Shown piece by piece: positions 1-64,000 of a DNA stretch of 64,000 nt. Each line of letters opens with the position of its first letter. Positions within the stretch are counted from its first letter, which is position 1. Below the pieces are notes generated by a model. It searched no databases. It saw only the letters and a list, made by a program, of their open reading frames with translations, and had not been told where the DNA came from. A program made the translations under genes and the position numbers. Source of the stretch: an uncultured archaeon (GTDB lineage: Archaea > Halobacteriota > Methanosarcinia > Methanosarcinales > Methanoperedenaceae). The stretch is from assembly GCA_902386135.1 (NCBI GenBank), contig CABMIB010000062.1:1-64000 (forward strand), given 5' to 3'.

Positions 1-50
1 AATCCGCAGCCGAAATTGCAGCCCGGGCAAATAGTTGAATAAACGTTCAT
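1..50 (-). CDS. FdhA-like molybdopterin oxidoreductase, N-terminal fragment (runs off the window)
   Basis: Only 16 codons are inside the window. They read MNVYSTICPGCNFGCG, which has the cysteine spacing of the N-terminal [4Fe-4S] site of formate-dehydrogenase-type molybdopterin oxidoreductases. A GAGGTG ribosome binding site sits about 7 bases before the ATG, and the gene begins 3 bases after the FrhB/FdhB stop, so it is the last visible gene of the hdr operon. With FdhB next to it the likely product is the catalytic subunit that oxidises formate or uses F420-linked electrons. The substrate cannot be decided from this fragment. Confidence 0.6.
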   Translation of the reverse strand, partial: MNVYSTICPGCNFGCG

Positions 51-53
51 GGC

Positions 54-1208
54 TCACACCTCAAGCTTAGCTTCAAAATACGGCGGTTTTCGCAAATCCA
101 TTCCAGGCTCATACTTCAACTGCTCCTGCGTGGTGTTGGCGAACCTTCTGTATAGCCTTGTTAAAGGAATATCGACAGGACACACATCGCTGCACTGCCC
201 GCACCCGATGCACGAATCTGCAAGGTGCAAAAAGCGCACCAGATGATACATCGACATCTTATAGGCATCACCGCGATAATGGAACTCTGTACATTTAGAA
301 ATATCGCCGCATGAACACGTAGGACACACTGCTTTGCACGCGCCGCAATCTATGCAGTTCTCAAGCTCTTTCCTGAAATACTCAAGCCTGTTATCGACCG
401 GGACAAAGACTTTGTCCTTCCATTTCTTGCCCAGACCTTCCATCACGCCTTTGATTTTGGCGCGCGCCGCAACTCCTTTCTCATCGGGCTTCTGGAGCTG
501 GATATATCCGGCATCAACAGCGTTCTGCAAAAGCTTCGCTCCCTTCTCTGAATTGATCTCTACAAAAGTGGCTTTGCCTGCAAGGTCTCCAATAACGCCC
601 CAGTTCCCGCACGCAAGGTCGGCATTGTTCGGTATCTTGATCGTGCAGTACCGGCAGCTCTCCCTGCGTCCATATCCTCTCTCTTCAAGCTCATCAATGG
701 TTATAGCATGCTCTTTTCCGTCCTTTGTCTCGAAGATTAGCTTTCCCTTCTCGATCTCTTCGCCGTGCACATCTTCTGGCTGGATCTTGTACATTACTTC
801 AAGCATCTCACGCGTCACTACAGGGTGCATCGATCCGCCGCAGTTAAGACCGATTATAAAAGTATTATCAAGATTTACGGCATTGCGCTTGCTCTGCTCG
901 ATAACCCCGCGCACATCGCAGCCCTTCGCCGGAAGAGCCACTTTCAGGTCCTTATTGGCGATAAGTTTTGTAAAGTTGCTCGGTACCGAATGCAAAGAGC
1001 CTGCCGAGTTCAGGACTTCATTCACATCAGAGGTTATTATCGGTACCGCCTCAAACTCATTGATCTTCTTTAGCACCACGACAGCATCAACTAATTTCTT
1101 CTCAAGCGCAGCCGCAAGTACCGAAGTAACGAGACCGCCTGAACCTCCGCGCTTCCTGACATCTTCTTTCATTGACCAGCCAACGAACATCTCACCTTTC
1201 TGCATCAC
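54..1208 (-). CDS. FrhB/FdhB-family F420-binding iron-sulfur flavoprotein
   Basis: 384 residues. The N-terminal FrhB domain has the glycine-rich RGGSGGLVTSV at about 20-30 and the family cysteines at 123, 185, 188 and 200. The C-terminus carries two [4Fe-4S] motifs, CIDCGACKAVCP (285-296) and CIGCGQCSDVCP (333-344). This FrhB-plus-ferredoxin layout is that of formate dehydrogenase beta subunits and of FrhB proteins attached to HdrA. The expected role is hydride exchange between F420 and its flavin, with electrons passed to MvhD/HdrA. The start overlaps the upstream mvhD stop by 4 bases, and the next gene is FdhA-like. Whether the complex uses F420, formate or both is inference. Confidence 0.88.
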   Translation of the reverse strand: MMQKGEMFVGWSMKEDVRKRGGSGGLVTSVLAAALEKKLVDAVVVLKKINEFEAVPIITSDVNEVLNSAGSLHSVPSNFTKLIANKDLKVALPAKGCDVRGVIEQSKRNAVNLDNTFIIGLNCGGSMHPVVTREMLEVMYKIQPEDVHGEEIEKGKLIFETKDGKEHAITIDELEERGYGRRESCRYCTIKIPNNADLACGNWGVIGDLAGKATFVEINSEKGAKLLQNAVDAGYIQLQKPDEKGVAARAKIKGVMEGLGKKWKDKVFVPVDNRLEYFRKELENCIDCGACKAVCPTCSCGDISKCTEFHYRGDAYKMSMYHLVRFLHLADSCIGCGQCSDVCPVDIPLTRLYRRFANTTQEQLKYEPGMDLRKPPYFEAKLEV

Positions 1209-1654
1209 GACACCCCCCCGGGTTTAAGCGGGCTTGGTCCGAGTTTTTTAATCTGCGCTGTAACATCACGTATAAAATTGGCGAACTTTTCACCTTCGCT
1301 CGCTGAGATCCAGTTAAGCTGAAGCCTTTCCTTTTCGAGTCCCAATTCTCTTACCACGTTCTCAAGGAACTTGTATTTGATCTTTGTCTTATCATTGCCG
1401 TTGACATAGTGGCAGTCGCCTATATGGCAGCCTGTAACTAAAACGGCATCAGCGCCTTCAAGGAAAGCATTGAAAACATGCAGGGGATCGATCCTGCCTG
1501 AGCACATGACGCGTATAATTCTAGCCGTTGGAGGCTGCTGGAATCTTCCCATGCCGGCGCTGTCCGCGCCTCCATAGGAACACCAGTTGCAGCAGAACGC
1601 CACTATCTTGGGCTCCCATCCGTCCGTCTTTGCCGGGGCAGCTTCTGCGCTCAT
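1205..1654 (-). CDS. mvhD: MvhD/FrhD-like [2Fe-2S] electron-transfer subunit (copy 1)
   Basis: 149 residues, the usual size for MvhD. The N-terminal CCNWCSYGGAD (Cys 21, 22, 25), the single cysteine in RVMCSGR (51) and GCHIGDCHY (76, 81) are the conserved ligands of the MvhD iron-sulfur domain. MvhD passes electrons from a hydrogenase, FrhB or formate dehydrogenase to HdrA. It overlaps hdrA upstream and frhB downstream by 4 bases each, so translation is probably coupled. It is a paralogue of the protein at 3660-4094: each HdrA in this operon is followed by its own MvhD. Confidence 0.92.
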   Translation of the reverse strand: MSAEAAPAKTDGWEPKIVAFCCNWCSYGGADSAGMGRFQQPPTARIIRVMCSGRIDPLHVFNAFLEGADAVLVTGCHIGDCHYVNGNDKTKIKYKFLENVVRELGLEKERLQLNWISASEGEKFANFIRDVTAQIKKLGPSPLKPGGVS

Positions 1655-3660
1655 ACCGCCACCTCCTGGAATTTAAATACGTTCTTGATCTGGGCAAGCA
1701 CCTGGTTATTCTTGAAGTGGCTCTGCTCAAGCGCGCCGGTGGGGCATGCTGTAACGCATGTACCGCAGCCTTTACACAGCGCCTTTACCACATTTGCCTT
1801 GCCTGCCTGTTCATCCATTTTGATAGCCTGGAAAGGACACATGGATATGCACACGCCGCATCCCACGCATACGTCAGGATTCGCTACGGCGGTAATCCCT
1901 TCTGTTATGGCTTTCTTATTTTTGAGGAGAATCGTGGCCCGGCTTGCACATGCGCTGCCCTGTGAGACCGCATACGGGATATCCTTCGGTCCTGAAGCCA
2001 CGCCTGCAAGGAACACGCCGTCAATGGTGGTATCCACTGGTCTCAATTTGGGATGTGCTTCCATCAGCAAACCGTCCGCAGCTTTTGAAAGTTTCAGAAG
2101 CTGCTGTATCTGGTTAATACCTTCGTGCGGAACGATACCTGTAGCGAGAACCAGCAGATCGAACTCAAGATTCCTTATTTCGCCGGCAAGCGTATCCTCA
2201 ACCCGGACAAGGATGTTCTTGGTATTGGGGTCTTCTTTCACTTCCACAGGTCTTCCTCTCAGGAATTTCACGCCGAGATTGCGCGACCTGTTATAAGATT
2301 CCTCATATCCCCTGAAGGGCGTCCTGATATCTATATACATTACAGTGTGGTCTGTCTCAGGCCGCTTTTCCTTAAGCAGTTGCGCGTTCTTTATAGTGTA
2401 CATGCAGCATACGCCTGAGCAATAGATATTGGTGTTCTTATCGCGTGAACCAACGCAGTTCACAAATCCAACTCGAATAGGTTCTTTGCAGTCCGAAGGT
2501 CTTACAACATGCCCGCCAGTGGGACCTGCTGCGTTAAGTAGCCGCTCAAATTCCATGGCAGTAATAATATTATCGTACAGTCCATAACCAAAATCATGTT
2601 TTGGCTCAGGGTCGTAAGTCTTGAAGCCCACTGCGCCTATAATAACTCCTACATTAATATCGCTGTAAGTAGGCTTCATATCATAATCGATCGCGCCGCG
2701 CTCGCACGCCTTGGCGCATGCCTTGCATGAGATGCAGTTCTCCTTATCCAGTACTGCCCGGAGCGGTACTGCCTGCGGGAAGGGGACGAATATGGCTTTT
2801 CGCGTCCCGAATCCTTCGTTGAAGTCATAAGGCACTTCGACAGGGCAGGCTTCGCTGCACTTGGCGCAGCCTGTGCATTTGGCAATATCGAGATACCTGG
2901 GTTTGTGTTCGACTTTAACGTTGAAGTTGCCCACGTATCCCTCAACTTCCTTTACCTCAGAATAGCTCATTATCTTGATATTCTTGTTCCTTGCAACCTC
3001 TACCATCTTAGGACCGAGGATGCAAATCGAGCAATCGTTCGTGGGGAAAACTTTATCAAACCGCGCCATCCTACCGCCGATAGAGGGCTCCTTCTCAACG
3101 AGATAGACCTGGAATCCCATATCAGCAAGGTCAAGGGCAGCCTGCATCCCAGCGACTCCGGCGCCTACTACAAGAGCCTTATCGATTACAGGCACTTCGC
3201 TTGCCTGCAGCGGCTCAAGCAGCTTTGCACGCTCCACACCCATACGTATGAGGTCTTTTGCCTTCTCTGTGGCTTTCTCCTTTTCCCACATGTGTATCCA
3301 TGAGCAGTGGTCTCTGATATTCACGAATTCAAGGAAGTACTGGTTAAGACCCATCTGCTCGATGCATGCACGGAACGTGGGCTCATGCGTCTTGGGAGAA
3401 CATGCGGCCACGACAACGCGGTTGAGGTTGTGTTCTTTGATCTTCTGCTGTATGTCAGCCTGGCCTGAGTCAGAGCATGTGAATTTATTGACAGAGGTGA
3501 CCTTTACGCCTGGCAGTGTCCCGATATAATCCGCAACAGCTCTCGTATTCACGACACCCCCGATATTCACGCCGCACTCGCATACAAATACGCCGACCCG
3601 TTTTTCATCGCTATCTTTCTTTACTTCAGTACCTTTTGTTTCAGTACCAGTTTCGCTCAT
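1651..3660 (-). CDS. hdrA: Heterodisulfide reductase subunit A (HdrA), single-module form
   Basis: 669 residues, normal HdrA length. The N-terminal HdrA domain starts at GVFVCECGVNIGG (about 23-35). The FAD-binding VVGAGVAG is at about 164-171. Two [4Fe-4S] motifs follow, CTGCAKCSEACP (262-273) and CISCKACAKACE (309-320), and a C-terminal ferredoxin pair, CVGCGVCISMCP and CKGCGTCVTACP, lies in the last 80 residues. In methanogens HdrA carries the bifurcating FAD that splits electrons between ferredoxin and the HdrBC heterodisulfide site. It is adjacent to the mvhD stop upstream and overlaps mvhD downstream. Confidence 0.95.
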   Translation of the reverse strand: MSETGTETKGTEVKKDSDEKRVGVFVCECGVNIGGVVNTRAVADYIGTLPGVKVTSVNKFTCSDSGQADIQQKIKEHNLNRVVVAACSPKTHEPTFRACIEQMGLNQYFLEFVNIRDHCSWIHMWEKEKATEKAKDLIRMGVERAKLLEPLQASEVPVIDKALVVGAGVAGMQAALDLADMGFQVYLVEKEPSIGGRMARFDKVFPTNDCSICILGPKMVEVARNKNIKIMSYSEVKEVEGYVGNFNVKVEHKPRYLDIAKCTGCAKCSEACPVEVPYDFNEGFGTRKAIFVPFPQAVPLRAVLDKENCISCKACAKACERGAIDYDMKPTYSDINVGVIIGAVGFKTYDPEPKHDFGYGLYDNIITAMEFERLLNAAGPTGGHVVRPSDCKEPIRVGFVNCVGSRDKNTNIYCSGVCCMYTIKNAQLLKEKRPETDHTVMYIDIRTPFRGYEESYNRSRNLGVKFLRGRPVEVKEDPNTKNILVRVEDTLAGEIRNLEFDLLVLATGIVPHEGINQIQQLLKLSKAADGLLMEAHPKLRPVDTTIDGVFLAGVASGPKDIPYAVSQGSACASRATILLKNKKAITEGITAVANPDVCVGCGVCISMCPFQAIKMDEQAGKANVVKALCKGCGTCVTACPTGALEQSHFKNNQVLAQIKNVFKFQEVAV

Positions 3661-4094
3661 TACTTCACTTCCTTGACCGGGTTTTGGCCCAGTTTCTTAA
3701 TCTCTTCTGTAAAATCCCGAATAACTTCTGAGAATCGCAATCCTTCGCTGGCTGATATCCACTCAAGCCTGAGCCTCTTATCAAGCCCGAGTTTTGCCAG
3801 AGCTTTTTTGGTGTTATTTATCCTGACCTCTGCGTTCTTGTTGCCATCGATGTAGTGGCAGTCGCCTATATGGCAGCCTGCAATCAACACGCCGTCGGTA
3901 CCTTCTTTCAGGGCTTTCAGGATGAATGCAGGCTCTACCCTGCTTGAGCACATAACTCTTAATATCCTGACCGTAGGCGGGTACTGGAAACGGCTTACGC
4001 CTGCAAGGTCTGCGCCTGCATACGAGCACCAGTTGCAGCAGAATGCAAGTATGTTCGGCTCAAATTCAGTCGTTTTCGGAGCCTGCTCATTCAT
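3660..4094 (-). CDS. mvhD: MvhD/FrhD-like [2Fe-2S] electron-transfer subunit (copy 2)
   Basis: 144 residues with the same cysteine pattern as the downstream paralogue: CCNWCSYAGAD (19, 20, 23), RVMCSSR (49) and GCHIGDCHY (74, 79). The two proteins can be aligned end to end but differ at many positions, so this is an old duplication rather than a recent repeat. It lies between the double HdrA (4-base overlap) and the single HdrA (one shared base). It probably docks on the C-terminal HdrA module of the large protein. Confidence 0.92.
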   Translation of the reverse strand: MNEQAPKTTEFEPNILAFCCNWCSYAGADLAGVSRFQYPPTVRILRVMCSSRVEPAFILKALKEGTDGVLIAGCHIGDCHYIDGNKNAEVRINNTKKALAKLGLDKRLRLEWISASEGLRFSEVIRDFTEEIKKLGQNPVKEVK

Positions 4095-7000
4095 ACAATT
4101 ACCTCCACTGTACCGGTCTTTTGTTCTATAGAAATGCTCTTTACACCTTTATTGAAAGCATTGATCGCTTCACCTATCTCTTTTGAGGAGAAATGCTGCG
4201 CCGTTATGGCTCCGGCAGGACATGCGGCAGCGCACGAGCCGCAGCCCTTGCATGCAGCAGGGTTGATGCGCGATTTCTTTGCAGTGTAGGTGACCTCTTC
4301 AGCCTTCACGGTTACATCCTGCAAGGACGGCGCATTATACGGGCAGACAGTAACACACGTTCCGCAGCCTATGCATTTAGCCTCGTTCACCACCGAGACT
4401 GCGCCTTCCGTTTCTATGAACTTGCGGGACAGGATTGTACATGCACGGGAGGCAGCCGCGCTTGCCTGTGATATCGCTTCATCCAGGAGCTTGGGCGCCT
4501 GCGCGCTTCCGCACAGGAATACGCCGTCAGTAGCAAAATCCACAGGTCTGAGCTTGGGATGCGCCTCGAGGAAGAATTTGTTCTTATCAAGAGGTATCTT
4601 GAACAACTGATTGATCTCCTCGTTCTCCCCGGCAACTAAAGGAGTGCTCAGCACTACGAGATCTGATGCGATTTCAATGTCTTCATTGAGCATTGAATCG
4701 TGAACCGTTACCGCTCCATCCTGAACTGCGGGCGGTTTCTCAGCATCGTATTTGATGAATATTATTCCAAGGTCTCTGGCATTTTCGTAAAGCCTTTCCA
4801 TGACCCCGTAAGTCCTCATATCGCGGTACAGCACATAGACATTGGCATTGCTATTTGCTTTTTTAATCCTTACAGCGTTCTTTACAGCATCAATGCAGCA
4901 TGTTCTCCCGCAGTATTCTCTCTCTTTATTGCGGGCTCCAACGCACTGTACCATTGTGATAGTCTTTGCGCTGATACTATTGCCGAGCATTTTCTCAAGC
5001 TGTGCCTGCGTAACCACGCGGGAGTCTTTGCCGTAATTAAATAATCCGGCAGGCTCAAAGTTCCGTGCGCCCGTTGCTACTACAGCAGCCCCGAAATCAA
5101 CAGGCATCTCCTTTCCATTTGCCTGGATGATTCCTTTAAAGTTGCCAAGATAGCCTTCGACTTTGATGAGTTTCGCCTCGTTTACGACTACGATATTCTT
5201 GTTCTCATTAACCTTCTGGATGAGTTCTTTTAATACATCGGCTGGCTTTTTTCCGTCGTACAGTTCAGTCATTTCTTTAAGCATTCCGCCGAGTTCTGTT
5301 TCCTTCTCGACGAGTGTAACTCTGTAACCGTTATTTGCGATATCAAGCGCAGCGGTCATGCCAGCCACGCCGCCTCCGAGCACCACCGCACTGTTGATAA
5401 GGGATACTTTTTGCTTGTATAAAGGCTGGAAAAGGGCTGATTTTGCCACGGCCATCTGCACGACCCCCTTTGCCTTTTCAGTGGCTTTCTCCTTTTCCTT
5501 CATATGTACCCAGGAACAGTGTTCGCGTATATTGGCGAGTTCGAAAAGATAGGGATTAAGCCCTGCTTCGCGGCAGGTATTCTGGAACAGAGGCTCATGT
5601 GTACGCGGCGTACATGATGCAACCACCACGCGGTTCAGGTTATTCTTTGCTATGGCGTCCTTTATCGTGACCTGCGAATCAGAGGAACATGCATACAGCA
5701 TTTCCTGGGCATGCGCAACGTTTGGCAGCGTCTTTGCGTACTCCACCACGTTCGGGACATTGACCACGCTGCCAATGTTGATCCCGCAGTGGCAGATGAA
5801 CACACCGATCCTGGGTTCAGGTGACAGGATCTTCTCATCCGGGAACTTTCTCTCTTTTATCAGCGTTCCGCGCTCCGCAGATAAAAGCGCGGCAGCCTTT
5901 GCCGCGGCTGCGCTTGCCTGCGCTACGGTGTCGGGAATGTCCTTTGGTCCCTGTGCTGCGCCGCAAACGTAAATTCCGGGAACGCTGGTCTCTACCGGGC
6001 TCCCCATGTTAGTAGCAATATTCCCGAAGTTATCAAGCGCGATTCCTGAGGAGCCTGCAAGAGCCCTTGTTGAGTCCGAGGGGTCAAGACCTATTGAGAG
6101 AACGACCATATCAAAGTTTTCGGTTTTAAGCTCCCCGGCATTGAAATCCTCGTATTTTAGCGAGAGAGCGTTCTTTGCATCCACAATGACCTCCGGAGGA
6201 CGGGAGTTAATGTATTTGATGCCGTACTCCTTCTGCGCGCGGTTATAGAACTCCTCAAAATTCTTGCCGAATGCGCGGATGTCTATGTGGAATATGGTAA
6301 TATCAAGATCAGAGTCATGCTCTTTTGCGATTATGGATTCTTTTGTGGCATACATGCAGCACACCGAGGAGCAGTGTTTCCTGTTTATCCGCGGATTGCG
6401 CGAACCCACGCACTGGATAAAAGCGATCTTCTTCGGGACTTTGCCGTCAGATTGTTTTGTTACATGCCCCTGCGTCGGGCCGCTTGCGCTCAGGAGGCGC
6501 TCGAACTGAAGCGAGGTGATGACATCGGGATGGTCAAACCTGTATTGTTTCAGCACAGAAGGGTCGAAGGGCTTAAAGCCGGTCGCGAGAACGACTGAAC
6601 CAACGTCCAGCTCGATCTCTTTGTCTTTCTGCTCGTAATCCACTGCTTTCGGTCCGCATACTTTCTTGCATACGCCGCATTTGCCTTTTGTAAGGTACAT
6701 GCACTTTGAGGCGTCAATAGTCGCAACCCTGGGAATTGCCTGGGCAAAAGGAATATAAATTGCTTTACGCTTGCTCATACCCGCATTGTATTCATCCAGT
6801 ACCTTTGTCGGGCATTTCTCTGTGCAGGTGCCGCACCCGGTACATTTTGTCTCGTCCACGTACCGCGCTTTTTTAACAACTTTTACTTTGAAATCCCCGG
6901 CTTTGCCTGTTATGGATTTAACGTCGCTGTATGAAAGTAATTCAATATTGGGATGTCTTCCTGTTTCCACTAGTTTCGGCGACAGGATACACATGGCACA

Positions 7001-7156
7001 GTCATTGGTCGGGAAGGTCTTGTCCAGTTGTGACATCGTACCCCCGATACTCGGTCTTGATTCTATAAGATAGGTCTTGAATCCGCTGTCTGCAAGGTCA
7101 AGGGCTGCCTGAATCCCTGCTATGCCGCCTCCGACGACTGCTACCGAGCCTTTCAT
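4091..7156 (-). CDS. hdrA: Double HdrA: two HdrA modules fused in one polypeptide
   Basis: 1021 residues, about 1.5 times normal HdrA. The first module begins directly at an FAD motif (VAVVGGGIAG, residues 5-14), lacks the N-terminal HdrA domain, and contains CTGCGTCTEKCP near 105 plus an unusually spaced cysteine cluster (CMYLTKGKCGVCKKVC) further on. The second module starts near residue 450 with GVFICHCGINIGS, has a second FAD motif (VVLGGGVAGM) near 600, lacks the internal ferredoxin insert, and ends with CIGCGTCVTVCP and CKGCGSCAAACP. Two flavin sites in one chain mirror an HdrA dimer. Fused HdrA proteins are known from ANME archaea and some sulfate reducers. Which FAD bifurcates is not visible. 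Confidence 0.93.
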   Translation of the reverse strand: MKGSVAVVGGGIAGIQAALDLADSGFKTYLIESRPSIGGTMSQLDKTFPTNDCAMCILSPKLVETGRHPNIELLSYSDVKSITGKAGDFKVKVVKKARYVDETKCTGCGTCTEKCPTKVLDEYNAGMSKRKAIYIPFAQAIPRVATIDASKCMYLTKGKCGVCKKVCGPKAVDYEQKDKEIELDVGSVVLATGFKPFDPSVLKQYRFDHPDVITSLQFERLLSASGPTQGHVTKQSDGKVPKKIAFIQCVGSRNPRINRKHCSSVCCMYATKESIIAKEHDSDLDITIFHIDIRAFGKNFEEFYNRAQKEYGIKYINSRPPEVIVDAKNALSLKYEDFNAGELKTENFDMVVLSIGLDPSDSTRALAGSSGIALDNFGNIATNMGSPVETSVPGIYVCGAAQGPKDIPDTVAQASAAAAKAAALLSAERGTLIKERKFPDEKILSPEPRIGVFICHCGINIGSVVNVPNVVEYAKTLPNVAHAQEMLYACSSDSQVTIKDAIAKNNLNRVVVASCTPRTHEPLFQNTCREAGLNPYLFELANIREHCSWVHMKEKEKATEKAKGVVQMAVAKSALFQPLYKQKVSLINSAVVLGGGVAGMTAALDIANNGYRVTLVEKETELGGMLKEMTELYDGKKPADVLKELIQKVNENKNIVVVNEAKLIKVEGYLGNFKGIIQANGKEMPVDFGAAVVATGARNFEPAGLFNYGKDSRVVTQAQLEKMLGNSISAKTITMVQCVGARNKEREYCGRTCCIDAVKNAVRIKKANSNANVYVLYRDMRTYGVMERLYENARDLGIIFIKYDAEKPPAVQDGAVTVHDSMLNEDIEIASDLVVLSTPLVAGENEEINQLFKIPLDKNKFFLEAHPKLRPVDFATDGVFLCGSAQAPKLLDEAISQASAAASRACTILSRKFIETEGAVSVVNEAKCIGCGTCVTVCPYNAPSLQDVTVKAEEVTYTAKKSRINPAACKGCGSCAAACPAGAITAQHFSSKEIGEAINAFNKGVKSISIEQKTGTVEVIV

Positions 7157-8097
7157 TCAGCCACCTCTTCTTCTGCTTTCGGTTCTGCTTTATTTTCAAT
7201 TTTGGTCTCTATTTTAGTCTCTATTTTCTTCTCTTCCTGTTTGCCTATAGATTCTATAAGGGTTTTAGGCGAGACCATGTTCTTATCAAGCTCAAGCTCT
7301 TTCTCGCTCAGTCCCATCGCAAGACCGATAAGTTGTGTGAAATAAAGTATTGGTAATCCGATAACGGTATTATGCGCCTTTTCCACCATTGACTGCTGGC
7401 CGTCAAGCAGCATGTGGCACATCGGGCACGCCACGACTATGCAGTTTGCGCCCGCAGTCTTTGCCTCGTCGAATAATTTTTTTGTAAGTATGAACGCGTA
7501 ATCCTGTTTGCTCATCAGGAGATTTCCGCCGCAGCATTTTGTCTTCTGGGTAAAAGGAAGACATTCCGCGCCGGTGGCTTTTATAAGATTGTCAAGAGAT
7601 GTCGGATTTTCCGGGTTGTCGAATCTGGATACTTCAGAAGGACGGACAAGGAGACAGCCGTAGTATGGCACGGCTTTAATGCCTTTTAATGGTTTTACGA
7701 ATTTTTTGGCTAATGCCTCAGTCCCGACATCATTTACCATGACATCAAGAAGATGCTTTATCTTAACGCCATTATAACTCTCACCAAGCGCCTTTTCTAT
7801 CTTCGCCCTGAAAGCTTCGTCGGTTTTCATGGCTTTATCGGCTCTTGAAAGATTGTGCGAGCAGATGCTGCATGGTACCACAAGGTCAAGCCCTGTCTTT
7901 TGTGCCAGCATGTTATTCCTTGCTGAAAGCCCCATGGACAATTCCTTGTCGAAAATAGCCTCAAGCGCGCCGCAGCAGTTCCAGTCCTCGATCTCTGTCA
8001 GTTCAATACCTGCGGCTTTGCTTACTGCTTTTGTGGAAGCGTCATACTCCCGTGCAGTGCCGTGCAGGGTGCAGCCCGGATAATATGCGAGCTTCAT
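7153..8097 (-). CDS. hdrB: Heterodisulfide reductase subunit B (HdrB)
   Basis: 314 residues. Two CCG domains are visible: YYPGCTLHG with WNCCGA (Cys 9, 41, 42), and KTKCCGGNLL followed by ACPMCHMLL. These are the ligands of the two non-cubane [4Fe-4S] clusters that reduce CoM-S-S-CoB in methanogen HdrB. The last 30 or so residues are a charged tail of repeated KIETKIE/KAEPKAEEE units that is not part of the catalytic fold. The gene overlaps hdrC upstream and the double hdrA downstream by 4 bases, giving the order hdrC-hdrB-hdrA. Confidence 0.95.
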   Translation of the reverse strand: MKLAYYPGCTLHGTAREYDASTKAVSKAAGIELTEIEDWNCCGALEAIFDKELSMGLSARNNMLAQKTGLDLVVPCSICSHNLSRADKAMKTDEAFRAKIEKALGESYNGVKIKHLLDVMVNDVGTEALAKKFVKPLKGIKAVPYYGCLLVRPSEVSRFDNPENPTSLDNLIKATGAECLPFTQKTKCCGGNLLMSKQDYAFILTKKLFDEAKTAGANCIVVACPMCHMLLDGQQSMVEKAHNTVIGLPILYFTQLIGLAMGLSEKELELDKNMVSPKTLIESIGKQEEKKIETKIETKIENKAEPKAEEEVAE

Positions 8098-8660
8098 TTC
8101 TCCACTTCCTCAAAGATACGCTTGATCTGGTCTTTGCCTTTTATCCTGTGGGGCAGGATACTCAGTTTACCTTTCTTGAACAATTCCATTCCCATCGGGG
8201 CGTAACCGATAACGCCACCGATGCCTTTCGTCCTGAGCATGAACATTCCGCTTACTCCGGCCTCATACCATTTGCCGTTCTTCTTCACAGAGTCAATAAA
8301 AAGATTATCAAAAAGTTGTTTTGGATTGTTGAGCTTGATTTTTCCTGCTTTTGCCTCACGCTGGGCAATGGCCCTGATCGCACCCATGACCTCGGTTATC
8401 TTCACATCCTGCGGGCATCGCTCGTAGCAGAGGTAGCAGGAGGCGCAGAGCCAGAGCGAGTCGTCGGTCAGGACTTCGTTGCGCATCCCAAGGAGCGCTT
8501 TCCGAATAATTTTCCGGGGATTGTAACCCTTATCAATATCAGTTACGGGGCAGCCAACGGTGCAGCCGGTGCAGTTAAAGCAGCGTTTGATATTCTCGCC
8601 GCCAGGTTCATTCGCTATCTCATATTTGAAATTCGGGTCAAGCTCGCTTGTTTTGATCAT
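8094..8660 (-). CDS. hdrC: Heterodisulfide reductase subunit C (HdrC)
   Basis: 188 residues, normal for HdrC. It holds two ferredoxin-type [4Fe-4S] motifs, CFNCTGCTVGCP near residue 28 and CASCYLCYERCP near 75, with no predicted membrane segment. HdrC wires HdrA to the HdrB active site. It overlaps the HdrD-like gene upstream and hdrB downstream by 4 bases each. The absence of a membrane HdrE in the operon indicates the cytoplasmic HdrABC type. Confidence 0.94.
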   Translation of the reverse strand: MIKTSELDPNFKYEIANEPGGENIKRCFNCTGCTVGCPVTDIDKGYNPRKIIRKALLGMRNEVLTDDSLWLCASCYLCYERCPQDVKITEVMGAIRAIAQREAKAGKIKLNNPKQLFDNLFIDSVKKNGKWYEAGVSGMFMLRTKGIGGVIGYAPMGMELFKKGKLSILPHRIKGKDQIKRIFEEVEK

Positions 8661-9631
8661 TTGCCCGCCTCCAGTTGCCGTGCAAGGAAAACAGTAAGGT
8701 CAACAACATTGAAATCATATTTCTTCACCGCATCTTTTTCGCTCTTCAAGCAGTTGAAATGCGCAAGGCATTTTGAACAGGTTGTTATCAGCGTCTTTGC
8801 TCCAGTCGCCTGCGCTTCATCCATCCTGGCTATGCGAAGGGCTTTTGTCTGCTCGTTGCAGTTCATGAAGCTGCTTACCCCGCAGCACAAGGCTTTATCT
8901 TTTGAATGTTCCATCTCTTTCAGTACGGCGCCGTTTGAGGTCAGGGCTTTTCGCGGCGCATCGTAAACACCCATGTGCCTTCCGAGCCTGCACGGGTCAT
9001 GGTATGTTACTTCAGCGTTTATCTTCAGCCCGAGTTTATCAAGAAGCTCGGAAATATGGATGACCTTGATCCCAAGCTCGTAATCTTTTGAAAAGGTGCG
9101 GTAGCATTCAGCGCAACTTGTTATGAGGGTGTCTATGCCGCTCTCCTTGAGATATTCAATATTATAATCTTTGAGCCTGTCAAAAACATCCTTTTTTCCC
9201 TGCCAGAGTACATCATGGCCGCAGCATTTCATCTGCAATACCCGGGGTTTGATGCCGAGTTTATCAAGGAGCTTGAGCGATGAAGTAGTGATTTCCCCGA
9301 AATCGGTTTTCACATCGTGTAAGAACAAGCCCAGCGAATCCACACATCCCGGGAAGTAGCCGTATTTTGAATCAGTGGTTTTTTCCTTAATGTTCCCGTT
9401 AAGCTTTGAACTCAGTTCAGCAAGCTCGGTGAAAACGCCAAGATGCGCAACATCAAGTGGCTGCCCACCCTCACGTTCTTCTTTTATGAAGCTTAAGAAA
9501 TCCACCTGCTGCGGGCATTCCTGGGGGCATAATCCGCATGTAAGGCATGTCCATATGTCTTTTGTCGGAAGTCCGTAGACTTTGGAATTATAGATCGAAC
9601 TGCGAGGCGAAGTCTTTGAAACTCGACGCAT
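8657..9631 (-). CDS. HdrD-like iron-sulfur protein (HdrC-HdrB fusion type), first gene of the hdr operon
   Basis: 324 residues from the first ATG. A ferredoxin motif, CLTCGLCPQECP, lies near residue 29 and is followed by two CCG domains (YFPGC with KCCGHDV and SCAECY; HDPCRLGR with LCCGVSS and TCSKC). This is the HdrD/GlpC-like arrangement, in which a ferredoxin domain is fused to an HdrB-like domain. The first ferredoxin motif that the family should have lies upstream of this ATG (see 9632-9721), so the true protein is longer. It may act as an alternative disulfide- or thiol-processing subunit, or as a partner that passes electrons to HdrABC. The exact substrate is unknown. Confidence 0.88.
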   Translation of the reverse strand: MRRVSKTSPRSSIYNSKVYGLPTKDIWTCLTCGLCPQECPQQVDFLSFIKEEREGGQPLDVAHLGVFTELAELSSKLNGNIKEKTTDSKYGYFPGCVDSLGLFLHDVKTDFGEITTSSLKLLDKLGIKPRVLQMKCCGHDVLWQGKKDVFDRLKDYNIEYLKESGIDTLITSCAECYRTFSKDYELGIKVIHISELLDKLGLKINAEVTYHDPCRLGRHMGVYDAPRKALTSNGAVLKEMEHSKDKALCCGVSSFMNCNEQTKALRIARMDEAQATGAKTLITTCSKCLAHFNCLKSEKDAVKKYDFNVVDLTVFLARQLEAGK

Positions 9632-9721
9632 CGGGCAGATAGATGTGCATTTACCGCACTGATAACAGGATTGTCCGTTACTCGTTTGTACCCACCAACG
9701 TTTACTTGGTTTGTAACGTTT
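9632..9721 (-). other. In-frame coding extension of the HdrD-like gene with no ATG, GTG or TTG
   Basis: Reading upstream from the ATG at 9631 the frame stays open for 30 codons to a TAA at 9722-9724. It encodes SCYQCGKCTSICP, a perfect first [4Fe-4S] motif that completes the two-cluster domain of the HdrD-like protein, so this stretch is almost certainly translated. None of these 30 codons is ATG, GTG or TTG. A TATA-like TTTAAAAAG lies at about 9739-9748, which would place the RNA start close to 9718-9723. Explanations are a rare start codon, a sequencing error just upstream, or a frameshift. Confidence 0.75.
9676..9717. repeat. Imperfect direct repeat at the 5' end of the hdr operon
   Basis: On the minus strand two similar blocks occur 6 bases apart: GTTACAAACCAAGTAAACG (9717-9699) and GGTACAAACGAGTAACG (9692-9676). 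A related GTACAAA core also occurs in the palindrome at 10578-10593 near mcrD. The repeats lie just downstream of the presumed TATA element and overlap the start-less coding extension. They could be a repressor site, or a chance result of codon choice. Confidence 0.35.
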
Positions 9722-9777
9722 TTAATATTTAGAGGATTGATTGCTTTTTAAACATTTCGTTTTTATCGTCGCAGCAT

Positions 9778-9791
9778 CATTATTAATAATG
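9778..9791. promoter_or_regulatory. 14-bp perfect palindrome upstream of the hdr operon
   Basis: CATTATTAATAATG equals its own reverse complement. It starts immediately after the stop codon of the 51-residue gene and lies about 55 bases upstream of the HdrD-like open frame. It is a candidate operator or a TATA-like element, but its AT-rich make-up lowers the significance. Confidence 0.35.
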
Positions 9792-9947
9792 TTACTTAGC
9801 GATCGCTGCGTGGTCTCCCATCTTCAGTATATTGTTTACTTCCTGGGTTGTGGGCTCCCTGTTGTTCTCCATCTCGAAGATATCGATTATTGCGCTGTAG
9901 GTACAGTGCAGCCTGTCGGTTGTTTTTCTTCTGGCGAATCTTGTCAT
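9792..9947 (-). CDS. Small unknown protein (51 residues) between mcrD and the hdr operon
   Basis: The frame begins ATG ACA AGA TTC and encodes MTRFARRKTTDRLHCTYS at the N-terminus, continuing to ...MGDHAAIAK. A good ribosome binding site, GGAG, lies 5 bases before the ATG. The N-terminus is basic, and the middle (EMENNREPTTQEVNNILKM) looks like a short helical domain with a helix-turn-helix flavour, but I do not recognise the family. A TATA-like TTATACATTTTAAAAA lies in the gap after mcrD. It is on the same strand as mcrD and hdr. The longer opposite-strand frame over this region lacks such signals. Confidence 0.6.
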   Translation of the reverse strand: MTRFARRKTTDRLHCTYSAIIDIFEMENNREPTTQEVNNILKMGDHAAIAK

Positions 9948-10000
9948 ATGTCTCCAAAGCTATTGTTTTTTAAAATGTATAATCTCTAAATGTTTGATCT

Positions 10001-10522
10001 CTATTTCTCTTGCTCTGTTCCGATCACGCAGATGTCGCAGTCTTTTTTTGCATGAGGGTCGGTCAAGCCAAGCATTCGTTCATCTTCAAGGTTGATGCTT
10101 TCATCAGTCTTGCTCCTGAACCCGTACTTGCCGTAATCGGTAAGAGTTGGTCTTCTCTTTATGAAATGTCCTCTCTTGAATTCAAACGCGAATGGAAGTG
10201 CCCGCTCACAGGCATCTTTCACGCAGTCAAGAGCTTTCTCATCCTCGACCTCTACAAGTATTTCCCCTACAATTATATGCAGCTCGAATGCGCAGCCCCC
10301 GACGTGGATGACTTTCCTCTCGGGATGGTTCACATCTGCGCCTGTTCCGGGTCCGCATGTGACCTTCCTGGGAAGGTTTTTGCCGTTGATTAGCATTCTA
10401 ATCACCCCTTCGACCCGGTCAATCTCGTTCAGGACTTTTTCAGCGGTCGCCGGTTGTAATAACCGCGCCGGAAATATTCTTACCTGGATGGGTTTATCTG
10501 TTGGTGAAGCAGCTTTATCCAT
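10001..10522 (-). CDS. mcrD: McrD, methyl-coenzyme M reductase operon protein D
   Basis: 173 residues. RIFPARLL near the start, GVIRMLINGKNLP, and the signature VNHPERKVIHVGG are typical of McrD. McrD is normally encoded inside the mcrBDCGA operon and binds MCR or its assembly partners. Here mcrB, C, G and A are absent, and it sits upstream of a small gene and the hdr operon. A ribosome binding site (AAGGAG) precedes the ATG by 7 bases. This gene marks the organism as having methyl-CoM chemistry, whether methanogenic or alkane-oxidising. Confidence 0.9.
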   Translation of the reverse strand: MDKAASPTDKPIQVRIFPARLLQPATAEKVLNEIDRVEGVIRMLINGKNLPRKVTCGPGTGADVNHPERKVIHVGGCAFELHIIVGEILVEVEDEKALDCVKDACERALPFAFEFKRGHFIKRRPTLTDYGKYGFRSKTDESINLEDERMLGLTDPHAKKDCDICVIGTEQEK

Positions 10523-10577
10523 TCAATTCTCCTTCTTTTATACAATTAAACGATGTAAAGGGTATTAAATGTTTTGG

Positions 10578-10593
10578 TTCGTACAAATACGAA
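10578..10593. promoter_or_regulatory. Inverted repeat in the divergent mcrD / surface-protein promoter region
   Basis: TTCGTA-CAAA-TACGAA is a perfect 6-bp inverted repeat with a 4-base spacer. It lies 55 bases upstream of mcrD (minus) and 52 bases upstream of the plus-strand frame at 10646. TATA-like stretches flank it (TTTAATAC and AATATTTAATC). The position between divergent genes and the symmetry fit a dimeric regulator site. The GTACAAA half resembles the repeats at 9676-9717. Confidence 0.45.
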
Positions 10594-10645
10594 TAAAATA
10601 TTTAATCGTTACAGATACTGCCTGTACGTGCAAAAGGTCTAAAAG

Positions 10646-12127
10646 ATGGCTGGGAATCTTTATATCTACCTTTGTTACTATTACAGCCAGAATTCTTCGG
10701 AGGAAGGTACTATTCGCGGATATGATGATGAGAGGAATACAAGGATTTTTATCCTGGTTGCATTGATCGGAGGAATAATCGCTGGGCTTGCTTTTAATAC
10801 TGTACTGGGCGCGGTCTGGTCGGGCTCAAAGGAGCTGCATGTGATAGCCATTCCCGGCGATATCGGTGCCGGTAAGATCAGCAAGGTCACATTTGTAACA
10901 TTCAGCAACGGCGTAGCAATCGGCAAAGTAAATATTACACTCTCAGGTGCAGCCTCCGAGCACGGTACGACAGATGGAGACGGAATGCTTGTACTGGCAG
11001 TAAATGCCACTACGAACGGCAGTATTAACGTAGATGCCGAAAAGCCGGGGCATGAAAACGGGACATTTGTTATTTCAGCCACTCCCGGCCTGGATATCGG
11101 TGCTTCTCCGGCGTCGATAACTTCGGGTGTAGCAACGTTTGTTACCTTTTCGGTGACTGGCATGGGTAAACCTATCGAGGGCGCGGCAGTAAATCTCTCA
11201 GGCGCAGGAATGGGTATCGATGGCGTTACCGGTTCCAACGGTCAGATAATAATGCAGGTTAACCCACCCGTCACGGGGCAAATAAACATAACTACAAAAA
11301 AGTCCGGGTATGTTGACGGTTCAAATACCATGACTTCTGCCAGCCAGCAGACGCTTGGCGTTTCTTCAAGCCAGAACACGGTGACTGTCAATGTGCCGGC
11401 CTATATTACGTTCACAGTAACTGGAGGAGGCTCTGCAGTTAATGATGCGATCGTGAGCTTAAGCGGCGCGGCATCGGGCAGCGGCGTCACGAACCTGGAC
11501 GGCAGGACGGTTATCCTGGTCACACCTTCTACCACAGGTACGATAACGGCATCAGCGAGCAAGACGGGTTTTGCAGGAGGCTCGGTAACGGTTACTTCCG
11601 CAAGCACTCAATCGCTGTACATAACCACGAGCCCGTCGACTATAACCTCAGGAGTCCCGACATACGTGCAGTTCACAGTGACGAGCGGGAATAGCGCCAT
11701 AGATGGGGCTGCGGTCACTCTCACAGGTGCGGCGAGCGGGAACGGAGTTACGAACCAGAACGGACAGGCGATACTGCTCGTCAATTCAACAGGCACAGGC
11801 ACGATAACAGCATCGACAACCAAAACAGGTTACTCAAGCGCAAGCACTACATTCAGCGCCGCAGGTCAGCCAACACTGAGCGTGAGCGCAAGTCCTTCCA
11901 ATGTCACGAACGGTGTGCCCACGTATGTGGTCTTCACAGTAACAAGCGGGAGCTCTGCAGTCAGCGGTGCTACGGTCAGCATCTCAGGCGGCGGCATCAG
12001 CACGGACGGAATGACGAATTCAGCAGGCCAGGTAACATTGCAGCTTAACGCGGCAGGCTCTGGCGCTATAAACGCGGCGGCGCGAAAGACCGGATATATT
12101 GATGGGACGATGACGGTGACGCATTAA
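10646..12127 (+). CDS. Membrane-anchored surface protein with five Ig-like repeats
   Basis: 493 residues as an open frame. One hydrophobic segment (about 33-55) follows a charged stretch, then five repeats of roughly 85 residues, each ending in a variant of KTGY/KSGY..G and containing VTFTVT, GAAVSLSGA and TNxxGQ blocks. This is the pattern of bacterial Ig-like or carboxypeptidase-regulatory-like beta-sandwich domains. It is rich in Ser, Thr and Gly and probably stands outside the cell, anchored at the N-terminus. The first 22 codons may be leader: a TATA box (TTTATAT, 10659-10665) lies inside the frame, and GGAGG at 10699-10703 precedes an in-frame ATT at 10712. No function beyond surface exposure can be assigned. 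Confidence 0.8.
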   Translation: MAGNLYIYLCYYYSQNSSEEGTIRGYDDERNTRIFILVALIGGIIAGLAFNTVLGAVWSGSKELHVIAIPGDIGAGKISKVTFVTFSNGVAIGKVNITLSGAASEHGTTDGDGMLVLAVNATTNGSINVDAEKPGHENGTFVISATPGLDIGASPASITSGVATFVTFSVTGMGKPIEGAAVNLSGAGMGIDGVTGSNGQIIMQVNPPVTGQINITTKKSGYVDGSNTMTSASQQTLGVSSSQNTVTVNVPAYITFTVTGGGSAVNDAIVSLSGAASGSGVTNLDGRTVILVTPSTTGTITASASKTGFAGGSVTVTSASTQSLYITTSPSTITSGVPTYVQFTVTSGNSAIDGAAVTLTGAASGNGVTNQNGQAILLVNSTGTGTITASTTKTGYSSASTTFSAAGQPTLSVSASPSNVTNGVPTYVVFTVTSGSSAVSGATVSISGGGISTDGMTNSAGQVTLQLNAAGSGAINAAARKTGYIDGTMTVTH

Positions 12128-12165
12128 AATCATAAAACCGCCTTTTCCCATTTTAAAATGTTATC

Positions 12166-12210
12166 CCTGCTAAGATTGTCGGGTTGGAAATTTTAGCAGG
12201 ATTATTTTTA
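12166..12210 (+). terminator. Stem-loop followed by a T-rich run
   Basis: CCTGCTAAGA pairs with TTTTAGCAGG (10 bp with one G-T pair, loop of 15 bases) and is followed by ATTATTTTTA. It lies 39 bases after the surface-protein stop and 78 bases before the next gene, where transcription would be expected to end. Confidence 0.55.
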
Positions 12211-12287
12211 GCTCACAATATCAGTCGCAATTTAGTTAATTTAATATCCTCACAGGAATTCTTAGGGACGCACAAGAGGAACACCAT

Positions 12288-13415
12288 ATGACCCAATACA
12301 AAATCCCAGTTATCCCAGGTGATGGAATCGGTCCTGAAATAATAAGAGAAGGACGCAAGGTACTCGACACAGCAGGCGAACGGTTCGGCTTTGACATAGA
12401 ATGGGTAGAATACCCGCACGGCGCCGACCACTACCTCAAGACAGGAGAACTCATATCTGAAGATACCCTGAAGGAGCTTTCACAGTACAAGGCCATTTAT
12501 TTTGGCGCCATAGGCGATGAGAGGATCAAACCCGGAATACTGGAGAAGGGCATTCTCCTCAATATCCGTTTTTATTTCGATGAATACGTCAACCTGCGCC
12601 CCGTGAAATTGCTGGAAGGCGTCTGGACTCCTCTTAAGGACAAGACAGCCAAAGATATCGATTTCGTTGTCGTGCGCGAGAATACCGAGGATTTTTATAT
12701 CGGTATCGGCGGACGCGCTAAAAAGGGAAAGAGCAAAAAAACCCTCGAAGTTATGCGAAACATGTACAGCGTGAAATTCGGGCTTGACATCAATTCGGAC
12801 AGCGAGGAGATTGGCTACCAGCTCGGTCTTATCAGCAAAGAAGGTACGCGAAGGGTCATCCGTTATGCTTTCGAGCTTGCAAAGGACAGTAAAAAGCATC
12901 TATCCTCAGTGGATAAAGCAAATGTCCTCTCCGATATCTACGGCTTCTGGCGCGAGGAATTCACTTCAATAGCTGCCGAATATTCTGATGTAAAGACAGA
13001 TTTCAATTTCGTGGACGCCATAACTATGTGGTTCGTCAAGAACCCTGAATGGTTCGATATTGTTGTAGCTCCGAATATGTTCGGCGACATCATAACAGAC
13101 CTTGGCGCGATGATACAGGGCGGTCTGGGGCTTGCCCCGGGCGGGAACATAAACCCTGAGGGCACAAGCATGTTCGAGCCCATACACGGAAGCGCTCCAA
13201 AATACAAAGGCCAGAACAAAGTGAACCCGATAGCGACCATATGGGCAGGAGCGCTCCTGCTTGACCAGCTCGGTGAAAAAGACGCATCATCAGCGATAGT
13301 AAGAGCGATTGAGCAGAATATCGTCAACGGAAAAGTGAAGACATACGATATGGGAGGAACAAGCAAGACATCGGATGTCGGAAGCGATATTGCGCGATTG
13401 GTTAAGGAAGTTTAA
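12288..13415 (+). CDS. leuB: Isocitrate/isopropylmalate dehydrogenase family, probably 3-isopropylmalate dehydrogenase
   Basis: 375 residues, full length. It opens with [11 protein letters not shown], the dinucleotide-binding start of the family. It contains RENTEDFY (substrate-binding loop), [19 protein letters not shown] (metal-binding aspartates) and EPIHGSAP near the C-terminus. It converts a 2-hydroxy-3-carboxy acid to the 2-oxo acid with NAD; leucine synthesis (LeuB) is most likely, with homoisocitrate-type dehydrogenase (AksF, coenzyme B synthesis) as the alternative. A ribosome binding site AGAGG and a TATA-like TTTAATATCC precede it. No leuC or leuD is nearby. Confidence 0.85.
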
Positions 13416-13424
13416 GTTCAGACG

Positions 13425-14102
13425 ATGGACATTGAGTTAACCAAAACCCGAATGGATAACGTCTTTATTTTTGTGGCTCAGGATGTCTCAAAAAGATTAG
13501 CCACAAAAGCTCTTGTTCCCGGTGCACAAGGTGAAAAGATGATAACAATAGGGAACAATGAATACCGCATCTGGGACCCGTATCACAGCAAACTTGCAGC
13601 CATAATATTGAAAGGCTCCTCCATCTCAATAAAAAAAAATTCCACTGTACTTTATCTCGGCGCGGCAAATGGAACTACTGTAAGCTTCGTTTCTGATATC
13701 GTTTCTGAGGGAACCGTTTTTGCAGTGGAATTCTCACCCCGCACGATGCATGATCTCGTACGCGTAAGCGGTCCAAGGATGAACCTGATTCCTATCCTTG
13801 CGGATGCAAAACAGCCCGGCTCATACAAAAATATGGTCCCGGAAGTCGATTTTATTTATCAGGATGTGGCGCAGCGTGAACAGGCATTGATAGCCATGAA
13901 GAATGCAAAGATGTTCCTTAAAAAAGACGGTTTTCTGATACTTATGATAAAATCAAGAAGCATTGATTCCGTAAAGAAGACAGGCGAAGTGATCGACAGC
14001 GAAGTAAAAAAATTAGGGGAATTCTTCAGCGTTAAACAGGTAATAAGCCTGGAACCTTTCCATTCGGACCATACGGCGGTCTTAGCACAAAAAGTTTTTT
14101 AG
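13425..14102 (+). CDS. flpA: Fibrillarin-like rRNA/tRNA 2'-O-methyltransferase
   Basis: 225 residues, the normal size of archaeal fibrillarin. The SAM-binding VLYLGAANGTTVSFVSD lies near 77-93, AVEFSPR follows, and the catalytic set continues in DFIYQDVAQ, LMIKSRSID and the C-terminal FHSDHT. It methylates rRNA and tRNA guided by C/D box RNAs together with L7Ae and Nop5. The usual partner Nop5 gene is not beside it. It starts 9 bases after the dehydrogenase gene and ends with TAG. Confidence 0.95.
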   Translation: MDIELTKTRMDNVFIFVAQDVSKRLATKALVPGAQGEKMITIGNNEYRIWDPYHSKLAAIILKGSSISIKKNSTVLYLGAANGTTVSFVSDIVSEGTVFAVEFSPRTMHDLVRVSGPRMNLIPILADAKQPGSYKNMVPEVDFIYQDVAQREQALIAMKNAKMFLKKDGFLILMIKSRSIDSVKKTGEVIDSEVKKLGEFFSVKQVISLEPFHSDHTAVLAQKVF

Positions 14103-14112
14103 ACTTAAGGAT

Positions 14113-15261
14113 ATGTTAGGTATCATGGGTCAGCCCTTGGTATCTGTTATAATTCCTTGTATGAACGAGGAAAAAACGCTTGGGAGCTGCATCGGGAAAG
14201 TCTGGCAAGCGTTGGAGCGTGAAGGCCTGGAAGGAGAAATAATAGTTGCGGATAACTCGACCGACAGCTCCGGGGCTATCGCTAATAGCATGGGCGCGAT
14301 AGTGATAACCCCACAAAAAAAAGGATACGGAAATGCTTACCTGGAGGGTTTGCGACATGCTCGGGGAAAATATTTTGTTTTAGCGGATGCCGATGATACT
14401 TATGATTTAAATGAGATTCCCAAGTTCTTAGCTCCTCTACTTACCGGTGATACTGATTTCGTAATCGGGAGCAGGTTAAGAGGCGACATCAAAAAGGACT
14501 CGATGCCCTGGCTGCACAGGTACATCGGAAACCCTGTTCTAACAAAAATACTTAACTGGCTTTTTAAAACGAATATAAGCGATGCCCACTGCGGCATGAG
14601 GGCGATAACAAGGGAAGGATATGAAAAGCTGGGTTTGAGGAGCGAAGGAATGGAATTTGCAAGCGAAATGATAATCGAGGCGGCAAGGAAAAATCTCCTG
14701 ATAAAAGAAGTACCGATAGCCTATTATCCCAGGCAGACGCCTTCCAAACTCCACTCCTGGGGCGACGGGTGGCGGCATCTGCGGTTCATGATGCTCTATA
14801 ACCCGACGCCTTTTTTCTATATCCCCGGTTTTCTATTATTTATGCTCGGCGCTTTTATGACGCTGACCCTTGCGATGCGGGGCAACGTAGAAACAACAGG
14901 GCTACACTCGTTCATCCTGGGAAGCATGATGGCTATAATAGGGACGCAGATGGTCGCCACAGGCAGCTACATGAAAGTCTACGGGATACTGCATAATAAA
15001 ATAGAGAAAAAAGGTCTGACAGCTAAACTGCTTGATTACAATTTTCTTGAGCTCGGGCTGATAATCGGCATCTTATTATTCATCGGGGGCATGGTCCTCG
15101 GTTCCGAGGTCGTTTTCAAATGGATATCTTCCGGGTACGGCTCACTTTCCGAAGTGGGGAAGGCGGTCATATCCATGGTGCTTATAGCAGTGGGCATCCA
15201 GATAACGCTCTTCGCGCTCATAATTAGCATTTTCATACTGGATAAAAAGGATAACAAATGA
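14113..15261 (+). CDS. Family 2 glycosyltransferase, polyprenyl-phosphate sugar synthase type
   Basis: 382 residues. The N-terminal GT-A domain has VSVIIPCMNEEKT, the DADDTYD metal site, and SDAHCGMRAITR, as in dolichol-phosphate mannosyl/glucosyltransferases. The C-terminal third carries about four membrane helices (from FFYIPGFLLFMLGAF on). It probably loads a sugar from a nucleotide donor onto dolichyl phosphate at the membrane. It begins the surface-polysaccharide locus 10 bases after flpA. An internal ATG at 14125 (MGQPLVSV) is an alternative start. Confidence 0.88.
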   Translation: MLGIMGQPLVSVIIPCMNEEKTLGSCIGKVWQALEREGLEGEIIVADNSTDSSGAIANSMGAIVITPQKKGYGNAYLEGLRHARGKYFVLADADDTYDLNEIPKFLAPLLTGDTDFVIGSRLRGDIKKDSMPWLHRYIGNPVLTKILNWLFKTNISDAHCGMRAITREGYEKLGLRSEGMEFASEMIIEAARKNLLIKEVPIAYYPRQTPSKLHSWGDGWRHLRFMMLYNPTPFFYIPGFLLFMLGAFMTLTLAMRGNVETTGLHSFILGSMMAIIGTQMVATGSYMKVYGILHNKIEKKGLTAKLLDYNFLELGLIIGILLFIGGMVLGSEVVFKWISSGYGSLSEVGKAVISMVLIAVGIQITLFALIISIFILDKKDNK

Positions 15262-16388
15262 GAATCGCCTTCGTGTACGATGCTGTCTATCCCTGGGTGA
15301 AAGGAGGGGCAGAGAAGCGAATATATGAATTGGGAAGAAGACTGGCAGGGCAGGGGAACGAAGTACATGTTTTCGGGGTCAAGTGGTGGGAAGGCTCTGA
15401 AATAATCGAATATGAAGGCATGGTATTGCACGGTGTATGCGCGCCGATGGAACTTTATATTAACGGCAGGAGGTCGATATCCGAAGCGATCATTTTCTCG
15501 TTAAAACTTCTTCCGCATCTGTCCGGGGAAAGATTTGACATAATCGATGCCAGCGCATTCCCTTATTTTCCATGTTTCACTGTTAAGCTCGTGTCAATCC
15601 TCAAAAGAACCCAGGTGGTGGTCACATGGCACGAAGTATGGGGTAATTACTGGTACGAGTATATCGGATGGCGCGGTTTTTTCGGGAAGCTGATAGAACA
15701 CCTAGTCTCAAAACTATCGTCCGACTCGATTGCGGTATCGGCTGCGACAAAATTTAACCTGGAATCGATAGGAGTTGAAAGTAAAAAGATCCATATTATA
15801 CCAAATGGGATTGATATTGAAAGGATCGAGCGGATAACCCCGTCTTCTGATGGATGCGACATACTTTTTGCAGGCAGGCTTATAAAAGAGAAAAATGTGG
15901 ACATGCTTCTTGAGGCTGTTAATCGTTTGCGGCAGACAGTCCCGGATATTAAGTGTCATATAATTGGCGATGGGCCTGAGAAAGAGCGGCTTATCGGACT
16001 TGCCTGCGAGCACGGGCTTCTGGATAACGTGAAGTTCTTCGGGTTCATGGAGTATGATGAAATAATCGCGTGTATGAAATCCTCTAAAGTACTTGTGCTC
16101 CCATCCAGCCGCGAGGGGTTCGGAATGGTGGTAATCGAGGCTTTTGCATGCGGAGTGCCAGTCATAACCGTTAAAAATCAGGGAAACGCTGCATCCATGC
16201 TTGTTAGCGAAGGGACTGGTTTTGTTGTGAATCCAGATGCTGGGGAACTCAGCCACGCAATCCGCACTATAATCACGGACGGTGCCCTGTACAAAAAGAT
16301 GTCTGCAGCGGCTCTGGATGCATCGCGGGAGCATGACTGGGATATGATGATCAGTGAGTTAACTCGTCTTTATAGGGAACTGATATAA
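15258..16388 (+). CDS. Family 4 glycosyltransferase
   Basis: 376 residues with GT-B fold features: an N-terminal glycine-rich loop (WVKGGAEKRIYELGR), ILFAGRLIKEKN at the second-domain start, and SSREGFGMVVIEAFACG, the retaining GT4 E-x7-E motif. It overlaps the preceding transferase by 4 bases (ATGA). It adds a sugar to a lipid-linked or protein-linked glycan on the cytoplasmic face. Donor and acceptor are not predictable here. Confidence 0.88.
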   Translation: MRIAFVYDAVYPWVKGGAEKRIYELGRRLAGQGNEVHVFGVKWWEGSEIIEYEGMVLHGVCAPMELYINGRRSISEAIIFSLKLLPHLSGERFDIIDASAFPYFPCFTVKLVSILKRTQVVVTWHEVWGNYWYEYIGWRGFFGKLIEHLVSKLSSDSIAVSAATKFNLESIGVESKKIHIIPNGIDIERIERITPSSDGCDILFAGRLIKEKNVDMLLEAVNRLRQTVPDIKCHIIGDGPEKERLIGLACEHGLLDNVKFFGFMEYDEIIACMKSSKVLVLPSSREGFGMVVIEAFACGVPVITVKNQGNAASMLVSEGTGFVVNPDAGELSHAIRTIITDGALYKKMSAAALDASREHDWDMMISELTRLYRELI

Positions 16389-16394
16389 AAAGCT

Positions 16395-16404
16395 TTTATA
16401 TAAG
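16395..16404 (+). promoter_or_regulatory. Archaeal TATA box for the wzz-like gene
   Basis: TTTATATAAG lies about 30 bases upstream of the ATG at 16432, so transcription would begin at or only a few bases before the start codon (leaderless or nearly so). This supports the start at 16432 over the TTG at 16414. Confidence 0.55.
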
Positions 16405-16431
16405 CATCTCATATTGTGCCTGCGATTAGAT

Positions 16432-17361
16432 ATGGAAGAAGATGAAATATCGCTGCGGGATTATATAAATGTAATACTAAAAGAGAAAATACTGATAGCT
16501 TCTATATTTCTAGTGGCTATTATCGCCGCTGCGATATTTTCCTTCTCAATTCCGAAAGAATACTCATCAGAAGCAAAATTATCCTATATTTCAAATGACA
16601 AAATTCCTTTAACAGATGCGGTCGAAATGCTCCAGTCGCAAACCATCATCCAAAAAGTTGCTTCGCAGGAAAGCGGCGTCTCCCAGGGAGACGCATTGTC
16701 CATGCTTGATAATCTGAAAATTGGAAATGTCAAGGACACGAACCAGATTCTACTACAGGTCAAAGGAAATAACCCGGACACGATGAAGAGATATTTTGAG
16801 CGGTATGTCAATGTTGCTATCGATGAGGTTAATAGAATATCAGCTAGGAAGTCGCAAAGCGATTACTCACGGCTGGAGAATCTATCCACTGTATACACAA
16901 AACAGAGAGATGAAGTCAGTACAGAAATGAATAGGAAACTGATTGAAGCGGCGGATTTGGAATTAAGAAGATTGGAAAATTTGACCGATATTACGGCAAG
17001 ACTTGGGAGCAGGGATAGACAACTCGATTTAGCATTCAGGATAAGCGACCTGGAAGAAATAAAAAATGGCAGAACATCATCCAGCGCCGCGCAACAAATG
17101 ATAAGCTCCAACCCGGAGTTGTCTCTTTTAAACTCGAAGCTCAGTTCAATAGATGCAAGGCTTGTTGACCTGGACACCAAGAAGTTAGAACTTGAGAATC
17201 TTGATACAGTCACAGTAAAACTAATATCTCCCCCCACAGATCCCGTGATGACAGGTCCGAGAAGAACGTTGAATATAGCAATTGCAGCCGTTTTAGGGCT
17301 ATTCATAGGCGTCTTCGCCGCCTTCTTTAAGAACTACATGGAGGAATCTGCTTCAAAGTAG
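16432..17361 (+). CDS. Wzz-like polysaccharide chain-length / co-polymerase protein
   Basis: 309 residues from the chosen ATG. It has the classic layout: a short cytoplasmic DEISLRDYINVILKEK, a first membrane helix (about 19-43), a long periplasm-side region with heptad-like coiled coil rich in Leu, Glu and Lys (about 130-260), and a C-terminal helix (IAIAAVLGLFIGVFAAF). There is no kinase domain. In bacteria these proteins set the length of Wzx/Wzy-made chains; an archaeal counterpart would act outside the cytoplasmic membrane. The wzx and wzy genes are at 35.6 and 57.2 kb. Confidence 0.82.
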   Translation: MEEDEISLRDYINVILKEKILIASIFLVAIIAAAIFSFSIPKEYSSEAKLSYISNDKIPLTDAVEMLQSQTIIQKVASQESGVSQGDALSMLDNLKIGNVKDTNQILLQVKGNNPDTMKRYFERYVNVAIDEVNRISARKSQSDYSRLENLSTVYTKQRDEVSTEMNRKLIEAADLELRRLENLTDITARLGSRDRQLDLAFRISDLEEIKNGRTSSSAAQQMISSNPELSLLNSKLSSIDARLVDLDTKKLELENLDTVTVKLISPPTDPVMTGPRRTLNIAIAAVLGLFIGVFAAFFKNYMEESASK

Positions 17362-17384
17362 CAAGGCTCTTCTGGGTAGCAGGA

Positions 17385-17705
17385 TTGATAATTTATGCGG
17401 CTCTAATCTTTTATCTTTCAAGTCAGGAAACAATACCTGCGCCGCAGGTATTTGCGAATCAGGATAAAATAATGCACCTTGCGGAGTACGCTCCTTTCGG
17501 GTGGCTCAGCCTGAAAGCATTCATGCCGGCAACCCCGGCCGGCTTTCTGGCAAGTGTGGGTTTTTCCCTGGCGTACGCAGCCTCGGATGAGGCACACCAG
17601 AGCTTTGTTCCGGGGAGGGATATGAGCATAATGGACTGGATGGCAGATGCTGTGGGGATTTTGATCTCAGGTTATATTTATGGCAGAAAGTTTAAGTATA
17701 TCTAA
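17385..17705 (+). CDS. VanZ-like membrane protein
   Basis: 106 residues from a TTG. FYLSSQ, DKIMHLAEYAPFGWL, YAASDEAHQSFVPGR and MDWMADAVG are the VanZ-family motifs, and three to four membrane segments are visible. The open frame continues 18 codons upstream, with a hydrophobic RLFWVAGLIIY, but has no better start codon there, so the N-terminus is uncertain. VanZ-like proteins are common near exopolysaccharide and protein-sorting loci; their molecular function is poorly defined. Confidence 0.75.
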   Translation: MIIYAALIFYLSSQETIPAPQVFANQDKIMHLAEYAPFGWLSLKAFMPATPAGFLASVGFSLAYAASDEAHQSFVPGRDMSIMDWMADAVGILISGYIYGRKFKYI

Positions 17706-17773
17706 AAGTGTTATAAGTGCCAGTCGAAGTAGAATTTCCAATGGATGGGTTTTAGACACAAGGAGGAGCATAG

Positions 17774-18118
17774 ATGACTTGTAACCACAAAATATGTGGA
17801 AGTATCCAGAAGGTGTGGCTTCCTTTTGAAAACAGGGGGCTCATGAAAGGGTTGAAATCCCATCCCTACTGTGTCCTCTGCGGGACGGTCAAGAACATAT
17901 CCTCCGACAGGGCAAAACCTCTTGGTTACTACATGAATATTCTCTCGAATCTTCCAATTACAAAAGTCCAGATTCGCCTGGTCGCAAAGGATATGGAGGA
18001 ACTTGAGGGTTTTGATGATGCATTCTCCATGTCATCGTTCATACAGGAACAATTTTTTATCAATACAGTAAAAAAATATTCAGGATTATCCGAGCATATG
18101 ATTAGAGGAGCACTATAG
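17774..18118 (+). CDS. Conserved-looking hypothetical protein with paired cysteines
   Basis: 114 residues, with a strong ribosome binding site (AAGGAGGA, 8 bases upstream). It begins MTCNHKICGS and has HPYCVLCG near residue 31, so a small zinc-binding N-terminal domain (Cys3/Cys8 with Cys34/Cys37) is possible. The C-terminal half is predicted helical (EELEGFDDAFSMSSF). I do not recognise the family. It stands alone before a 640-base non-coding stretch. Confidence 0.7.
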   Translation: MTCNHKICGSIQKVWLPFENRGLMKGLKSHPYCVLCGTVKNISSDRAKPLGYYMNILSNLPITKVQIRLVAKDMEELEGFDDAFSMSSFIQEQFFINTVKKYSGLSEHMIRGAL

Positions 18119-18241
18119 TACCATCTCTGAATTGATACGTTAATGTAAGTGATAAGAGGGGTGGTGCGGATAGCTGGTGCTGTAGCTGGGGAGCTGCAAA
18201 GAAATAAGTCAAAACAATAAAGATTTTTATAATAAGCACGC

Positions 18242-18293
18242 GCTGGGGCAAGCCCCAGACCCCGGAGAGGCGCCGCCTGCGGCGGTGGTTAGC
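18242..18293 (+). repeat. Structured repeat element, copy 1 (two hairpins)
   Basis: The 52 bases hold hairpin 1, CTGGGG-CAAG-CCCCAG (18243-18258), and hairpin 2, CGCCGCC-TGC-GGCGGTG, ending in GTTAGC. A second copy with about 80% identity is at 19354-19406. The element is strikingly GC-rich in AT-rich surroundings. It may be a small RNA, a mobile miniature element or a transcript-end structure. Strand is set by the order that matches copy 2. Confidence 0.65.
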
Positions 18294-18701
18294 AATGTTG
18301 TTATCCTTATTTGGGATTTATACGGAAGGCCAAATAACGGTATAAGAATTATACAGATTTGTAATATTCAAGTTCTTTAATCGAATATTGTTTAATGCCT
18401 GTATAAGATGTTACAATATTTTCAGGCAGGCTCTTATTCCCGTTAAAGGTGGTTTATTAAATGTATGGAAAAAATCTTTTGGGCAAAATCGGAAGAAAAC
18501 CTGAAATAGTTGTAAAGTCATCGGTTATTTTTCTCCTAGAAATTTTTTGATATTTTCTGATTTGATATTTTCTGTTTATTTCCTTGAGTGAAAATACAGC
18601 CTTGTTCGTGACATTGAATAGCCATATAAAGCCTAAGATTACCTTTGTTTTACAAGGTGATATGGAGCGCAAGTAAGGTCGGAAAATCAAGCCTGAAAGC
18701 C

Positions 18702-18737
18702 CGTAATAAAGTGCGTAATAAAGGACGTAATAAAGTA
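18702..18737 (+). repeat. Three tandem 12-bp repeats at a promoter
   Basis: CGTAATAAAGTG, CGTAATAAAGGA and CGTAATAAAGTA follow each other without gaps. The third runs into the TATA-like AGTATATGTATTTTT (about 18734-18747), and the ATG of the DNA-binding-type protein is 30 bases further on. Such phased repeats beside a promoter are typical of operators with cooperative binding, possibly for the downstream protein itself. Confidence 0.6.
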
Positions 18738-18766
18738 TATGTATTTTTGACGCGATTCTTTTGATC

Positions 18767-19240
18767 ATGGCAAAAGGAAAACGTGGAAGACCGAGGAGTC
18801 AAAAAACACCTGAGCGGATAAGGCGATATCGCACAAATAATCCGACCATATCCATGGTTGGAACTCCAGCCAGGAAAAAAATACTGGACACGGTCAGGGG
18901 AAATCGCAGCTACGGAAAAGTCTTTGATGATATTATGTCCGGCGCACTCAAGCCTGCTGAAGAGATTTTAAAAACGCTGGATGAGGCTGTTAAAGATTCC
19001 CAGGCAAAGGATAAGATCATTCAGGAAAAAGACGAGAGGATTAAAGAACTTGAGAGTGAACTGGAAAATCGTACCATAACTTGCCCATGTGTCTTTTGTG
19101 GAGAAGAGATGATCGTATTTGCAAACGGTCCGGCGGTTGAGGTTATCAGAAAGGAGCTTAAGAGCAGAGGATGGGGGCATCCTGAATGCCGTGAGAGGGC
19201 GAAGAGTCGCCGCCGGGACGGAGGGCGAATGTGGGGATAA
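18767..19240 (+). CDS. Putative DNA-binding protein: AT-hook, coiled coil and zinc ribbon
   Basis: 157 residues from ATG 18767. The N-terminus KGKRGRPRSQK is an AT-hook-like GRPR motif. A segment at about 30-62 (GTPARKKILDTVRG..SYGKVFDDIMSG) resembles a ribbon-helix-helix-type helix pair. A charged coiled coil (about 64-100) follows, then a CPCVFCGEEM...HPEC zinc-binding tail. TATA spacing suggests a leaderless message. Three 12-bp direct repeats lie at the promoter and the gene is flanked by the two structured repeats, so it may regulate itself or the element. The family is not recognised. Confidence 0.72.
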   Translation: MAKGKRGRPRSQKTPERIRRYRTNNPTISMVGTPARKKILDTVRGNRSYGKVFDDIMSGALKPAEEILKTLDEAVKDSQAKDKIIQEKDERIKELESELENRTITCPCVFCGEEMIVFANGPAVEVIRKELKSRGWGHPECRERAKSRRRDGGRMWG

Positions 19241-19353
19241 AGGAGGACGGTGGAGTAACATGTGGAAAATAACAAGATGATGGTGGAAATAGCTGCGTGA
19301 CACAGTGATATAAAAACTTGTGCAAAATCTGAAATTTACAATGATTACCAAGC

Positions 19354-19406
19354 GATGGAGCAAGCTCCAGACCCAAGGAGAAACGCCGCCTTAGGCAGTG
19401 GTTAGC
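19354..19406 (+). repeat. Structured repeat element, copy 2
   Basis: 53 bases matching 18242-18293. Hairpin 1 is TGGAG-CAAG-CTCCA: compared with copy 1 a G-C pair has become A-T on both sides, so the stem is kept. Hairpin 2 (CGCCGCC-TTA-GGCAGTG) has one C-A mismatch. The ending GTGGTTAGC is identical. A TATA-like GATATAAAAAC lies about 45 bases upstream. It sits between the AT-hook gene and the legB promoter. Confidence 0.62.
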
Positions 19407-19480
19407 GAGTTTCTATCTGCTATCCGCCTACTTGCACTTATGTAATGATATGGATTATTGCCGGAAACCAGTAAACACTC

Positions 19481-19490
19481 AAATATAAAA
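19481..19490 (+). promoter_or_regulatory. TATA box for the nonulosonate operon
   Basis: AAATATAAAA is centred about 43 bases before the legB ATG, predicting an RNA start near 19510 and a leader of roughly 20 bases. The genes from legB to the family 2 transferase at 27301 overlap or nearly touch and could all be read from here. Confidence 0.5.
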
Positions 19491-19528
19491 GAACTATACA
19501 ATGTTTAGCGATCTGAAGGTTATAGAAG

Positions 19529-20527
19529 ATGCGTTTAAAAAATAAGAAGATTTTAGTAACAGGCGCTGAAGGGTTCATAGGCAGCCATCTTGTAGAAGCT
19601 CTTATGGAAGAAAACTGCAGCATCAAAGCTTTTGTTTTTTATAACTCATTTAATTCATGGGGCTGGTTGGATACTCTCCCTGAAGAGAAATTAGACAATT
19701 TAGAGATTTTTACAGGGGATATAAGAGATCCCAATGGTGTAAGGACCGCAATAAATGATGTTGATGTAGTTTTCCACCTAGCGGCACTAATCGGAATACC
19801 TTTTTCCTATCATTCGCCGGATTCCTATGTGGATACGAATATCAAAGGCACCCTGAATGTGTTGCAGGCATGTAGAGAGCATGATATTGAACGAGTTATT
19901 GTTACATCTACATCCGAAGTTTATGGAACCGCAAAGTATGTCCCCATAGATGAAAAACACCCTCTTCAGGGTCAATCGCCATATTCCGCCTCTAAAATAG
20001 GGGCTGACAAAATAGCAGAGTCATTTTACCGTTCTTTTGATACTCCGGTTATTATCGCAAGACCTTTTAACACCTATGGCCCGCGGCAATCTGCTCGAGC
20101 TGTTATTCCAACGATAATTACTCAATTACTGGGTGGTAGAAAAAATATCGAGCTTGGTTCAATTCATCCAACAAGAGATTTAAATTATGTGAGTGATATC
20201 TGTAACGGCTTTATAGCTCTTGCACAATGCAAAGATGCTATTGGAAAGGAAATTAATATCGGTTCTGGGCAAGAGATTTCCATAGGGGACCTTGCAAGGA
20301 TAATAACAGAATTGACAAATCCGGATGCTAAAATAGTTTCAGAGGATAATAGAAAGAGACCTGATAAAAGTGAAGTTGAGAGATTATTGTGCAATAACAG
20401 TTTAATGCGGGAACTTACAGGCTGGAGGCCACAAGTACCTTTAAAAGAAGGATTAATAAAAACAATAGAGTGGTTCAAAAACAAAGAAAATCTTAGTAGA
20501 TACAAATGGAATATTTACAATGTCTGA
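19529..20527 (+). CDS. legB: LegB-like nucleotide-sugar 4,6-dehydratase
   Basis: 332 residues, an extended short-chain dehydrogenase. It has the NAD motif VTGAEGFIGSH at the N-terminus, the AFVFYNSFNSWGWLD segment typical of LegB-type dehydratases, TSTSEVYG, and the active-site YSASK. It would remove water from GDP- or UDP-GlcNAc to give the 4-keto-6-deoxy sugar, the first step of legionaminic acid synthesis. It overlaps legC by 8 bases. Position in a legC-legI-legG operon supports the assignment. Confidence 0.85.
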   Translation: MRLKNKKILVTGAEGFIGSHLVEALMEENCSIKAFVFYNSFNSWGWLDTLPEEKLDNLEIFTGDIRDPNGVRTAINDVDVVFHLAALIGIPFSYHSPDSYVDTNIKGTLNVLQACREHDIERVIVTSTSEVYGTAKYVPIDEKHPLQGQSPYSASKIGADKIAESFYRSFDTPVIIARPFNTYGPRQSARAVIPTIITQLLGGRKNIELGSIHPTRDLNYVSDICNGFIALAQCKDAIGKEINIGSGQEISIGDLARIITELTNPDAKIVSEDNRKRPDKSEVERLLCNNSLMRELTGWRPQVPLKEGLIKTIEWFKNKENLSRYKWNIYNV

Positions 20528-21695
20528 TTTTGCTAGCAAATATGCAATTCCTCTATCAGAGCCAGAAATATCTGGCAATGAGTGGAAATATATTAAGGAT
20601 TGTCTTGATACACGATGGGTTTCATCAGTAGGTAGCTATGTCAATAAATTTGAAAAAATGGTAGCCGATTATATCGGAACAAAATATGCCGTTGCAGTCG
20701 TTAATGGCACTTCTGCCCTTCATTTAAGTCTCATGGCATGCGGTGTTAAGCCTGATGATGAAGTCATAGTACCGGCGCTTACCTTTATCGCTCCTGTAAA
20801 TGTGGTCAGTTATTGTGGCGCTCATCCGGTCTTTATGGATTGCGATAGAGGGAACTTGTGCATTGATGTGCACAAGGTGACTGATTTCATAGTAAATGAA
20901 TGCAAGAGACGCAGTGACGGATATACTTATAACAAAAAGACCAACAGAAGAATTAAAGCTATTATTCCTGTCCATATTTTTGGACATCCGACTGATATGG
21001 AGGCGCTGCTCGAAATCTGTGGAAAAAATAACATAGATATCATCGAAGATGCAACAGAGAGCATCGGCTCTGAACATAAAGGAAAAATGACGGGTTCATT
21101 TGGCCAAACTGGATGTTTTTCATTCAATGGCAATAAGATCATTACTACAGGCGGCGGTGGAATGGTAGTTACGGATAATAAGGAATTAGATGGGAAAATC
21201 AGGCATCTTAGCACCCAGGCCAAGAAAGACCCTTTCGAATATGACCATGATGAGATTGGCTATAATTACCGTCTTACCAATATCCAAGCCGCAATGGGAG
21301 TCGCCCAGATGGAAAGGCTGAATGAGTTTATTGGTGTAAAAAGGAGAAATGCATCTTTATATAAGAAATTACTAAAGGATGTTGATGATGTTGAATTTTT
21401 ATGGGAAAAAAATTGGGCGAAAAGCAATTTCTGGTTCTATACCCTAAGAGTGCCAAAGGGCGATAAAAAACCATTAATGAGATTTCTGCTTGAGAAATCC
21501 ATACAGGTTAGACCGATATGGAAGTTGATACATACCTTGACAATGTATAAAGGGTGCCAGGCTTATGCCATTGAAAATGCAGTTGAAGCTTATGAAACAT
21601 GTATTAATCTTCCATGCAGTGTGAATTTGAAAGAAAAGGAAATAAATTTTGTTGTAGAAAATATTAAAAGTTATTTTTCAAATCAGGTTGTTTAA
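20520..21695 (+). CDS. legC: LegC-like sugar 4-aminotransferase (PLP, DegT family)
   Basis: 391 residues. NGTSALHLSL (phosphate-binding), IIEDATESIGS, and SFNGNKIITTGGGG with the PLP lysine are the DegT/DnrJ/EryC1 motifs. The early VSSVGSYVNKFE and an IIPVHIFGHPTDM block fit the LegC subgroup. It would add an amino group to C4 of the keto sugar made by LegB. It overlaps the neighbouring dehydratase gene and is followed directly by the formyltransferase, which would act on the new amine. Confidence 0.85.
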   Translation: MSDFASKYAIPLSEPEISGNEWKYIKDCLDTRWVSSVGSYVNKFEKMVADYIGTKYAVAVVNGTSALHLSLMACGVKPDDEVIVPALTFIAPVNVVSYCGAHPVFMDCDRGNLCIDVHKVTDFIVNECKRRSDGYTYNKKTNRRIKAIIPVHIFGHPTDMEALLEICGKNNIDIIEDATESIGSEHKGKMTGSFGQTGCFSFNGNKIITTGGGGMVVTDNKELDGKIRHLSTQAKKDPFEYDHDEIGYNYRLTNIQAAMGVAQMERLNEFIGVKRRNASLYKKLLKDVDDVEFLWEKNWAKSNFWFYTLRVPKGDKKPLMRFLLEKSIQVRPIWKLIHTLTMYKGCQAYAIENAVEAYETCINLPCSVNLKEKEINFVVENIKSYFSNQVV

Positions 21696-21696
21696 T

Positions 21697-22365
21697 ATGA
21701 ATATATTATTTCTGGCGAAAAACAAACCATTTTCTGAAGATGTGGCGGAACTGATTAAGCTTAATATTAAAGATGCTGTGATTATTTTTGGCACTGTAAA
21801 TGATCCTTTCCCATCACAATTATTAACAAAAAAATTTGATTATGTCATCTCTTATATTTCACCGTGGGTAATTCCAGAACAGGTGTTGGAGAATACAAGA
21901 ATTGCAGCGATAAATTTTCATACGGGCCCACCGGAATACCCGGGAATAGGCTGTACCAATTTTGCAATATACAACGGTGAGAAAGAATACGGGATTACAG
22001 TTCATTATATGAAAGCAAAAGTAGATTCAGGAGATATCATTGCCGTAAAACGATTTCCAATATTTGAAAACGATACGGTTTATTCGCTTACACAGAGATG
22101 CTATGCTTACATTTATACATCATTTGTTGAGTTATTCCCCATTGTTTTATCTGAAAAGCCTTTGCCAAGGAGCAGGGAGCGGTGGAAAAGAAAACCATTC
22201 ACAAGAAGAGAACTTGATGAACTGTGCATAATTACTAAGGACATGTCAGAGAATGAAATTAAAAGAAGGATCAGGGCAACGAGCTATCCTGAAATGCCCG
22301 GTGCTTATATCGAACTAGCAGGGACAAGATTCTATGCACCCTCAAATAAGGAAAATAATAACTAA
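21697..22365 (+). CDS. Sugar N-formyltransferase-like protein in the leg operon
   Basis: 222 residues from ATG 21697, one base after the legC stop. The core reads AAINFHTGPPEYPGIGCTN...YGITVHYMKAKVDSGDII. This keeps the N-x-H pair and the later Asp of the N10-formyl-THF hydrolase-type active site seen in methionyl-tRNA and sugar formyltransferases. The C-terminal part is short and lacks the tRNA-binding domain. Bacterial legionaminic operons have an N-acetyltransferase (LegH) at this step and none is present here. The inferred role is formylation of the 4-amino group before LegG and LegI act. Confidence 0.75.
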   Translation: MNILFLAKNKPFSEDVAELIKLNIKDAVIIFGTVNDPFPSQLLTKKFDYVISYISPWVIPEQVLENTRIAAINFHTGPPEYPGIGCTNFAIYNGEKEYGITVHYMKAKVDSGDIIAVKRFPIFENDTVYSLTQRCYAYIYTSFVELFPIVLSEKPLPRSRERWKRKPFTRRELDELCIITKDMSENEIKRRIRATSYPEMPGAYIELAGTRFYAPSNKENNN

Positions 22366-22395
22366 TGCTAGATAGCAAAAAAAATCAGGAGCTTC

Positions 22396-23433
22396 ATGAG
22401 CAAAACGAGAGTTTTCATTATCGCTGAAGCCGGAGTAAATCACAATGGCGACATATCAATAGCAAAGAAACTTATTGATACTGCTGTGAAGGCGGGAGCG
22501 GATGCGGTAAAATTTCAGACTTTTAAAGCAGAAAAATTAGTAGTGCAAGCAGCTCCCAAAGCAAAATACCAGATAGAAAACATGGGCACTGACGAATCAC
22601 AGTTTGAGATGCTAAAAAAGCTTGAATTGTCATCTTCTGCATTTAAAGAATTATTTGCATATTGTGAAGAAAAAAATATTATATTTATATCGACTCCATT
22701 TGACGAAGAAAGCGCTGATTTCCTTGACGACCTAGGCATGGAGATTTTTAAGATTCCGTCCGGGGAAATTACCAATAAACCTCTTATTCAGCATATAGCA
22801 GCAAAGAGTAAACCCATCCTTCTATCCACTGGCATGTCTTATCTTGGTGAAGTTGAGAAAGCGGTTATCTGGATAAATGAAAGCTGGGATAGATTGGATA
22901 AAAAACCGGTATTAACTCTTTTGCACTGCGTATCAAATTATCCCGCATCAGAAGAAGATTCTAATTTATTGGCGATGATGACAATGGAAGCGGCATTTGG
23001 ATTACCTGTCGGTTACTCAGACCATACTCTCGGAGTTGAAATCCCAATTGCTGCTGTGGCAATGGGCGCAAAGGTGATAGAGAAACATTTTACCCTTGAT
23101 AGAGATCTGGAAGGTCCGGATCATAAAGCATCCATTGAATCAGATGAATTGAGAGCAATGATAAGTGCAATAAGAAACGTAGAAAAAGCACTTGGGGATG
23201 GAATAAAAAAACCAATAAAAAATGAAGCAGAACTGCGAAAAATTGCGAGAAGAAGCCTCGTGTTAGTCAGAGATGTTAAAGCTGGTGAAACTATTGCAGC
23301 AAATGACGTTACAACTAAAAGACCTGGAACTGGGATTCAACCAGAGTTTTTGGATTTAATTATCGGTATGCAGGCGAAAAAAAATATGAATGCTGAATCT
23401 GTTTTGAAATGGGAAGACCTTAAAGATGCGTAA
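22396..23433 (+). CDS. legI: NeuB/LegI-type nonulosonic acid synthase
   Basis: 345 residues, normal NeuB length. IAEAGVNHNGD starts the TIM barrel, IPSGEITNKPLI and SDHTLGVEIPIAAVAMGAKV follow, with EKHFTLDRDLEGPDH at the active site. The last 65 residues form the SAF (antifreeze-like) domain that closes over the site in NeuB dimers. It condenses PEP with a 6-carbon amino sugar to a 9-carbon acid. A ribosome binding site AGGAG precedes it. The substrate is inferred from legB/C/G neighbours; sialic or pseudaminic acid are less likely. Confidence 0.9.
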   Translation: MSKTRVFIIAEAGVNHNGDISIAKKLIDTAVKAGADAVKFQTFKAEKLVVQAAPKAKYQIENMGTDESQFEMLKKLELSSSAFKELFAYCEEKNIIFISTPFDEESADFLDDLGMEIFKIPSGEITNKPLIQHIAAKSKPILLSTGMSYLGEVEKAVIWINESWDRLDKKPVLTLLHCVSNYPASEEDSNLLAMMTMEAAFGLPVGYSDHTLGVEIPIAAVAMGAKVIEKHFTLDRDLEGPDHKASIESDELRAMISAIRNVEKALGDGIKKPIKNEAELRKIARRSLVLVRDVKAGETIAANDVTTKRPGTGIQPEFLDLIIGMQAKKNMNAESVLKWEDLKDA

Positions 23434-24592
23434 GATCGCTGTAGTTACAGGGACAAGGGCTGAGTATGGATTGCTCTACTGGATCATTAAAGGTATCCAT
23501 GAAGACCCGGAGCTTGAGCTGCAATTGATAGTCACAGGAATGCACCTTTCCCCCGAGTTCGGTAATACTGTAAGAGAAATCGAGCGAGATGGATTTCCTG
23601 TTGCAGAGAGGGTGGAGATGCTGCTCTCCTCTGATACTGAAGAAGCGATTGCAACCTCGATGGGGCTTGGGATGATCGGTTTTGCAAAAGCCTATGAGCG
23701 TCTGAAACCTGATATTTTGCTTGTTCTGGGTGACAGGTTTGAGATTTTTTCAGCCGTCGGCGCTGCCATCCCGTTTCGAATTCCTGTAGCGCATATCCAC
23801 GGCGGCGAGGCGACAGAAGGGGCGTTTGATGAGCAGTTGCGTCACGCAATTACAAAAATGAGCCATATACATTTTCCTGCGGTCGAAGACTACAGGAAAC
23901 GGATAATCCAGATGGGTGAGCGACCGCAGAACGTGTATTGCTTCGGGTCGCCCGCAGTAGATAATATTCGCAGGCTGCAGTTAAAGGAAAAAGATGAACT
24001 ATATGATGACTTGGATATTCCGTTCGATAGAAAGGTGGGAGTAGTAACATATCATCCTGTAACTCTTGAAAAAGATACTGCAGAAGTTCCGATATTAGAG
24101 ATACTGAAAGCTTTGAAAAAATTCCCCGATATCTTCTGGGTTTTCACGCAGCCTAATGCAGATACAGGAGGAAGGATTATAATTAAAAGAATAAATGAAT
24201 TTGTTGATGAAAATCCAAATATCAGCAGAGTTTTCACTTCTCTCGGGCAAATAAAATATCTCTCGTTGCTTAAGTATGCGGATATAATGGTGGGGAATTC
24301 TTCGAGCGGATTGGTTGAGGCACCTTCTTTTGAGCTGCCTGTTGTGAATATAGGGGACAGGCAATCGGGAAGGATTCGCGCTCAAAATGTAATGGATGTG
24401 CCTGAATGTAAGGAAGAAGATATAAAAAATGCTATTGATAAAGCTCTATCTTCAGAATTTAAAAGTACGTTAAAAGGATTAGAAAACCCTTATGGTAAAG
24501 GGTTCGCCAGTGAAAAAATTGTGGAAAAATTAAAAACTATCTCGATATCTAAGAATTTGATTAAGAAAAGTTTTTATGAGATTTTATCATGA
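23426..24592 (+). CDS. legG: NeuC/LegG-type hydrolysing sugar 2-epimerase
   Basis: 388 residues. VVTGTRAEYGLLYWI at the N-terminus, HIHGGEATEGAFDEQLRH, and GNSSSGLVEAPSF with VNIGDRQSGR are the conserved blocks of hydrolysing UDP-GlcNAc 2-epimerases. It would release the free 2-epimer (a mannosamine-type diamino sugar) for the synthase. It overlaps legI by 8 bases and rmlA by 4. Confidence 0.9.
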   Translation: MRKIAVVTGTRAEYGLLYWIIKGIHEDPELELQLIVTGMHLSPEFGNTVREIERDGFPVAERVEMLLSSDTEEAIATSMGLGMIGFAKAYERLKPDILLVLGDRFEIFSAVGAAIPFRIPVAHIHGGEATEGAFDEQLRHAITKMSHIHFPAVEDYRKRIIQMGERPQNVYCFGSPAVDNIRRLQLKEKDELYDDLDIPFDRKVGVVTYHPVTLEKDTAEVPILEILKALKKFPDIFWVFTQPNADTGGRIIIKRINEFVDENPNISRVFTSLGQIKYLSLLKYADIMVGNSSSGLVEAPSFELPVVNIGDRQSGRIRAQNVMDVPECKEEDIKNAIDKALSSEFKSTLKGLENPYGKGFASEKIVEKLKTISISKNLIKKSFYEILS

Positions 24593-25317
24593 AAGGTATA
24601 ATTCTTGCTGGTGGCCAGGGAGTTCGTTTAAACCCTCTCACGGAAATCACGAATAAGCATCTTTTGCCTGTTGGCAAGGAACCGATGATATGGCATCCGA
24701 TTAAACAATTAGTGGGTTCCAATATTACGGAAATAATGGTAATTACTTCAACTCATCATATGGGTGATATTGTAAACTCTTTGGGTTCTGGTAAGCGATT
24801 TGGTTGCAATTTTACTTATAAGGTGCAGGAGGAGGCATCTGGGATTGCCCACGCCCTCTCTTTATGTGAGCAATTTGCAAAAGGGGATAAAATTGTTGTT
24901 TTACTTGGTGATAACATTTTTGAGTATTCAATTAAACCACATGTTCAGGCTTTTCTGGAACAGGATTCCGGTGCAAGAGTGTTATTGAAAGAGGTCGATG
25001 ATCCAAGGAGGTTTGGTGTAGCAGCGCTTGATGAAAAACATGTTATTGAGATAGAAGAAAAGCCTGCTCAGCCCAAGAGTAATCATGTCGTAGTAGGGTG
25101 TTACATGTATGGTAACCAGGTGTTTGATTTGATTCGAAAGATCGAGCCCTCATTGCGCGGTGAATTGGAAATTACCTCTGTTAATAACCTATATATTCAG
25201 CAACGTCAGTTGCAATACAGTTTTGTTAAAGGGCGCTGGGCGGATGCAGGCACATTCAGCTCGCTGAACGAGGCAAACCAACTTATGCTGGAGAACGATA
25301 ACAGGATATTAATATGA
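24589..25317 (+). CDS. rmlA: Glucose-1-phosphate thymidylyltransferase (short RmlA type)
   Basis: 242 residues, the length of the short RmlA form. It begins ILAGGQGVRLNPLTEITNKH, with the nucleotide-binding GG-x-G-x-R and the lysine/histidine substrate loop. VLLGDNIFE carries the metal aspartate and EIEEKP is conserved. It makes dTDP-glucose from glucose-1-phosphate and dTTP. It overlaps legG and rmlB by 4 bases each, so nonulosonate and dTDP-sugar genes are co-transcribed. Confidence 0.88.
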   Translation: MKGIILAGGQGVRLNPLTEITNKHLLPVGKEPMIWHPIKQLVGSNITEIMVITSTHHMGDIVNSLGSGKRFGCNFTYKVQEEASGIAHALSLCEQFAKGDKIVVLLGDNIFEYSIKPHVQAFLEQDSGARVLLKEVDDPRRFGVAALDEKHVIEIEEKPAQPKSNHVVVGCYMYGNQVFDLIRKIEPSLRGELEITSVNNLYIQQRQLQYSFVKGRWADAGTFSSLNEANQLMLENDNRILI

Positions 25318-26363
25318 ATGCATGGTTGATCACTGGCGGTGCAGGATTCATCGGCAGTAATTTTGTTCGTATGGCACATGAGCGTATTGATGCCAAGCTT
25401 ATTGTTTTGGATGCGCTCACATATGCCGGGGATTTGGCCAGGATTGATGATATTCTGACTTCTTCGAAAGTTGAATTTATTAAAGGGGATATATGCGATA
25501 CTGAACTGGTACAAAGCATATTTAAAAAGCACCAGATTTCAAAAGTGATCCATTTTGCTGCTGAAAGCCATGTCGACAGGTCGATATTTGAGCCGCATGC
25601 GTTTATTAAGACAAATGTTGAAGGAACTCTTGTTCTATTGGAGGCAGCCAGGAAAGCATGGGGTGATAGACAAGATGCATGTTTCCTGCAAGTATCTACG
25701 GATGAAGTATTTGGAGCATTGGGGCCAGATGACCCGCCCTTCAATGAGAGCTCGCCTTACCAGCCGAATAACCCTTACTCTGCTTCCAAGGCGGCATCGG
25801 ATCATCTGGTTTGGGCATGGCACCATACTTTTGGATTGCCAACCATAATTAGCAATTGCTCAAATAACTATGGGCCATGGCAGTACCCTGAAAAGTTTAT
25901 TCCGCTCATGATCTTCAACGCTCTTGAAGGTAAGCCATTGCCAGTATATGGCGATGGACTTCAGGTTCGAGATTGGCTTCATGTGGAAGATCACTGTGAG
26001 GCGCTGCTCACGATACTCGAGAAGGGATCTGCAGGTGAAACCTACACAATTGGCGGAAACAATGAGCGAAAAAACATGTACGTTGTGAACATGATTGCCG
26101 ATGCGGTTGATGATATTACCGGAAATCCGAAGGGAACATCACACGAGCTTATTCGCTATGTTAAAGATCGTCCGGGCCATGACCGGCGATATGCAATTGA
26201 CAGCTCCAGGCTGCAGAGAGAGTTGGGCTGGCATGCCATGTTTGTTTTTGAGGACGCATTATACGATCTCGTTGGCTGGTATATCTGGCACAAAGAATGG
26301 GTCGATTCAGTTCGGGCAAAAGATTATTCAAATTCTTATAAGAAGCAATATGGAGACATATAA
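25314..26363 (+). CDS. rmlB: dTDP-glucose 4,6-dehydratase
   Basis: 349 residues. The NAD motif ITGGAGFIGSNFV, VIHFAAESHVDRSI, STDEVFG, YSASKAASDH and NNYGPWQYPEKFIPL are RmlB signatures. It makes dTDP-4-keto-6-deoxyglucose. No rmlC or rmlD lies close by, but a WecE-type aminotransferase at 29.75 kb would use this keto sugar, so the product is probably a 4-amino-4,6-dideoxy sugar rather than rhamnose. Confidence 0.92.
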   Translation: MNAWLITGGAGFIGSNFVRMAHERIDAKLIVLDALTYAGDLARIDDILTSSKVEFIKGDICDTELVQSIFKKHQISKVIHFAAESHVDRSIFEPHAFIKTNVEGTLVLLEAARKAWGDRQDACFLQVSTDEVFGALGPDDPPFNESSPYQPNNPYSASKAASDHLVWAWHHTFGLPTIISNCSNNYGPWQYPEKFIPLMIFNALEGKPLPVYGDGLQVRDWLHVEDHCEALLTILEKGSAGETYTIGGNNERKNMYVVNMIADAVDDITGNPKGTSHELIRYVKDRPGHDRRYAIDSSRLQRELGWHAMFVFEDALYDLVGWYIWHKEWVDSVRAKDYSNSYKKQYGDI

Positions 26364-27301
26364 TGCCGCATATTTCAGTTGTGATTCCGGTCTATAAGGC
26401 TGAAGATAGTCTGCATGAGCTTTACAGACGCTTAAAGGAATCATTGGAAACAACTACTAAAGACTTCGAAATTATCTTGGTCGAAGATTGCGGTGGTGAT
26501 CGCTCGTGGGATATCATTGCGGAATTGGCTGAATTAGATAACAGGGTCAAAGGTATCCAATTCAGCCGCAATTTTGGACAGCATGCTTCAACCATATGTG
26601 GCATTTCTAAAGCCAATGGAGATTGGATCGTAACTATAGATGATGATTTGGAACACATGCCTGAAGATATCCCAGCAATGTACGCAAAGGCGCAGGAAGG
26701 GTACGATCTTGTATATGGGATTTATAACCAAAGAACCCATTCTAAGTGGCGAAATATCACCTCAGATATCGCTCGTAAACTTTTTCGTATAGCTATTCCT
26801 AATTTGAATCATGAATATACCTCTTTGCGTATTATTAAAAAAAATATTGCAATGAGCCTTACTAAATTTGATTCGCCATTTCCTTTCATCGATGGCTACT
26901 TATCCTGGGTTACAAATAATTATTCGACTATTACGGTTAATCATGGAATAAGAAAATATGGGAATAGTAACTATAATTTGCGAAAACTGTTGGTACACAC
27001 TATAAATATTTTTATTACTTTTTCGGATTTACCACTAAAAATCGCCATCTGGATGGGATTATTTTCATTTATGATTGGTAGTTTTTGGCTTTTAATTATT
27101 TTAATAGAAAAATTTTTTGGAATAATCACTGTTATGGGCTACACATCTATCATGGCTGCGATAATAGCATTTGGTGGGTTGCAAATGCTCATACTTGGAA
27201 TTTTGGGAATATATTTAGGTCGGATAAACTTCAAAACATCAAGAAAACCCTTGTTTGTGATATCTGAAGAGATAGATTTGAAAAGAAATAATTTGATTTA
27301 A
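26363..27301 (+). CDS. Family 2 glycosyltransferase with two membrane helices (GtrB/ArnC-like)
   Basis: 312 residues. The GT-A domain has SVVIPVYKAEDSL, a DDDLEHMPED metal site and FSRNFGQHAS. Two hydrophobic helices (about 228-250 and 260-290) close the protein. This is the polyprenyl-phosphate sugar transferase arrangement of GtrB and ArnC. It would attach a nucleotide sugar to a polyprenyl phosphate, which the SMR-like pair at 28.98-29.67 kb could flip. It shares one base with rmlB (TAATG). Confidence 0.87.
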   Translation: MPHISVVIPVYKAEDSLHELYRRLKESLETTTKDFEIILVEDCGGDRSWDIIAELAELDNRVKGIQFSRNFGQHASTICGISKANGDWIVTIDDDLEHMPEDIPAMYAKAQEGYDLVYGIYNQRTHSKWRNITSDIARKLFRIAIPNLNHEYTSLRIIKKNIAMSLTKFDSPFPFIDGYLSWVTNNYSTITVNHGIRKYGNSNYNLRKLLVHTINIFITFSDLPLKIAIWMGLFSFMIGSFWLLIILIEKFFGIITVMGYTSIMAAIIAFGGLQMLILGILGIYLGRINFKTSRKPLFVISEEIDLKRNNLI

Positions 27302-27316
27302 TGAAAAGGTTGATTT

Positions 27317-28060
27317 ATGTATATTTCTCGGGAGCGCAAAGAATCATCAATAAAAGGTACCGGCATTCAGTATATTCCTGGGCATGATGAGAATTTTGTC
27401 GATTTCGTAATTGAAAATTATCTTCCTGAATCTGGAAATATTTTAGATCTTGGAGGAGGAGGACTTCGCTTTGCAATTCCAGTTGCACTAAAAGGAAAAA
27501 CAGTAACTGTAGTGGATATAGACATAGAAAGTCTTGATGTCACTAATATCATAGAGAGGGTTAATAAAAACGAGAAAATGAAACTCAAGTTACAAAGTGT
27601 AAAGGGATTTATTCAAACAAGATTACAGAATATGTTTGATTTTTTAGATGAAACCGATAATAATTATAGTTTTGTTTCAGCGTTTAGAGTTATACATTTT
27701 CTCTCTCCCGACATGTTATCAAAATTCTTATGTTTGGTTCATAGAAATTTAGACTTGAATGGGATTTTTGTTCTTTCTGCCATAACGCCTTATAATTTTT
27801 TAAATGTGAATGAGTTTAATGAAATATATCTTAATTCAACTCCAATAACAGAGAATATTTTGTACCGAAAATTTAATAGCACTCTTGAAGCAAAAAATAT
27901 AAAGAAACAACAAAATTTACCTGACTACCTACACTTGATAGACAACAAGTTTGTTGATTCTCTATCGAAACGACATGGATTCGAAGTTATTGAGAGTGGT
28001 TTACAATCCACCAGAATTGTTGGAGGTTATATATTGAGAAAAAGTTCAGACTACCTTTAG
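27317..28060 (+). CDS. Class I SAM-dependent methyltransferase (small-molecule or glycan target)
   Basis: 247 residues. ILDLGGGGLRFAIPVAL is the SAM-binding glycine loop and VTVVDIDIESL the acidic residue that binds the ribose. The rest resembles other class I methyltransferases only in general. This gene is clearly more AT-rich than rmlB before it. It may methylate a sugar of the repeat unit. Confidence 0.75.
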   Translation: MYISRERKESSIKGTGIQYIPGHDENFVDFVIENYLPESGNILDLGGGGLRFAIPVALKGKTVTVVDIDIESLDVTNIIERVNKNEKMKLKLQSVKGFIQTRLQNMFDFLDETDNNYSFVSAFRVIHFLSPDMLSKFLCLVHRNLDLNGIFVLSAITPYNFLNVNEFNEIYLNSTPITENILYRKFNSTLEAKNIKKQQNLPDYLHLIDNKFVDSLSKRHGFEVIESGLQSTRIVGGYILRKSSDYL

Positions 28061-28172
28061 AACTCAATTTCTTCTAAAATAATATTGATACTATAAAATA
28101 TATAGTAAGACCTATATTGTTAGTTAATGGATTTCCGGCATATTAATAACATTCATAACGGGTGTAATATAA

Positions 28173-28874
28173 GTGAGTAAAAAATTAGCAATCATTCAAT
28201 CAAACTATATTCCATGGAAAGGCTATTTTGACATTATTCATGATGTTGATTTATTTATTTTTTTTGATGATGTTAAATACACTCATAGAGAATGGAGAAA
28301 TCGTAATTTAATAAAAAAACCAAACTCTACATTGTGGCTGACTGTTCCCGTTGGTTCTGACCAAGACAGGTTAATTTATGAAGTTCAAATAAGTGATGAA
28401 TCTTGGGCCAACAAACATTGGAAAACACTCGAACGATTTTATGCCAAAGCGCCATACTTCAAAGTATACAAGGAATTTTTCAAATCTGTTTATCTTGATA
28501 GAAAATGGAAGTATTTATCAGAACTAAACCAATTTCTTATTAGATCAATTTCTACAGAGTTTCTTGGAATACAAACTGAATTCAGGGACTCTCGTGAATA
28601 TAATGCAACAGGCAATAAACTTGATCACCTGATGGACCTGATAAAGAAAACTGGGGCAGATATTTATATATCCGGACCCTCAGCTCGAAATTATATAGAT
28701 ACGCAAAGATTTGAGGATGCTGGGATAAAATTGATATACAAAAATTACGTCGGCTATCCAGAATACCCACAATTCTATCCTCCATTTGTTCATGAAGTTA
28801 CAATACTTGATTTACTTTTTCATGTCGGGCCTGATGCTCCTTATTATATTTGGGGATGGCGTGAAAGCAAATAG
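28173..28874 (+). CDS. WbqC family protein
   Basis: 233 residues, starting at a GTG. IIQSNYIPWKGYFDII at the N-terminus, FDDVKYTHREWRNRN, LIKKTGADIYISG and the closing LDLLFHVGPDAP match WbqC proteins. These occur in O-antigen and glycan clusters beside WecE-type aminotransferases, and have been proposed to modify the amino group of the dTDP sugar; the exact chemistry is not settled. WecE is encoded 0.9 kb downstream. Confidence 0.82.
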   Translation: MSKKLAIIQSNYIPWKGYFDIIHDVDLFIFFDDVKYTHREWRNRNLIKKPNSTLWLTVPVGSDQDRLIYEVQISDESWANKHWKTLERFYAKAPYFKVYKEFFKSVYLDRKWKYLSELNQFLIRSISTEFLGIQTEFRDSREYNATGNKLDHLMDLIKKTGADIYISGPSARNYIDTQRFEDAGIKLIYKNYVGYPEYPQFYPPFVHEVTILDLLFHVGPDAPYYIWGWRESK

Positions 28875-28978
28875 AAAGTTCTATCTGAATAATTGTGAGA
28901 ATCTCCTATGGAAATGATGGTGCAAAAATTTGTCCCGATTATCATTAATATTTAAAAGGAGAAGTAATTTAATGAATC

Positions 28979-29337
28979 ATGAAATTGTATTTTAACTTCA
29001 TTTTCATAATTTTATCGATGTTATTCCAAACTATGGGTGGTATTTTTGGAAAATTTGCTTCCATGACAATTGATAGCTTCACCATTATAGCTATCATTCC
29101 AAATATATTCTACATCTTTTCAATAGTCTGCACGCTACTGCAAGCCATTGTCTGGCAACAGGCTCTGAAACATTACCATTTATCGTTTGCGTATCCTTTC
29201 ATGAGACTAGTAAACTTTGTTATATTAATCCCTGCCTTTTTTTATTTAAAGAAAGTATTACCATTGCAAACATTATTGGGCTAGGGATTATCTCATGCGG
29301 CATATATTTTCTTTCCAAGGATGAAGCATGGAAGTGA
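28979..29337 (+). pseudogene. SMR/EamA-type small membrane protein, frame broken at a T run
   Basis: The first frame (28979-29284) gives three membrane helices (MKLYFNFIFIILSMLFQTMG..., VCTLLQAIVWQQALKHY) and then runs out of family-like sequence after a run of seven T at 29237-29243. Reading one base later restores a fourth helix, FKESITIANIIGLGIISCG, ending at 29337. One missing T would give a normal 119-residue protein of the ArnE type. It may be a sequencing or assembly error, phase variation, or a true mutation. The next gene encodes the expected partner. Confidence 0.75.
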
Positions 29338-29666
29338 TGATTTATTACTTGTTCGCGATGCTGAGCATCCTGCTTACAGGAGTTGGCCAAACACTTATTA
29401 AAATTGGAGCGCACAATGATAACACTCTATTTGGAATTTATTTTAATCCAGCAACAGCAACCGGGTATTTCTTATTTCTTATTGTAACGATTAGCTCAGT
29501 GCTGGCATTGAAAGGAATAGACCTAAAAGTATTTTATGCTCTAACTTCATTAAATTATATTGTAGTAATGATTTTATCCAGAGTTGTGCTTAAAGAAGAA
29601 ATGAGCAGGAACAAGTTGCAAGCCATGTGCCTGATTGTTCTTGGAGTAATTGTATTTAATTCTTAA
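29328..29666 (+). CDS. SMR/EamA-type small membrane protein, second subunit of a sugar-lipid flippase pair
   Basis: 112 residues with four membrane helices. LTGVGQTLIKIGAH in helix 1 and VVLKEEMSRNKLQAMCLIVLGVIV near the end are typical of the small EamA/SMR proteins such as ArnF. It overlaps the repaired upstream frame by 10 bases, so two small subunits would be made together. The proposed role is to flip a polyprenyl-phosphate sugar made by the GtrB/ArnC-like enzyme at 26.4 kb. Confidence 0.78.
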   Translation: MEVMIYYLFAMLSILLTGVGQTLIKIGAHNDNTLFGIYFNPATATGYFLFLIVTISSVLALKGIDLKVFYALTSLNYIVVMILSRVVLKEEMSRNKLQAMCLIVLGVIVFNS

Positions 29667-29750
29667 ATCTCATATTATCAATATTATAAAAAAAACTTGA
29701 AGTTATCTGGTCAATTACCAAAAAAATAATCAAGAATTAGTGAATAAATC

Positions 29751-30881
29751 ATGAAAATCCCTTTTAACAAACCATACATGACTGGAAAAGAGCTTGAATA
29801 CATCAGCCAAGCGCATGCCAATGGTCATCTCTCGGGAGACGGCCCTTTTACAAAGAAATGTCATGAATGGCTAGAAAAAAGGATTGGCTGCAAGAAGGCA
29901 TTACTAACACATTCTGGCACGGCTGCGCTGGAGATGGCTGCTATTCTGGCAGATCTCAAGCCAGGTGATGAAGTGATAATGCCTTCTTACACTTTTGTCT
30001 CCACAGCAAATGCATTTGCATTGAGGGGTGCGAAGATAGCCTTTATAGATATTCGGCCGGACACCATGAATATTGATGAAACACTTATCGAACAAGCCAT
30101 TACAGATAAAACGAAAGCGATAGTTCCAGTTCATTATGCGGGTGTTGCATGTGAAATGGAGCCCATAATGGAGATCTCTTTGGAATATGATCTTTTGGTC
30201 ATAGAGGATGCTGCGCAAGGTTTGATTAGCACTTCTAGAGGCAGATTTTTAGGTACAATCGGTCATATTGGTTGTTACAGCTTTCACGAAACCAAAAATT
30301 GTCATTGTGGTGAAGGTGGAGCCATCTTATTGAATGATGAAAAATTTAAAGCTAGAGCAGAAATAATTAGAGAAAAAGGGACAAATCGTTCAAGATTTTT
30401 CAGAGGACAAGTTGATAAATATACTTGGGTTGATATAGGCTCGTCTTATCTTCCAAGTGAACTTAATGCCGCCTTTTTGTATGCCCAACTTGAAAAGGCA
30501 AAAGGGATTACTGAAAAAAGATTGAAAAACTGGAATCTATATTATGAAGGTCTTAAGCCGCTAGCTATTAAAGGTCTAATAGAGCTACCTTTTATCCCAA
30601 ATCAATGCAAACATAATGGGCATATGTTCTTTATTAAAGTAAAAGATATCAATGAAAGAAACAACCTGTTGGCGTACTTAAAAAAAAATGGAATATTGGG
30701 TGTATTCCATTATGTTCCTCTTCACAGTTCAGAAGCTGGAATGAAGTTTGGTTCTTTTTCTGGTGAGGATAAATGGACCACGATAGAAAGTGAGCGACTT
30801 ATCAGGCTACCGATGTATTATGAATTGGGAAAAAAAGATATTGGAAGAATAATAAAAACTATAGAAAGATTTTATGCTTAA
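29751..30881 (+). CDS. wecE: dTDP-4-amino-4,6-dideoxygalactose-type transaminase (WecE/RffA)
   Basis: 376 residues. FNKPYMTGKELEYI, LSGDGPFTKKC, LLTHSGTAALEMAAIL, IMPSYTFVSTANAF, SFHETKN with the PLP lysine, and REKGTNRSRFFRGQVDKY are WecE hallmarks over the whole length. It would convert the RmlB product to dTDP-Fuc4N (thosamine). It overlaps the next membrane protein by 8 bases. Confidence 0.93.
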   Translation: MKIPFNKPYMTGKELEYISQAHANGHLSGDGPFTKKCHEWLEKRIGCKKALLTHSGTAALEMAAILADLKPGDEVIMPSYTFVSTANAFALRGAKIAFIDIRPDTMNIDETLIEQAITDKTKAIVPVHYAGVACEMEPIMEISLEYDLLVIEDAAQGLISTSRGRFLGTIGHIGCYSFHETKNCHCGEGGAILLNDEKFKARAEIIREKGTNRSRFFRGQVDKYTWVDIGSSYLPSELNAAFLYAQLEKAKGITEKRLKNWNLYYEGLKPLAIKGLIELPFIPNQCKHNGHMFFIKVKDINERNNLLAYLKKNGILGVFHYVPLHSSEAGMKFGSFSGEDKWTTIESERLIRLPMYYELGKKDIGRIIKTIERFYA

Positions 30882-32454
30882 TATTTTCAAAAAAGATTAT
30901 TTCCTTATACTTATCCTATACACTTTCGCACATGGTTTGATTCTTCTTAACGGAGGGATTTATTGGGATGATTGGGTATTATACAACGTAGATAAAGCAA
31001 TTACTATAGATCGTTTTTGGCAAAATGGTGCTATATGGGTTGGCTACTTTCATGGTTTTCTCCTTTCATTTGAGAATGGTATATTTTTATATAGACTATC
31101 AGTCTTCCTGGCATTTTTTTTATCAGCATTATTTTTGAATAGTATATTAAAAAATATAAGAGAGATAGATTCCACTTCTAGATTCTTCATAGTTTTATTT
31201 TTTGCTTTATTTCCCGTCAATAGTGCAAGAATTGCCCTGATTACCGTTCCCTATGCTTTAAGCTATTTTTTGTTTTTTCTTGGATTCTGGGTTGTTTCTA
31301 AATATTCGATAAGTAAAAATATTTTTTTGAGATTTTTGTCCCTACCTATTTTATTCTCCTCTTTTTTTATAAAATCACTCTTGATTTTTTATTGTTTAGT
31401 AATCCTATATATTATCTATAACGAAAAAGTCTATATTAATTCTTTAGCTTCGTTGATGAAAGGAGCCTTAAAATATATTGATTTTCTATTGCTTCCTGTA
31501 GTCTTTTGGATAATACAAAGCATTTATTTTGTACCATATGGGTTTTATCAAGGGTATAATAAACTTAGCTTACAAGACTTGTGGCTACCACTAACATATA
31601 AAAGTTTATCAGATTCATTTAACCTATCTTTTATCGAAGTATTAAAAGCATCGTTGCACTCGCTATCGCCTTTCATATTGATAATATTTGTAGCAATACT
31701 TGCCTTAGTAATTTCGAAGCAAAAAATAAATTATCAAGAACAAAATAACAAAGATATTTGGTTGTTTGCAATGGGCGTGTTATCTTTTTTTATAGCCGTT
31801 TATCCATATATTGTAACAAATCATTTACCGAGTTTATACGATTGGAACAGTAGAAATCAACTCTTGGTGCCTCTCGGTTCGAGCTTCATATTATATTATG
31901 GAATTAAAATAATTTCTAACAAATTGAGAGTAAATGTTAACGTTCGTATTTTAATATATTCGGTTCTTATTCTATTATTCATAAATGCTAATATTAATAA
32001 TTATATTGAATATGAAAAAGATTGGTATAAACAATTATCTTTAATCGAAAATCTAAAAGCAAATGATGATATTAGAGACAATACTACATTTCTCTTTAAA
32101 GACAATACTTTGGATTTTAATGCAAAAGATAGAACCTATAGATTTTACGAATATACAGGACTCTTGAAATACTCATTTAATGACGAAAAGCGTTTTGGTG
32201 AGAACTTGAATGATTTTAAGAAAATGGATGCATATAAACCATATCTAAATGCTTATTATAATATGAACGATTATAAACTAAGAGACCCAGAATTCCAGGT
32301 AGTTATTAATCATGGAGAATATAATCTGACAAATATTGATGATTTTTTCAAATTAGAGTACCTTGAACTTTTCGAACATGAGACTTTTGAAAGTAAAGTG
32401 GGCCAATTGATCTCTCTTGAAGTTGTAAGGTTCAAAGATCATTACGAATCATGA
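30874..32454 (+). CDS. Multi-spanning membrane protein, candidate GT-C glycosyltransferase
   Basis: 526 residues with about ten hydrophobic helices up to residue 380 and a soluble C-terminal tail of some 140 residues. The first outer loop holds IYWDDWVLYN, an acidic motif in the position where GT-C enzymes carry their catalytic aspartate. It could move a sugar from a polyprenyl-phosphate donor to the glycan on the outer face. The gene is very AT-rich. Family membership is inferred from topology and the DD motif only. Confidence 0.6.
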   Translation: MLNIFKKDYFLILILYTFAHGLILLNGGIYWDDWVLYNVDKAITIDRFWQNGAIWVGYFHGFLLSFENGIFLYRLSVFLAFFLSALFLNSILKNIREIDSTSRFFIVLFFALFPVNSARIALITVPYALSYFLFFLGFWVVSKYSISKNIFLRFLSLPILFSSFFIKSLLIFYCLVILYIIYNEKVYINSLASLMKGALKYIDFLLLPVVFWIIQSIYFVPYGFYQGYNKLSLQDLWLPLTYKSLSDSFNLSFIEVLKASLHSLSPFILIIFVAILALVISKQKINYQEQNNKDIWLFAMGVLSFFIAVYPYIVTNHLPSLYDWNSRNQLLVPLGSSFILYYGIKIISNKLRVNVNVRILIYSVLILLFINANINNYIEYEKDWYKQLSLIENLKANDDIRDNTTFLFKDNTLDFNAKDRTYRFYEYTGLLKYSFNDEKRFGENLNDFKKMDAYKPYLNAYYNMNDYKLRDPEFQVVINHGEYNLTNIDDFFKLEYLELFEHETFESKVGQLISLEVVRFKDHYES

Positions 32455-32467
32455 GAAACTCGGAGAT

Positions 32468-32605
32468 ATGCGAAAAAAATTCAAAGAAGTAAATAAAGAA
32501 ATGATCGATATCATCAATAATCGTAGACACCTATTTATATATCCAGGAATTATTTTGAAATGTAAAATCTGCAAAATTAATATTTATGAGATATTTGAAC
32601 CATGA
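32468..32605 (+). CDS. Small unknown protein (45 residues) translationally coupled to ptmE
   Basis: The frame starts MRKKFKEVNKEMIDIINN and ends ...LKCKICKINIYEIFEP. Its stop overlaps the ptmE ATG by 4 bases (ATGA), the same coupling used across this locus. GGAG lies only 3 bases before the ATG, so the start signal is weak. A CKIC pair could bind metal. It might be a leader peptide, a small protein or a remnant. Confidence 0.4.
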   Translation: MRKKFKEVNKEMIDIINNRRHLFIYPGIILKCKICKINIYEIFEP

Positions 32606-33672
32606 AAAAAGCAAAACTGATTTCTCTCTTAATTCCTATTGATTTGAGCATCAAACAGGCTATGCAGAAACTGAATGATACTGCTGAAAAGATACTTTTC
32701 ATTGTTAATGAAAGTGAAGTTCTTTTAGGGACTGTTACTGATGGGGACATTCGAAGAGGTCTTATAAATGGGCTTAAATTTAGCGATAAAGTCGAAAATG
32801 TGATGTGCAAGCGATTTAGTTATATCTTTTATAATGAGCCTGACAAAAAAGAAAAAGCTCAGACGATAATGCTTGAAAAAAAGATAGAACAAATACCTAT
32901 TTTAGATAGAGACAGACGCATTATATATGTAATATTATGGGCAGATATATTTGGTAAAAAGGAAAAATTAAAACAAAAGCAGCATTTTTCAAATCCTGTT
33001 GTTATAATGGCGGGAGGAAAGGGAACTAGGCTTGATCCTTTCACCAAAATTTTACCCAAACCATTGATCCCAATCGGTGAAAAGCCAATAATAGAAATAA
33101 TAATGGAGAAATTCAATAATTATGGATTTCAGAATTTTATCTTTACACTTAATTATAAGAAAGAATATATAAAGATGTTTCTCAGGGAAAATAATTTTCC
33201 TTATAATATTGACTGGGTTGAAGAAGACAACTATATGGGGACTGCTGGCAGTCTTTCTTTGCTGGGAGATAAATTAAATGATACTTTTTTTGTTTCAAAT
33301 TGTGATATAATCTTAAACGCAGATTATGCAGACATCATGGATTGGCACAAGGAAAATAACAATCTCATGACCTTGATTGGATGTCATAAGGAAGTGAAAA
33401 TTCCTTACGGCATTTTGGAAATGGATAATGGTATTTTAAAGAATTTTATTGAGAAACCCAATTATGATGTCCTTATAAACACCGGAATTTATGTCATGGA
33501 ACCTGAAGTTATATCTTTGGTTCAAAGAGATAGACCGATAGACATGAATATACTTATAGAACTAGCTTCAAAAAAAGGGAAAGTCTCAGTTTACCCTATA
33601 AATGAAGGATGGTTTGATGTTGGGCAGTGGGATGAGTATAATAAAAGTTTAAAGGAATTATCCAATGTATAA
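32602..33672 (+). CDS. ptmE: PtmE-like sugar-1-phosphate guanylyltransferase with CBS domains
   Basis: 356 residues. The N-terminal 115 or so residues form a CBS pair (LFIVNESEVLLGTVTDGDIR; QIPILDRDRRIIYVI). The rest is a nucleotidyltransferase beginning VIMAGGKGTRLDPFTKILPK. This fusion matches Campylobacter PtmE, which makes GDP-GlcN for legionaminic acid. Here it suggests that the leg enzymes use GDP-linked substrates. It overlaps legF by 8 bases although the other leg genes are 8-13 kb away. Confidence 0.82.
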   Translation: MKKAKLISLLIPIDLSIKQAMQKLNDTAEKILFIVNESEVLLGTVTDGDIRRGLINGLKFSDKVENVMCKRFSYIFYNEPDKKEKAQTIMLEKKIEQIPILDRDRRIIYVILWADIFGKKEKLKQKQHFSNPVVIMAGGKGTRLDPFTKILPKPLIPIGEKPIIEIIMEKFNNYGFQNFIFTLNYKKEYIKMFLRENNFPYNIDWVEEDNYMGTAGSLSLLGDKLNDTFFVSNCDIILNADYADIMDWHKENNNLMTLIGCHKEVKIPYGILEMDNGILKNFIEKPNYDVLINTGIYVMEPEVISLVQRDRPIDMNILIELASKKGKVSVYPINEGWFDVGQWDEYNKSLKELSNV

Positions 33673-34360
33673 CGGAAAAACTATATTCGGGCTGGTCCCG
33701 GCGAGAGGGGGTTCAAAAGGCTTGCCGGGAAAGAACATACGACCATTACTTGGTAAACCATTAATAGCTTGGACAATTGAGCAAGCTTTGTCGAGCAAGT
33801 ATCTTGATAGAGTTATTGTAAGTACTGACGATGAAGAGATCGCAGAAGTTTCTAAAAAATACGGCGCTAAAGTACCATTCGTCAGGCCAAAAGAGCTGGC
33901 TTCTGATGAGGCGAAAGGAATTGATGTTGTTTTGCACGCTATAGATTGGATAGAGAGAAATAATACGCCATACGATTTAATACTTTTACTGCAGCCAACA
34001 TCTCCAAATAGAATATCTAAAGATATTGACAATTCAATTGAACTATTGTTCCAGAAAAATGCCCGATCTATTGTATCGGTTTGTGAGACTGAACATCATC
34101 CTTACTGGTCAAATATTCTACCGCATGACAGCTGTATGAAAGATTTTATAAGAATGGAAACTATGGATAAAAATAGACAAGAATTTCCAACTTTCTATAG
34201 ATTAAATGGTGCCATTTATTTAGCTTATTCCGATTATTTGAAGATTAATAAAAGTTTTTTTGGAAATGATACCTTTGCATACCAGATGCCAATAGAAAGA
34301 TCGATAGATATAGACACCGAGATTGATTTCAGATTTGCCGAATGTTTATTACGGAAATGA
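33665..34360 (+). CDS. legF: CMP-nonulosonic acid synthetase (LegF/NeuA family)
   Basis: 231 residues. VPARGGSKGLPGKNIRPLLGK is the NTP-binding start of NeuA-type enzymes; LLLQPTSPNR and IERSIDIDTEIDF carry the conserved metal-binding end. It activates the 9-carbon acid as the CMP sugar for transfer. Being next to ptmE points to legionaminic rather than sialic acid. Confidence 0.88.
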   Translation: MYNGKTIFGLVPARGGSKGLPGKNIRPLLGKPLIAWTIEQALSSKYLDRVIVSTDDEEIAEVSKKYGAKVPFVRPKELASDEAKGIDVVLHAIDWIERNNTPYDLILLLQPTSPNRISKDIDNSIELLFQKNARSIVSVCETEHHPYWSNILPHDSCMKDFIRMETMDKNRQEFPTFYRLNGAIYLAYSDYLKINKSFFGNDTFAYQMPIERSIDIDTEIDFRFAECLLRK

Positions 34361-34434
34361 ATTTTTTTTCTGAAAAAATGGCTGTTCAAAGTCAATTTAT
34401 GTGATTAAAATAACATATAAAATGGAGAGTTAAA

Positions 34435-35598
34435 TTGATTAAACGAGTCATTTTTCTTTTTGAGTATCCTTTTGGCCAGAGAGACTATGATAGATTTGGA
34501 ATCGATACTCTGCAGGAAAATGGATTTGAAGTTGAAGTCTGGGACTTCACCCCTTTTTTGCAGCCACAGGTCTACAAAAAAGTAAAAATACCTGATCCAA
34601 TAAACTGGGAAAAATGCCACTCATTTCTAACATGGAAGGAAGCATTATCTGATATTTCGAAACTTACGCCCAGCACTTTCATTGTTTGTATGATCGGGTA
34701 TCAATTTAGATCATTTGCTGTTTATAAGGCACTTTCCAAAATTAAGGTTCCTTACTGCGTATTAATGGCTAATGCCCTACCAATGATTAATATCAAAAAA
34801 GACCCTGTTTATTATCTCGATAAGCTAAAGAGAGCGACCCTTAGCAAAATATTCTATGCAATTTTTAATCGTATTCCTCATAACTGCATTGGTATCCGAC
34901 CAGCTTGCATCGTATTAGCTGGCGGAACAAAATCGACAAATTACAAATATCCTATTAGCGATAAAACAGAAATCCTTTGGTTACATACGTTAGATTATGA
35001 TATTTATTTGAACGAATGCAATAAACCTGCTCAAAATGATATGAATCAAGGAATTTTCCTTGACCAGTATTTGCCATTTCATCCAGATTATATTCACTCA
35101 GGGCTATCACCTCCTTCAACGCCCGAAGAATATTATCCGAAAATTCGTAAATTCTTTGATTTAATTGAAAGAGAGACAGGAGCAAGTATTATAATCGCGG
35201 CCCATCCAAGATCTGATTACGAAATTCACCCGGATTATTTTGGTGGAAGAATTATTATTAAAGGAAAAACAGTGGAATTGATCAAAAATTCAAGGTTTAT
35301 CATATGTCACTCAAGTACTGCGATCAATTATGCTGTTCTATTTCATAAGCCTATAATCTTTATAACTTCAAATATATTTCAACAAAATTGGTTTGGGCCA
35401 ACCATAGAATTGATGGCTTCCCAGCTTGGGAAAAAGCCAATAAATATAGACAATCTGATAGAAAGTAATTGGGATAGGGAACTCTCTATTGATGAAGAAG
35501 CATATATGAAATATAAACATTCTTACATCAAGAAGACAGGTTCAGAGGAATTACCTTTTTGGCAGATATTTGCGAATCGAATTAAAAAAATAGATTGA
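34435..35598 (+). CDS. Candidate nonulosonic acid transferase (GT-B-like)
   Basis: 387 residues, from a TTG with GGAG 7 bases upstream. The protein is not one I can name. In its C-terminal half it has IIIAAHPRSD and, about 50 residues later, FIICHSSTAINYA. Bacterial sialyltransferases of several GT families share an HP motif and an SS motif in this order and spacing. A GIFLDQYLP block precedes them where the acidic motif is expected. Its position directly after legF supports use of CMP-nonulosonate as donor. The assignment is an inference. Confidence 0.5.
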   Translation: MIKRVIFLFEYPFGQRDYDRFGIDTLQENGFEVEVWDFTPFLQPQVYKKVKIPDPINWEKCHSFLTWKEALSDISKLTPSTFIVCMIGYQFRSFAVYKALSKIKVPYCVLMANALPMINIKKDPVYYLDKLKRATLSKIFYAIFNRIPHNCIGIRPACIVLAGGTKSTNYKYPISDKTEILWLHTLDYDIYLNECNKPAQNDMNQGIFLDQYLPFHPDYIHSGLSPPSTPEEYYPKIRKFFDLIERETGASIIIAAHPRSDYEIHPDYFGGRIIIKGKTVELIKNSRFIICHSSTAINYAVLFHKPIIFITSNIFQQNWFGPTIELMASQLGKKPINIDNLIESNWDRELSIDEEAYMKYKHSYIKKTGSEELPFWQIFANRIKKID

Positions 35599-35608
35599 AA
35601 GGAGGAGC

Positions 35609-37129
35609 TTGCCACCATCGGTTCGTTCAAGATTTACAGCCACAGTTATTGCTAACATCCTTCGAGGCGGCTTGGGATTCATCACTGGATTGCTTGTGGC
35701 TCGCGGTTTAGGACCTGAACAATATGGAAATTATATATTTTTATTGGGGAGCTTCCTCGCTCTTGGACGATTATTTGATCTGGGCACTTCTGGCGCGTTT
35801 TATACTTTTATCTCTCAAAGACCACGTGCAATTCCTTTCCTATTAAGCTACATTAGCTGGAAGGGATTCCAATTCATAATAATGGTCATTGCAATAGGAT
35901 TATTGCCACTTACCTGGTTGAACAAGATATGGTTGGGTCTCGATAGAGGACTGATATTACTTTCGTTTGCAGCAGTTTTTCTTCAGCAACAAGCCTGGCA
36001 GACACTTACTCAGATTGGCGAAGCATCCAGAATGACTCAACGTGTGCAGGGAATGAATATTGGAATTTCAGTGGTTTATCTGTTATTGATATTCATTTTC
36101 TGGAAATTACAGGCACTATCTATATACCTGATATTCTCACTTATTATTGTTGAATACATATTTGCTCTGTTTTTTTCTTATTCTTTAATCTGGAGCAAGC
36201 GTGAACAAAATGTTTTAGATTCAGATAAGTCGCCATTTGTATTTCGTGAAATGTTAAAAGAGTATAGTATCTATTGTGCCCCACTGCTAGTTTATTCAGT
36301 TATAGGATTTTTTTATGAGTTTGCGGATCGTTGGATGCTTCAAAACTATAGCGGATCTGTAGAACAAGGTTATTACTCAATAGGGTCTCAGTTTGCAACT
36401 ATCAGTCTCCTTGCAACCACATCTATTTTGCAAATATTTTGGAAAGAGATTGCAGAGGCGCATGAACGACAAGATGTTGAGCGTGTCAAAATGCTTTACA
36501 GTAAAGTATCTCGTTCATTGTTCATGCTGGGTGCAATAATAAGTGGGTTTTTGATTCCTTGGAGTAAAGAAATTATAAATGTAACCCTTGGTACTGCATA
36601 TGCAGCTGCAGTGCCAGCACTGGCTATTATGTTCTTATATCCTGTGCATCAATCTATTGGACAGATCGTTGGAACCATGTATTTTGCAATAGGTAAAACA
36701 AGACCCTACAGCATAATAGGGGTAGTATTCATGTTGATAAGTATTCCTGTTACTTATTTTGTCATAGCGCCAACAGAGGCATTTATCCCTGGTCTTGCAC
36801 TTGGCTCCACAGGCATGGCTATAAAAATGGTGATATTACAGTTGATAGGTGTGGATATATCCGCCTGGTGGCTTTCCCGAATTTATGGCTGGAAATTCGA
36901 TTGGATATTTCAGGTTATCGGACTTGGTGGTGCAGTATTATTAGGTTGGTTAGCATATGAGGTCGTAAAGATCATGACCTTCGGTATGCAACTGACTCTT
37001 TTTCTCAGAGGAGGCATTTCCTTTGTACTATATTGCTTCTTAATAGCGGGGATGATATGGGCAATGCCGTGGCTTTTGGGAACAGAGAGGAGAGAAATTA
37101 TGAGAACAATCAGAAGGAGATTTGGATAA
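35609..37129 (+). CDS. wzx: Wzx-type oligosaccharide flippase
   Basis: 506 residues with 12-14 hydrophobic helices. GFITGLLVARGLGPEQYGNYIFLLG in the first two helices and FADRWMLQNYSG further on are typical of the Wzx/MATE-like polysaccharide transporters. It starts at a TTG just after GGAGGAG. It would move the lipid-linked repeat unit across the membrane, to be joined by the Wzy-like protein at 57.2 kb. Confidence 0.88.
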   Translation: MPPSVRSRFTATVIANILRGGLGFITGLLVARGLGPEQYGNYIFLLGSFLALGRLFDLGTSGAFYTFISQRPRAIPFLLSYISWKGFQFIIMVIAIGLLPLTWLNKIWLGLDRGLILLSFAAVFLQQQAWQTLTQIGEASRMTQRVQGMNIGISVVYLLLIFIFWKLQALSIYLIFSLIIVEYIFALFFSYSLIWSKREQNVLDSDKSPFVFREMLKEYSIYCAPLLVYSVIGFFYEFADRWMLQNYSGSVEQGYYSIGSQFATISLLATTSILQIFWKEIAEAHERQDVERVKMLYSKVSRSLFMLGAIISGFLIPWSKEIINVTLGTAYAAAVPALAIMFLYPVHQSIGQIVGTMYFAIGKTRPYSIIGVVFMLISIPVTYFVIAPTEAFIPGLALGSTGMAIKMVILQLIGVDISAWWLSRIYGWKFDWIFQVIGLGGAVLLGWLAYEVVKIMTFGMQLTLFLRGGISFVLYCFLIAGMIWAMPWLLGTERREIMRTIRRRFG

Positions 37130-37371
37130 CTTGTAGGTTTGAGCAATTACGGATTTCAATCCATATAATTAATGCATCAATCAAATATCAAATACAAAAG
37201 TTTATTAATGAGTTAATGGAGGCAAATATCATGATAGGTTCGATTCATAGAACCTAGATATTAGACAGCATAGTTCGTGATTACGGCAAAATCGATCTGG
37301 AAGATTTAGAAGAGCAAAAGGATAGTACGGCAGACTCTAACTTAAATATTATAAACTTGGAGCATAAATGA
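37130..37371 (+). other. Gap with an amber-interrupted reading frame
   Basis: Beyond the wzx stop, a frame different from wzx stays open to a TAG at 37255-37257 and then, in the same frame, for another 37 codons (ILDSIVRDYGKIDLEDLEEQ at the start) to a TGA overlapping the next ATG. The last part has a coding look (acidic helix). It may be a decayed gene. Read-through of TAG is not expected, since other genes here (mcrD, flpA) end in TAG. Confidence 0.3.
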
Positions 37372-38138
37372 AAAATCCATTAAAAAATAAATTAAAAAAT
37401 AACGAATTGACCCTCGGAAGCTGGATAACACTTGCCAATACAAACATCCCTGAAATAATGGCCCAATCAGGTTTTGAATGGCTCACCATCGATATGGAGC
37501 ACAGTGTGATAACGCTTGATATTGCACAACAGCAAATCCAGGTTATTGAAGGCAAAGGGGTAATTCCACTTGTGAGGGTGGGTGAGAACAATCCAAATTT
37601 AATAAAGCGCGTAATGGATTCAGGTGCATATGGCGTGATTGTTCCGATGGTAAATACTAAAGATCAGGCTGAAGCTGCAGTAAAGGCAGTAAAATATCCA
37701 CCGATTGGAACACGTGGTGTCGGACTGTCAAGAGCGCAGGGATATGGTTTTGATTTTGATAATTATGCGGCCACGGTTAATGGAGAATCAGTGGTTATCG
37801 TTCAGGTGGAGCATATTGATTCTGTACGCAACCTTGAATCAATACTATCAGTAGAAGGTGTCGATGGCTGTATAATCGGACCCTATGACCTTTCGGGCTC
37901 GCTTGGAGTACCGGGGAACTTCAGTCATCCTGATGTACTTGTAGCACTAAAAAAAGTCGAACAGATTTGCAGGAAAATGAATGTACCGCTTGGAATACAT
38001 GTTATTCAACCTGATTACCAATTGGTTAATGAGAGTATCAAAAAAGGATATACTTTTATAGCCTTCAGCTTAGATTCATTATTTTTGGGAACATCCTGCA
38101 GAGAGCAGCTAAAATTATTAAGAGAAGGATTACAATGA
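37368..38138 (+). CDS. HpcH/HpaI-type class II aldolase
   Basis: 256 residues. LGSWITLANTNIPEIMAQSG, LTIDMEHSV, PLVRVGENNPNLIKRVMDSG and VQVEHIDSVRNLE are the motifs of the metal-dependent pyruvate aldolases (2-keto-3-deoxy sugar acid type). It could join pyruvate to an aldehyde to form a 3-deoxy-2-ulosonic acid, or split one. The next gene is a broken CMP-Kdo-synthetase-like frame, which makes a role in ulosonic acid synthesis plausible. Confidence 0.83.
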   Translation: MKNPLKNKLKNNELTLGSWITLANTNIPEIMAQSGFEWLTIDMEHSVITLDIAQQQIQVIEGKGVIPLVRVGENNPNLIKRVMDSGAYGVIVPMVNTKDQAEAAVKAVKYPPIGTRGVGLSRAQGYGFDFDNYAATVNGESVVIVQVEHIDSVRNLESILSVEGVDGCIIGPYDLSGSLGVPGNFSHPDVLVALKKVEQICRKMNVPLGIHVIQPDYQLVNESIKKGYTFIAFSLDSLFLGTSCREQLKLLREGLQ

Positions 38139-38163
38139 TCGATGAGAAAATGAAGGATTAAGA

Positions 38164-38931
38164 ATGAAAATTATAGGCGTTATTCCAGCTAGAATGGCTT
38201 CCAGCCGATTTCCTGGAAAACCACTGGCAAAAATTTGTGGTATTCCGATGGTAGGGCATGTATATTTTAGAAGCAAGATGAGTAGAACCTTGGATAATGT
38301 GTATGTGGCGACATGTGATGAAGATATTGCAGAATATATTGCATCGATAGGTGGAAAAGCTATTATGACAGCTAATACCCACGAAAGGGCTTCCGATAGA
38401 ACGGCTGAGGCAATGTTGAAGTTCGAGCGGGCGGCAGGTCAGAATGTGGATATTGTGGTTATGATACAGGGTGATGAACCCATGATTTTCCCACAAATGG
38501 TAGATGAGGCCATAAGCCCTATACAGGAAGATGAGAACATTCATGTCACAAATCTCATGGCATCGATAAAATCAAGGCAGGAGCATGATGACCCAAATAC
38601 TGTGAAGGTAGTAACTGATTTGAACGATTTTGCACTTTATTTTTAAAGAGAACCAATTCCCTCATGGAAAAAAGGCGCGAAAAATGTTCCAATGTATAAA
38701 CAGGTTTGTATAATTCCTTTCAGAAGAGATTTCCTGATCAAATTCAATGAACTTTCGCCCACTCCTCTTGAAATTGTTGAATCGGTTGATATGATGAGAG
38801 TTCTGGAGCATGGTTATAAGGTAAAGATGGTAGAGACGAAATGCGAAACATATAGCGTGGATACCATTGAAGATCTACGAAAAGTAGAAAGATTAATGGA
38901 AAATGATCAATTAATAGAGCAATATAGATAA
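38164..38931 (+). pseudogene. KdsB-like CMP-ulosonate cytidylyltransferase interrupted by an in-frame TAA
   Basis: Residues 1-160 begin GVIPARMASSRFPGKPLAKI and include VVMIQGDEPMIFP, as in 3-deoxy-manno-octulosonate cytidylyltransferase. At codon 161 a TAA (38644-38646) falls where KdsB has Ser in ALYFSR; the frame continues unbroken with REPIPSW through FNELSPTPLEIVESVDMMR and ETYSVDTIEDL to 38931. One base change (TCA to TAA) explains the break. The total of 255 codons equals a normal KdsB. It may be a real knock-out or a sequencing error. Confidence 0.85.
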
Positions 38932-38932
38932 C

Positions 38933-39919
38933 ATGAAAGAAGAGGATATAAGGAAAAGGGAGACTTTTGATAAATATTTACAGCTTGTTGAACAAGATAT
39001 AGATACATTCTTCGTTAATAGATCCTCGTTTGAGATAATTAACTGTCCTGCATGCAAAAGTCCGGAATTTAAAGAGGAATTTGAAAAGCTTGGTTTTAAA
39101 TATGTATCCTGCAAAAAATGTAATACTCTTTTTGTAAATCCACGCCCCTCTTTTGAGGCGCTTAAACGATTTTATGTTCAATCTCCATCTACCCAATTCT
39201 GGGTGAATGGATTTTTTAAGCCTGTTGCAGAGGCGAGAAGAGAGAAACTATTTAAACCACGTGCTGATTTTATTAGAGAAAAATTTGGAGATGACCCTGC
39301 ATGGCTAATTGGAGACATCGGGGCTGGATTCGGAATATTCCTTGAAGAGTTAAGAAAGATTTGGCCGGATTCTGAGTATGTTGCAATTGAGCCGTCTTTA
39401 GAAATGGCAGAGATATGCCGACAAAAAAGTTTTATTGTGCAAAATCTGCCCGCAGAAGAGGTATCAGATTACAGAGGGCAATTTGATCTGCTTATAGCGT
39501 TTGAATTATTTGAACATTTATTCGATCCGGGAATATTTTTAGAGAGAATCGGTTCTTTGCTCAAGCCGGGCGGGTATTTATTATTGACTACATTAAATGG
39601 ACAGGGTTTTGATATTCAATTACTCTGGGAAAATTCAAAAAGCATCAGTCCACCACATCACTTAAATTTTTTCAATCCAAAATCCATTTCTTTATTACTA
39701 GCAAGTTGTGGTTTTATCAAGGCTGAAGTTACCACACCGGGAAAGCTGGACTGGGACATAGTTGAAGGGATGATTAAATCTAGTAAAATGGATTTAGGTA
39801 GATTTTGGGAATTTGTTGCTTATTCTAAAAATGAAATCTGTAAAAGTGAACTTCAGGAATGGATTGGGAGGAATGATTTAAGTTCTCACATGAGAGTGAT
39901 TGCAAAAAAAAATGATTAA
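38933..39919 (+). CDS. Class I methyltransferase with N-terminal zinc-ribbon
   Basis: 328 residues. CPACKSPEF and CKKCNTLFVNPRP (about 39-65) make a zinc ribbon often found before glycan-cluster methyltransferase domains. IGDIGAGFGIFLEEL is the SAM loop, AFELFEHLFDPGIFL follows, and HHLNFFNPKSI is typical of the C-terminal half. It starts one base after the kdsB-like frame. The substrate is probably a sugar or its nucleotide form. Confidence 0.8.
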   Translation: MKEEDIRKRETFDKYLQLVEQDIDTFFVNRSSFEIINCPACKSPEFKEEFEKLGFKYVSCKKCNTLFVNPRPSFEALKRFYVQSPSTQFWVNGFFKPVAEARREKLFKPRADFIREKFGDDPAWLIGDIGAGFGIFLEELRKIWPDSEYVAIEPSLEMAEICRQKSFIVQNLPAEEVSDYRGQFDLLIAFELFEHLFDPGIFLERIGSLLKPGGYLLLTTLNGQGFDIQLLWENSKSISPPHHLNFFNPKSISLLLASCGFIKAEVTTPGKLDWDIVEGMIKSSKMDLGRFWEFVAYSKNEICKSELQEWIGRNDLSSHMRVIAKKND

Positions 39920-39936
39920 TGAGATTTCGATTAACT

Positions 39937-40254
39937 TTAATTTTTCCTGAATTCTGGGTGTATTGTAAATCCTAATGATGCTACTCCCTACTTTTCTAGA
40001 TATTTATTAATTTTTGAATTTTTTTCATATGACAATTCGATATATTGTCCCTTGTTTCTTGAGAGTCAGTAATTCGTGCCTGATCGATGTTTAGGAAATC
40101 CGCCCTTCTCACTTTCATTGTTGATATATCTTTTACTATCGGCTTGAAATGCTCTCCAGTTGATCAATATCGATTTCAGATAATTATCTCCTAAAAGCTT
40201 CACTTGCTCATGCTCATCACAAAATGCAAAATCTTTAAACAATGCTGTGATATA
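39937..40254 (-). pseudogene. Decayed minus-strand frame, possibly a TnpB-like remnant
   Basis: In the 370-base gap between two plus-strand genes one minus-strand frame runs 106 codons with just two internal stops (TGA at 40068-40066, TAG at 39990-39988). It reads ...NWRAFQADSKRYINN, GGFPKHRSGTNY, then LSRNKGQYIELSYE and GVASLGFTIHPEF. The order AF.., GFPK.., short strand, LG..hP resembles the N-terminal part of IS200/IS605 TnpB proteins. No start codon and no transposon ends were found. The resemblance is weak. Confidence 0.3.
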
Positions 40255-40288
40255 TCAAATATGTTCCAATGAAATTGGACATCTATAA

Positions 40289-41383
40289 ATGAGATCGAAG
40301 GTAAAATGTATGATAAATAAAATAAAAAAACATTTAGGGCCTTACTATAGAACGATAAAACGAAATATCAGAAGACAAGATTATTTTAAGAATGAACATG
40401 TGGAGTTACCGGAACATATTACTTTAGCATTTACTCTGAAATGTCGTGCCGCCTGCCCTCATTGTTATTTTATTCAGAAGGAACATGCATTTAATCAAAA
40501 AGAGTTAGTATCGGAAGAATTATTAAACAAAATTTTTGTCTCAAAATTTAGTAGCTCTATTGTTTCTATGAGTTGTGGTGGGGGAGAAGCTTTACTGCAC
40601 CCCAATTTTTTTGAACTATTAAATCTTTTGCCAATTCACAAGCTTAAAGGAATACAAGTGGTAACAAATGGTTTAAGTTTACAAGATGAATATATTGTAA
40701 AAAAAATATTAGAACAAAATATTTTAACAAATATCCATATTTCACTTGATGCAGCAGATGAATTTAATTATGTACGAAAAAAAGGAATCAAAGAGTGCAA
40801 ATTTGATTTAATATGCCAAAATATAAAGAAAATTGCTACTATCCTCAAGGGAAAAACAACTGTTGGATTAAGTTTTGTTGTATATGCAGATGATCTTGCG
40901 AATATTAAAGAAATGATCAGTTTGGCAACAGAATTAAATGTAGACTACTGTCATGTTACTACGTTGCATTTGGCAAATCTAGATAATAAATTATCTACTA
41001 ATACAGTTAAAGAGATGCCATTTGCATACCAAGAAATTATGAGAAACACAGGATACGGCATAGATATTATAATTCAGCCGCCTCTGCATGATAAATATAT
41101 GCAATACTATTGTGAGTCTTTAGACAAGCATTTAAGTTTAAGTCCGTCGGGTATATTGTCAACCTGCTGTCATTTGCCGTGGAATAAAGAAATTGGAAAA
41201 TTCGACGAATTTGATTACAATCCTGTTAATAATAGGTATGCTTTGGAAATGAGAAGAAAGTTTATTTTGGCAAAAAAAGAAAATAATAAAATGTTGCTTC
41301 CAGAAGAATGTCTATATTGTAATCGTAGATTGACTGGCTCTTATTATTATAAAAAGGATAATAAAAAATGGTTTTTTTATTGA
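40289..41383 (+). CDS. Radical SAM protein with cysteine-rich tail
   Basis: 364 residues. CRAACPHCY (about 51-59) is the CxxxCxxC site for the [4Fe-4S]-SAM cluster; SCGGGEALLHP follows as the SAM-binding GGE-type motif. The C-terminus holds further cysteines (STCCHLPW; EECLYCNRR), fitting a SPASM-like auxiliary cluster. The reaction is unknown; in glycan loci such proteins may alter sugars or peptides. An ATG at 40310 (MINKIKKHLG) is an alternative start. Confidence 0.82.
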   Translation: MRSKVKCMINKIKKHLGPYYRTIKRNIRRQDYFKNEHVELPEHITLAFTLKCRAACPHCYFIQKEHAFNQKELVSEELLNKIFVSKFSSSIVSMSCGGGEALLHPNFFELLNLLPIHKLKGIQVVTNGLSLQDEYIVKKILEQNILTNIHISLDAADEFNYVRKKGIKECKFDLICQNIKKIATILKGKTTVGLSFVVYADDLANIKEMISLATELNVDYCHVTTLHLANLDNKLSTNTVKEMPFAYQEIMRNTGYGIDIIIQPPLHDKYMQYYCESLDKHLSLSPSGILSTCCHLPWNKEIGKFDEFDYNPVNNRYALEMRRKFILAKKENNKMLLPEECLYCNRRLTGSYYYKKDNKKWFFY

Positions 41384-41487
41384 TATAGTCACTTACCATT
41401 AAGTAGCAAAAAAGATATAAACCAAGCCAAAGCAGGAAATCATTGAAATTATTTTTGCAATCGATGGAACAAAAATGGGAACCACAA

Positions 41488-42402
41488 ATGAAAAATAAAA
41501 TTGCAATCACAACAACATCTTTTGGTGATCATGATGAGATGCCTTTAAATTTATTGAAAGAGAATGGATTTGAAATAGCATTTAATCCGTATGGAAGGAA
41601 ACTTAAAAAAGAGGAGATCATTGAATTCTGCAAGGATGTAATGGGTATTGTTGCCGGCACAGAAACACTGGATGCAGAAATTATAAAAAAACTAACCAAC
41701 CTGAAAGTTATTTCGAGGGTTGGCACTGGAATGGATAATGTTGATCTAGAGGCTGCAAGGTCGTCTGGAATCAAAGTTTTTAATACTCCTGATGGACCAA
41801 CGTCAGCTGTCGCTGAGTTAACAGTTGGGTTAATGCTTGATTTATTAAGAATGTTTTCTCAAATGGATCGAGAGTTAAGAGTAGGAAAGTGGGAAAAAAG
41901 GATGGGGAGTCTTTTATATGGCAAGAATGTCGGTATAGTGGGATTTGGAAGAATAGGTAAAAAGGTTGCTGAATTATTAAAACCATTCGGCTGTGAAATA
42001 GCATACACAGACCCTTATGTGAAGGATGGATTGTTAGGGTTAAAAAGATTGTCTCTGGAAGAGTTGCTTTGCTGGGCAGATATCATATCACTGCATGTAT
42101 CTGTAAAGGATAATAAACCATTAATTATGGAGAAAGAATTCAAATTGATTAAAAAAGGCTCCTGGTTAGTTAATGTTTCGCGTGGAGGAGTTGTTGATGA
42201 GAACGCTCTTTATGGGGCCCTCAAATCGTACCATCTTTCAGGTGCTGCACTTGATGTTTTTGAGCATGAGCCGTATAAGGGAAGCCTTATTGAACTGGAT
42301 AATATTATTTTAACTCCACATATTGGTTCTTATGCAAGAGAATCCAGAATAGAGATGGAAAAACAGGCTGTGGAAAACCTGTTGTCAGGATTGAAGAAAT
42401 AA
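41488..42402 (+). CDS. D-isomer 2-hydroxyacid dehydrogenase (phosphoglycerate dehydrogenase-like)
   Basis: 304 residues from ATG 41488 (earlier in-frame TTG 41443 and ATG 41464 add poorly conserved residues). ISRVGTGMDNVDLEAA, VGIVGFGRIGKKVAELL (NAD fold), LVNVSRGGVVDENAL and TPHIGSYARES give the catalytic Arg, Glu and His set. It oxidises a D-2-hydroxyacid with NAD. Lacking the regulatory ACT domain of SerA, it may serve the local sugar-acid pathway together with the aldolase. Confidence 0.83.
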   Translation: MKNKIAITTTSFGDHDEMPLNLLKENGFEIAFNPYGRKLKKEEIIEFCKDVMGIVAGTETLDAEIIKKLTNLKVISRVGTGMDNVDLEAARSSGIKVFNTPDGPTSAVAELTVGLMLDLLRMFSQMDRELRVGKWEKRMGSLLYGKNVGIVGFGRIGKKVAELLKPFGCEIAYTDPYVKDGLLGLKRLSLEELLCWADIISLHVSVKDNKPLIMEKEFKLIKKGSWLVNVSRGGVVDENALYGALKSYHLSGAALDVFEHEPYKGSLIELDNIILTPHIGSYARESRIEMEKQAVENLLSGLKK

Positions 42403-42431
42403 AGATTTAGAGGAAAAGACTGAGACTACAA

Positions 42432-43100
42432 ATGAAATATATATATTTATCACATTATTTAGAAGATGAAATACCCACTTATGGGAATAATAGAGTCTCT
42501 CTTAATATTACTCCTATAAAGTCCATTTCAAAAGGCGATTCAGCAAATGTTTATCAGTTCACAATGGAAAACCACTGGGGAACGCATATAGATGCTCCGG
42601 CGCATTTTTTTTTCAATGCTCCCTCTATTTGTGATTTTCAAGCGGAACATTGGATATTTAAAAAATCTCAAGTTATTGAGATTCCACCTGAAGAAGGTAA
42701 ATTTATTGATGTTGACATTTTACAGAGGCATAAAATAAATACAGATACCGACCTGTTGTTAATTAAGACTGGATTTCAAAGATGGAGAGGAAAAGAAAAA
42801 TACAGCATCGACAACCCAGGGATAAAATCTGATGCTGCATTGTGGCTGAGGAAGAACTATCCGTCTTTGAGGGCGATCGGGTTTGATTTTGTATCTTTGT
42901 CTTCATATACGGATAGGGATGAAGGAAGGAAGTCACACTGTGCATTTCTCGACCCTGATGGCAATGGAAATCCAATTCTGATTATTGAAGATATGAATTT
43001 GCAGGCAAGCTTGGAAAAATTAAAAGATGTATGGGTTTTTCCGTTATTAATAAAGGGAATAGACAGTGCACCATGTACTGTCATAGGGGTTTTTGAATGA
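42432..43100 (+). CDS. Cyclase/kynurenine-formamidase-like metal hydrolase
   Basis: 222 residues. HWGTHIDAPAHF (about 48-59) is the HxGTHxDxPxH metal-binding motif of the cyclase family. IKTGFQRW and AIGFDFVSL follow. Such enzymes hydrolyse amides or esters such as formylkynurenine. In a polysaccharide locus a lactonase or amidohydrolase acting on a sugar acid is conceivable. It overlaps the HAD gene by 4 bases. Confidence 0.8.
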   Translation: MKYIYLSHYLEDEIPTYGNNRVSLNITPIKSISKGDSANVYQFTMENHWGTHIDAPAHFFFNAPSICDFQAEHWIFKKSQVIEIPPEEGKFIDVDILQRHKINTDTDLLLIKTGFQRWRGKEKYSIDNPGIKSDAALWLRKNYPSLRAIGFDFVSLSSYTDRDEGRKSHCAFLDPDGNGNPILIIEDMNLQASLEKLKDVWVFPLLIKGIDSAPCTVIGVFE

Positions 43101-43741
43101 TAAAAGCAATCATCTTCGACTTTGATGGCGTAATTGTTGAATCTGCTCAGGTTAAAACGGAAGCTTTCAGAAAACTCTTCTCAAAATGGCCTAATAAAGT
43201 CGATGAAATAGTATCGTATCACATTAAAAACATGGGGGTATCAAGGTATGTTAAATTTAAATATTTTTATGAAAACATCCTTAAAGTACCTTATTCTCAA
43301 GAAATTAGTTCAGAACTTGGGAGGCAATTTTCAGATATTGTACTTGATGAGATAAAGAAAGCTCCTCTCGTAAAAGGCATGAAAGAATTTTTAAATAATG
43401 ATCATAAAAAATACTTGCTATTTATAGCATCGGGTACTCCTCAAGAAGAACTTGATGATATTATTTATTTCAAGGGATTATCTAAATACTTTATTAGTGT
43501 TTTCGGAACCCCAGCTACCAAAACAGAAATTGTCAATAATATTTTAAAGGAATATAACTTAGAGAAAGATAAAGTCGTTTTTATAGGAGATGCAGAGTCT
43601 GATAAGAGGGCCGCTGAAGAAACTGGGATTCATTTTATTTTGAGGGTTACTCCAGAAAATATATACCTCATCGATTCTAATGTACCTAAAATACATGACT
43701 TTATACAACTTAAAGATAAAATTAAGGAGATAGAAAAATGA
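43097..43741 (+). CDS. HAD-superfamily phosphatase
   Basis: 214 residues. IFDFDGVIVES at the N-terminus supplies the nucleophile and acid aspartates, FIASGTPQEE motif II, and VVFIGDAESDKRAAEE motif IV, with a helical cap at about 20-85. It probably removes phosphate from a sugar or sugar-acid phosphate. It overlaps its neighbours by 4 bases on both sides, so it belongs to the cyclase-epimerase unit. Confidence 0.85.
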   Translation: MIKAIIFDFDGVIVESAQVKTEAFRKLFSKWPNKVDEIVSYHIKNMGVSRYVKFKYFYENILKVPYSQEISSELGRQFSDIVLDEIKKAPLVKGMKEFLNNDHKKYLLFIASGTPQEELDDIIYFKGLSKYFISVFGTPATKTEIVNNILKEYNLEKDKVVFIGDAESDKRAAEETGIHFILRVTPENIYLIDSNVPKIHDFIQLKDKIKEIEK

Positions 43742-44625
43742 AAGCTATTGTTTTTGGCGGTAGTGGATTTCTGGGAAGCCATGTGGCAGATGCTTTGACA
43801 GAGGCTGGTTACAACGTGAAGATTTTCGATCTTAAGCCCTCACCGTATTTAAAAACAGAGCAAGAAATGGTGGTTGGCGATATACTAAATTTCGAAGAAG
43901 TATTAGAAGCAATTGATGGATGCGATTATGTTTATAATTTTGCCGGTATAGCAGATCTAGATGATGCAACAACCAAGCCAATAGAAACCGTGAGATTAAA
44001 TATAGAAGGAACAATCAATATTCTTGAGGCATGTAGAAGGACAGCTATTAAAAGGTTTATATATGCCAGTACAATTTACGTTTATAGCGATAAAGGTGGA
44101 TTTTATCGTTGCAGTAAACAGGCTTCGGAACTTTATATCGAAGAGTTTCATATTCGATATGGACTGAATTTTACCATTCTGAGATATGGAACTCTTTATG
44201 GTCCGAGGGCAGATAAAAGAAATAGCATTTATAGATATCTTCTTCAGGCATTGAATGATAAAAATATAATCGCTACGGCTGATGGAGAAGAATTAAGGGA
44301 ATATATCCATGTGGGCGATGCAGCGAGATTGACTGTAAAAATACTCGAACCTGAATTTAAGAACAGATATTTAATTATAACAGGTCATCATCCTATAAAA
44401 TTGAAGCAACTTTTCTCCACAATAAAAGAAATTTTAAGTGATTATTCTATAGATGTCTCATATCAACATGTGACAAATCTTAATCATTACAGTATTACTC
44501 CTTACTCTTATATTCCCAAAATAGGGAAAAAATTGACTACGAATTGTTATACAGATATAGGGCAGGGACTGTTAGAATGTATTCATGAAATTGATGCTGA
44601 AAAATTTAGTGCTATAAATATATGA
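43738..44625 (+). CDS. NAD-dependent sugar epimerase/dehydratase
   Basis: 295 residues, extended short-chain dehydrogenase. VFGGSGFLGSHVADAL starts the Rossmann fold, VYNFAGIADL and IYASTIYVYS follow, and FYRCSKQASE carries the Tyr-x3-Lys pair. Length and motifs fit nucleotide-sugar epimerases, but the substrate is unclear. It forms an overlapping unit with the HAD and cyclase genes. Confidence 0.83.
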   Translation: MKAIVFGGSGFLGSHVADALTEAGYNVKIFDLKPSPYLKTEQEMVVGDILNFEEVLEAIDGCDYVYNFAGIADLDDATTKPIETVRLNIEGTINILEACRRTAIKRFIYASTIYVYSDKGGFYRCSKQASELYIEEFHIRYGLNFTILRYGTLYGPRADKRNSIYRYLLQALNDKNIIATADGEELREYIHVGDAARLTVKILEPEFKNRYLIITGHHPIKLKQLFSTIKEILSDYSIDVSYQHVTNLNHYSITPYSYIPKIGKKLTTNCYTDIGQGLLECIHEIDAEKFSAINI

Positions 44626-44654
44626 AGTAACATATTAAATAAATTTTTGATCAT

Positions 44655-46484
44655 ATGAATGTGAAAAATCGCATAATCTTATCTCCTCCAATAAAATCCA
44701 GAAGCTCTAAGGTATTAAAGTTAATTAATAATTATAATCATATTAATTGGGTATATCTGGGAGAAAATGTAATTAATGCAATTGATATTGAGAAGTGGAT
44801 AGGAAAAAAGGGTGAACAAATTGATATCGCCTCCAGACTTCAAGAAACTGCCCATTTGTTTAGAAGTAAATATATCGATTATGTTGGCGAATTAAATAAT
44901 GGGTCGGCAAATTGGTGGGCCACAACTATATCTGAAAAAAATCCCTTCATTTCGACGGTTCTTTTACATATCTGTTATCTCCAAATCTGCAAAGAACTAT
45001 TAGAAAAAAATCAATTCACACATTTAGTAATATTTGTAGAAAATGGTGCCTTAAGAAAAGCTATTATAAAGAATTTTGCCGATCTCTATAAAATCGAGAA
45101 CGCTGATAACCGGCTACATGATTTAACTAATGCTATTAAAGATAAAATTAAAAATATCCTTCAAAAAATATATTATATATCAAAAAATATTTATATTATT
45201 ATAATTATCAAATATTATAAATTAAATAGACACAGATATTCATGTTTAGAAAAAAAACCATTGATCATATTGCGAGATTGGATCGATTATCGTTCATTCG
45301 ATTCAAAGGGCCAGTATAAAAGCGCTTATTTTGGTAACTTAAATAAGGAATTGAAGTTAGGAAAAAAACATTTTGTAATTTTACCGTATATCATCAATAT
45401 TAACAAAAAAATCCTTGAACAAATAATTAACTCAAACGAACCTTTTATAATACCTCATGTATATTTAACTGAGATAAATATACTTTCAAAATTTTTCATA
45501 AATCTCTCAGTTTTAGAATCATATCCTTTTTTTAATGATTTAGATATTACTTATTTGATACAGGATGATTTTAAAAAAGACACAGTACGTTTTATTGATG
45601 CTTTATTGTATACAGATTTAATGAGAAATTTAAGTAATTCAAACATCTCTTTTCAATCATGTATCTATCTTTATGAGAACTATATTGATGAAAAATTGCT
45701 TTGTGCGGGTATTAAGAAATATTATCCCTTAACAAAACTTTTTGGTTATCAGCATTCTACAGCACCAATAATGCTGCTGTCTTATTTTTTCTCAAAAAAG
45801 GAATATGATAGTATGCCTTTCCCTGATAAAATTATCACAAATGGACAATATTTCACTAATCTTTTCAAAGAAGAGGGATATCCTAGCGAAAAAGTTGCTA
45901 CCGGGGCTGCTATACGTTATGGTTATTTATACAGCAAAGAAAGAATTAAATATATAAGAGAACAAAATAAATCAATATATACTATATTAGTAACGCCATC
46001 TGCAAGCTTTAATGAAACTTTGGAATTATTGAAAAATATAATACAAGCATTTGGAGATAAAAAGCAATATAAAATCATTATTAAATATCATCCAGCATTG
46101 AATACTAAAGCACTCAAGAAATATATTGGACAATTACCTTCGAATACATCAATTTCAGAGAAACCAGTTCCTGAGCTTCTTAATAATACCGATCTTTTAA
46201 TATACAATTTCACTGGCGCATGTCTCGAGGCACTTTATGTAGGTGTTCCAATATTACATGTTAAGTCAAATTATAGAATAGATTTAGATATATTTGACTA
46301 TAAAAGAACTAATATTTATTCAGCAAAAAATGTTGAGGAAATAATTCATATGGGTGATGAATTATTACAAATGAATGAAGAGCAACTTAAGCCAAAACAA
46401 GATTTATGGAAAAAAGTTGTTGAAGATATGTTTCGCCCTGTCGATGAATCCACATATAAATTATTAATGGATGCCAATGGCTAA
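44655..46484 (+). CDS. Large GT-B-like protein, candidate ulosonate transferase
   Basis: 609 residues, strongly AT-rich. I do not recognise it by name. A hydrophobic patch lies near 165-185. The C-terminal 200 residues contain IYTILVTPSAS, IIIKYHPALN and LLIYNFTGACLEALYVGVPIL, the HP-then-(S/T)-rich order seen in transferases that use CMP-ulosonates or CDP-polyols. Being next to the aldolase/KdsB module, it might transfer that acid. Evidence is motif-level only. Confidence 0.45.
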   Translation: MNVKNRIILSPPIKSRSSKVLKLINNYNHINWVYLGENVINAIDIEKWIGKKGEQIDIASRLQETAHLFRSKYIDYVGELNNGSANWWATTISEKNPFISTVLLHICYLQICKELLEKNQFTHLVIFVENGALRKAIIKNFADLYKIENADNRLHDLTNAIKDKIKNILQKIYYISKNIYIIIIIKYYKLNRHRYSCLEKKPLIILRDWIDYRSFDSKGQYKSAYFGNLNKELKLGKKHFVILPYIININKKILEQIINSNEPFIIPHVYLTEINILSKFFINLSVLESYPFFNDLDITYLIQDDFKKDTVRFIDALLYTDLMRNLSNSNISFQSCIYLYENYIDEKLLCAGIKKYYPLTKLFGYQHSTAPIMLLSYFFSKKEYDSMPFPDKIITNGQYFTNLFKEEGYPSEKVATGAAIRYGYLYSKERIKYIREQNKSIYTILVTPSASFNETLELLKNIIQAFGDKKQYKIIIKYHPALNTKALKKYIGQLPSNTSISEKPVPELLNNTDLLIYNFTGACLEALYVGVPILHVKSNYRIDLDIFDYKRTNIYSAKNVEEIIHMGDELLQMNEEQLKPKQDLWKKVVEDMFRPVDESTYKLLMDANG

Positions 46485-47319
46485 ATTAATTTGGTTTTTC
46501 AAAAGAGTTTCGTATAGAACTCTAGCCCCGTTATTTCCAGAAACCATCTCTAAATGGAGAATTCAGGAAGTTGCAAAAAATTACAATATGTATACTGAGG
46601 AAAATGAAGAATACTATGCGAAATTATATTTCCACATTATAAAAACTAAGTTTCAGCAAGTTTTTGGAAATAAAAAACTAAAAATATTAGATGCGGGTTG
46701 TGGCCAGGGTAGGCTTTCTATACCTTTGGCTATTATGGGGCATACGGTAGAAGGAATAGACTTCTCACCAGATGCAATAAAACTAGCAAAAAAATATGCA
46801 GCAGAAAAGAATCTTAATAACATTTATTTTGATATAAAGGACATTGATGAACCATTTAACGATGATATGTCAGAAAGGTATGACTGTATTTTATGCACTG
46901 AAGTCATTTATATGGTAAAAGATTACAACAAAGTATTGAGCGAATTATATAGAATGTTGAAGACAAATGGTTTAATGTTTATAGCTTTTAGAGAGAAATA
47001 TTTTTACTTATTATATTATATAAAAAATAAGCGCTTTAAAGACGCAAAGTTCATTTTATCAAATTCGAAGACAATGAGCGGTCTAAATGTACATACTCAC
47101 AAGGAAATATTAGAAATATTATTTCATTTTAGATTAAAGGACATTGAATTTCATGGAATAGGGATATGTTCGGGAATCGAAGGCGACCCATTATCTTCAA
47201 TTGTTGAACCAAAAAATCTTACTTCAGATGAACAAAAAATTTTATTTGAAATAGAAACATCTCTTTCAAAGGAATACTCAAAAGCCGGGAGATATATATT
47301 GACGTCAGCAGTTAAATAA
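46471..47319 (+). CDS. Class I SAM-dependent methyltransferase
   Basis: 282 residues. ILDAGCGQGRLSIPLAIMG is a clear SAM loop at about 70-88, GIDFSPDAI and ILCTEVIYMVKDY follow, with MLKTNGLMFIAFRE as the post-methylation strand. It overlaps the preceding large protein by 14 bases; ATG 46477 is an alternative start. The target is probably a sugar hydroxyl of the repeat unit. Confidence 0.8.
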   Translation: MPMAKLIWFFKRVSYRTLAPLFPETISKWRIQEVAKNYNMYTEENEEYYAKLYFHIIKTKFQQVFGNKKLKILDAGCGQGRLSIPLAIMGHTVEGIDFSPDAIKLAKKYAAEKNLNNIYFDIKDIDEPFNDDMSERYDCILCTEVIYMVKDYNKVLSELYRMLKTNGLMFIAFREKYFYLLYYIKNKRFKDAKFILSNSKTMSGLNVHTHKEILEILFHFRLKDIEFHGIGICSGIEGDPLSSIVEPKNLTSDEQKILFEIETSLSKEYSKAGRYILTSAVK

Positions 47320-47331
47320 GGATCAAACTTT

Positions 47332-48453
47332 ATGAATACAAACAATCTATCTCTTTTCGGTGATATCTATCGTAATAAAAAAGTACTGATTACAGGAAAC
47401 ACAGGTTTCAAAGGTTCTTGGTTAAGCATATGGCTTTTGATGCTTGATGCAAGAATTTATGGCCTATCAAATGATATTCCTACCCAACCTTCACATTTTT
47501 CTGGGGCAAGGATAAAAGATAGGATTACATATATTGAAAAAGATATTCGCTTCTTAAAGGATGTCAGGCAAGTTATAGAAGAAATCAAGCCTGATTTTGT
47601 TTTCCACTTGGCTGCACAATCTCTTGTCCGCTTATCCTATAGCAATCCGGTTCTCACGATTGAGACAAATGTTTTAGGAACAATGAATGTTCTTGAGGCA
47701 TTGAGGCAGGCAAATCACCCCTGCTGCGCCGTGATTATCACAAGTGATAAATGTTATGATAATATTGAATGGGTCTGGGGATACAGGGAAACTGATGCGC
47801 TGGGAGGAAGGGATCCATACAGCGCTTCAAAAGGTGCGGCTGAGCTCGTGGTCAAGACTTATGCAAATTCTTTTTTTAACAGGCCGGAAAGCAAAGTAAA
47901 AGTGGCATCGGCAAGGGCGGGAAACGTTATCGGAGGCGGCGATTGGGCTGTGGACCGCATCGTTCCTGATTGTATGAAGGCCTGGTCGTCGGGGAAGCCA
48001 GTCAAAGTTCGTAACCTCAACGCGACAAGACCATGGCAGCATGTGCTTGAGCCCCTCAGCGGTTATCTCCTTCTGGGCCAGAGACTTTATGAAAACCCGG
48101 AACTGAATGGGGAGCCGTTTAACTTCGGGCCTTCGGATAACCGGGTTTATACCGTTGGCGAACTGATAGCCCAGATGCAAAAGAACTGGAGAGGTGCAGA
48201 AATAGATGTGAGTCCTCCGGAAGAGACTGAAAGGGAGTCAACTCTCCTAAAACTCTGTTGCGACAAAGCCCTTCATATATTAAAATGGCAGGCGAACTTG
48301 GATTTTGGGGAAACGGTCGGTTTCACTGTTGACTGGTACCGGAGATTTTATGAGCAAAAAGAAGATGTTTTCAGCACTTCCTTCGGCCAGATTGAAGAAT
48401 ATGTCCGCTTGGCAGGGTCAAGAAACAGAGCATGGGTGAAAAGTAATGATTGA
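47332..48453 (+). CDS. rfbG: CDP-glucose 4,6-dehydratase
   Basis: 373 residues. ITGNTGFKGSWLSIWLL, FHLAAQSLVRLSY, ITSDKCYDN, GRDPYSASKGAAE and ARAGNVIGGGDWAVDRI are RfbG-specific blocks. It makes CDP-4-keto-6-deoxyglucose. The gene is noticeably richer in GC than those just upstream, and from here to 50.77 kb the genes form a compact CDP-sugar unit (rfbG-epimerase-rfbF-aminotransferase). Confidence 0.93.
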   Translation: MNTNNLSLFGDIYRNKKVLITGNTGFKGSWLSIWLLMLDARIYGLSNDIPTQPSHFSGARIKDRITYIEKDIRFLKDVRQVIEEIKPDFVFHLAAQSLVRLSYSNPVLTIETNVLGTMNVLEALRQANHPCCAVIITSDKCYDNIEWVWGYRETDALGGRDPYSASKGAAELVVKTYANSFFNRPESKVKVASARAGNVIGGGDWAVDRIVPDCMKAWSSGKPVKVRNLNATRPWQHVLEPLSGYLLLGQRLYENPELNGEPFNFGPSDNRVYTVGELIAQMQKNWRGAEIDVSPPEETERESTLLKLCCDKALHILKWQANLDFGETVGFTVDWYRRFYEQKEDVFSTSFGQIEEYVRLAGSRNRAWVKSND

Positions 48454-48883
48454 AGGTGTGATTCTTACTCCACTCAAGATTATTCCAGGAGAATCAGGCG
48501 ATGTCCTGCATGCAATAAAGCGAACAGAATCATCGTTCTGCGGATTCGGTGAAGCCTACTTTTCAACCGTTGAGAAAGGCGCAGTAAAAGCATGGAAGCG
48601 CCACCATGAAATGACCCTCAACCTTGTCGTCCCCTGCGGTGAGATTTTATTTGTGCTTTATGATGAAAGGCAGGGGTTCCCAACATACGGAGAGATCTTT
48701 GAAGTAAACCTATCAAGAAGCAATTATATGCGGTTAACAGTGCCTCCGATGGTATGGACAGGATTCAAGGGGTTGGGAGACGGATTTAATGTGCTACTGA
48801 ATATCGCGAACATTCTTCATGACCCGCAAGAATCTGACCGATTGGATGCCTATAAGAATCACATAAATTATAATTGGGATTAA
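48446..48883 (+). CDS. RmlC-like cupin, sugar 3,5-epimerase family
   Basis: 145 residues, shorter than RmlC (about 180). The single beta-barrel has KAWKRHHEMTLNLVVPCGE with the active-site His region, RQGFPTYGE, and VPPMVWTGFKGLG. It could epimerise the CDP-4-keto-6-deoxy sugar. It overlaps rfbG by 8 bases and sits 1 base before rfbF. Confidence 0.78.
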   Translation: MIEGVILTPLKIIPGESGDVLHAIKRTESSFCGFGEAYFSTVEKGAVKAWKRHHEMTLNLVVPCGEILFVLYDERQGFPTYGEIFEVNLSRSNYMRLTVPPMVWTGFKGLGDGFNVLLNIANILHDPQESDRLDAYKNHINYNWD

Positions 48884-48884
48884 T

Positions 48885-49658
48885 ATGAAAACCATTATTT
48901 TAGCCGGCGGGTTTGGAACCCGCTTGTCAGAATATACGGACATCAAACCAAAGCCAATGGTGGAAATCGGAGGGCAGCCGATCCTGTGGCACATCCTCAA
49001 TACCTATGCCCGCTATGGATTTAATGACTTTGTAATTGCCCTGGGTTATAAGGGTGAAGTAATAAAGGACTATTTCCTGAATTACTATTCGTTAAAATCC
49101 GACTTTACCATCAACTTATCAAACGGCAAAGCGAATTATTTACAGAAAAAAAGTGTCAACTGGAAGGTTGCCTTGGTTGATACCGGCCTTGATTCAATGA
49201 CAGGCGGGCGGGTTAAACGCTTAAAGGAATATATCGGCGATGAGACCTTTATGCTGACATACGGCGACGGTGTTGCAAACATTGACATAAAGAAGCTTGT
49301 TGAATTTCATAAGGCACATGGGAAAATGGCCACTATCACTGCGGTCCACCCCGCAGCGCGATTCGGTGAGCTGCTCATTTCAAAAGACCAGGATGTCCTT
49401 TCTTTCAAAGAAAAACCGCAAACAACCCAAGGCTGGATAAACGGTGGATTTTTTGTGCTGGAGCCTAGATTTTTAGATTTGATAGAGGGAGATCATACAG
49501 TGCTTGAAGAGGAACCCCTTGAGCGAGCCTCTAGAGCCGGGGAACTTAAAGCCTATCTTCATGACGGCTTCTGGCAATGCATGGACACGATGCGGGATAA
49601 AAATATTCTCGAAGAACTCTGGCAAACCCAAAAGGCTCCATGGAAAGTGTGGGAATAA
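48885..49658 (+). CDS. rfbF: Glucose-1-phosphate cytidylyltransferase
   Basis: 257 residues, full length. ILAGGFGTRLSEYTDIKPKP, LTYGDGVANIDI with the metal Asp, and WINGGFFVLEP are RfbF signatures. It makes CDP-glucose for the dehydratase. Its stop overlaps the ATG of the aminotransferase (TAATG). Confidence 0.93.
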   Translation: MKTIILAGGFGTRLSEYTDIKPKPMVEIGGQPILWHILNTYARYGFNDFVIALGYKGEVIKDYFLNYYSLKSDFTINLSNGKANYLQKKSVNWKVALVDTGLDSMTGGRVKRLKEYIGDETFMLTYGDGVANIDIKKLVEFHKAHGKMATITAVHPAARFGELLISKDQDVLSFKEKPQTTQGWINGGFFVLEPRFLDLIEGDHTVLEEEPLERASRAGELKAYLHDGFWQCMDTMRDKNILEELWQTQKAPWKVWE

Positions 49659-50773
49659 TGGCAGATAATATTATCAGGCTCTCAAAATCCGCAATTGGCG
49701 AAGCTGAAAAGAAAGCTGTAATGGATGTGCTGGACCGGGAATATCTAGGAATGGGCAATGAAGTCCGGGAGTTTGAAAATATGCTAAGCCGGTTTTTTGA
49801 TCGGCCCGCAGTATGCGTCAATACGGGCACGGCCGCCCTGCACCTGGCCTTGCAATCACTTGGCCTTGGTCCCGGGGATGAGGTCCTTGTGCAATCCCTG
49901 ACCTATGTGGCTTCATTCCAGGCCATATCGGCGACTGGCGCAAAACCTATCCCATGCGATGTAGATGCCGATACTATCACTCTTGATGTGGAAGATGCGA
50001 AAAAACGCCTGACTGACAGGACCAAAGCCATCATGCCAGTCCATTATTCCGGTGGAATGGGCGCGCTTGATGAGATATACGAATTCGCAGAAAATAATGA
50101 GCTTCGCGTAGTGGAAGATGCCTGCCATGCCTTCGGAGGATATTACAAAGGGAAAAAAGTTGGAAGTTTTGGCGATATCGCCTGTTTCAGCTTTGATGGG
50201 ATCAAGAACATCACGGCCGGGGAAGGCGGAGCTGTTGTAACGGGAGATGAAACCGTTCTCCAGAAAGTAAGGGACGCGCGGCTTTTGGGTGTGGAAAAGG
50301 ATACCGAAAAAAGGTATAAAGGTGAAAGATCTTGGGAATTCGATGTCATCCAGCAGGGATGGCGCTATCACATGAGCAATATCATGGCTGCCATCGGGAT
50401 TGAGCAGTTCAAAAAGCTCCCAGCATTTGCCGCCCGCCGGAAATACCTTGCAAAGAAGTACAGGGAGAACCTGGAATCAAATGGTTCGATAGAATTCTTA
50501 AAACAGGATCTGAATTCAATTGTTCCTCATATTTTTGTTATCAAATTAAAATCCGGACATAGGGATGAGATCAGGAATAAGCTGCTTGAAAAAGGGATCC
50601 AGACAGGGGTGCATTATCAGCCGAACCATGTTCTAAGTCTATACAATGATGGGAATTCTCTTCCTGTGACGGAGGAAATTTTCCCCAGACTGTTAAGCCT
50701 TCCCCTGCATTCTGATCTGAAAGATTCTGATATAGATTATATTTGCGAACAACTTATTGAATGTCTTAATTAA
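49658..50773 (+). CDS. DegT-family PLP sugar aminotransferase of the CDP-sugar unit
   Basis: 371 residues from ATG 49658 (an upstream ATG at 49640 lies inside rfbF). VNTGTAALHLALQSLG, VVEDACHAFGG and SFDGIKNITAGEGGAVV with the PLP Lys are clear. It is not the iron-sulfur RfbH type, as no cysteine cluster is visible. It would put an amino group on the CDP-4-keto-6-deoxy sugar, so the product is likely a CDP-4-amino-4,6-dideoxyhexose rather than a 3,6-dideoxyhexose. Confidence 0.87.
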   Translation: MADNIIRLSKSAIGEAEKKAVMDVLDREYLGMGNEVREFENMLSRFFDRPAVCVNTGTAALHLALQSLGLGPGDEVLVQSLTYVASFQAISATGAKPIPCDVDADTITLDVEDAKKRLTDRTKAIMPVHYSGGMGALDEIYEFAENNELRVVEDACHAFGGYYKGKKVGSFGDIACFSFDGIKNITAGEGGAVVTGDETVLQKVRDARLLGVEKDTEKRYKGERSWEFDVIQQGWRYHMSNIMAAIGIEQFKKLPAFAARRKYLAKKYRENLESNGSIEFLKQDLNSIVPHIFVIKLKSGHRDEIRNKLLEKGIQTGVHYQPNHVLSLYNDGNSLPVTEEIFPRLLSLPLHSDLKDSDIDYICEQLIECLN

Positions 50774-50800
50774 GTAAAAATAAGCGGAGTAATAGATTAA

Positions 50801-51763
50801 ATGTCAATCCAGTCTTCCAATCATATGGGAAATTCTCCTAAAGTAAGCGTTATAATGAACTGCCTTAATTGTGAGAAATATCTGCATGAAGCAATCGATA
50901 GTGTTTATTCCCAAACTTATAAGGATTGGGAAATTATTTTTTGGGACAATAACTCAATTGACAAAAGTGCTGAAATTGCCAAAGGTTATGATGAGAAATT
51001 AAGATATTTCAAAGGTAACGAGACTGTCCCACTTGGGATGGCCAGGAATCTGGCCATTAAACATGCCAGAGGGGAGTATATAGCTTTTTTAGACTGTGAT
51101 GATATCTGGTTGCCCCAGAAACTTCAGAAACAAATACCTTTATTTGAAAACAATCATAAGATTGGTTTGGTATATAGTAATACAATTTTTTTCAATCAAC
51201 AAACTGGAAAGGAATGGTCACTCTATAAAAAGGGGAATAAACTTAAAGGAATGGTGTTTAGAGAATTATTGTCTCATTATATTTTCTCAATGGAAACTGT
51301 TATTATTTCTCGTGAGTGTTTAAACAATCAAACAGAATGGTTTGATGAACGATTTAATATGATCGAAGAAGCGGAACTTTTTCTAAGAATTGCTTATAAA
51401 AATGAAGTGGACTATGTCGATGAACCTTTATCTAAGTGGAGAATCCATTCTGAAAATTGGAGTTTGACCAGACATAATGAACTACTACCTTTAGAGGTAG
51501 AGCAAATGATTAAAAAATTCTGTGAACTTTTTGATGATTTTGGAGAGAGGTTTAAAGATGAGATTTTCACATTGAAAGTTAGAAATGAATATTGCTATGG
51601 TCTTTTAGAATGGGAAAAAGGGAAGAAATCTTATTTTCGGAATCACATTAGACCATATTTATGGAAATATAAAAAATATCTTATTCCATATATGTTATCT
51701 TATATATTTCCATATTCCTTTTATTATTATTTATGTGTTAAGACTAATCGGGTTACTCATTAA
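50801..51763 (+). CDS. Family 2 glycosyltransferase
   Basis: 320 residues. VSVIMNCLNCEKYLHEAID, FWDNNSIDKSAEIAKGY, and FLDCDDIWLPQKL (DxD-type) are GT-A motifs. The C-terminal tail is basic and aromatic (FPYSFYYYLCVK) and may touch the membrane. It probably adds one residue to the lipid-linked repeat unit. ATG 50825 is an alternative start. Confidence 0.87.
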   Translation: MSIQSSNHMGNSPKVSVIMNCLNCEKYLHEAIDSVYSQTYKDWEIIFWDNNSIDKSAEIAKGYDEKLRYFKGNETVPLGMARNLAIKHARGEYIAFLDCDDIWLPQKLQKQIPLFENNHKIGLVYSNTIFFNQQTGKEWSLYKKGNKLKGMVFRELLSHYIFSMETVIISRECLNNQTEWFDERFNMIEEAELFLRIAYKNEVDYVDEPLSKWRIHSENWSLTRHNELLPLEVEQMIKKFCELFDDFGERFKDEIFTLKVRNEYCYGLLEWEKGKKSYFRNHIRPYLWKYKKYLIPYMLSYIFPYSFYYYLCVKTNRVTH

Positions 51764-51772
51764 GGTTAAAAT

Positions 51773-53206
51773 ATGAAAAAAGTTGATATTGTATTTATAG
51801 ACCCTCCAAATTTTAGCAGTCAGAATCTACAAAAGGTTAATAATAAACCGGCTGCAAATTTACCTAACTTGGGCATTTGTATCTTAGCTGCGGTTCTGGA
51901 ACGTGAAGGATACAGCGTAGCAATCATAGATGCTGGTGCGCTTCAATATTCTTACAAGCAAATATTAGATGGAATTCTAGTAATGAACCCTAGGTATGTC
52001 GGCTTAACTGCTATGACACATTCTATTGGCTCTGCGGCTTCAATTGCAAACCTTATTAAAAAGAAACAACCGGATATTAAGATTATTCTAGGCGGTGTTC
52101 ATATCACTTCGGCTACAGAAGAAACCTTTAAAAAATACCCTGCTTGTTTTGATGTTGCTGTAATCGGGGAGGGAGAATCAACTATAGTAGAGCTCTTGCA
52201 GGCTCTTGAAAATGGAGGTGGATTGGATAAGGTTTCAGGTTTGGCTTTTTTAAACGATGGTAGGGTTGTAAGAACAAAACCAAGAGAAATTATAGAGAAT
52301 ATTGATACATTGCCATTCCCCGCGTGGCATTTACTACCTGATATGCATAAATACTATAGACCCTCTCTTATTAGCGCAGGCAATATTTCATCTAGTCATT
52401 TAGTTACAAGCCGTGGGTGTCCTGGGAAATGTATTTTTTGTGATACGACCGTAAATGGACACATTGTAAGGGGATACAGCGCAGATTATGTTATACAAAT
52501 GATTGAAATTCTACATACAAAATACAAAATTAATGACATTCAGTTCAATGACGATACATTTGTAACTTTAAGAAAAAGGTTGTATGATATATGCGATAGA
52601 CTTATAGAAAAAAAATACCATTTGACCTGGTCTTGTGATGCAAGGGCAAGTGATGTAACAGAAGAGGGGCTTAAGCTAATGAAAGCGGCAGGCTGCTGGC
52701 AAATAGCATTTGGTATTGAAACTGGTTCTAAAAGAATCATGGATTTTCTGCAAAAAAGAGTTACATACGAACAGATACATAATGCTGTCAGCTGGGCTAA
52801 GAAAGCGGGTATTAGTACCAAAGGATTTTTTATTCTCGGACATCCTACAGAAACTCGTGAGAGCATACAGGAAACACTTGATTTAATGTTATCGCTGGAT
52901 TTAGATGTGGTGGGGGTTACTTTTTTCACTGCATATCCAGGTTCTCCTATATACAGAACTATCCGTGATTATGGAGAATTTGATTCAGATTGGGACAAAG
53001 TGAATACCTACGAAGTTGGAAATTTTATTCCACGCGGTTTTACTGCCGAAGAGCTCACTCAAATTCGAATAAATGCTTTGCAACATTTTTATTTTAGACC
53101 AAAGCAGATTTTAAAATATATTTCTAATATCAGGAGCCCATATCAATTTTTTAGATTATTAACGGGCGGTTGTAAAATAGTATATAAGAGTATTTTTCCA
53201 TCTTAA
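51773..53206 (+). CDS. B12-binding-domain radical SAM protein
   Basis: 477 residues. The N-terminal 150 residues form a cobalamin-binding-like Rossmann domain (DIVFIDPPNFSS; IILGGVHITS; VIGEGEST). The radical SAM core has SRGCPGKCIFCD (CxxxCxxC, about 213-224) and FGIETGSKRIMDFLQK. Members of this group methylate unreactive carbons or rearrange substrates. Here the target may be a sugar or lipid of the glycan. It follows a glycosyltransferase by 9 bases. Confidence 0.88.
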   Translation: MKKVDIVFIDPPNFSSQNLQKVNNKPAANLPNLGICILAAVLEREGYSVAIIDAGALQYSYKQILDGILVMNPRYVGLTAMTHSIGSAASIANLIKKKQPDIKIILGGVHITSATEETFKKYPACFDVAVIGEGESTIVELLQALENGGGLDKVSGLAFLNDGRVVRTKPREIIENIDTLPFPAWHLLPDMHKYYRPSLISAGNISSSHLVTSRGCPGKCIFCDTTVNGHIVRGYSADYVIQMIEILHTKYKINDIQFNDDTFVTLRKRLYDICDRLIEKKYHLTWSCDARASDVTEEGLKLMKAAGCWQIAFGIETGSKRIMDFLQKRVTYEQIHNAVSWAKKAGISTKGFFILGHPTETRESIQETLDLMLSLDLDVVGVTFFTAYPGSPIYRTIRDYGEFDSDWDKVNTYEVGNFIPRGFTAEELTQIRINALQHFYFRPKQILKYISNIRSPYQFFRLLTGGCKIVYKSIFPS

Positions 53207-53211
53207 AAATT

Positions 53212-54138
53212 ATGATTAACAGAGAATTTCTCAAACATTCCTTGAATGAAATAATTTGCTGTCCAATTTGTAAGTGTGAATTAAAGATAGACGGAGATGA
53301 ATTGAAATGGCTTTCTTGCTTTAAGAAATACCAGATTAATGATGGAATCCTTGTGCTGATGGCAGCAAATGTACCAACAGAACAAGCTGATGAATTAAAA
53401 TTAAGGGAAGAACTAGCCAGTAAATATAAAAATTATCAGCCAGAAGAAAAATTAAAAATTCTCTCTCAATACCATTGCCTTCCTGTAATGTTAATAAGAG
53501 CTAAAGATTTTCGTACAAAATTTGATTCGATTCATTGGTTATTAGATGTTGGTTGTGGATTTGGATGGTATTGGCGCAACACCAAAGGGGATAAATTAAT
53601 ACTTATGGATTTTGCATTAGAAAACTTGAAGTCAGCGCAGTCTTTCCTCAAGGATGAAAAACAGGCTATACTTATACAGGCAGATGCGGCAAACCTACCT
53701 ATAAAAACACAATCTGTATCAGGTATTTGGAGTGTGCAGGTTACTCAGCATTTCCCGGATTCTGTGATGAAATCCTTTTTAAGTGAAGTAAATCGAGTTT
53801 TGAAAGATAGATTCCTGATCGAAATATATAATCTTAATCCTGCAAAGATTCATATGATAATATATAGATTGTTCGGCAAAAATTTTCATACAAAGGGGAA
53901 ATTGGGAGATATGCTATTAAATCGCTTAAGCGCAGATGAGCTCACTGTTTTGTGGAAAGATGTTAAAACAAATGCTAAACTGGAAATCGGATATAGTGAA
54001 ATGTTTTTCCACCCGGACTTTAATCTGAAACCAAGATTTGGATCTATTACAATTATTGAAAATATATTAACAAAGGTACCGTGGATAGCCCATACATTTG
54101 CAAGGCAGATCCATGTCGAAATTTCACCAAAATTATGA
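53212..54138 (+). CDS. Methyltransferase with Trm112-like zinc-binding N-terminus
   Basis: 308 residues. CCPICKCELKI (about 16-26) and WLSCFKKYQINDGILVL form a Trm112-like motif fused before the catalytic domain. LLDVGCGFGWYWRNT is the SAM loop and IWSVQVTQHFPD comes after it. It starts 5 bases after the radical SAM gene and overlaps the deacetylase gene by 4. A glycan or lipid substrate is probable. Confidence 0.8.
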   Translation: MINREFLKHSLNEIICCPICKCELKIDGDELKWLSCFKKYQINDGILVLMAANVPTEQADELKLREELASKYKNYQPEEKLKILSQYHCLPVMLIRAKDFRTKFDSIHWLLDVGCGFGWYWRNTKGDKLILMDFALENLKSAQSFLKDEKQAILIQADAANLPIKTQSVSGIWSVQVTQHFPDSVMKSFLSEVNRVLKDRFLIEIYNLNPAKIHMIIYRLFGKNFHTKGKLGDMLLNRLSADELTVLWKDVKTNAKLEIGYSEMFFHPDFNLKPRFGSITIIENILTKVPWIAHTFARQIHVEISPKL

Positions 54139-54995
54139 AGATGCGATACTTTGCAGGTCATTTTGCTCCTTTTTTATCTACAGGTCGCAAAATAAGATCG
54201 TTGTATGATAATTCAGGGTATGTTAGAGTTTTAATTTATCATGATATCTCTGAAAGTAAACTCGGGCTTTTCAGTCGCCAGATACATTATCTTGCATCTC
54301 ACTATCAGTTTTTAACCCCTGAACAGTTTCAGAGATTTACTCAAGGGGAGTATTACATATCAGGTGCGAATCTCCTTATTACCTTTGATGACGGATTTAA
54401 ATCAAACCGATTAGTGGCCGAGAAGGTACTGGGGCCGATGGGGATAAAAGGGATATTTTTTGTGACGACTGAATTTATTGGTCAACCAGATAGAACAGTA
54501 CAAAGAGAATTTATCGAACATCAAATATTTGATGGAGACATTTCAGGTTCTGAGATTTTGTCAGGAATGGAACCGTTAACGTGGGATGATTTAGAATATC
54601 TTTTAGAGCAAGGACATGTTATTGGTTCTCATACCTGCAATCATAAGCGACTTTCTAAGGTGCATTCCCAAAATGATTTGCATTATGAAATCATTGAAAG
54701 TGGGAATATATTGGAAAAAAAATTGGGAGTAACTATTGACTGTTTTGCTTACCCATTTGGAGATATAGATAGCATTTGTAATGGTCCTGTCAATTTGATC
54801 AAACAAAGGTATAAATATAGTTTTTCCGGGATCAGGGGTTCAAACTATTCTTCCGTTTTTCCTTATGCGATATTACGGGATGCTATCTCAGTTAATGACC
54901 CGCCCGGGTATTTGCGTCTAATAATTGAAAACGGAATTGATATTTTTTATCGGAAAAAAGCGTCAAGACTTTTAAAAATAACCAGAGGATATTAA
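54135..54995 (+). CDS. Polysaccharide deacetylase (NodB-fold)
   Basis: 286 residues from ATG 54135, which overlaps the upstream stop (ATGA); an earlier ATG at 54081 lies inside that gene. VLIYHDISESKLG, LITFDDGFKSNR (catalytic and metal Asp), IGSHTCNHKRLSK (metal His pair) and FAYPFGDID are the NodB motifs. It removes N-acetyl groups from sugars. No signal peptide is evident, so it may act inside the cell on lipid-linked or free precursors. Confidence 0.87.
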   Translation: MKMRYFAGHFAPFLSTGRKIRSLYDNSGYVRVLIYHDISESKLGLFSRQIHYLASHYQFLTPEQFQRFTQGEYYISGANLLITFDDGFKSNRLVAEKVLGPMGIKGIFFVTTEFIGQPDRTVQREFIEHQIFDGDISGSEILSGMEPLTWDDLEYLLEQGHVIGSHTCNHKRLSKVHSQNDLHYEIIESGNILEKKLGVTIDCFAYPFGDIDSICNGPVNLIKQRYKYSFSGIRGSNYSSVFPYAILRDAISVNDPPGYLRLIIENGIDIFYRKKASRLLKITRGY

Positions 54996-55046
54996 TTATG
55001 ATTTACAATTATGCCTTTATTGTGAATCTACCTGTGCCCGGGTTCG

Positions 55047-56201
55047 GTGACAATTTTGCCCAGAATTAGCATACCCGTCGCAACCTTGCCTCAGATTCGA
55101 CATCTGCTATCTGCTGTAACATCTCAACAATCGTCGGGGGAATTGTGGTGCAATCCGGGGCAAAGATCAAATTTTTTTCATGGAAGTGCCTGGGGCATAG
55201 CAGAAGCTGTAAGAATGTTGTTGCAAAATAGAAAAAAATCCAGAGGTATCGTATTTTTACCAGACTATTTTTGTAATCAAGCATTAATGCCACTTCGACT
55301 CCAGCCAGTTCAATTAATATTTTACCCTGTAACAGAAAATCTCGATCCAGACTGGAATTTGATGGATGAACTTGTTTTACAGTATGGTAATCCTGATATG
55401 TTTATACTCGTTCATTATTTTGGTTTTCCAGGTAAACTTACGGAAGCGCTCCATTTTTGTAAACAGTTCGGAGCCGAACTTTTAGAGGATGGGGCTCATG
55501 TGCTCATGCCTTTCAATAACACCGGTAAAAAAAGTTGGGCGACTGTATTCAGCCCTTATAAGTTGCTGCCTGTTCCGAAAATGGGTATTTTGGTAACCTC
55601 TGGAGTAATAGAGAACGATAAAGAAGCAGGGGAAAAGAAAAAATGGATTGATATGGATTCATGCATATGGATAGGAAAGCGTTTGCTGCAATCTTTTTTA
55701 ACAAAATATGAAATCCCATGGAGAAGTGAAAAAGTCCCTCCATTTGAATTGGATATAGAAGAAGAGTATAAAGATAGTCCCGGCATTTCAATAATGCCAT
55801 TGCGATTATTGAGAGTATTGGAGCCAGAATTCGAGCACTTTAAAAAGATAAGAAGAAAAAATTATAAAATCATGGAAGAGGCAATATCTATTTGTCCTCA
55901 TTCCGCACATCCGCTTTTCCCTTCACTACCTGAAAATGTGTGCCCTTACCTGTTTCCATTTCGCCTGGATGACAAAATTATTGGAGATGTGTATTACAAT
56001 TTAAATAGAATTGGCATTCCTGCCCAAACCTGGCCTGATCTGCCTCCTGAAGTAAAAGGAAATCCTTCAAGATATATGACGGCAATAAAATTGCGAAAAA
56101 CCCTTCTGACGCTACCTGTTCATCAAAATCTTTCTGCTTGTCAGGTCGATCGTATGGCACAATACCTCAGAAGTTCTATTCTGGAAGCCTTAAATTCCTG
56201 A
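55047..56201 (+). CDS. DegT-like PLP-fold protein, atypical
   Basis: 384 residues from a GTG. FHGSAWGIAEAVRMLLQ resembles the phosphate-binding helix start, FLPDYFCNQALMPLRL and ILVHYFGFPGKLTEAL, then LLEDGAHVLMP and FSPYKLLPVPKMG, where the lysine may hold PLP. The G-rich loop after the lysine is reduced compared with true DegT enzymes. Such proteins occur in exopolysaccharide clusters with FemAB-type neighbours, as here. Activity is uncertain. Confidence 0.7.
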   Translation: MTILPRISIPVATLPQIRHLLSAVTSQQSSGELWCNPGQRSNFFHGSAWGIAEAVRMLLQNRKKSRGIVFLPDYFCNQALMPLRLQPVQLIFYPVTENLDPDWNLMDELVLQYGNPDMFILVHYFGFPGKLTEALHFCKQFGAELLEDGAHVLMPFNNTGKKSWATVFSPYKLLPVPKMGILVTSGVIENDKEAGEKKKWIDMDSCIWIGKRLLQSFLTKYEIPWRSEKVPPFELDIEEEYKDSPGISIMPLRLLRVLEPEFEHFKKIRRKNYKIMEEAISICPHSAHPLFPSLPENVCPYLFPFRLDDKIIGDVYYNLNRIGIPAQTWPDLPPEVKGNPSRYMTAIKLRKTLLTLPVHQNLSACQVDRMAQYLRSSILEALNS

Positions 56202-56236
56202 TGTTTTGAAACGATACAAGCTAACCAATTTGGAAA

Positions 56237-57226
56237 ATGATTGAGAAAAATATAGATCGGTGGAAAATGGAAAACACTCAATTTCAAATTATCTGGGATA
56301 ATACTGATCAACATGCCTGGGATAAATTGCTGGAATCGGCGGGAAGATCAAATCTTCTGCAATGCTGGGCATATGGGGAAACGAAAGCAAACGTGGAAGG
56401 CTGGAAGGTGCTGCGCGGCTTGATCATTCATGAAGGATCTGCAATAGCTATGTTTCAAGCACTGGAAAAACGTTGGCCGATTATCGGGGGGATTGTTCGC
56501 ATCAATCGGGGGCCATTGTGGTTGCATAAATTTATATCTTCGGAAAATGTGAGCGCAGTCTATGCATTGATTCGCAGGCAATGGTCGTGGCGAAATCGGA
56601 AAATTTTGTTTATGGCCCCTGAGCTACTGAATACTCCAGAAAATTCACTGATGTTATCTCTGCAAGGGTATCATCCACGTCGAAAATATGCCTGGCGATC
56701 TGCCTGGCTGGATCTCGGCATGACTGAAGACGAATTAAGAAAAGCATTGAAAAAGAAATGGCGGAATATGCTCAACTCTGGAGAAAGGGCAAATCTGACA
56801 TTAGAGGTGAGTTTCTCTGATGAAGATTTCCAATGGCTGATTGAGCAGTATAAGAAAATGATGTTAATAAAACGCTTTAAGGGTATGTCTATTGATTTGC
56901 TATTCTCCCTGCGTAACCATATGAAAAATAAAGACCAAATGCCTGTAATGCGGGCGATGTCTGAGGGGAAGCCAATCGCAGGAGTTCTTATCGTCAGGCA
57001 CGGTCTTGCATGCACTTACCTGGTGGGCTGGAACAGCCCCGAAGGCCGAACCTTAAAAGCCCATAATTTTTTATTGTGGAATGCTGCATTAGAAATGAAG
57101 CGGAAAGGATGCATGTGGTTTGATCTTGGCGGCATAAGCGATGAGGAAACTCCTGAAATTGCCTTGTTTAAACGGGGGATGGGCGGGGAAGAATATCAAC
57201 TTGTGGGAGAGTGGTGGCAAATATGA
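56237..57226 (+). CDS. FemAB/GNAT-like acyl- or aminoacyltransferase
   Basis: 329 residues. NLLQCWAYGETKANVEGW near the start, KKKWRNMLNSGERANL, and CTYLVGWNSPEGRTLKAHNFLLW with WFDLGGISDEETPEIALFKRGMG are FemAB-family blocks across two GNAT-like domains. Family members attach amino acids or acyl groups to cell-wall precursors or exported glycans. ATG 56267 (MENTQFQII) is an alternative start. Its stop overlaps the next gene (ATGA). Confidence 0.85.
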   Translation: MIEKNIDRWKMENTQFQIIWDNTDQHAWDKLLESAGRSNLLQCWAYGETKANVEGWKVLRGLIIHEGSAIAMFQALEKRWPIIGGIVRINRGPLWLHKFISSENVSAVYALIRRQWSWRNRKILFMAPELLNTPENSLMLSLQGYHPRRKYAWRSAWLDLGMTEDELRKALKKKWRNMLNSGERANLTLEVSFSDEDFQWLIEQYKKMMLIKRFKGMSIDLLFSLRNHMKNKDQMPVMRAMSEGKPIAGVLIVRHGLACTYLVGWNSPEGRTLKAHNFLLWNAALEMKRKGCMWFDLGGISDEETPEIALFKRGMGGEEYQLVGEWWQI

Positions 57227-58776
57227 AATTAAAGAGATTATCTAAAAGCAGAATGGATTTAAATAGTATAATAAAAATTGCGAATTTAATAATTGTTTTA
57301 GTCACAATATATATTTATTTTTCGAAATCAGAAGCTAACCCGTACATAGATTTCACAACATTGGTTTTAATGGCCATGATAGGCCTTCAAATACAATTGA
57401 TTTTGATGTTTGAAAAAAGGAGCCGTGATCCATTTGTTTTATTGTTAGCTTTTAATATAACTTTTTTTTATCTGCTGCGTGTACTGACTCTTGCATATGA
57501 TCCTTGGTCAGATGTTTTAAGCAGATATGCCTTGACGGTCGACGATCTTAATCTAACATTGCTGTTCATATTTTTTGGTGTATGGGCTATATTTTTTGGA
57601 TTGAGTCTTGTCAAATTTAAAATTCACCCTATAGAAAAAATAAGCAATATGCCACTATATCAAAATAAAAGCTTGATAAAACCAATTACAATCTTATTAA
57701 TATTTATCTTAATGTTGATTGCAAGCTTTTACTTTTATTTTTTTGCTGGCCTTGGACGATCGAATTTTTTGGGATACAGCAGTTGGATAAGCTATATCAG
57801 CATAATTATAAATTCCCAAGTTATTATAATTCTTACCTTCGCTTATATAATAACCAATTTAAAGCTTATTTATAGAAAATATCTATATTCATTTGCCATT
57901 TTATTTGCAATATTTGTTTTGTTTAAAACCATCTCTGGCAGCAGGGGCGGTATTCTGGCAATTGTTATGGCTGCTATATTTGTCTTATTGTCTAGAGAGA
58001 ATAAAATATCAATCAAAAAGTCAACGTTGGCTTTGATTCTTCTCATAATTATACCAATTTCAATAGTATCATTCGGTTATGCTACATACAACAGATCTGT
58101 AATTAATTTACAACAAACTAAAGAAATTGATATTGGGGATTTTATTTCCTCTATGTCATCATATCAAATCGATAACCAGGGCACTCTTGCCTTGACTCTT
58201 AGGCCGGTTTTTAATAGAATTGGTTTTCTGGATATGGCAACAGATATAGCTTCAAACAGTGATAAATATGATAAAGTTATCAATTTTGAGTATTACCTGA
58301 AAAGTATCATTGATCGAATAGGGATAACTCCAGGGTTCCATGTATTTAATACCTATCAGGCCGCAATCACGCTTCGCTATATCTACAGTAATATGGATAT
58401 TCCAATAATTATGGAAGATTATAATTCCGATCAGTTTACGCTATTTGGTGAATATTATGTACTTTTCAAGGGGTACGGTTCTTTGATAGTTATATTTGTA
58501 TTGGCTTATGTATTTAAAATATTGTACTTATCACTAAAAACAAGAGACGCGTTCTCTTTATGCTTTTATAGAGCAATTATTTTGTATATTTTCTATAACT
58601 TTTGGCTAAATAGTTTTGGAACTGATTGGCTTATTATTGAAACAACTCGTCTAGTTATTTCTTCTATGATATTTATGAAAATTGCTAAAATAGGCATGGC
58701 AAAACTTAATAAAAGTAGCAAAGCATTAACAGACATTCATATAAATGAACAGAAAACAGTTAGGGCAGAATCGTAA
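57223..58776 (+). CDS. wzy: Wzy-like oligosaccharide repeat-unit polymerase
   Basis: 517 residues from ATG 57223, with about 12 hydrophobic helices, and a larger outer loop between residues 290 and 410 (holding ...YNRSVINLQQTKEID and NTYQAAITLRYIYSN). FKTISGSRGGILAIVMAAIF is typical of the O-antigen polymerase family. It would join repeat units flipped by Wzx, under control of the Wzz-like protein at 16.4 kb. Confidence 0.8.
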   Translation: MKLKRLSKSRMDLNSIIKIANLIIVLVTIYIYFSKSEANPYIDFTTLVLMAMIGLQIQLILMFEKRSRDPFVLLLAFNITFFYLLRVLTLAYDPWSDVLSRYALTVDDLNLTLLFIFFGVWAIFFGLSLVKFKIHPIEKISNMPLYQNKSLIKPITILLIFILMLIASFYFYFFAGLGRSNFLGYSSWISYISIIINSQVIIILTFAYIITNLKLIYRKYLYSFAILFAIFVLFKTISGSRGGILAIVMAAIFVLLSRENKISIKKSTLALILLIIIPISIVSFGYATYNRSVINLQQTKEIDIGDFISSMSSYQIDNQGTLALTLRPVFNRIGFLDMATDIASNSDKYDKVINFEYYLKSIIDRIGITPGFHVFNTYQAAITLRYIYSNMDIPIIMEDYNSDQFTLFGEYYVLFKGYGSLIVIFVLAYVFKILYLSLKTRDAFSLCFYRAIILYIFYNFWLNSFGTDWLIIETTRLVISSMIFMKIAKIGMAKLNKSSKALTDIHINEQKTVRAES

Positions 58777-58801
58777 AGCTGGGATATTTTGAAAGATAAC
58801 T

Positions 58802-59578
58802 ATGATTACGGTATTGAAATCAATCTCAACTCCTATTATTTGGATTATTTTTCTTCTAGTTGTCAGCATATTGCTTTTGAGGAAAGAAAATAAACAATCA
58901 CGGTTAAAAATTGGATGGTATTTATTAATAGCTGGTGCTTGCATTCTATATTTTTTAAGTATTGCTCCGATTTCAAATACACTTGTTTATTCTTTAGAGA
59001 GTCAATATCAGCCCCCACCCAAAGAGGATTTAGAAACGTTAGATATAATAGTTATTTTGGGTGGCGGGATTTATCCACCAGATGGGTTGCGCAAAAGCCC
59101 GGAGGCATCCGGAACTACATATTCCAGGTTATTCAATGGGGTAAAAGTCTTTAAACAAAGCAGTGCTAAGGTATTGGTGCTATCTGGTGCTGGCAGTGTG
59201 AGTAATGAAAGTGAAGCCGAAGTTATGAAAAATCTAGCTATAATGCTGGGAGTTCCGGAAGATAAAATAATAACAGAAACAAAGTCTAACAATACACTAG
59301 AACAAGCAATCGAAATTGCAGAACTATTTCCTCCTTCGGAGAATAAAAGAATCGGAATTGTGACCTCAGCCCTGCATATGCCAAGGGCTGTGCAGGCATT
59401 TCAGGAAAAATTTCCCAAAAAGGATATTGTACCGATCCCAGTTGGTTATATTTCGTCTTCACCTGAATATAGTCTCAATAGTTTTATTCCTGCGGCTGAT
59501 GCATTTATGACAAGTACGGATGCTATTCATGAAGAGATTGGGATGATTTGGTATCATTTTTTGGCATGGGGGCAATAG
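58802..59578 (+). CDS. YdcF/ElyC-like (DUF218) membrane-anchored protein
   Basis: 258 residues. Two helices at the N-terminus (about 8-27 and 38-60) precede a domain with IIVILGGGIYPPDG, VLVLSGAGSVSNESEAEVM, ETKSNNTLEQA and GIVTSALHMPRAVQAF, the DUF218 motifs. Related proteins are linked to envelope polysaccharide metabolism, with the precise reaction poorly known. It lies between the polymerase and a glycosyltransferase. Confidence 0.85.
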   Translation: MITVLKSISTPIIWIIFLLVVSILLLRKENKQSRLKIGWYLLIAGACILYFLSIAPISNTLVYSLESQYQPPPKEDLETLDIIVILGGGIYPPDGLRKSPEASGTTYSRLFNGVKVFKQSSAKVLVLSGAGSVSNESEAEVMKNLAIMLGVPEDKIITETKSNNTLEQAIEIAELFPPSENKRIGIVTSALHMPRAVQAFQEKFPKKDIVPIPVGYISSSPEYSLNSFIPAADAFMTSTDAIHEEIGMIWYHFLAWGQ

Positions 59579-59585
59579 GAAACGA

Positions 59586-60731
59586 ATGAGAATAGCGATT
59601 ATAAATTTAACTGGCGGTGGAATGAGTGGAGGTTACCGGAAATACCTTCAGAATGTTATTCCACGAATGGCTGCACACCCCGATATAGAAGCTATACTTT
59701 GCGCATCCCAGCCATACTTGAAGGTTCAGGATTGGTTTGAACCATTAACAAATGTAAACTTTATAGACTGCAAACCGTACCGGTTGTTTGGATACAGAAC
59801 AGATTCAGAATTAAACAAGAATTTAAAAAAATTTTCCTCGGATGTGGTGTTCGTCCCTACTGAGAGATTTTTCAGGTTCAATGGGGTCCCGGTGGTTAAT
59901 ATGATTCAAAATATGGAACCGTTTGTATCTGGTATTGATGGCAATCCACTCGGTGAGCGGTTTAAAATTTGGGTTCAGCGCATAGACGCAAAAAGATCCA
60001 TACTAAAATCAAATCGAGTGATTGCTATTTCGGATTTCGTTCGTGATTTTCTTATCCAACAATGGAATATACCGGATGATAAAATAGGTTTAGTTTATCA
60101 CGGGATTGACTTACCTGAAAATAAAAATGTAGAGCGTCCTGCAGCCATTCCTGAAAATATGGAAGGTCAGTTTTTATTTACCGCGGGTTCGATCAGACCA
60201 GCCAGAGGGATTGAAGAGGCGCTTTATGCCCTTAGTTATTTGAATGATAAATGCTCGAATATAAAGCTGGTAATTGCAGGGGAAACTTCTTCCGGAATGA
60301 AAAAATACAGAAAAAGTTTGGAATCCTGGATTGAAATGCATAATCTAAGGTCCAGGGTTTTTTGGACAGAGAGTTTAAACGAGAAAGAAATGGCATGGTG
60401 CTATCGAAACAGTCTGGCATTTGTGATGACAAGCCGGGTAGAGTCATTTGGCATGATTGCTGGCGAAGCTATGGCACATTGTTGCGTTTGTATTGCAGCG
60501 GATAATCCCTGCCTGCCCGAGATTTTTGGTGATTCGGCTATTTATTATCCACCAAAAGACTATAAAGCCCTGGCAAATGCAATCCAAACTGTACTTTCCT
60601 TGGATAAGAGTCAACGAAATGAGGCATCTCAAAGAGCAAGGAAGCGCGCTGCTCAGTTTTCATGGGATATTACTGCTGAAAGAACGGTGTCTGAGCTTGT
60701 GAAGGCTGTGGAAAGCTTTAGGTTGAAATAA
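59586..60731 (+). CDS. Family 4 glycosyltransferase
   Basis: 381 residues. IINLTGGGMSGGYRKYLQN at the N-terminus, FLFTAGSIRPARGIEEAL at the second-domain start, and SRVESFGMIAGEAMAHCC (E-x7-E) are GT4 features. It begins 7 bases after the DUF218 gene. Donor and acceptor are unknown. Confidence 0.87.
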   Translation: MRIAIINLTGGGMSGGYRKYLQNVIPRMAAHPDIEAILCASQPYLKVQDWFEPLTNVNFIDCKPYRLFGYRTDSELNKNLKKFSSDVVFVPTERFFRFNGVPVVNMIQNMEPFVSGIDGNPLGERFKIWVQRIDAKRSILKSNRVIAISDFVRDFLIQQWNIPDDKIGLVYHGIDLPENKNVERPAAIPENMEGQFLFTAGSIRPARGIEEALYALSYLNDKCSNIKLVIAGETSSGMKKYRKSLESWIEMHNLRSRVFWTESLNEKEMAWCYRNSLAFVMTSRVESFGMIAGEAMAHCCVCIAADNPCLPEIFGDSAIYYPPKDYKALANAIQTVLSLDKSQRNEASQRARKRAAQFSWDITAERTVSELVKAVESFRLK

Positions 60732-60767
60732 GGTATTGTGTAGTCTTATAATTATGAGGAAGCTCTG

Positions 60768-61004
60768 ATGGATTCTGCGACCATTCATGAAAAACTTGAG
60801 CAAAGTTTTGAATATCCGAATTTTGCTGTAGATTTTAACAAATATAAAGCTACTTTTATTGAAGCCGACCTTGATCCAACTAAAGTTGAGGATTTGTCGT
60901 TTAAGGTCAGAAAATACTCTTTGCAGTATGACTGGCGAAAAACAGCTCATCCTAATTTGCTATCTATTCAGGACATGCATGGGATTAAATACCAGGGGGC
61001 ATAG
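60768..61004 (+). CDS. Small unknown protein (78 residues)
   Basis: It begins MDSATIHEKLEQSFEYPNF and ends DMHGIKYQGA. GAGGAAG lies 7-13 bases before the ATG. Its stop overlaps the GTG of the next transferase (TAGTG), so the two may be translated together. Composition is coding-like (acidic and aromatic) but I know no family. It could also be the tail of a lost larger gene, since the sequence lacks a hydrophobic core for its size. Confidence 0.55.
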   Translation: MDSATIHEKLEQSFEYPNFAVDFNKYKATFIEADLDPTKVEDLSFKVRKYSLQYDWRKTAHPNLLSIQDMHGIKYQGA

Positions 61005-62245
61005 TGAAAATATTAATAGTTACCCAATACTTCTGGCCTGAGAATTTCCGTATCAACGATCTTGCCAGTGGGTTAAAGGAAAAAGGTCACAACGTTGTAG
61101 TCCTGACAGGGATACCGAATTATCCGGACGGTCGTTTCTTCCAGGGATACGGCGCATTTAAGAAGAGGGTTGAGGATTACCAAGGTATAAAAATAGTCAG
61201 GGTGCCTCTGGTGCCTCGTGGCAACGGTAGAGCGCTCAATCTGGCGTTAAATTATCTCACTTTTGCGCTTTGCGCGAGTATTTTTGGTCCTTTTATCTGT
61301 CGCGGAAAATTCGACCTGATATTCGTTTATGAGCCTTCACCCATAACAGTTGGTTTGCCTGCTCTGGTGCTAAAAAAACTGAAAACTGCCCCTATAATGT
61401 TCTGGGTGCAAGACATATGGCCGGAAAGCCTTTCTGCCACTGGTGCAGTGCGTTCTTTATTACTGCTTAATCTAATTGAAAGAATGGTGCGATTCATTTA
61501 TCGTGGGTGTGATCGGATTCTTGTGCAATCCAAAGCGTTTTTTTCTCCCATAGAGAGTCTTGAAGTAGATCCTCGCCGTATTATATATTTTCCGAATAGT
61601 GCGGAAGAACTGTATCAACCATTGACAGTGAAACAGGATGCATCTGAACATGTAGGCTTACCTGCAGGTTTTCGGGTAATGTTTGCAGGAAACATCGGAG
61701 CAGCCCAGGATTTTGCCAATATTCTGGAGGCAGCGGAGAAGCTCAAGGGCCACCCGGATATCCACTGGATGATTATTGGAGATGGCCGGATGCGACCATG
61801 GGTTGAAGCGCAGTTGCAGGAGCGGAGATTGACAAAAACTGTGCATCTCCTCGGCAGGCAACCAGCGCAAGCAATGCCGCGTTATTTCGCGCTCGCTGAT
61901 GTTCTGCTAGTTTCCCTCAAGAAAGAGCCGATTTTCGCGCTCACCATCCCTTCGAAAGTGCAATCATATTTGGCATGTGCCAAACCTGTTATTGCCGCAT
62001 TGGACGGTGAGGGAGCAAGGGTTATTGCAGAAGCGGGGGCTGGTCTGACATGTCCAGCGGAGAATCCTGGGGCTTTGGCCGAAGCGGTGCTGACAATGTA
62101 TCGAATGCCCGAAACAGAACGCAAGGCTATGGGATTATGCGGCAGAAGTTATTTTGAGAAACATTTCGAACGAAAAATACTTCTTGATCGTTTAGATGAA
62201 TGGATGAAAGAGTTGCTAAAGGAGGTGAGACAATGCGCATCTTAA
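61004..62245 (+). CDS. wbuB: WbuB-like family 4 glycosyltransferase (L-FucNAc transferase type)
   Basis: 413 residues, from a GTG. VTQYFWPENFRINDLASGL, LTGIPNYPDGRFFQGYG, PIMFWVQDIWPESLSATG, VMFAGNIGAAQDFANILEA and FALTIPSKVQSYLACAKP are WbuB blocks. The family transfers N-acetyl-L-fucosamine to the lipid-linked chain. The following fnlB-like and fnlA genes make such a donor, which supports the call. The gene is richer in GC than those before it. Confidence 0.87.
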   Translation: MKILIVTQYFWPENFRINDLASGLKEKGHNVVVLTGIPNYPDGRFFQGYGAFKKRVEDYQGIKIVRVPLVPRGNGRALNLALNYLTFALCASIFGPFICRGKFDLIFVYEPSPITVGLPALVLKKLKTAPIMFWVQDIWPESLSATGAVRSLLLLNLIERMVRFIYRGCDRILVQSKAFFSPIESLEVDPRRIIYFPNSAEELYQPLTVKQDASEHVGLPAGFRVMFAGNIGAAQDFANILEAAEKLKGHPDIHWMIIGDGRMRPWVEAQLQERRLTKTVHLLGRQPAQAMPRYFALADVLLVSLKKEPIFALTIPSKVQSYLACAKPVIAALDGEGARVIAEAGAGLTCPAENPGALAEAVLTMYRMPETERKAMGLCGRSYFEKHFERKILLDRLDEWMKELLKEVRQCAS

Positions 62246-63099
62246 TTCTAGGCGGAGACGGTATGCTGGGTCATCAGTTGTTCAAGTATTTATTGTCCAG
62301 GCATGAAGTACGGGTAACATTGCGCCAGGAGATGACTTCCTATATGAAATTTGGATTATTCAATACGCAGAACGCTTATACTGGTATAGATGTCCGCTAC
62401 TTAGAACGTATTATGGAGGTGCTGGCAGATTTCCATCCGCTGGCGGTGGTTAATTGTGTAGGTATCGTGAAGCATCGACCTGCTTCGAAGGAAAGCATCC
62501 CAAGCATGGAAATCAATGCGCTTTTTCCTCATCGGCTGGCTGTTCTTTGTAAGGCGATCAACGCACGTTTAGTTCACCTGAGCACAGACTGCGTTTTTTC
62601 CGGGAAAAAAGGAAATTACCTAGAGACCGATCCATCTGATGCGGAAGATTTGTATGGTAAAAGCAAATTCTTAGGAGAGGTGCACGACAGTCATTGCCTG
62701 ACGCTGAGAACCTCTATGATAGGCAGGGAGCTTTCGAGCAAAAAAAGTCTGCTGGAATGGTTCCTGGCACAAAGTGGAACAGTTAAAGGATTCAAGAACG
62801 CCATATTCTCCGGTTTCACAACTCTGGAGCTGAGCCGCATCATAGAAAAAATGCTGGTTAATCATTATGAGGCATCCGGTGTTTACCATGTTTCCAGCGA
62901 TCCGATAAACAAATTCGATCTGTTGACGCTAATCAAAGAAAAGATGCATCTTGCAGTTGAGATTATACCCGATGAAACTTTCTATTGTGATCGAAGTCTT
63001 GATTCAACAAGATTTCGAAGGGAATTCAACTATACTCCTCCAACATGGGAAGCCATGGTTGAGGAATTAAGCAAAGACTTTACAGAGGAGAGATTATGA
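62233..63099 (+). CDS. fnlB: FnlB/RmlD-like nucleotide-sugar reductase
   Basis: 288 residues from ATG 62233, preceded by the perfect site GGAGGTGA 5 bases upstream; longer in-frame starts lie inside wbuB. ILILGGDGMLGHQLFKYLL, VVNCVGIVKHRPAS, LSTDCVFSGKKGNY and YGKSKFLGEV (Tyr-x3-Lys) fit RmlD-like short-chain dehydrogenases as found between wbuB and fnlA. It would reduce the 4-keto sugar in UDP-L-FucNAc or UDP-L-QuiNAc synthesis. Confidence 0.83.
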   Translation: MRILILGGDGMLGHQLFKYLLSRHEVRVTLRQEMTSYMKFGLFNTQNAYTGIDVRYLERIMEVLADFHPLAVVNCVGIVKHRPASKESIPSMEINALFPHRLAVLCKAINARLVHLSTDCVFSGKKGNYLETDPSDAEDLYGKSKFLGEVHDSHCLTLRTSMIGRELSSKKSLLEWFLAQSGTVKGFKNAIFSGFTTLELSRIIEKMLVNHYEASGVYHVSSDPINKFDLLTLIKEKMHLAVEIIPDETFYCDRSLDSTRFRREFNYTPPTWEAMVEELSKDFTEERL

Positions 63100-64000
63100 T
63101 TTTTGAAGGAAAAACAATTCTTGTAACGGGTGGAACAGGTTCCATGGGTAAAACTTTTGTGCGCCGGGTGTTGACCGGTGAGCTTGGGACACCGAAAAAG
63201 ATTATCGTTTTTTCCAGGGATGAGGCTAAGCAGCATGATATGCGGATGTCATATCTGCATAAGCTGGTAGCCACCGATGAGGTGATTTACCGCAACTTCA
63301 TGAACGCGCTCGAGTTCCGAATCGGTGATGTGCGGGATTATTCATCTGTCTGTTCGGCTTTGAAAAATGTTGATATCGTGGTTAATGCAGCGGCGATGAA
63401 ACAGGTTCCTACCTGCGAATATTTTCCAACCGAGGCTGTTTTGACCAACTGTATTGGTGCTACCAATATCGTGCGCGCTATTGAAGAAAATAACTATCCC
63501 GTAGATACAGTTATATCCATAAGTACCGACAAGGCGTGCAAACCGGTGAATGTCATGGGGATGACAAAGTCTATTCAAGAAAGAATTATAACTTCAGCAA
63601 ATATTCTGAATCCCAACACACGTTTTATCTGTGTCCGTTATGGCAATGTGCTGGCATCGCGTGGATCGGTTATTCCACTGTTTCATGAGCAGATCAAAAA
63701 CGGAGGCCCGGTAACTGTTACGATTCCTGAGATGACACGTTTCTTGCTAAGTCTGAATCAAGCGGTTGATACAGTATTTATAGCGTTGCGCGAAGCAAAA
63801 CGTGGTGAAACTTACGTTCCGATTGCGCCTGCTGCAACCATACTTAATATTGCCAAGGCTTTGATCGGTAAGCGCAGGATCGAGATAAAAGTTACTGGTA
63901 TTCGACCTGGAGAGAAAATGCACGAGATTATGGTTTCAGAGGAAGAGGCAAATCATTGCGTGAAGCGCGGTGAGTATTATGCTATTCGACCGATGTTGCC
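63096..64000 (+). CDS. fnlA: FnlA/CapD-type UDP-GlcNAc 4,6-dehydratase/5-epimerase, C-terminus cut by the window end
   Basis: 301 codons are present (ATG overlaps the fnlB stop by 4 bases). ILVTGGTGSMGKTFVRRVL, IVFSRDEAKQHDMRMSY, VNAAAMKQVPTCEYFP, STDKACKPVNVMGMTKSIQE (with Met-x3-Lys replacing the usual Tyr-x3-Lys, as in the FnlA/FlaA1 group) and GEKMHEIMVSEEE are diagnostic. It starts the route from UDP-GlcNAc to UDP-L-FucNAc. FnlC, the remaining 2-epimerase, should lie just beyond the window. Confidence 0.92.
   Translation, partial: MIFEGKTILVTGGTGSMGKTFVRRVLTGELGTPKKIIVFSRDEAKQHDMRMSYLHKLVATDEVIYRNFMNALEFRIGDVRDYSSVCSALKNVDIVVNAAAMKQVPTCEYFPTEAVLTNCIGATNIVRAIEENNYPVDTVISISTDKACKPVNVMGMTKSIQERIITSANILNPNTRFICVRYGNVLASRGSVIPLFHEQIKNGGPVTVTIPEMTRFLLSLNQAVDTVFIALREAKRGETYVPIAPAATILNIAKALIGKRRIEIKVTGIRPGEKMHEIMVSEEEANHCVKRGEYYAIRPML

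What the first reader, a model, noticed from the sequence alone, without database searches (positions are those of the whole stretch)
18242..19406. Pair of structured repeats with a compensatory stem change flanking a DNA-binding-type gene
Two copies (18242-18293 and 19354-19406), about 80% identical, each form a CAAG-capped hairpin and a GC hairpin and end GTGGTTAGC. Between copies, stem 1 changed G-C to A-T on both sides, which preserves pairing. They lie about 1.06 kb apart around the AT-hook/zinc-ribbon gene, each with a TATA-like run upstream. They could be a small-RNA family, a miniature mobile element moved or bound by this protein, or a chromosomal repeat used elsewhere.
Basis: partly seen in the sequence, partly recalled or inferred. 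Interest (0 to 1): 0.6.

Follow-up and report, generated by a model that had tools for sequence, protein, structure and literature searches.

The report
Genus-specific folded repeat in methane-oxidising archaea
The two repeats are members of a folded intergenic DNA repeat scattered through nearly all 'Ca. Methanoperedens' genomes, one form of which lies at the end of an RNA-guided-type jumping gene (IS110 family), and they have no special tie to the gene between them.

Summary
Window 18240-18293 and 19352-19406 (+) are two members of one repeat family: a covariance model built without any copy from this genome recovers both (E 1.7e-19 and 3.9e-9). The host is a 'Ca. Methanoperedens' (ANME-2d) archaeon by McrA. 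The family occurs in 28 of 31 genomes of the genus, with 1 to 54 copies each. Outside the genus it was found in 1 of 155 genomes of the order. It has no Rfam match. There are two subfamilies. Type B (TTGCGA loop) lies inside the right-end non-coding segment of IS110/IS1111-type (DEDD) insertion sequences, and also occurs as truncated or solo copies. Type A (GCAAGC loop, the window pair) is found only as solo copies, mostly 3' of genes, at synteny breaks and in co-oriented arrays among toxin-antitoxin genes. The AT-hook/zinc protein occurs in 4 of 31 genomes, so it is not the mover. Best explanation: a non-autonomous, IS110-related intergenic repeat that marks recombination junctions. Origin of type A from the IS, and any RNA function, are inferred. 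Integron-like and REP/RAYT readings fail tests.

The parts
18240..18293 (+). repeat copy 1 (type A): stem P1 18240-18243/18270-18273, stem P2 18244-18248/18253-18257 with CAAG loop, stem P3 18274-18277/18281-18284, tail GTGGTTAGC
   Evidence: model R2 without this genome: E 1.7e-19
19352..19406 (+). repeat copy 2 (type A, degenerate): P1 19352-19354/19384-19386, P2 19356-19360/19365-19369 (19359-19366 is the compensatory pair), P3 19388-19390/19394-19396 with pair 19387/19397 broken
   Evidence: E 3.9e-9
18761..19240 (+). AT-hook/coiled-coil/CxxC-HxxC gene lying between the copies; bystander, no Pfam or NCBIfam family
17774..18118 (+). small conserved gene directly 5' of copy 1; a repeat also follows its orthologue in G002 (L137) and G019 (L039)

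Best explanation
The pair are two solo, non-autonomous members (type A) of a 'Ca. Methanoperedens'-specific intergenic repeat of about 55 nt with a conserved three-helix fold. SHOWN: (1) one family across the genus; (2) the fold is supported by covariation; (3) subfamily B is an integral part of the right-end non-coding segment of IS110-family (DEDD) elements with IS1111-like imperfect subterminal repeats, and is carried with them to new sites; (4) solo B copies include internally deleted IS derivatives; (5) copies lie mostly 3' of genes, rarely between divergent genes; (6) clustered copies are co-oriented, and in some genomes their left and right flanks assort independently, so exchanges happen at or next to the repeat. 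INFERRED: type A derives from (or shares ancestry with) the IS110 right end, spread as IS remnants or miniature derivatives, and now persists as dispersed homology where accessory genes (toxin-antitoxin, glycan genes, here the AT-hook gene) become bracketed by recombination. In the intact IS the folded segment probably serves the element (RNA or end recognition).
For: Family. Fold: 97.0% of cells paired, 6 of 14 pairs with double-sided changes, 53 cells against 11.2 in shuffles, slid controls 1-4 cells. IS110 link: transposase (PF01548 E 5.7e-32, NF033542 E 2.9e-72) directly beside type B in L042, L059, L109, L113, and as fragments in L020, L110, L076. Right end ...GTGTTAATAGTACGCT| beyond the repeat and left end |TGTTCGTATATACAACA on the other side of the gene, with flanks changing there. 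Six identical copies in G018, two in G030 and two in G009 whose unique flanks begin at that same right end. L093 and the first copy of L103 carry right end plus left end with the gene deleted. Position: upstream gene points at the repeat in 52 of 73 cases, divergent pairs 5 of 47. Arrays: about 31 adjacent pairs within 3 kb co-oriented against 2 (p 1.3e-7; positions, test); independent flank assortment in 10 of 29 copies of G024. Synteny breaks at the repeat in L034 and just 3' of it in G002.
Against: No IS110 transposase lies within the 1.5-2 kb examined around any type A copy, and the window genome has no close relative of this IS. Type A shares with B only the core and about 12-14 nt upstream, not the IS terminus, so descent of A from the IS is not proven. 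One type A copy is conserved 3' of a TatD-like gene in six species, with the core better kept than its spacer, which looks more like a maintained element than a decaying remnant. Whether left-end solos are as common as right-end solos was not measured.
Confidence: 0.55

Rival explanations
1. The repeat is an independent, older element (small RNA, 3'-end processing or stability signal, or miniature element) that IS110-type elements captured into their right end; type A is the original.
For: Type A is not IS-linked. It sits 3' of genes and is conserved in place with its core intact in six species. G.U pairs outnumber A.C mismatches 13 to 5 on the repeat strand, which would fit an RNA read from that strand.
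Against: Upstream gene orientation is a preference, not a rule (52 against 21). Same- versus opposite-strand in codirectional settings is only 16 against 8. Copy number varies 1-54 per genome, and three genomes have none.
Confidence: 0.3
2. Integron-like system: the repeats are recombination sites of mobile gene cassettes rich in toxin-antitoxin genes.
For: Co-oriented arrays in L038, L098, L040, L103, L108 and others with PIN, AbiE, HepT and TumE genes between. Independent assortment of flanks.
Against: The same TumE module (81% over 665 nt) lies between repeats in G006 and G024 in opposite orientation relative to the repeats, and the homology stops well short of them. No tyrosine recombinase lies near the arrays (nearest to the G001 array about 94 kb). 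The element is not a single imperfect palindrome with RYYYAAC/GTTRRRY ends.
Confidence: 0.06
3. REP/BIME-like repeat moved by a RAYT (Y1) transposase.
For: Intergenic, 3' of genes, palindromic parts. Y1_Tnp genes are present in the five genomes tested.
Against: No Y1_Tnp on any repeat-bearing contig of the window genome; the nearest elsewhere are isolated cases 3-4 kb away. Three helices rather than one 20-40 nt palindrome, no GTAG/CGTC end, arrays co-oriented rather than alternating.
Confidence: 0.04
4. Repeats moved or bound by the AT-hook/zinc protein between them.
For: The gene is bracketed by the pair; a homologue in G026 lies 72 nt from a repeat.
Against: Homologues in 4 of 31 genomes against repeats in 28 of 31; no recombinase domain; the G002 orthologue keeps the repeat with only a remnant of the gene.
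Confidence: 0.03

Closest known systems
IS110/IS1111-family insertion sequences and their guide RNA (bridge RNA, PMC11208160; seekRNA, PMC11187229)
   Same: Type B sits in the non-coding right end of a DEDD (PF01548+PF02371) element with IS1111-like imperfect subterminal repeats; IS1111 elements usually encode their guide RNA there.
   Different: This IS has long non-coding regions on both sides, so which one encodes the guide is unknown; target-matching loops were not shown in the repeat; type A occurs without the IS.
MITEs / IS-end derivatives
   Same: Short, dispersed, non-autonomous copies; some are internally deleted IS copies carrying both ends (L093, first copy of L103).
   Different: Most copies carry only the right-end core; type A has no recognisable terminal repeats.
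REP/BIME elements
   Same: Palindromic parts, intergenic, mostly 3' of genes; IS elements are known to be associated with REPs (PMC1525189).
   Different: Three helices in about 55 nt, no GTAG/CGTC tag, no RAYT linkage, co-oriented rather than alternating.
Integron attC arrays
   Same: Co-oriented repeats separated by small toxin-antitoxin and other genes.
   Different: No attC architecture or nearby integrase; the same module occurs in both orientations.

Membership tests
IS110/IS1111 right-end segment (type B) | DEDD transposase adjacent at a fixed place | tested here: met
   L042, L059, L109, L113 intact or split; fragments in L020, L110, L076
IS110/IS1111 right-end segment (type B) | repeat lies inside the IS boundary and moves with it | tested here: met
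   flank changes at AGCGTACTATTAACAC beyond the repeat in G018, G030, G009 and at both ends
IS110/IS1111 right-end segment (type A, window copies) | transposase or IS terminus next to the copy | tested here: not met
   none within 1.5-2 kb; no IS terminus upstream
bridge RNA / seekRNA | loops matching target and donor DNA; RNA bound by the transposase | not testable with these tools
   no RNA data; loop-target matches not established
MITE | short non-autonomous copies with the ends of a parent IS | tested here: inconclusive
   met for a few type B copies, not for type A
REP/RAYT | single 20-40 nt palindrome tagged GTAG or CGTC, RAYT in genome near copies | tested here: not met
   consensus
integron attC | gene plus attC move as a unit, integrase at the array | tested here: not met
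any Rfam family | covariance-model match | tested here: not met
   none at gathering threshold nor at E up to 5 on 18150-19450

The most novel reading that the evidence does not exclude
The repeats are live recombination sites of the IS110-type RNA-guided recombinase: solo right-end segments let it join, excise or insert genes between copies in trans, building the co-oriented arrays of toxin-antitoxin genes in methane-oxidising archaea.
Probability: 0.08. Interest if true: 0.85.

Novelty: new member of a known kind. Interest (0 to 1): 0.42.

Why it matters
It gives 'Ca. Methanoperedens' a genus-specific marker repeat with a covarying fold, ties it to RNA-guided IS110-type elements in archaea, and points to places where toxin-antitoxin and glycan loci are rearranged in these uncultured methane oxidisers. 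The conserved fold at the IS right end is a direct candidate for experimental RNA work. I found no earlier description in the held papers.

Tried and rejected
AT-hook gene as partner: rejected by distribution. Gene+repeat cassette inserted at copy 1: rejected, because G002 keeps a remnant of the gene at the orthologous place, so it is ancestral there. Integron: the TumE module is in opposite orientations and no integrase lies near. RAYT. Rfam. TATA run: not conserved. Fold energy of single copies: no better than shuffles. Virus collection: no exact pattern match. Exact right-half pattern in the genome collection: one Streptomyces match, taken as chance. The match at 13089-13143 in the window is inside a coding gene.

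Full report
What is there. The two copies are at 18240-18293 and 19352-19406 on the + strand. They align well only over the element.

Host. The genome (G000, 3.24 Mb, 120 contigs) carries mcrA. The McrA protein is closest to PDB 9QQT and 9QR1 (1220 and 1172 bits against 909 for the next), which are the MCRs of two 'Ca. Methanoperedens' strains (PMC12413448).

Family. A BLAST search with copy 1 hits 26 of 31 genomes of the genus. Covariance model R1 hits 28 of 31 with 1 to 54 copies, and in the order 29 of 186 genomes, all but one in the genus. R1 was trained on the window copies, so I built R2 from 21 copies of other genomes. It finds copy 1 (E 1.7e-19), copy 2 (E 3.9e-9) and two more in the same genome, C52 and C114.

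Fold. In 122 distinct copies, 97.0% of cells in the 14 pairs are paired. Six pairs have double-sided changes (53 cells against 11.2 in shuffles and 1-4 in slid controls). The alignment was fitted to the model, so this leans towards the structure, but the slid controls differ strongly. The window's A-T pair is the only one of its kind at that position. G.U against A.C is 13 to 5 on the repeat strand, a weak hint of strand.

Two subfamilies. Type A (GCAAGC in the hairpin) includes the window pair. Type B (TTGCGA or TGCGA) is more numerous. In L042, L113 and L059 type B is followed by an IS110-type transposase gene on the other strand (Pfam PF01548/PF02371; NCBIfam NF033542). A search for that protein finds it in 9 of 31 genomes. 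Comparing the ends, the element runs from |TGTTCGTATATACAACA through the gene to GTGTTAATAGTACGCT|, and the repeat lies inside, about 50-60 nt from the right end. Six identical copies in G018, two in G030 and two in G009 have different flanks that start at that same right end. So type B belongs to the element rather than being only its target. The two ends share an imperfect subterminal inverted repeat, as in IS1111 elements, whose guide RNA is usually in the right end (PMC11187229, PMC11208160). This IS has long non-coding stretches at both ends, so I do not claim that the repeat is the guide RNA. Many type B copies are solo with ragged downstream ends; some are IS copies with the gene deleted. 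No transposase of this kind was found near type A copies.

Placement. Repeats mostly follow the 3' end of a gene pointing at them (52 against 21) and are rarely between divergent genes (5 of 47; ORF-based, no curated annotation). In six species a type A copy sits 3' of a TatD-like gene with its 24-nt core perfectly kept while the spacer is not alignable; in one of them (L034) what follows the repeat is different. The first window copy follows the same small gene in G002 and G019.

Arrays. Neighbouring copies within 3 kb are nearly always co-oriented: 31 against 2, counted by hand from the positions; binomial p 1.3e-7. In G024, 10 of 29 copies share their left flank with one copy and their right flank with another, so exchanges occur at or next to the repeats. 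Genes between include PIN, AbiEi/AbiEii, HepT and TumE. The TumE module of G006 and G024 is 81% identical but inverted relative to the repeats, and its homology ends before them. This argues against an integron-like unit of gene plus site and for ordinary recombination in accessory regions.

The gene between. The 159-aa protein has no Pfam or NCBIfam family. Homologues are in 4 of 31 genomes. G002 keeps a remnant of it after the orthologous repeat, so it was next to that repeat in the common ancestor. A second homologue lies 72 nt from a repeat in G026; two others have no repeat nearby. It is a bystander or cargo.

What is shown and what is inferred. Shown: family, covariation, restriction to the genus, type B inside IS110-type right ends, placement, co-orientation, flank assortment. 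Inferred: type A descends from the IS right end; the repeat helps recombination by homology alone; the fold serves the IS. Not tested: transcription, mobility, and the frequency of left-end fragments. The genomes are mostly fragmented MAGs, so arrays and full IS copies are under-counted.

Noticed in passing
L041 (G011:C15) 1-7946: Four partial copies of a MraY-like gene tail (79-90% identical) separated by AbiE- and PIN-type genes and two repeats: serial duplication of a gene end with accessory genes.
   Followed up: partly
L040 3869-4533 and L098 8808-9465: The same TumE toxin-antitoxin module (81% nt) lies between repeats in two species in opposite orientation relative to the repeats.
   Followed up: yes
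L113, junction just outside the IS right end: The IS110-type element appears to target the phrase ATCTG|TTATCTGCGTTCATCTGCGG; G018 and G010 copies sit at ATCCTGTC instead.
   Followed up: partly
L042 4246-6832: Two divergent IS110-type transposase genes (35% identical) converge on one type B repeat; the second gene's 3' end reads into the repeat.
   Followed up: partly
L002 1700-2000 (own genome C52): About 200 nt after the third own-genome copy is a degenerate tandem array of GGTTGnATGCAAAAA.
   Followed up: no
window 18694-18740: Tandem CGTAATAAAG units upstream of the AT-hook gene; a similar TCAAGC...CTGTAATAAA stretch precedes the C52 repeat copy.
   Followed up: no
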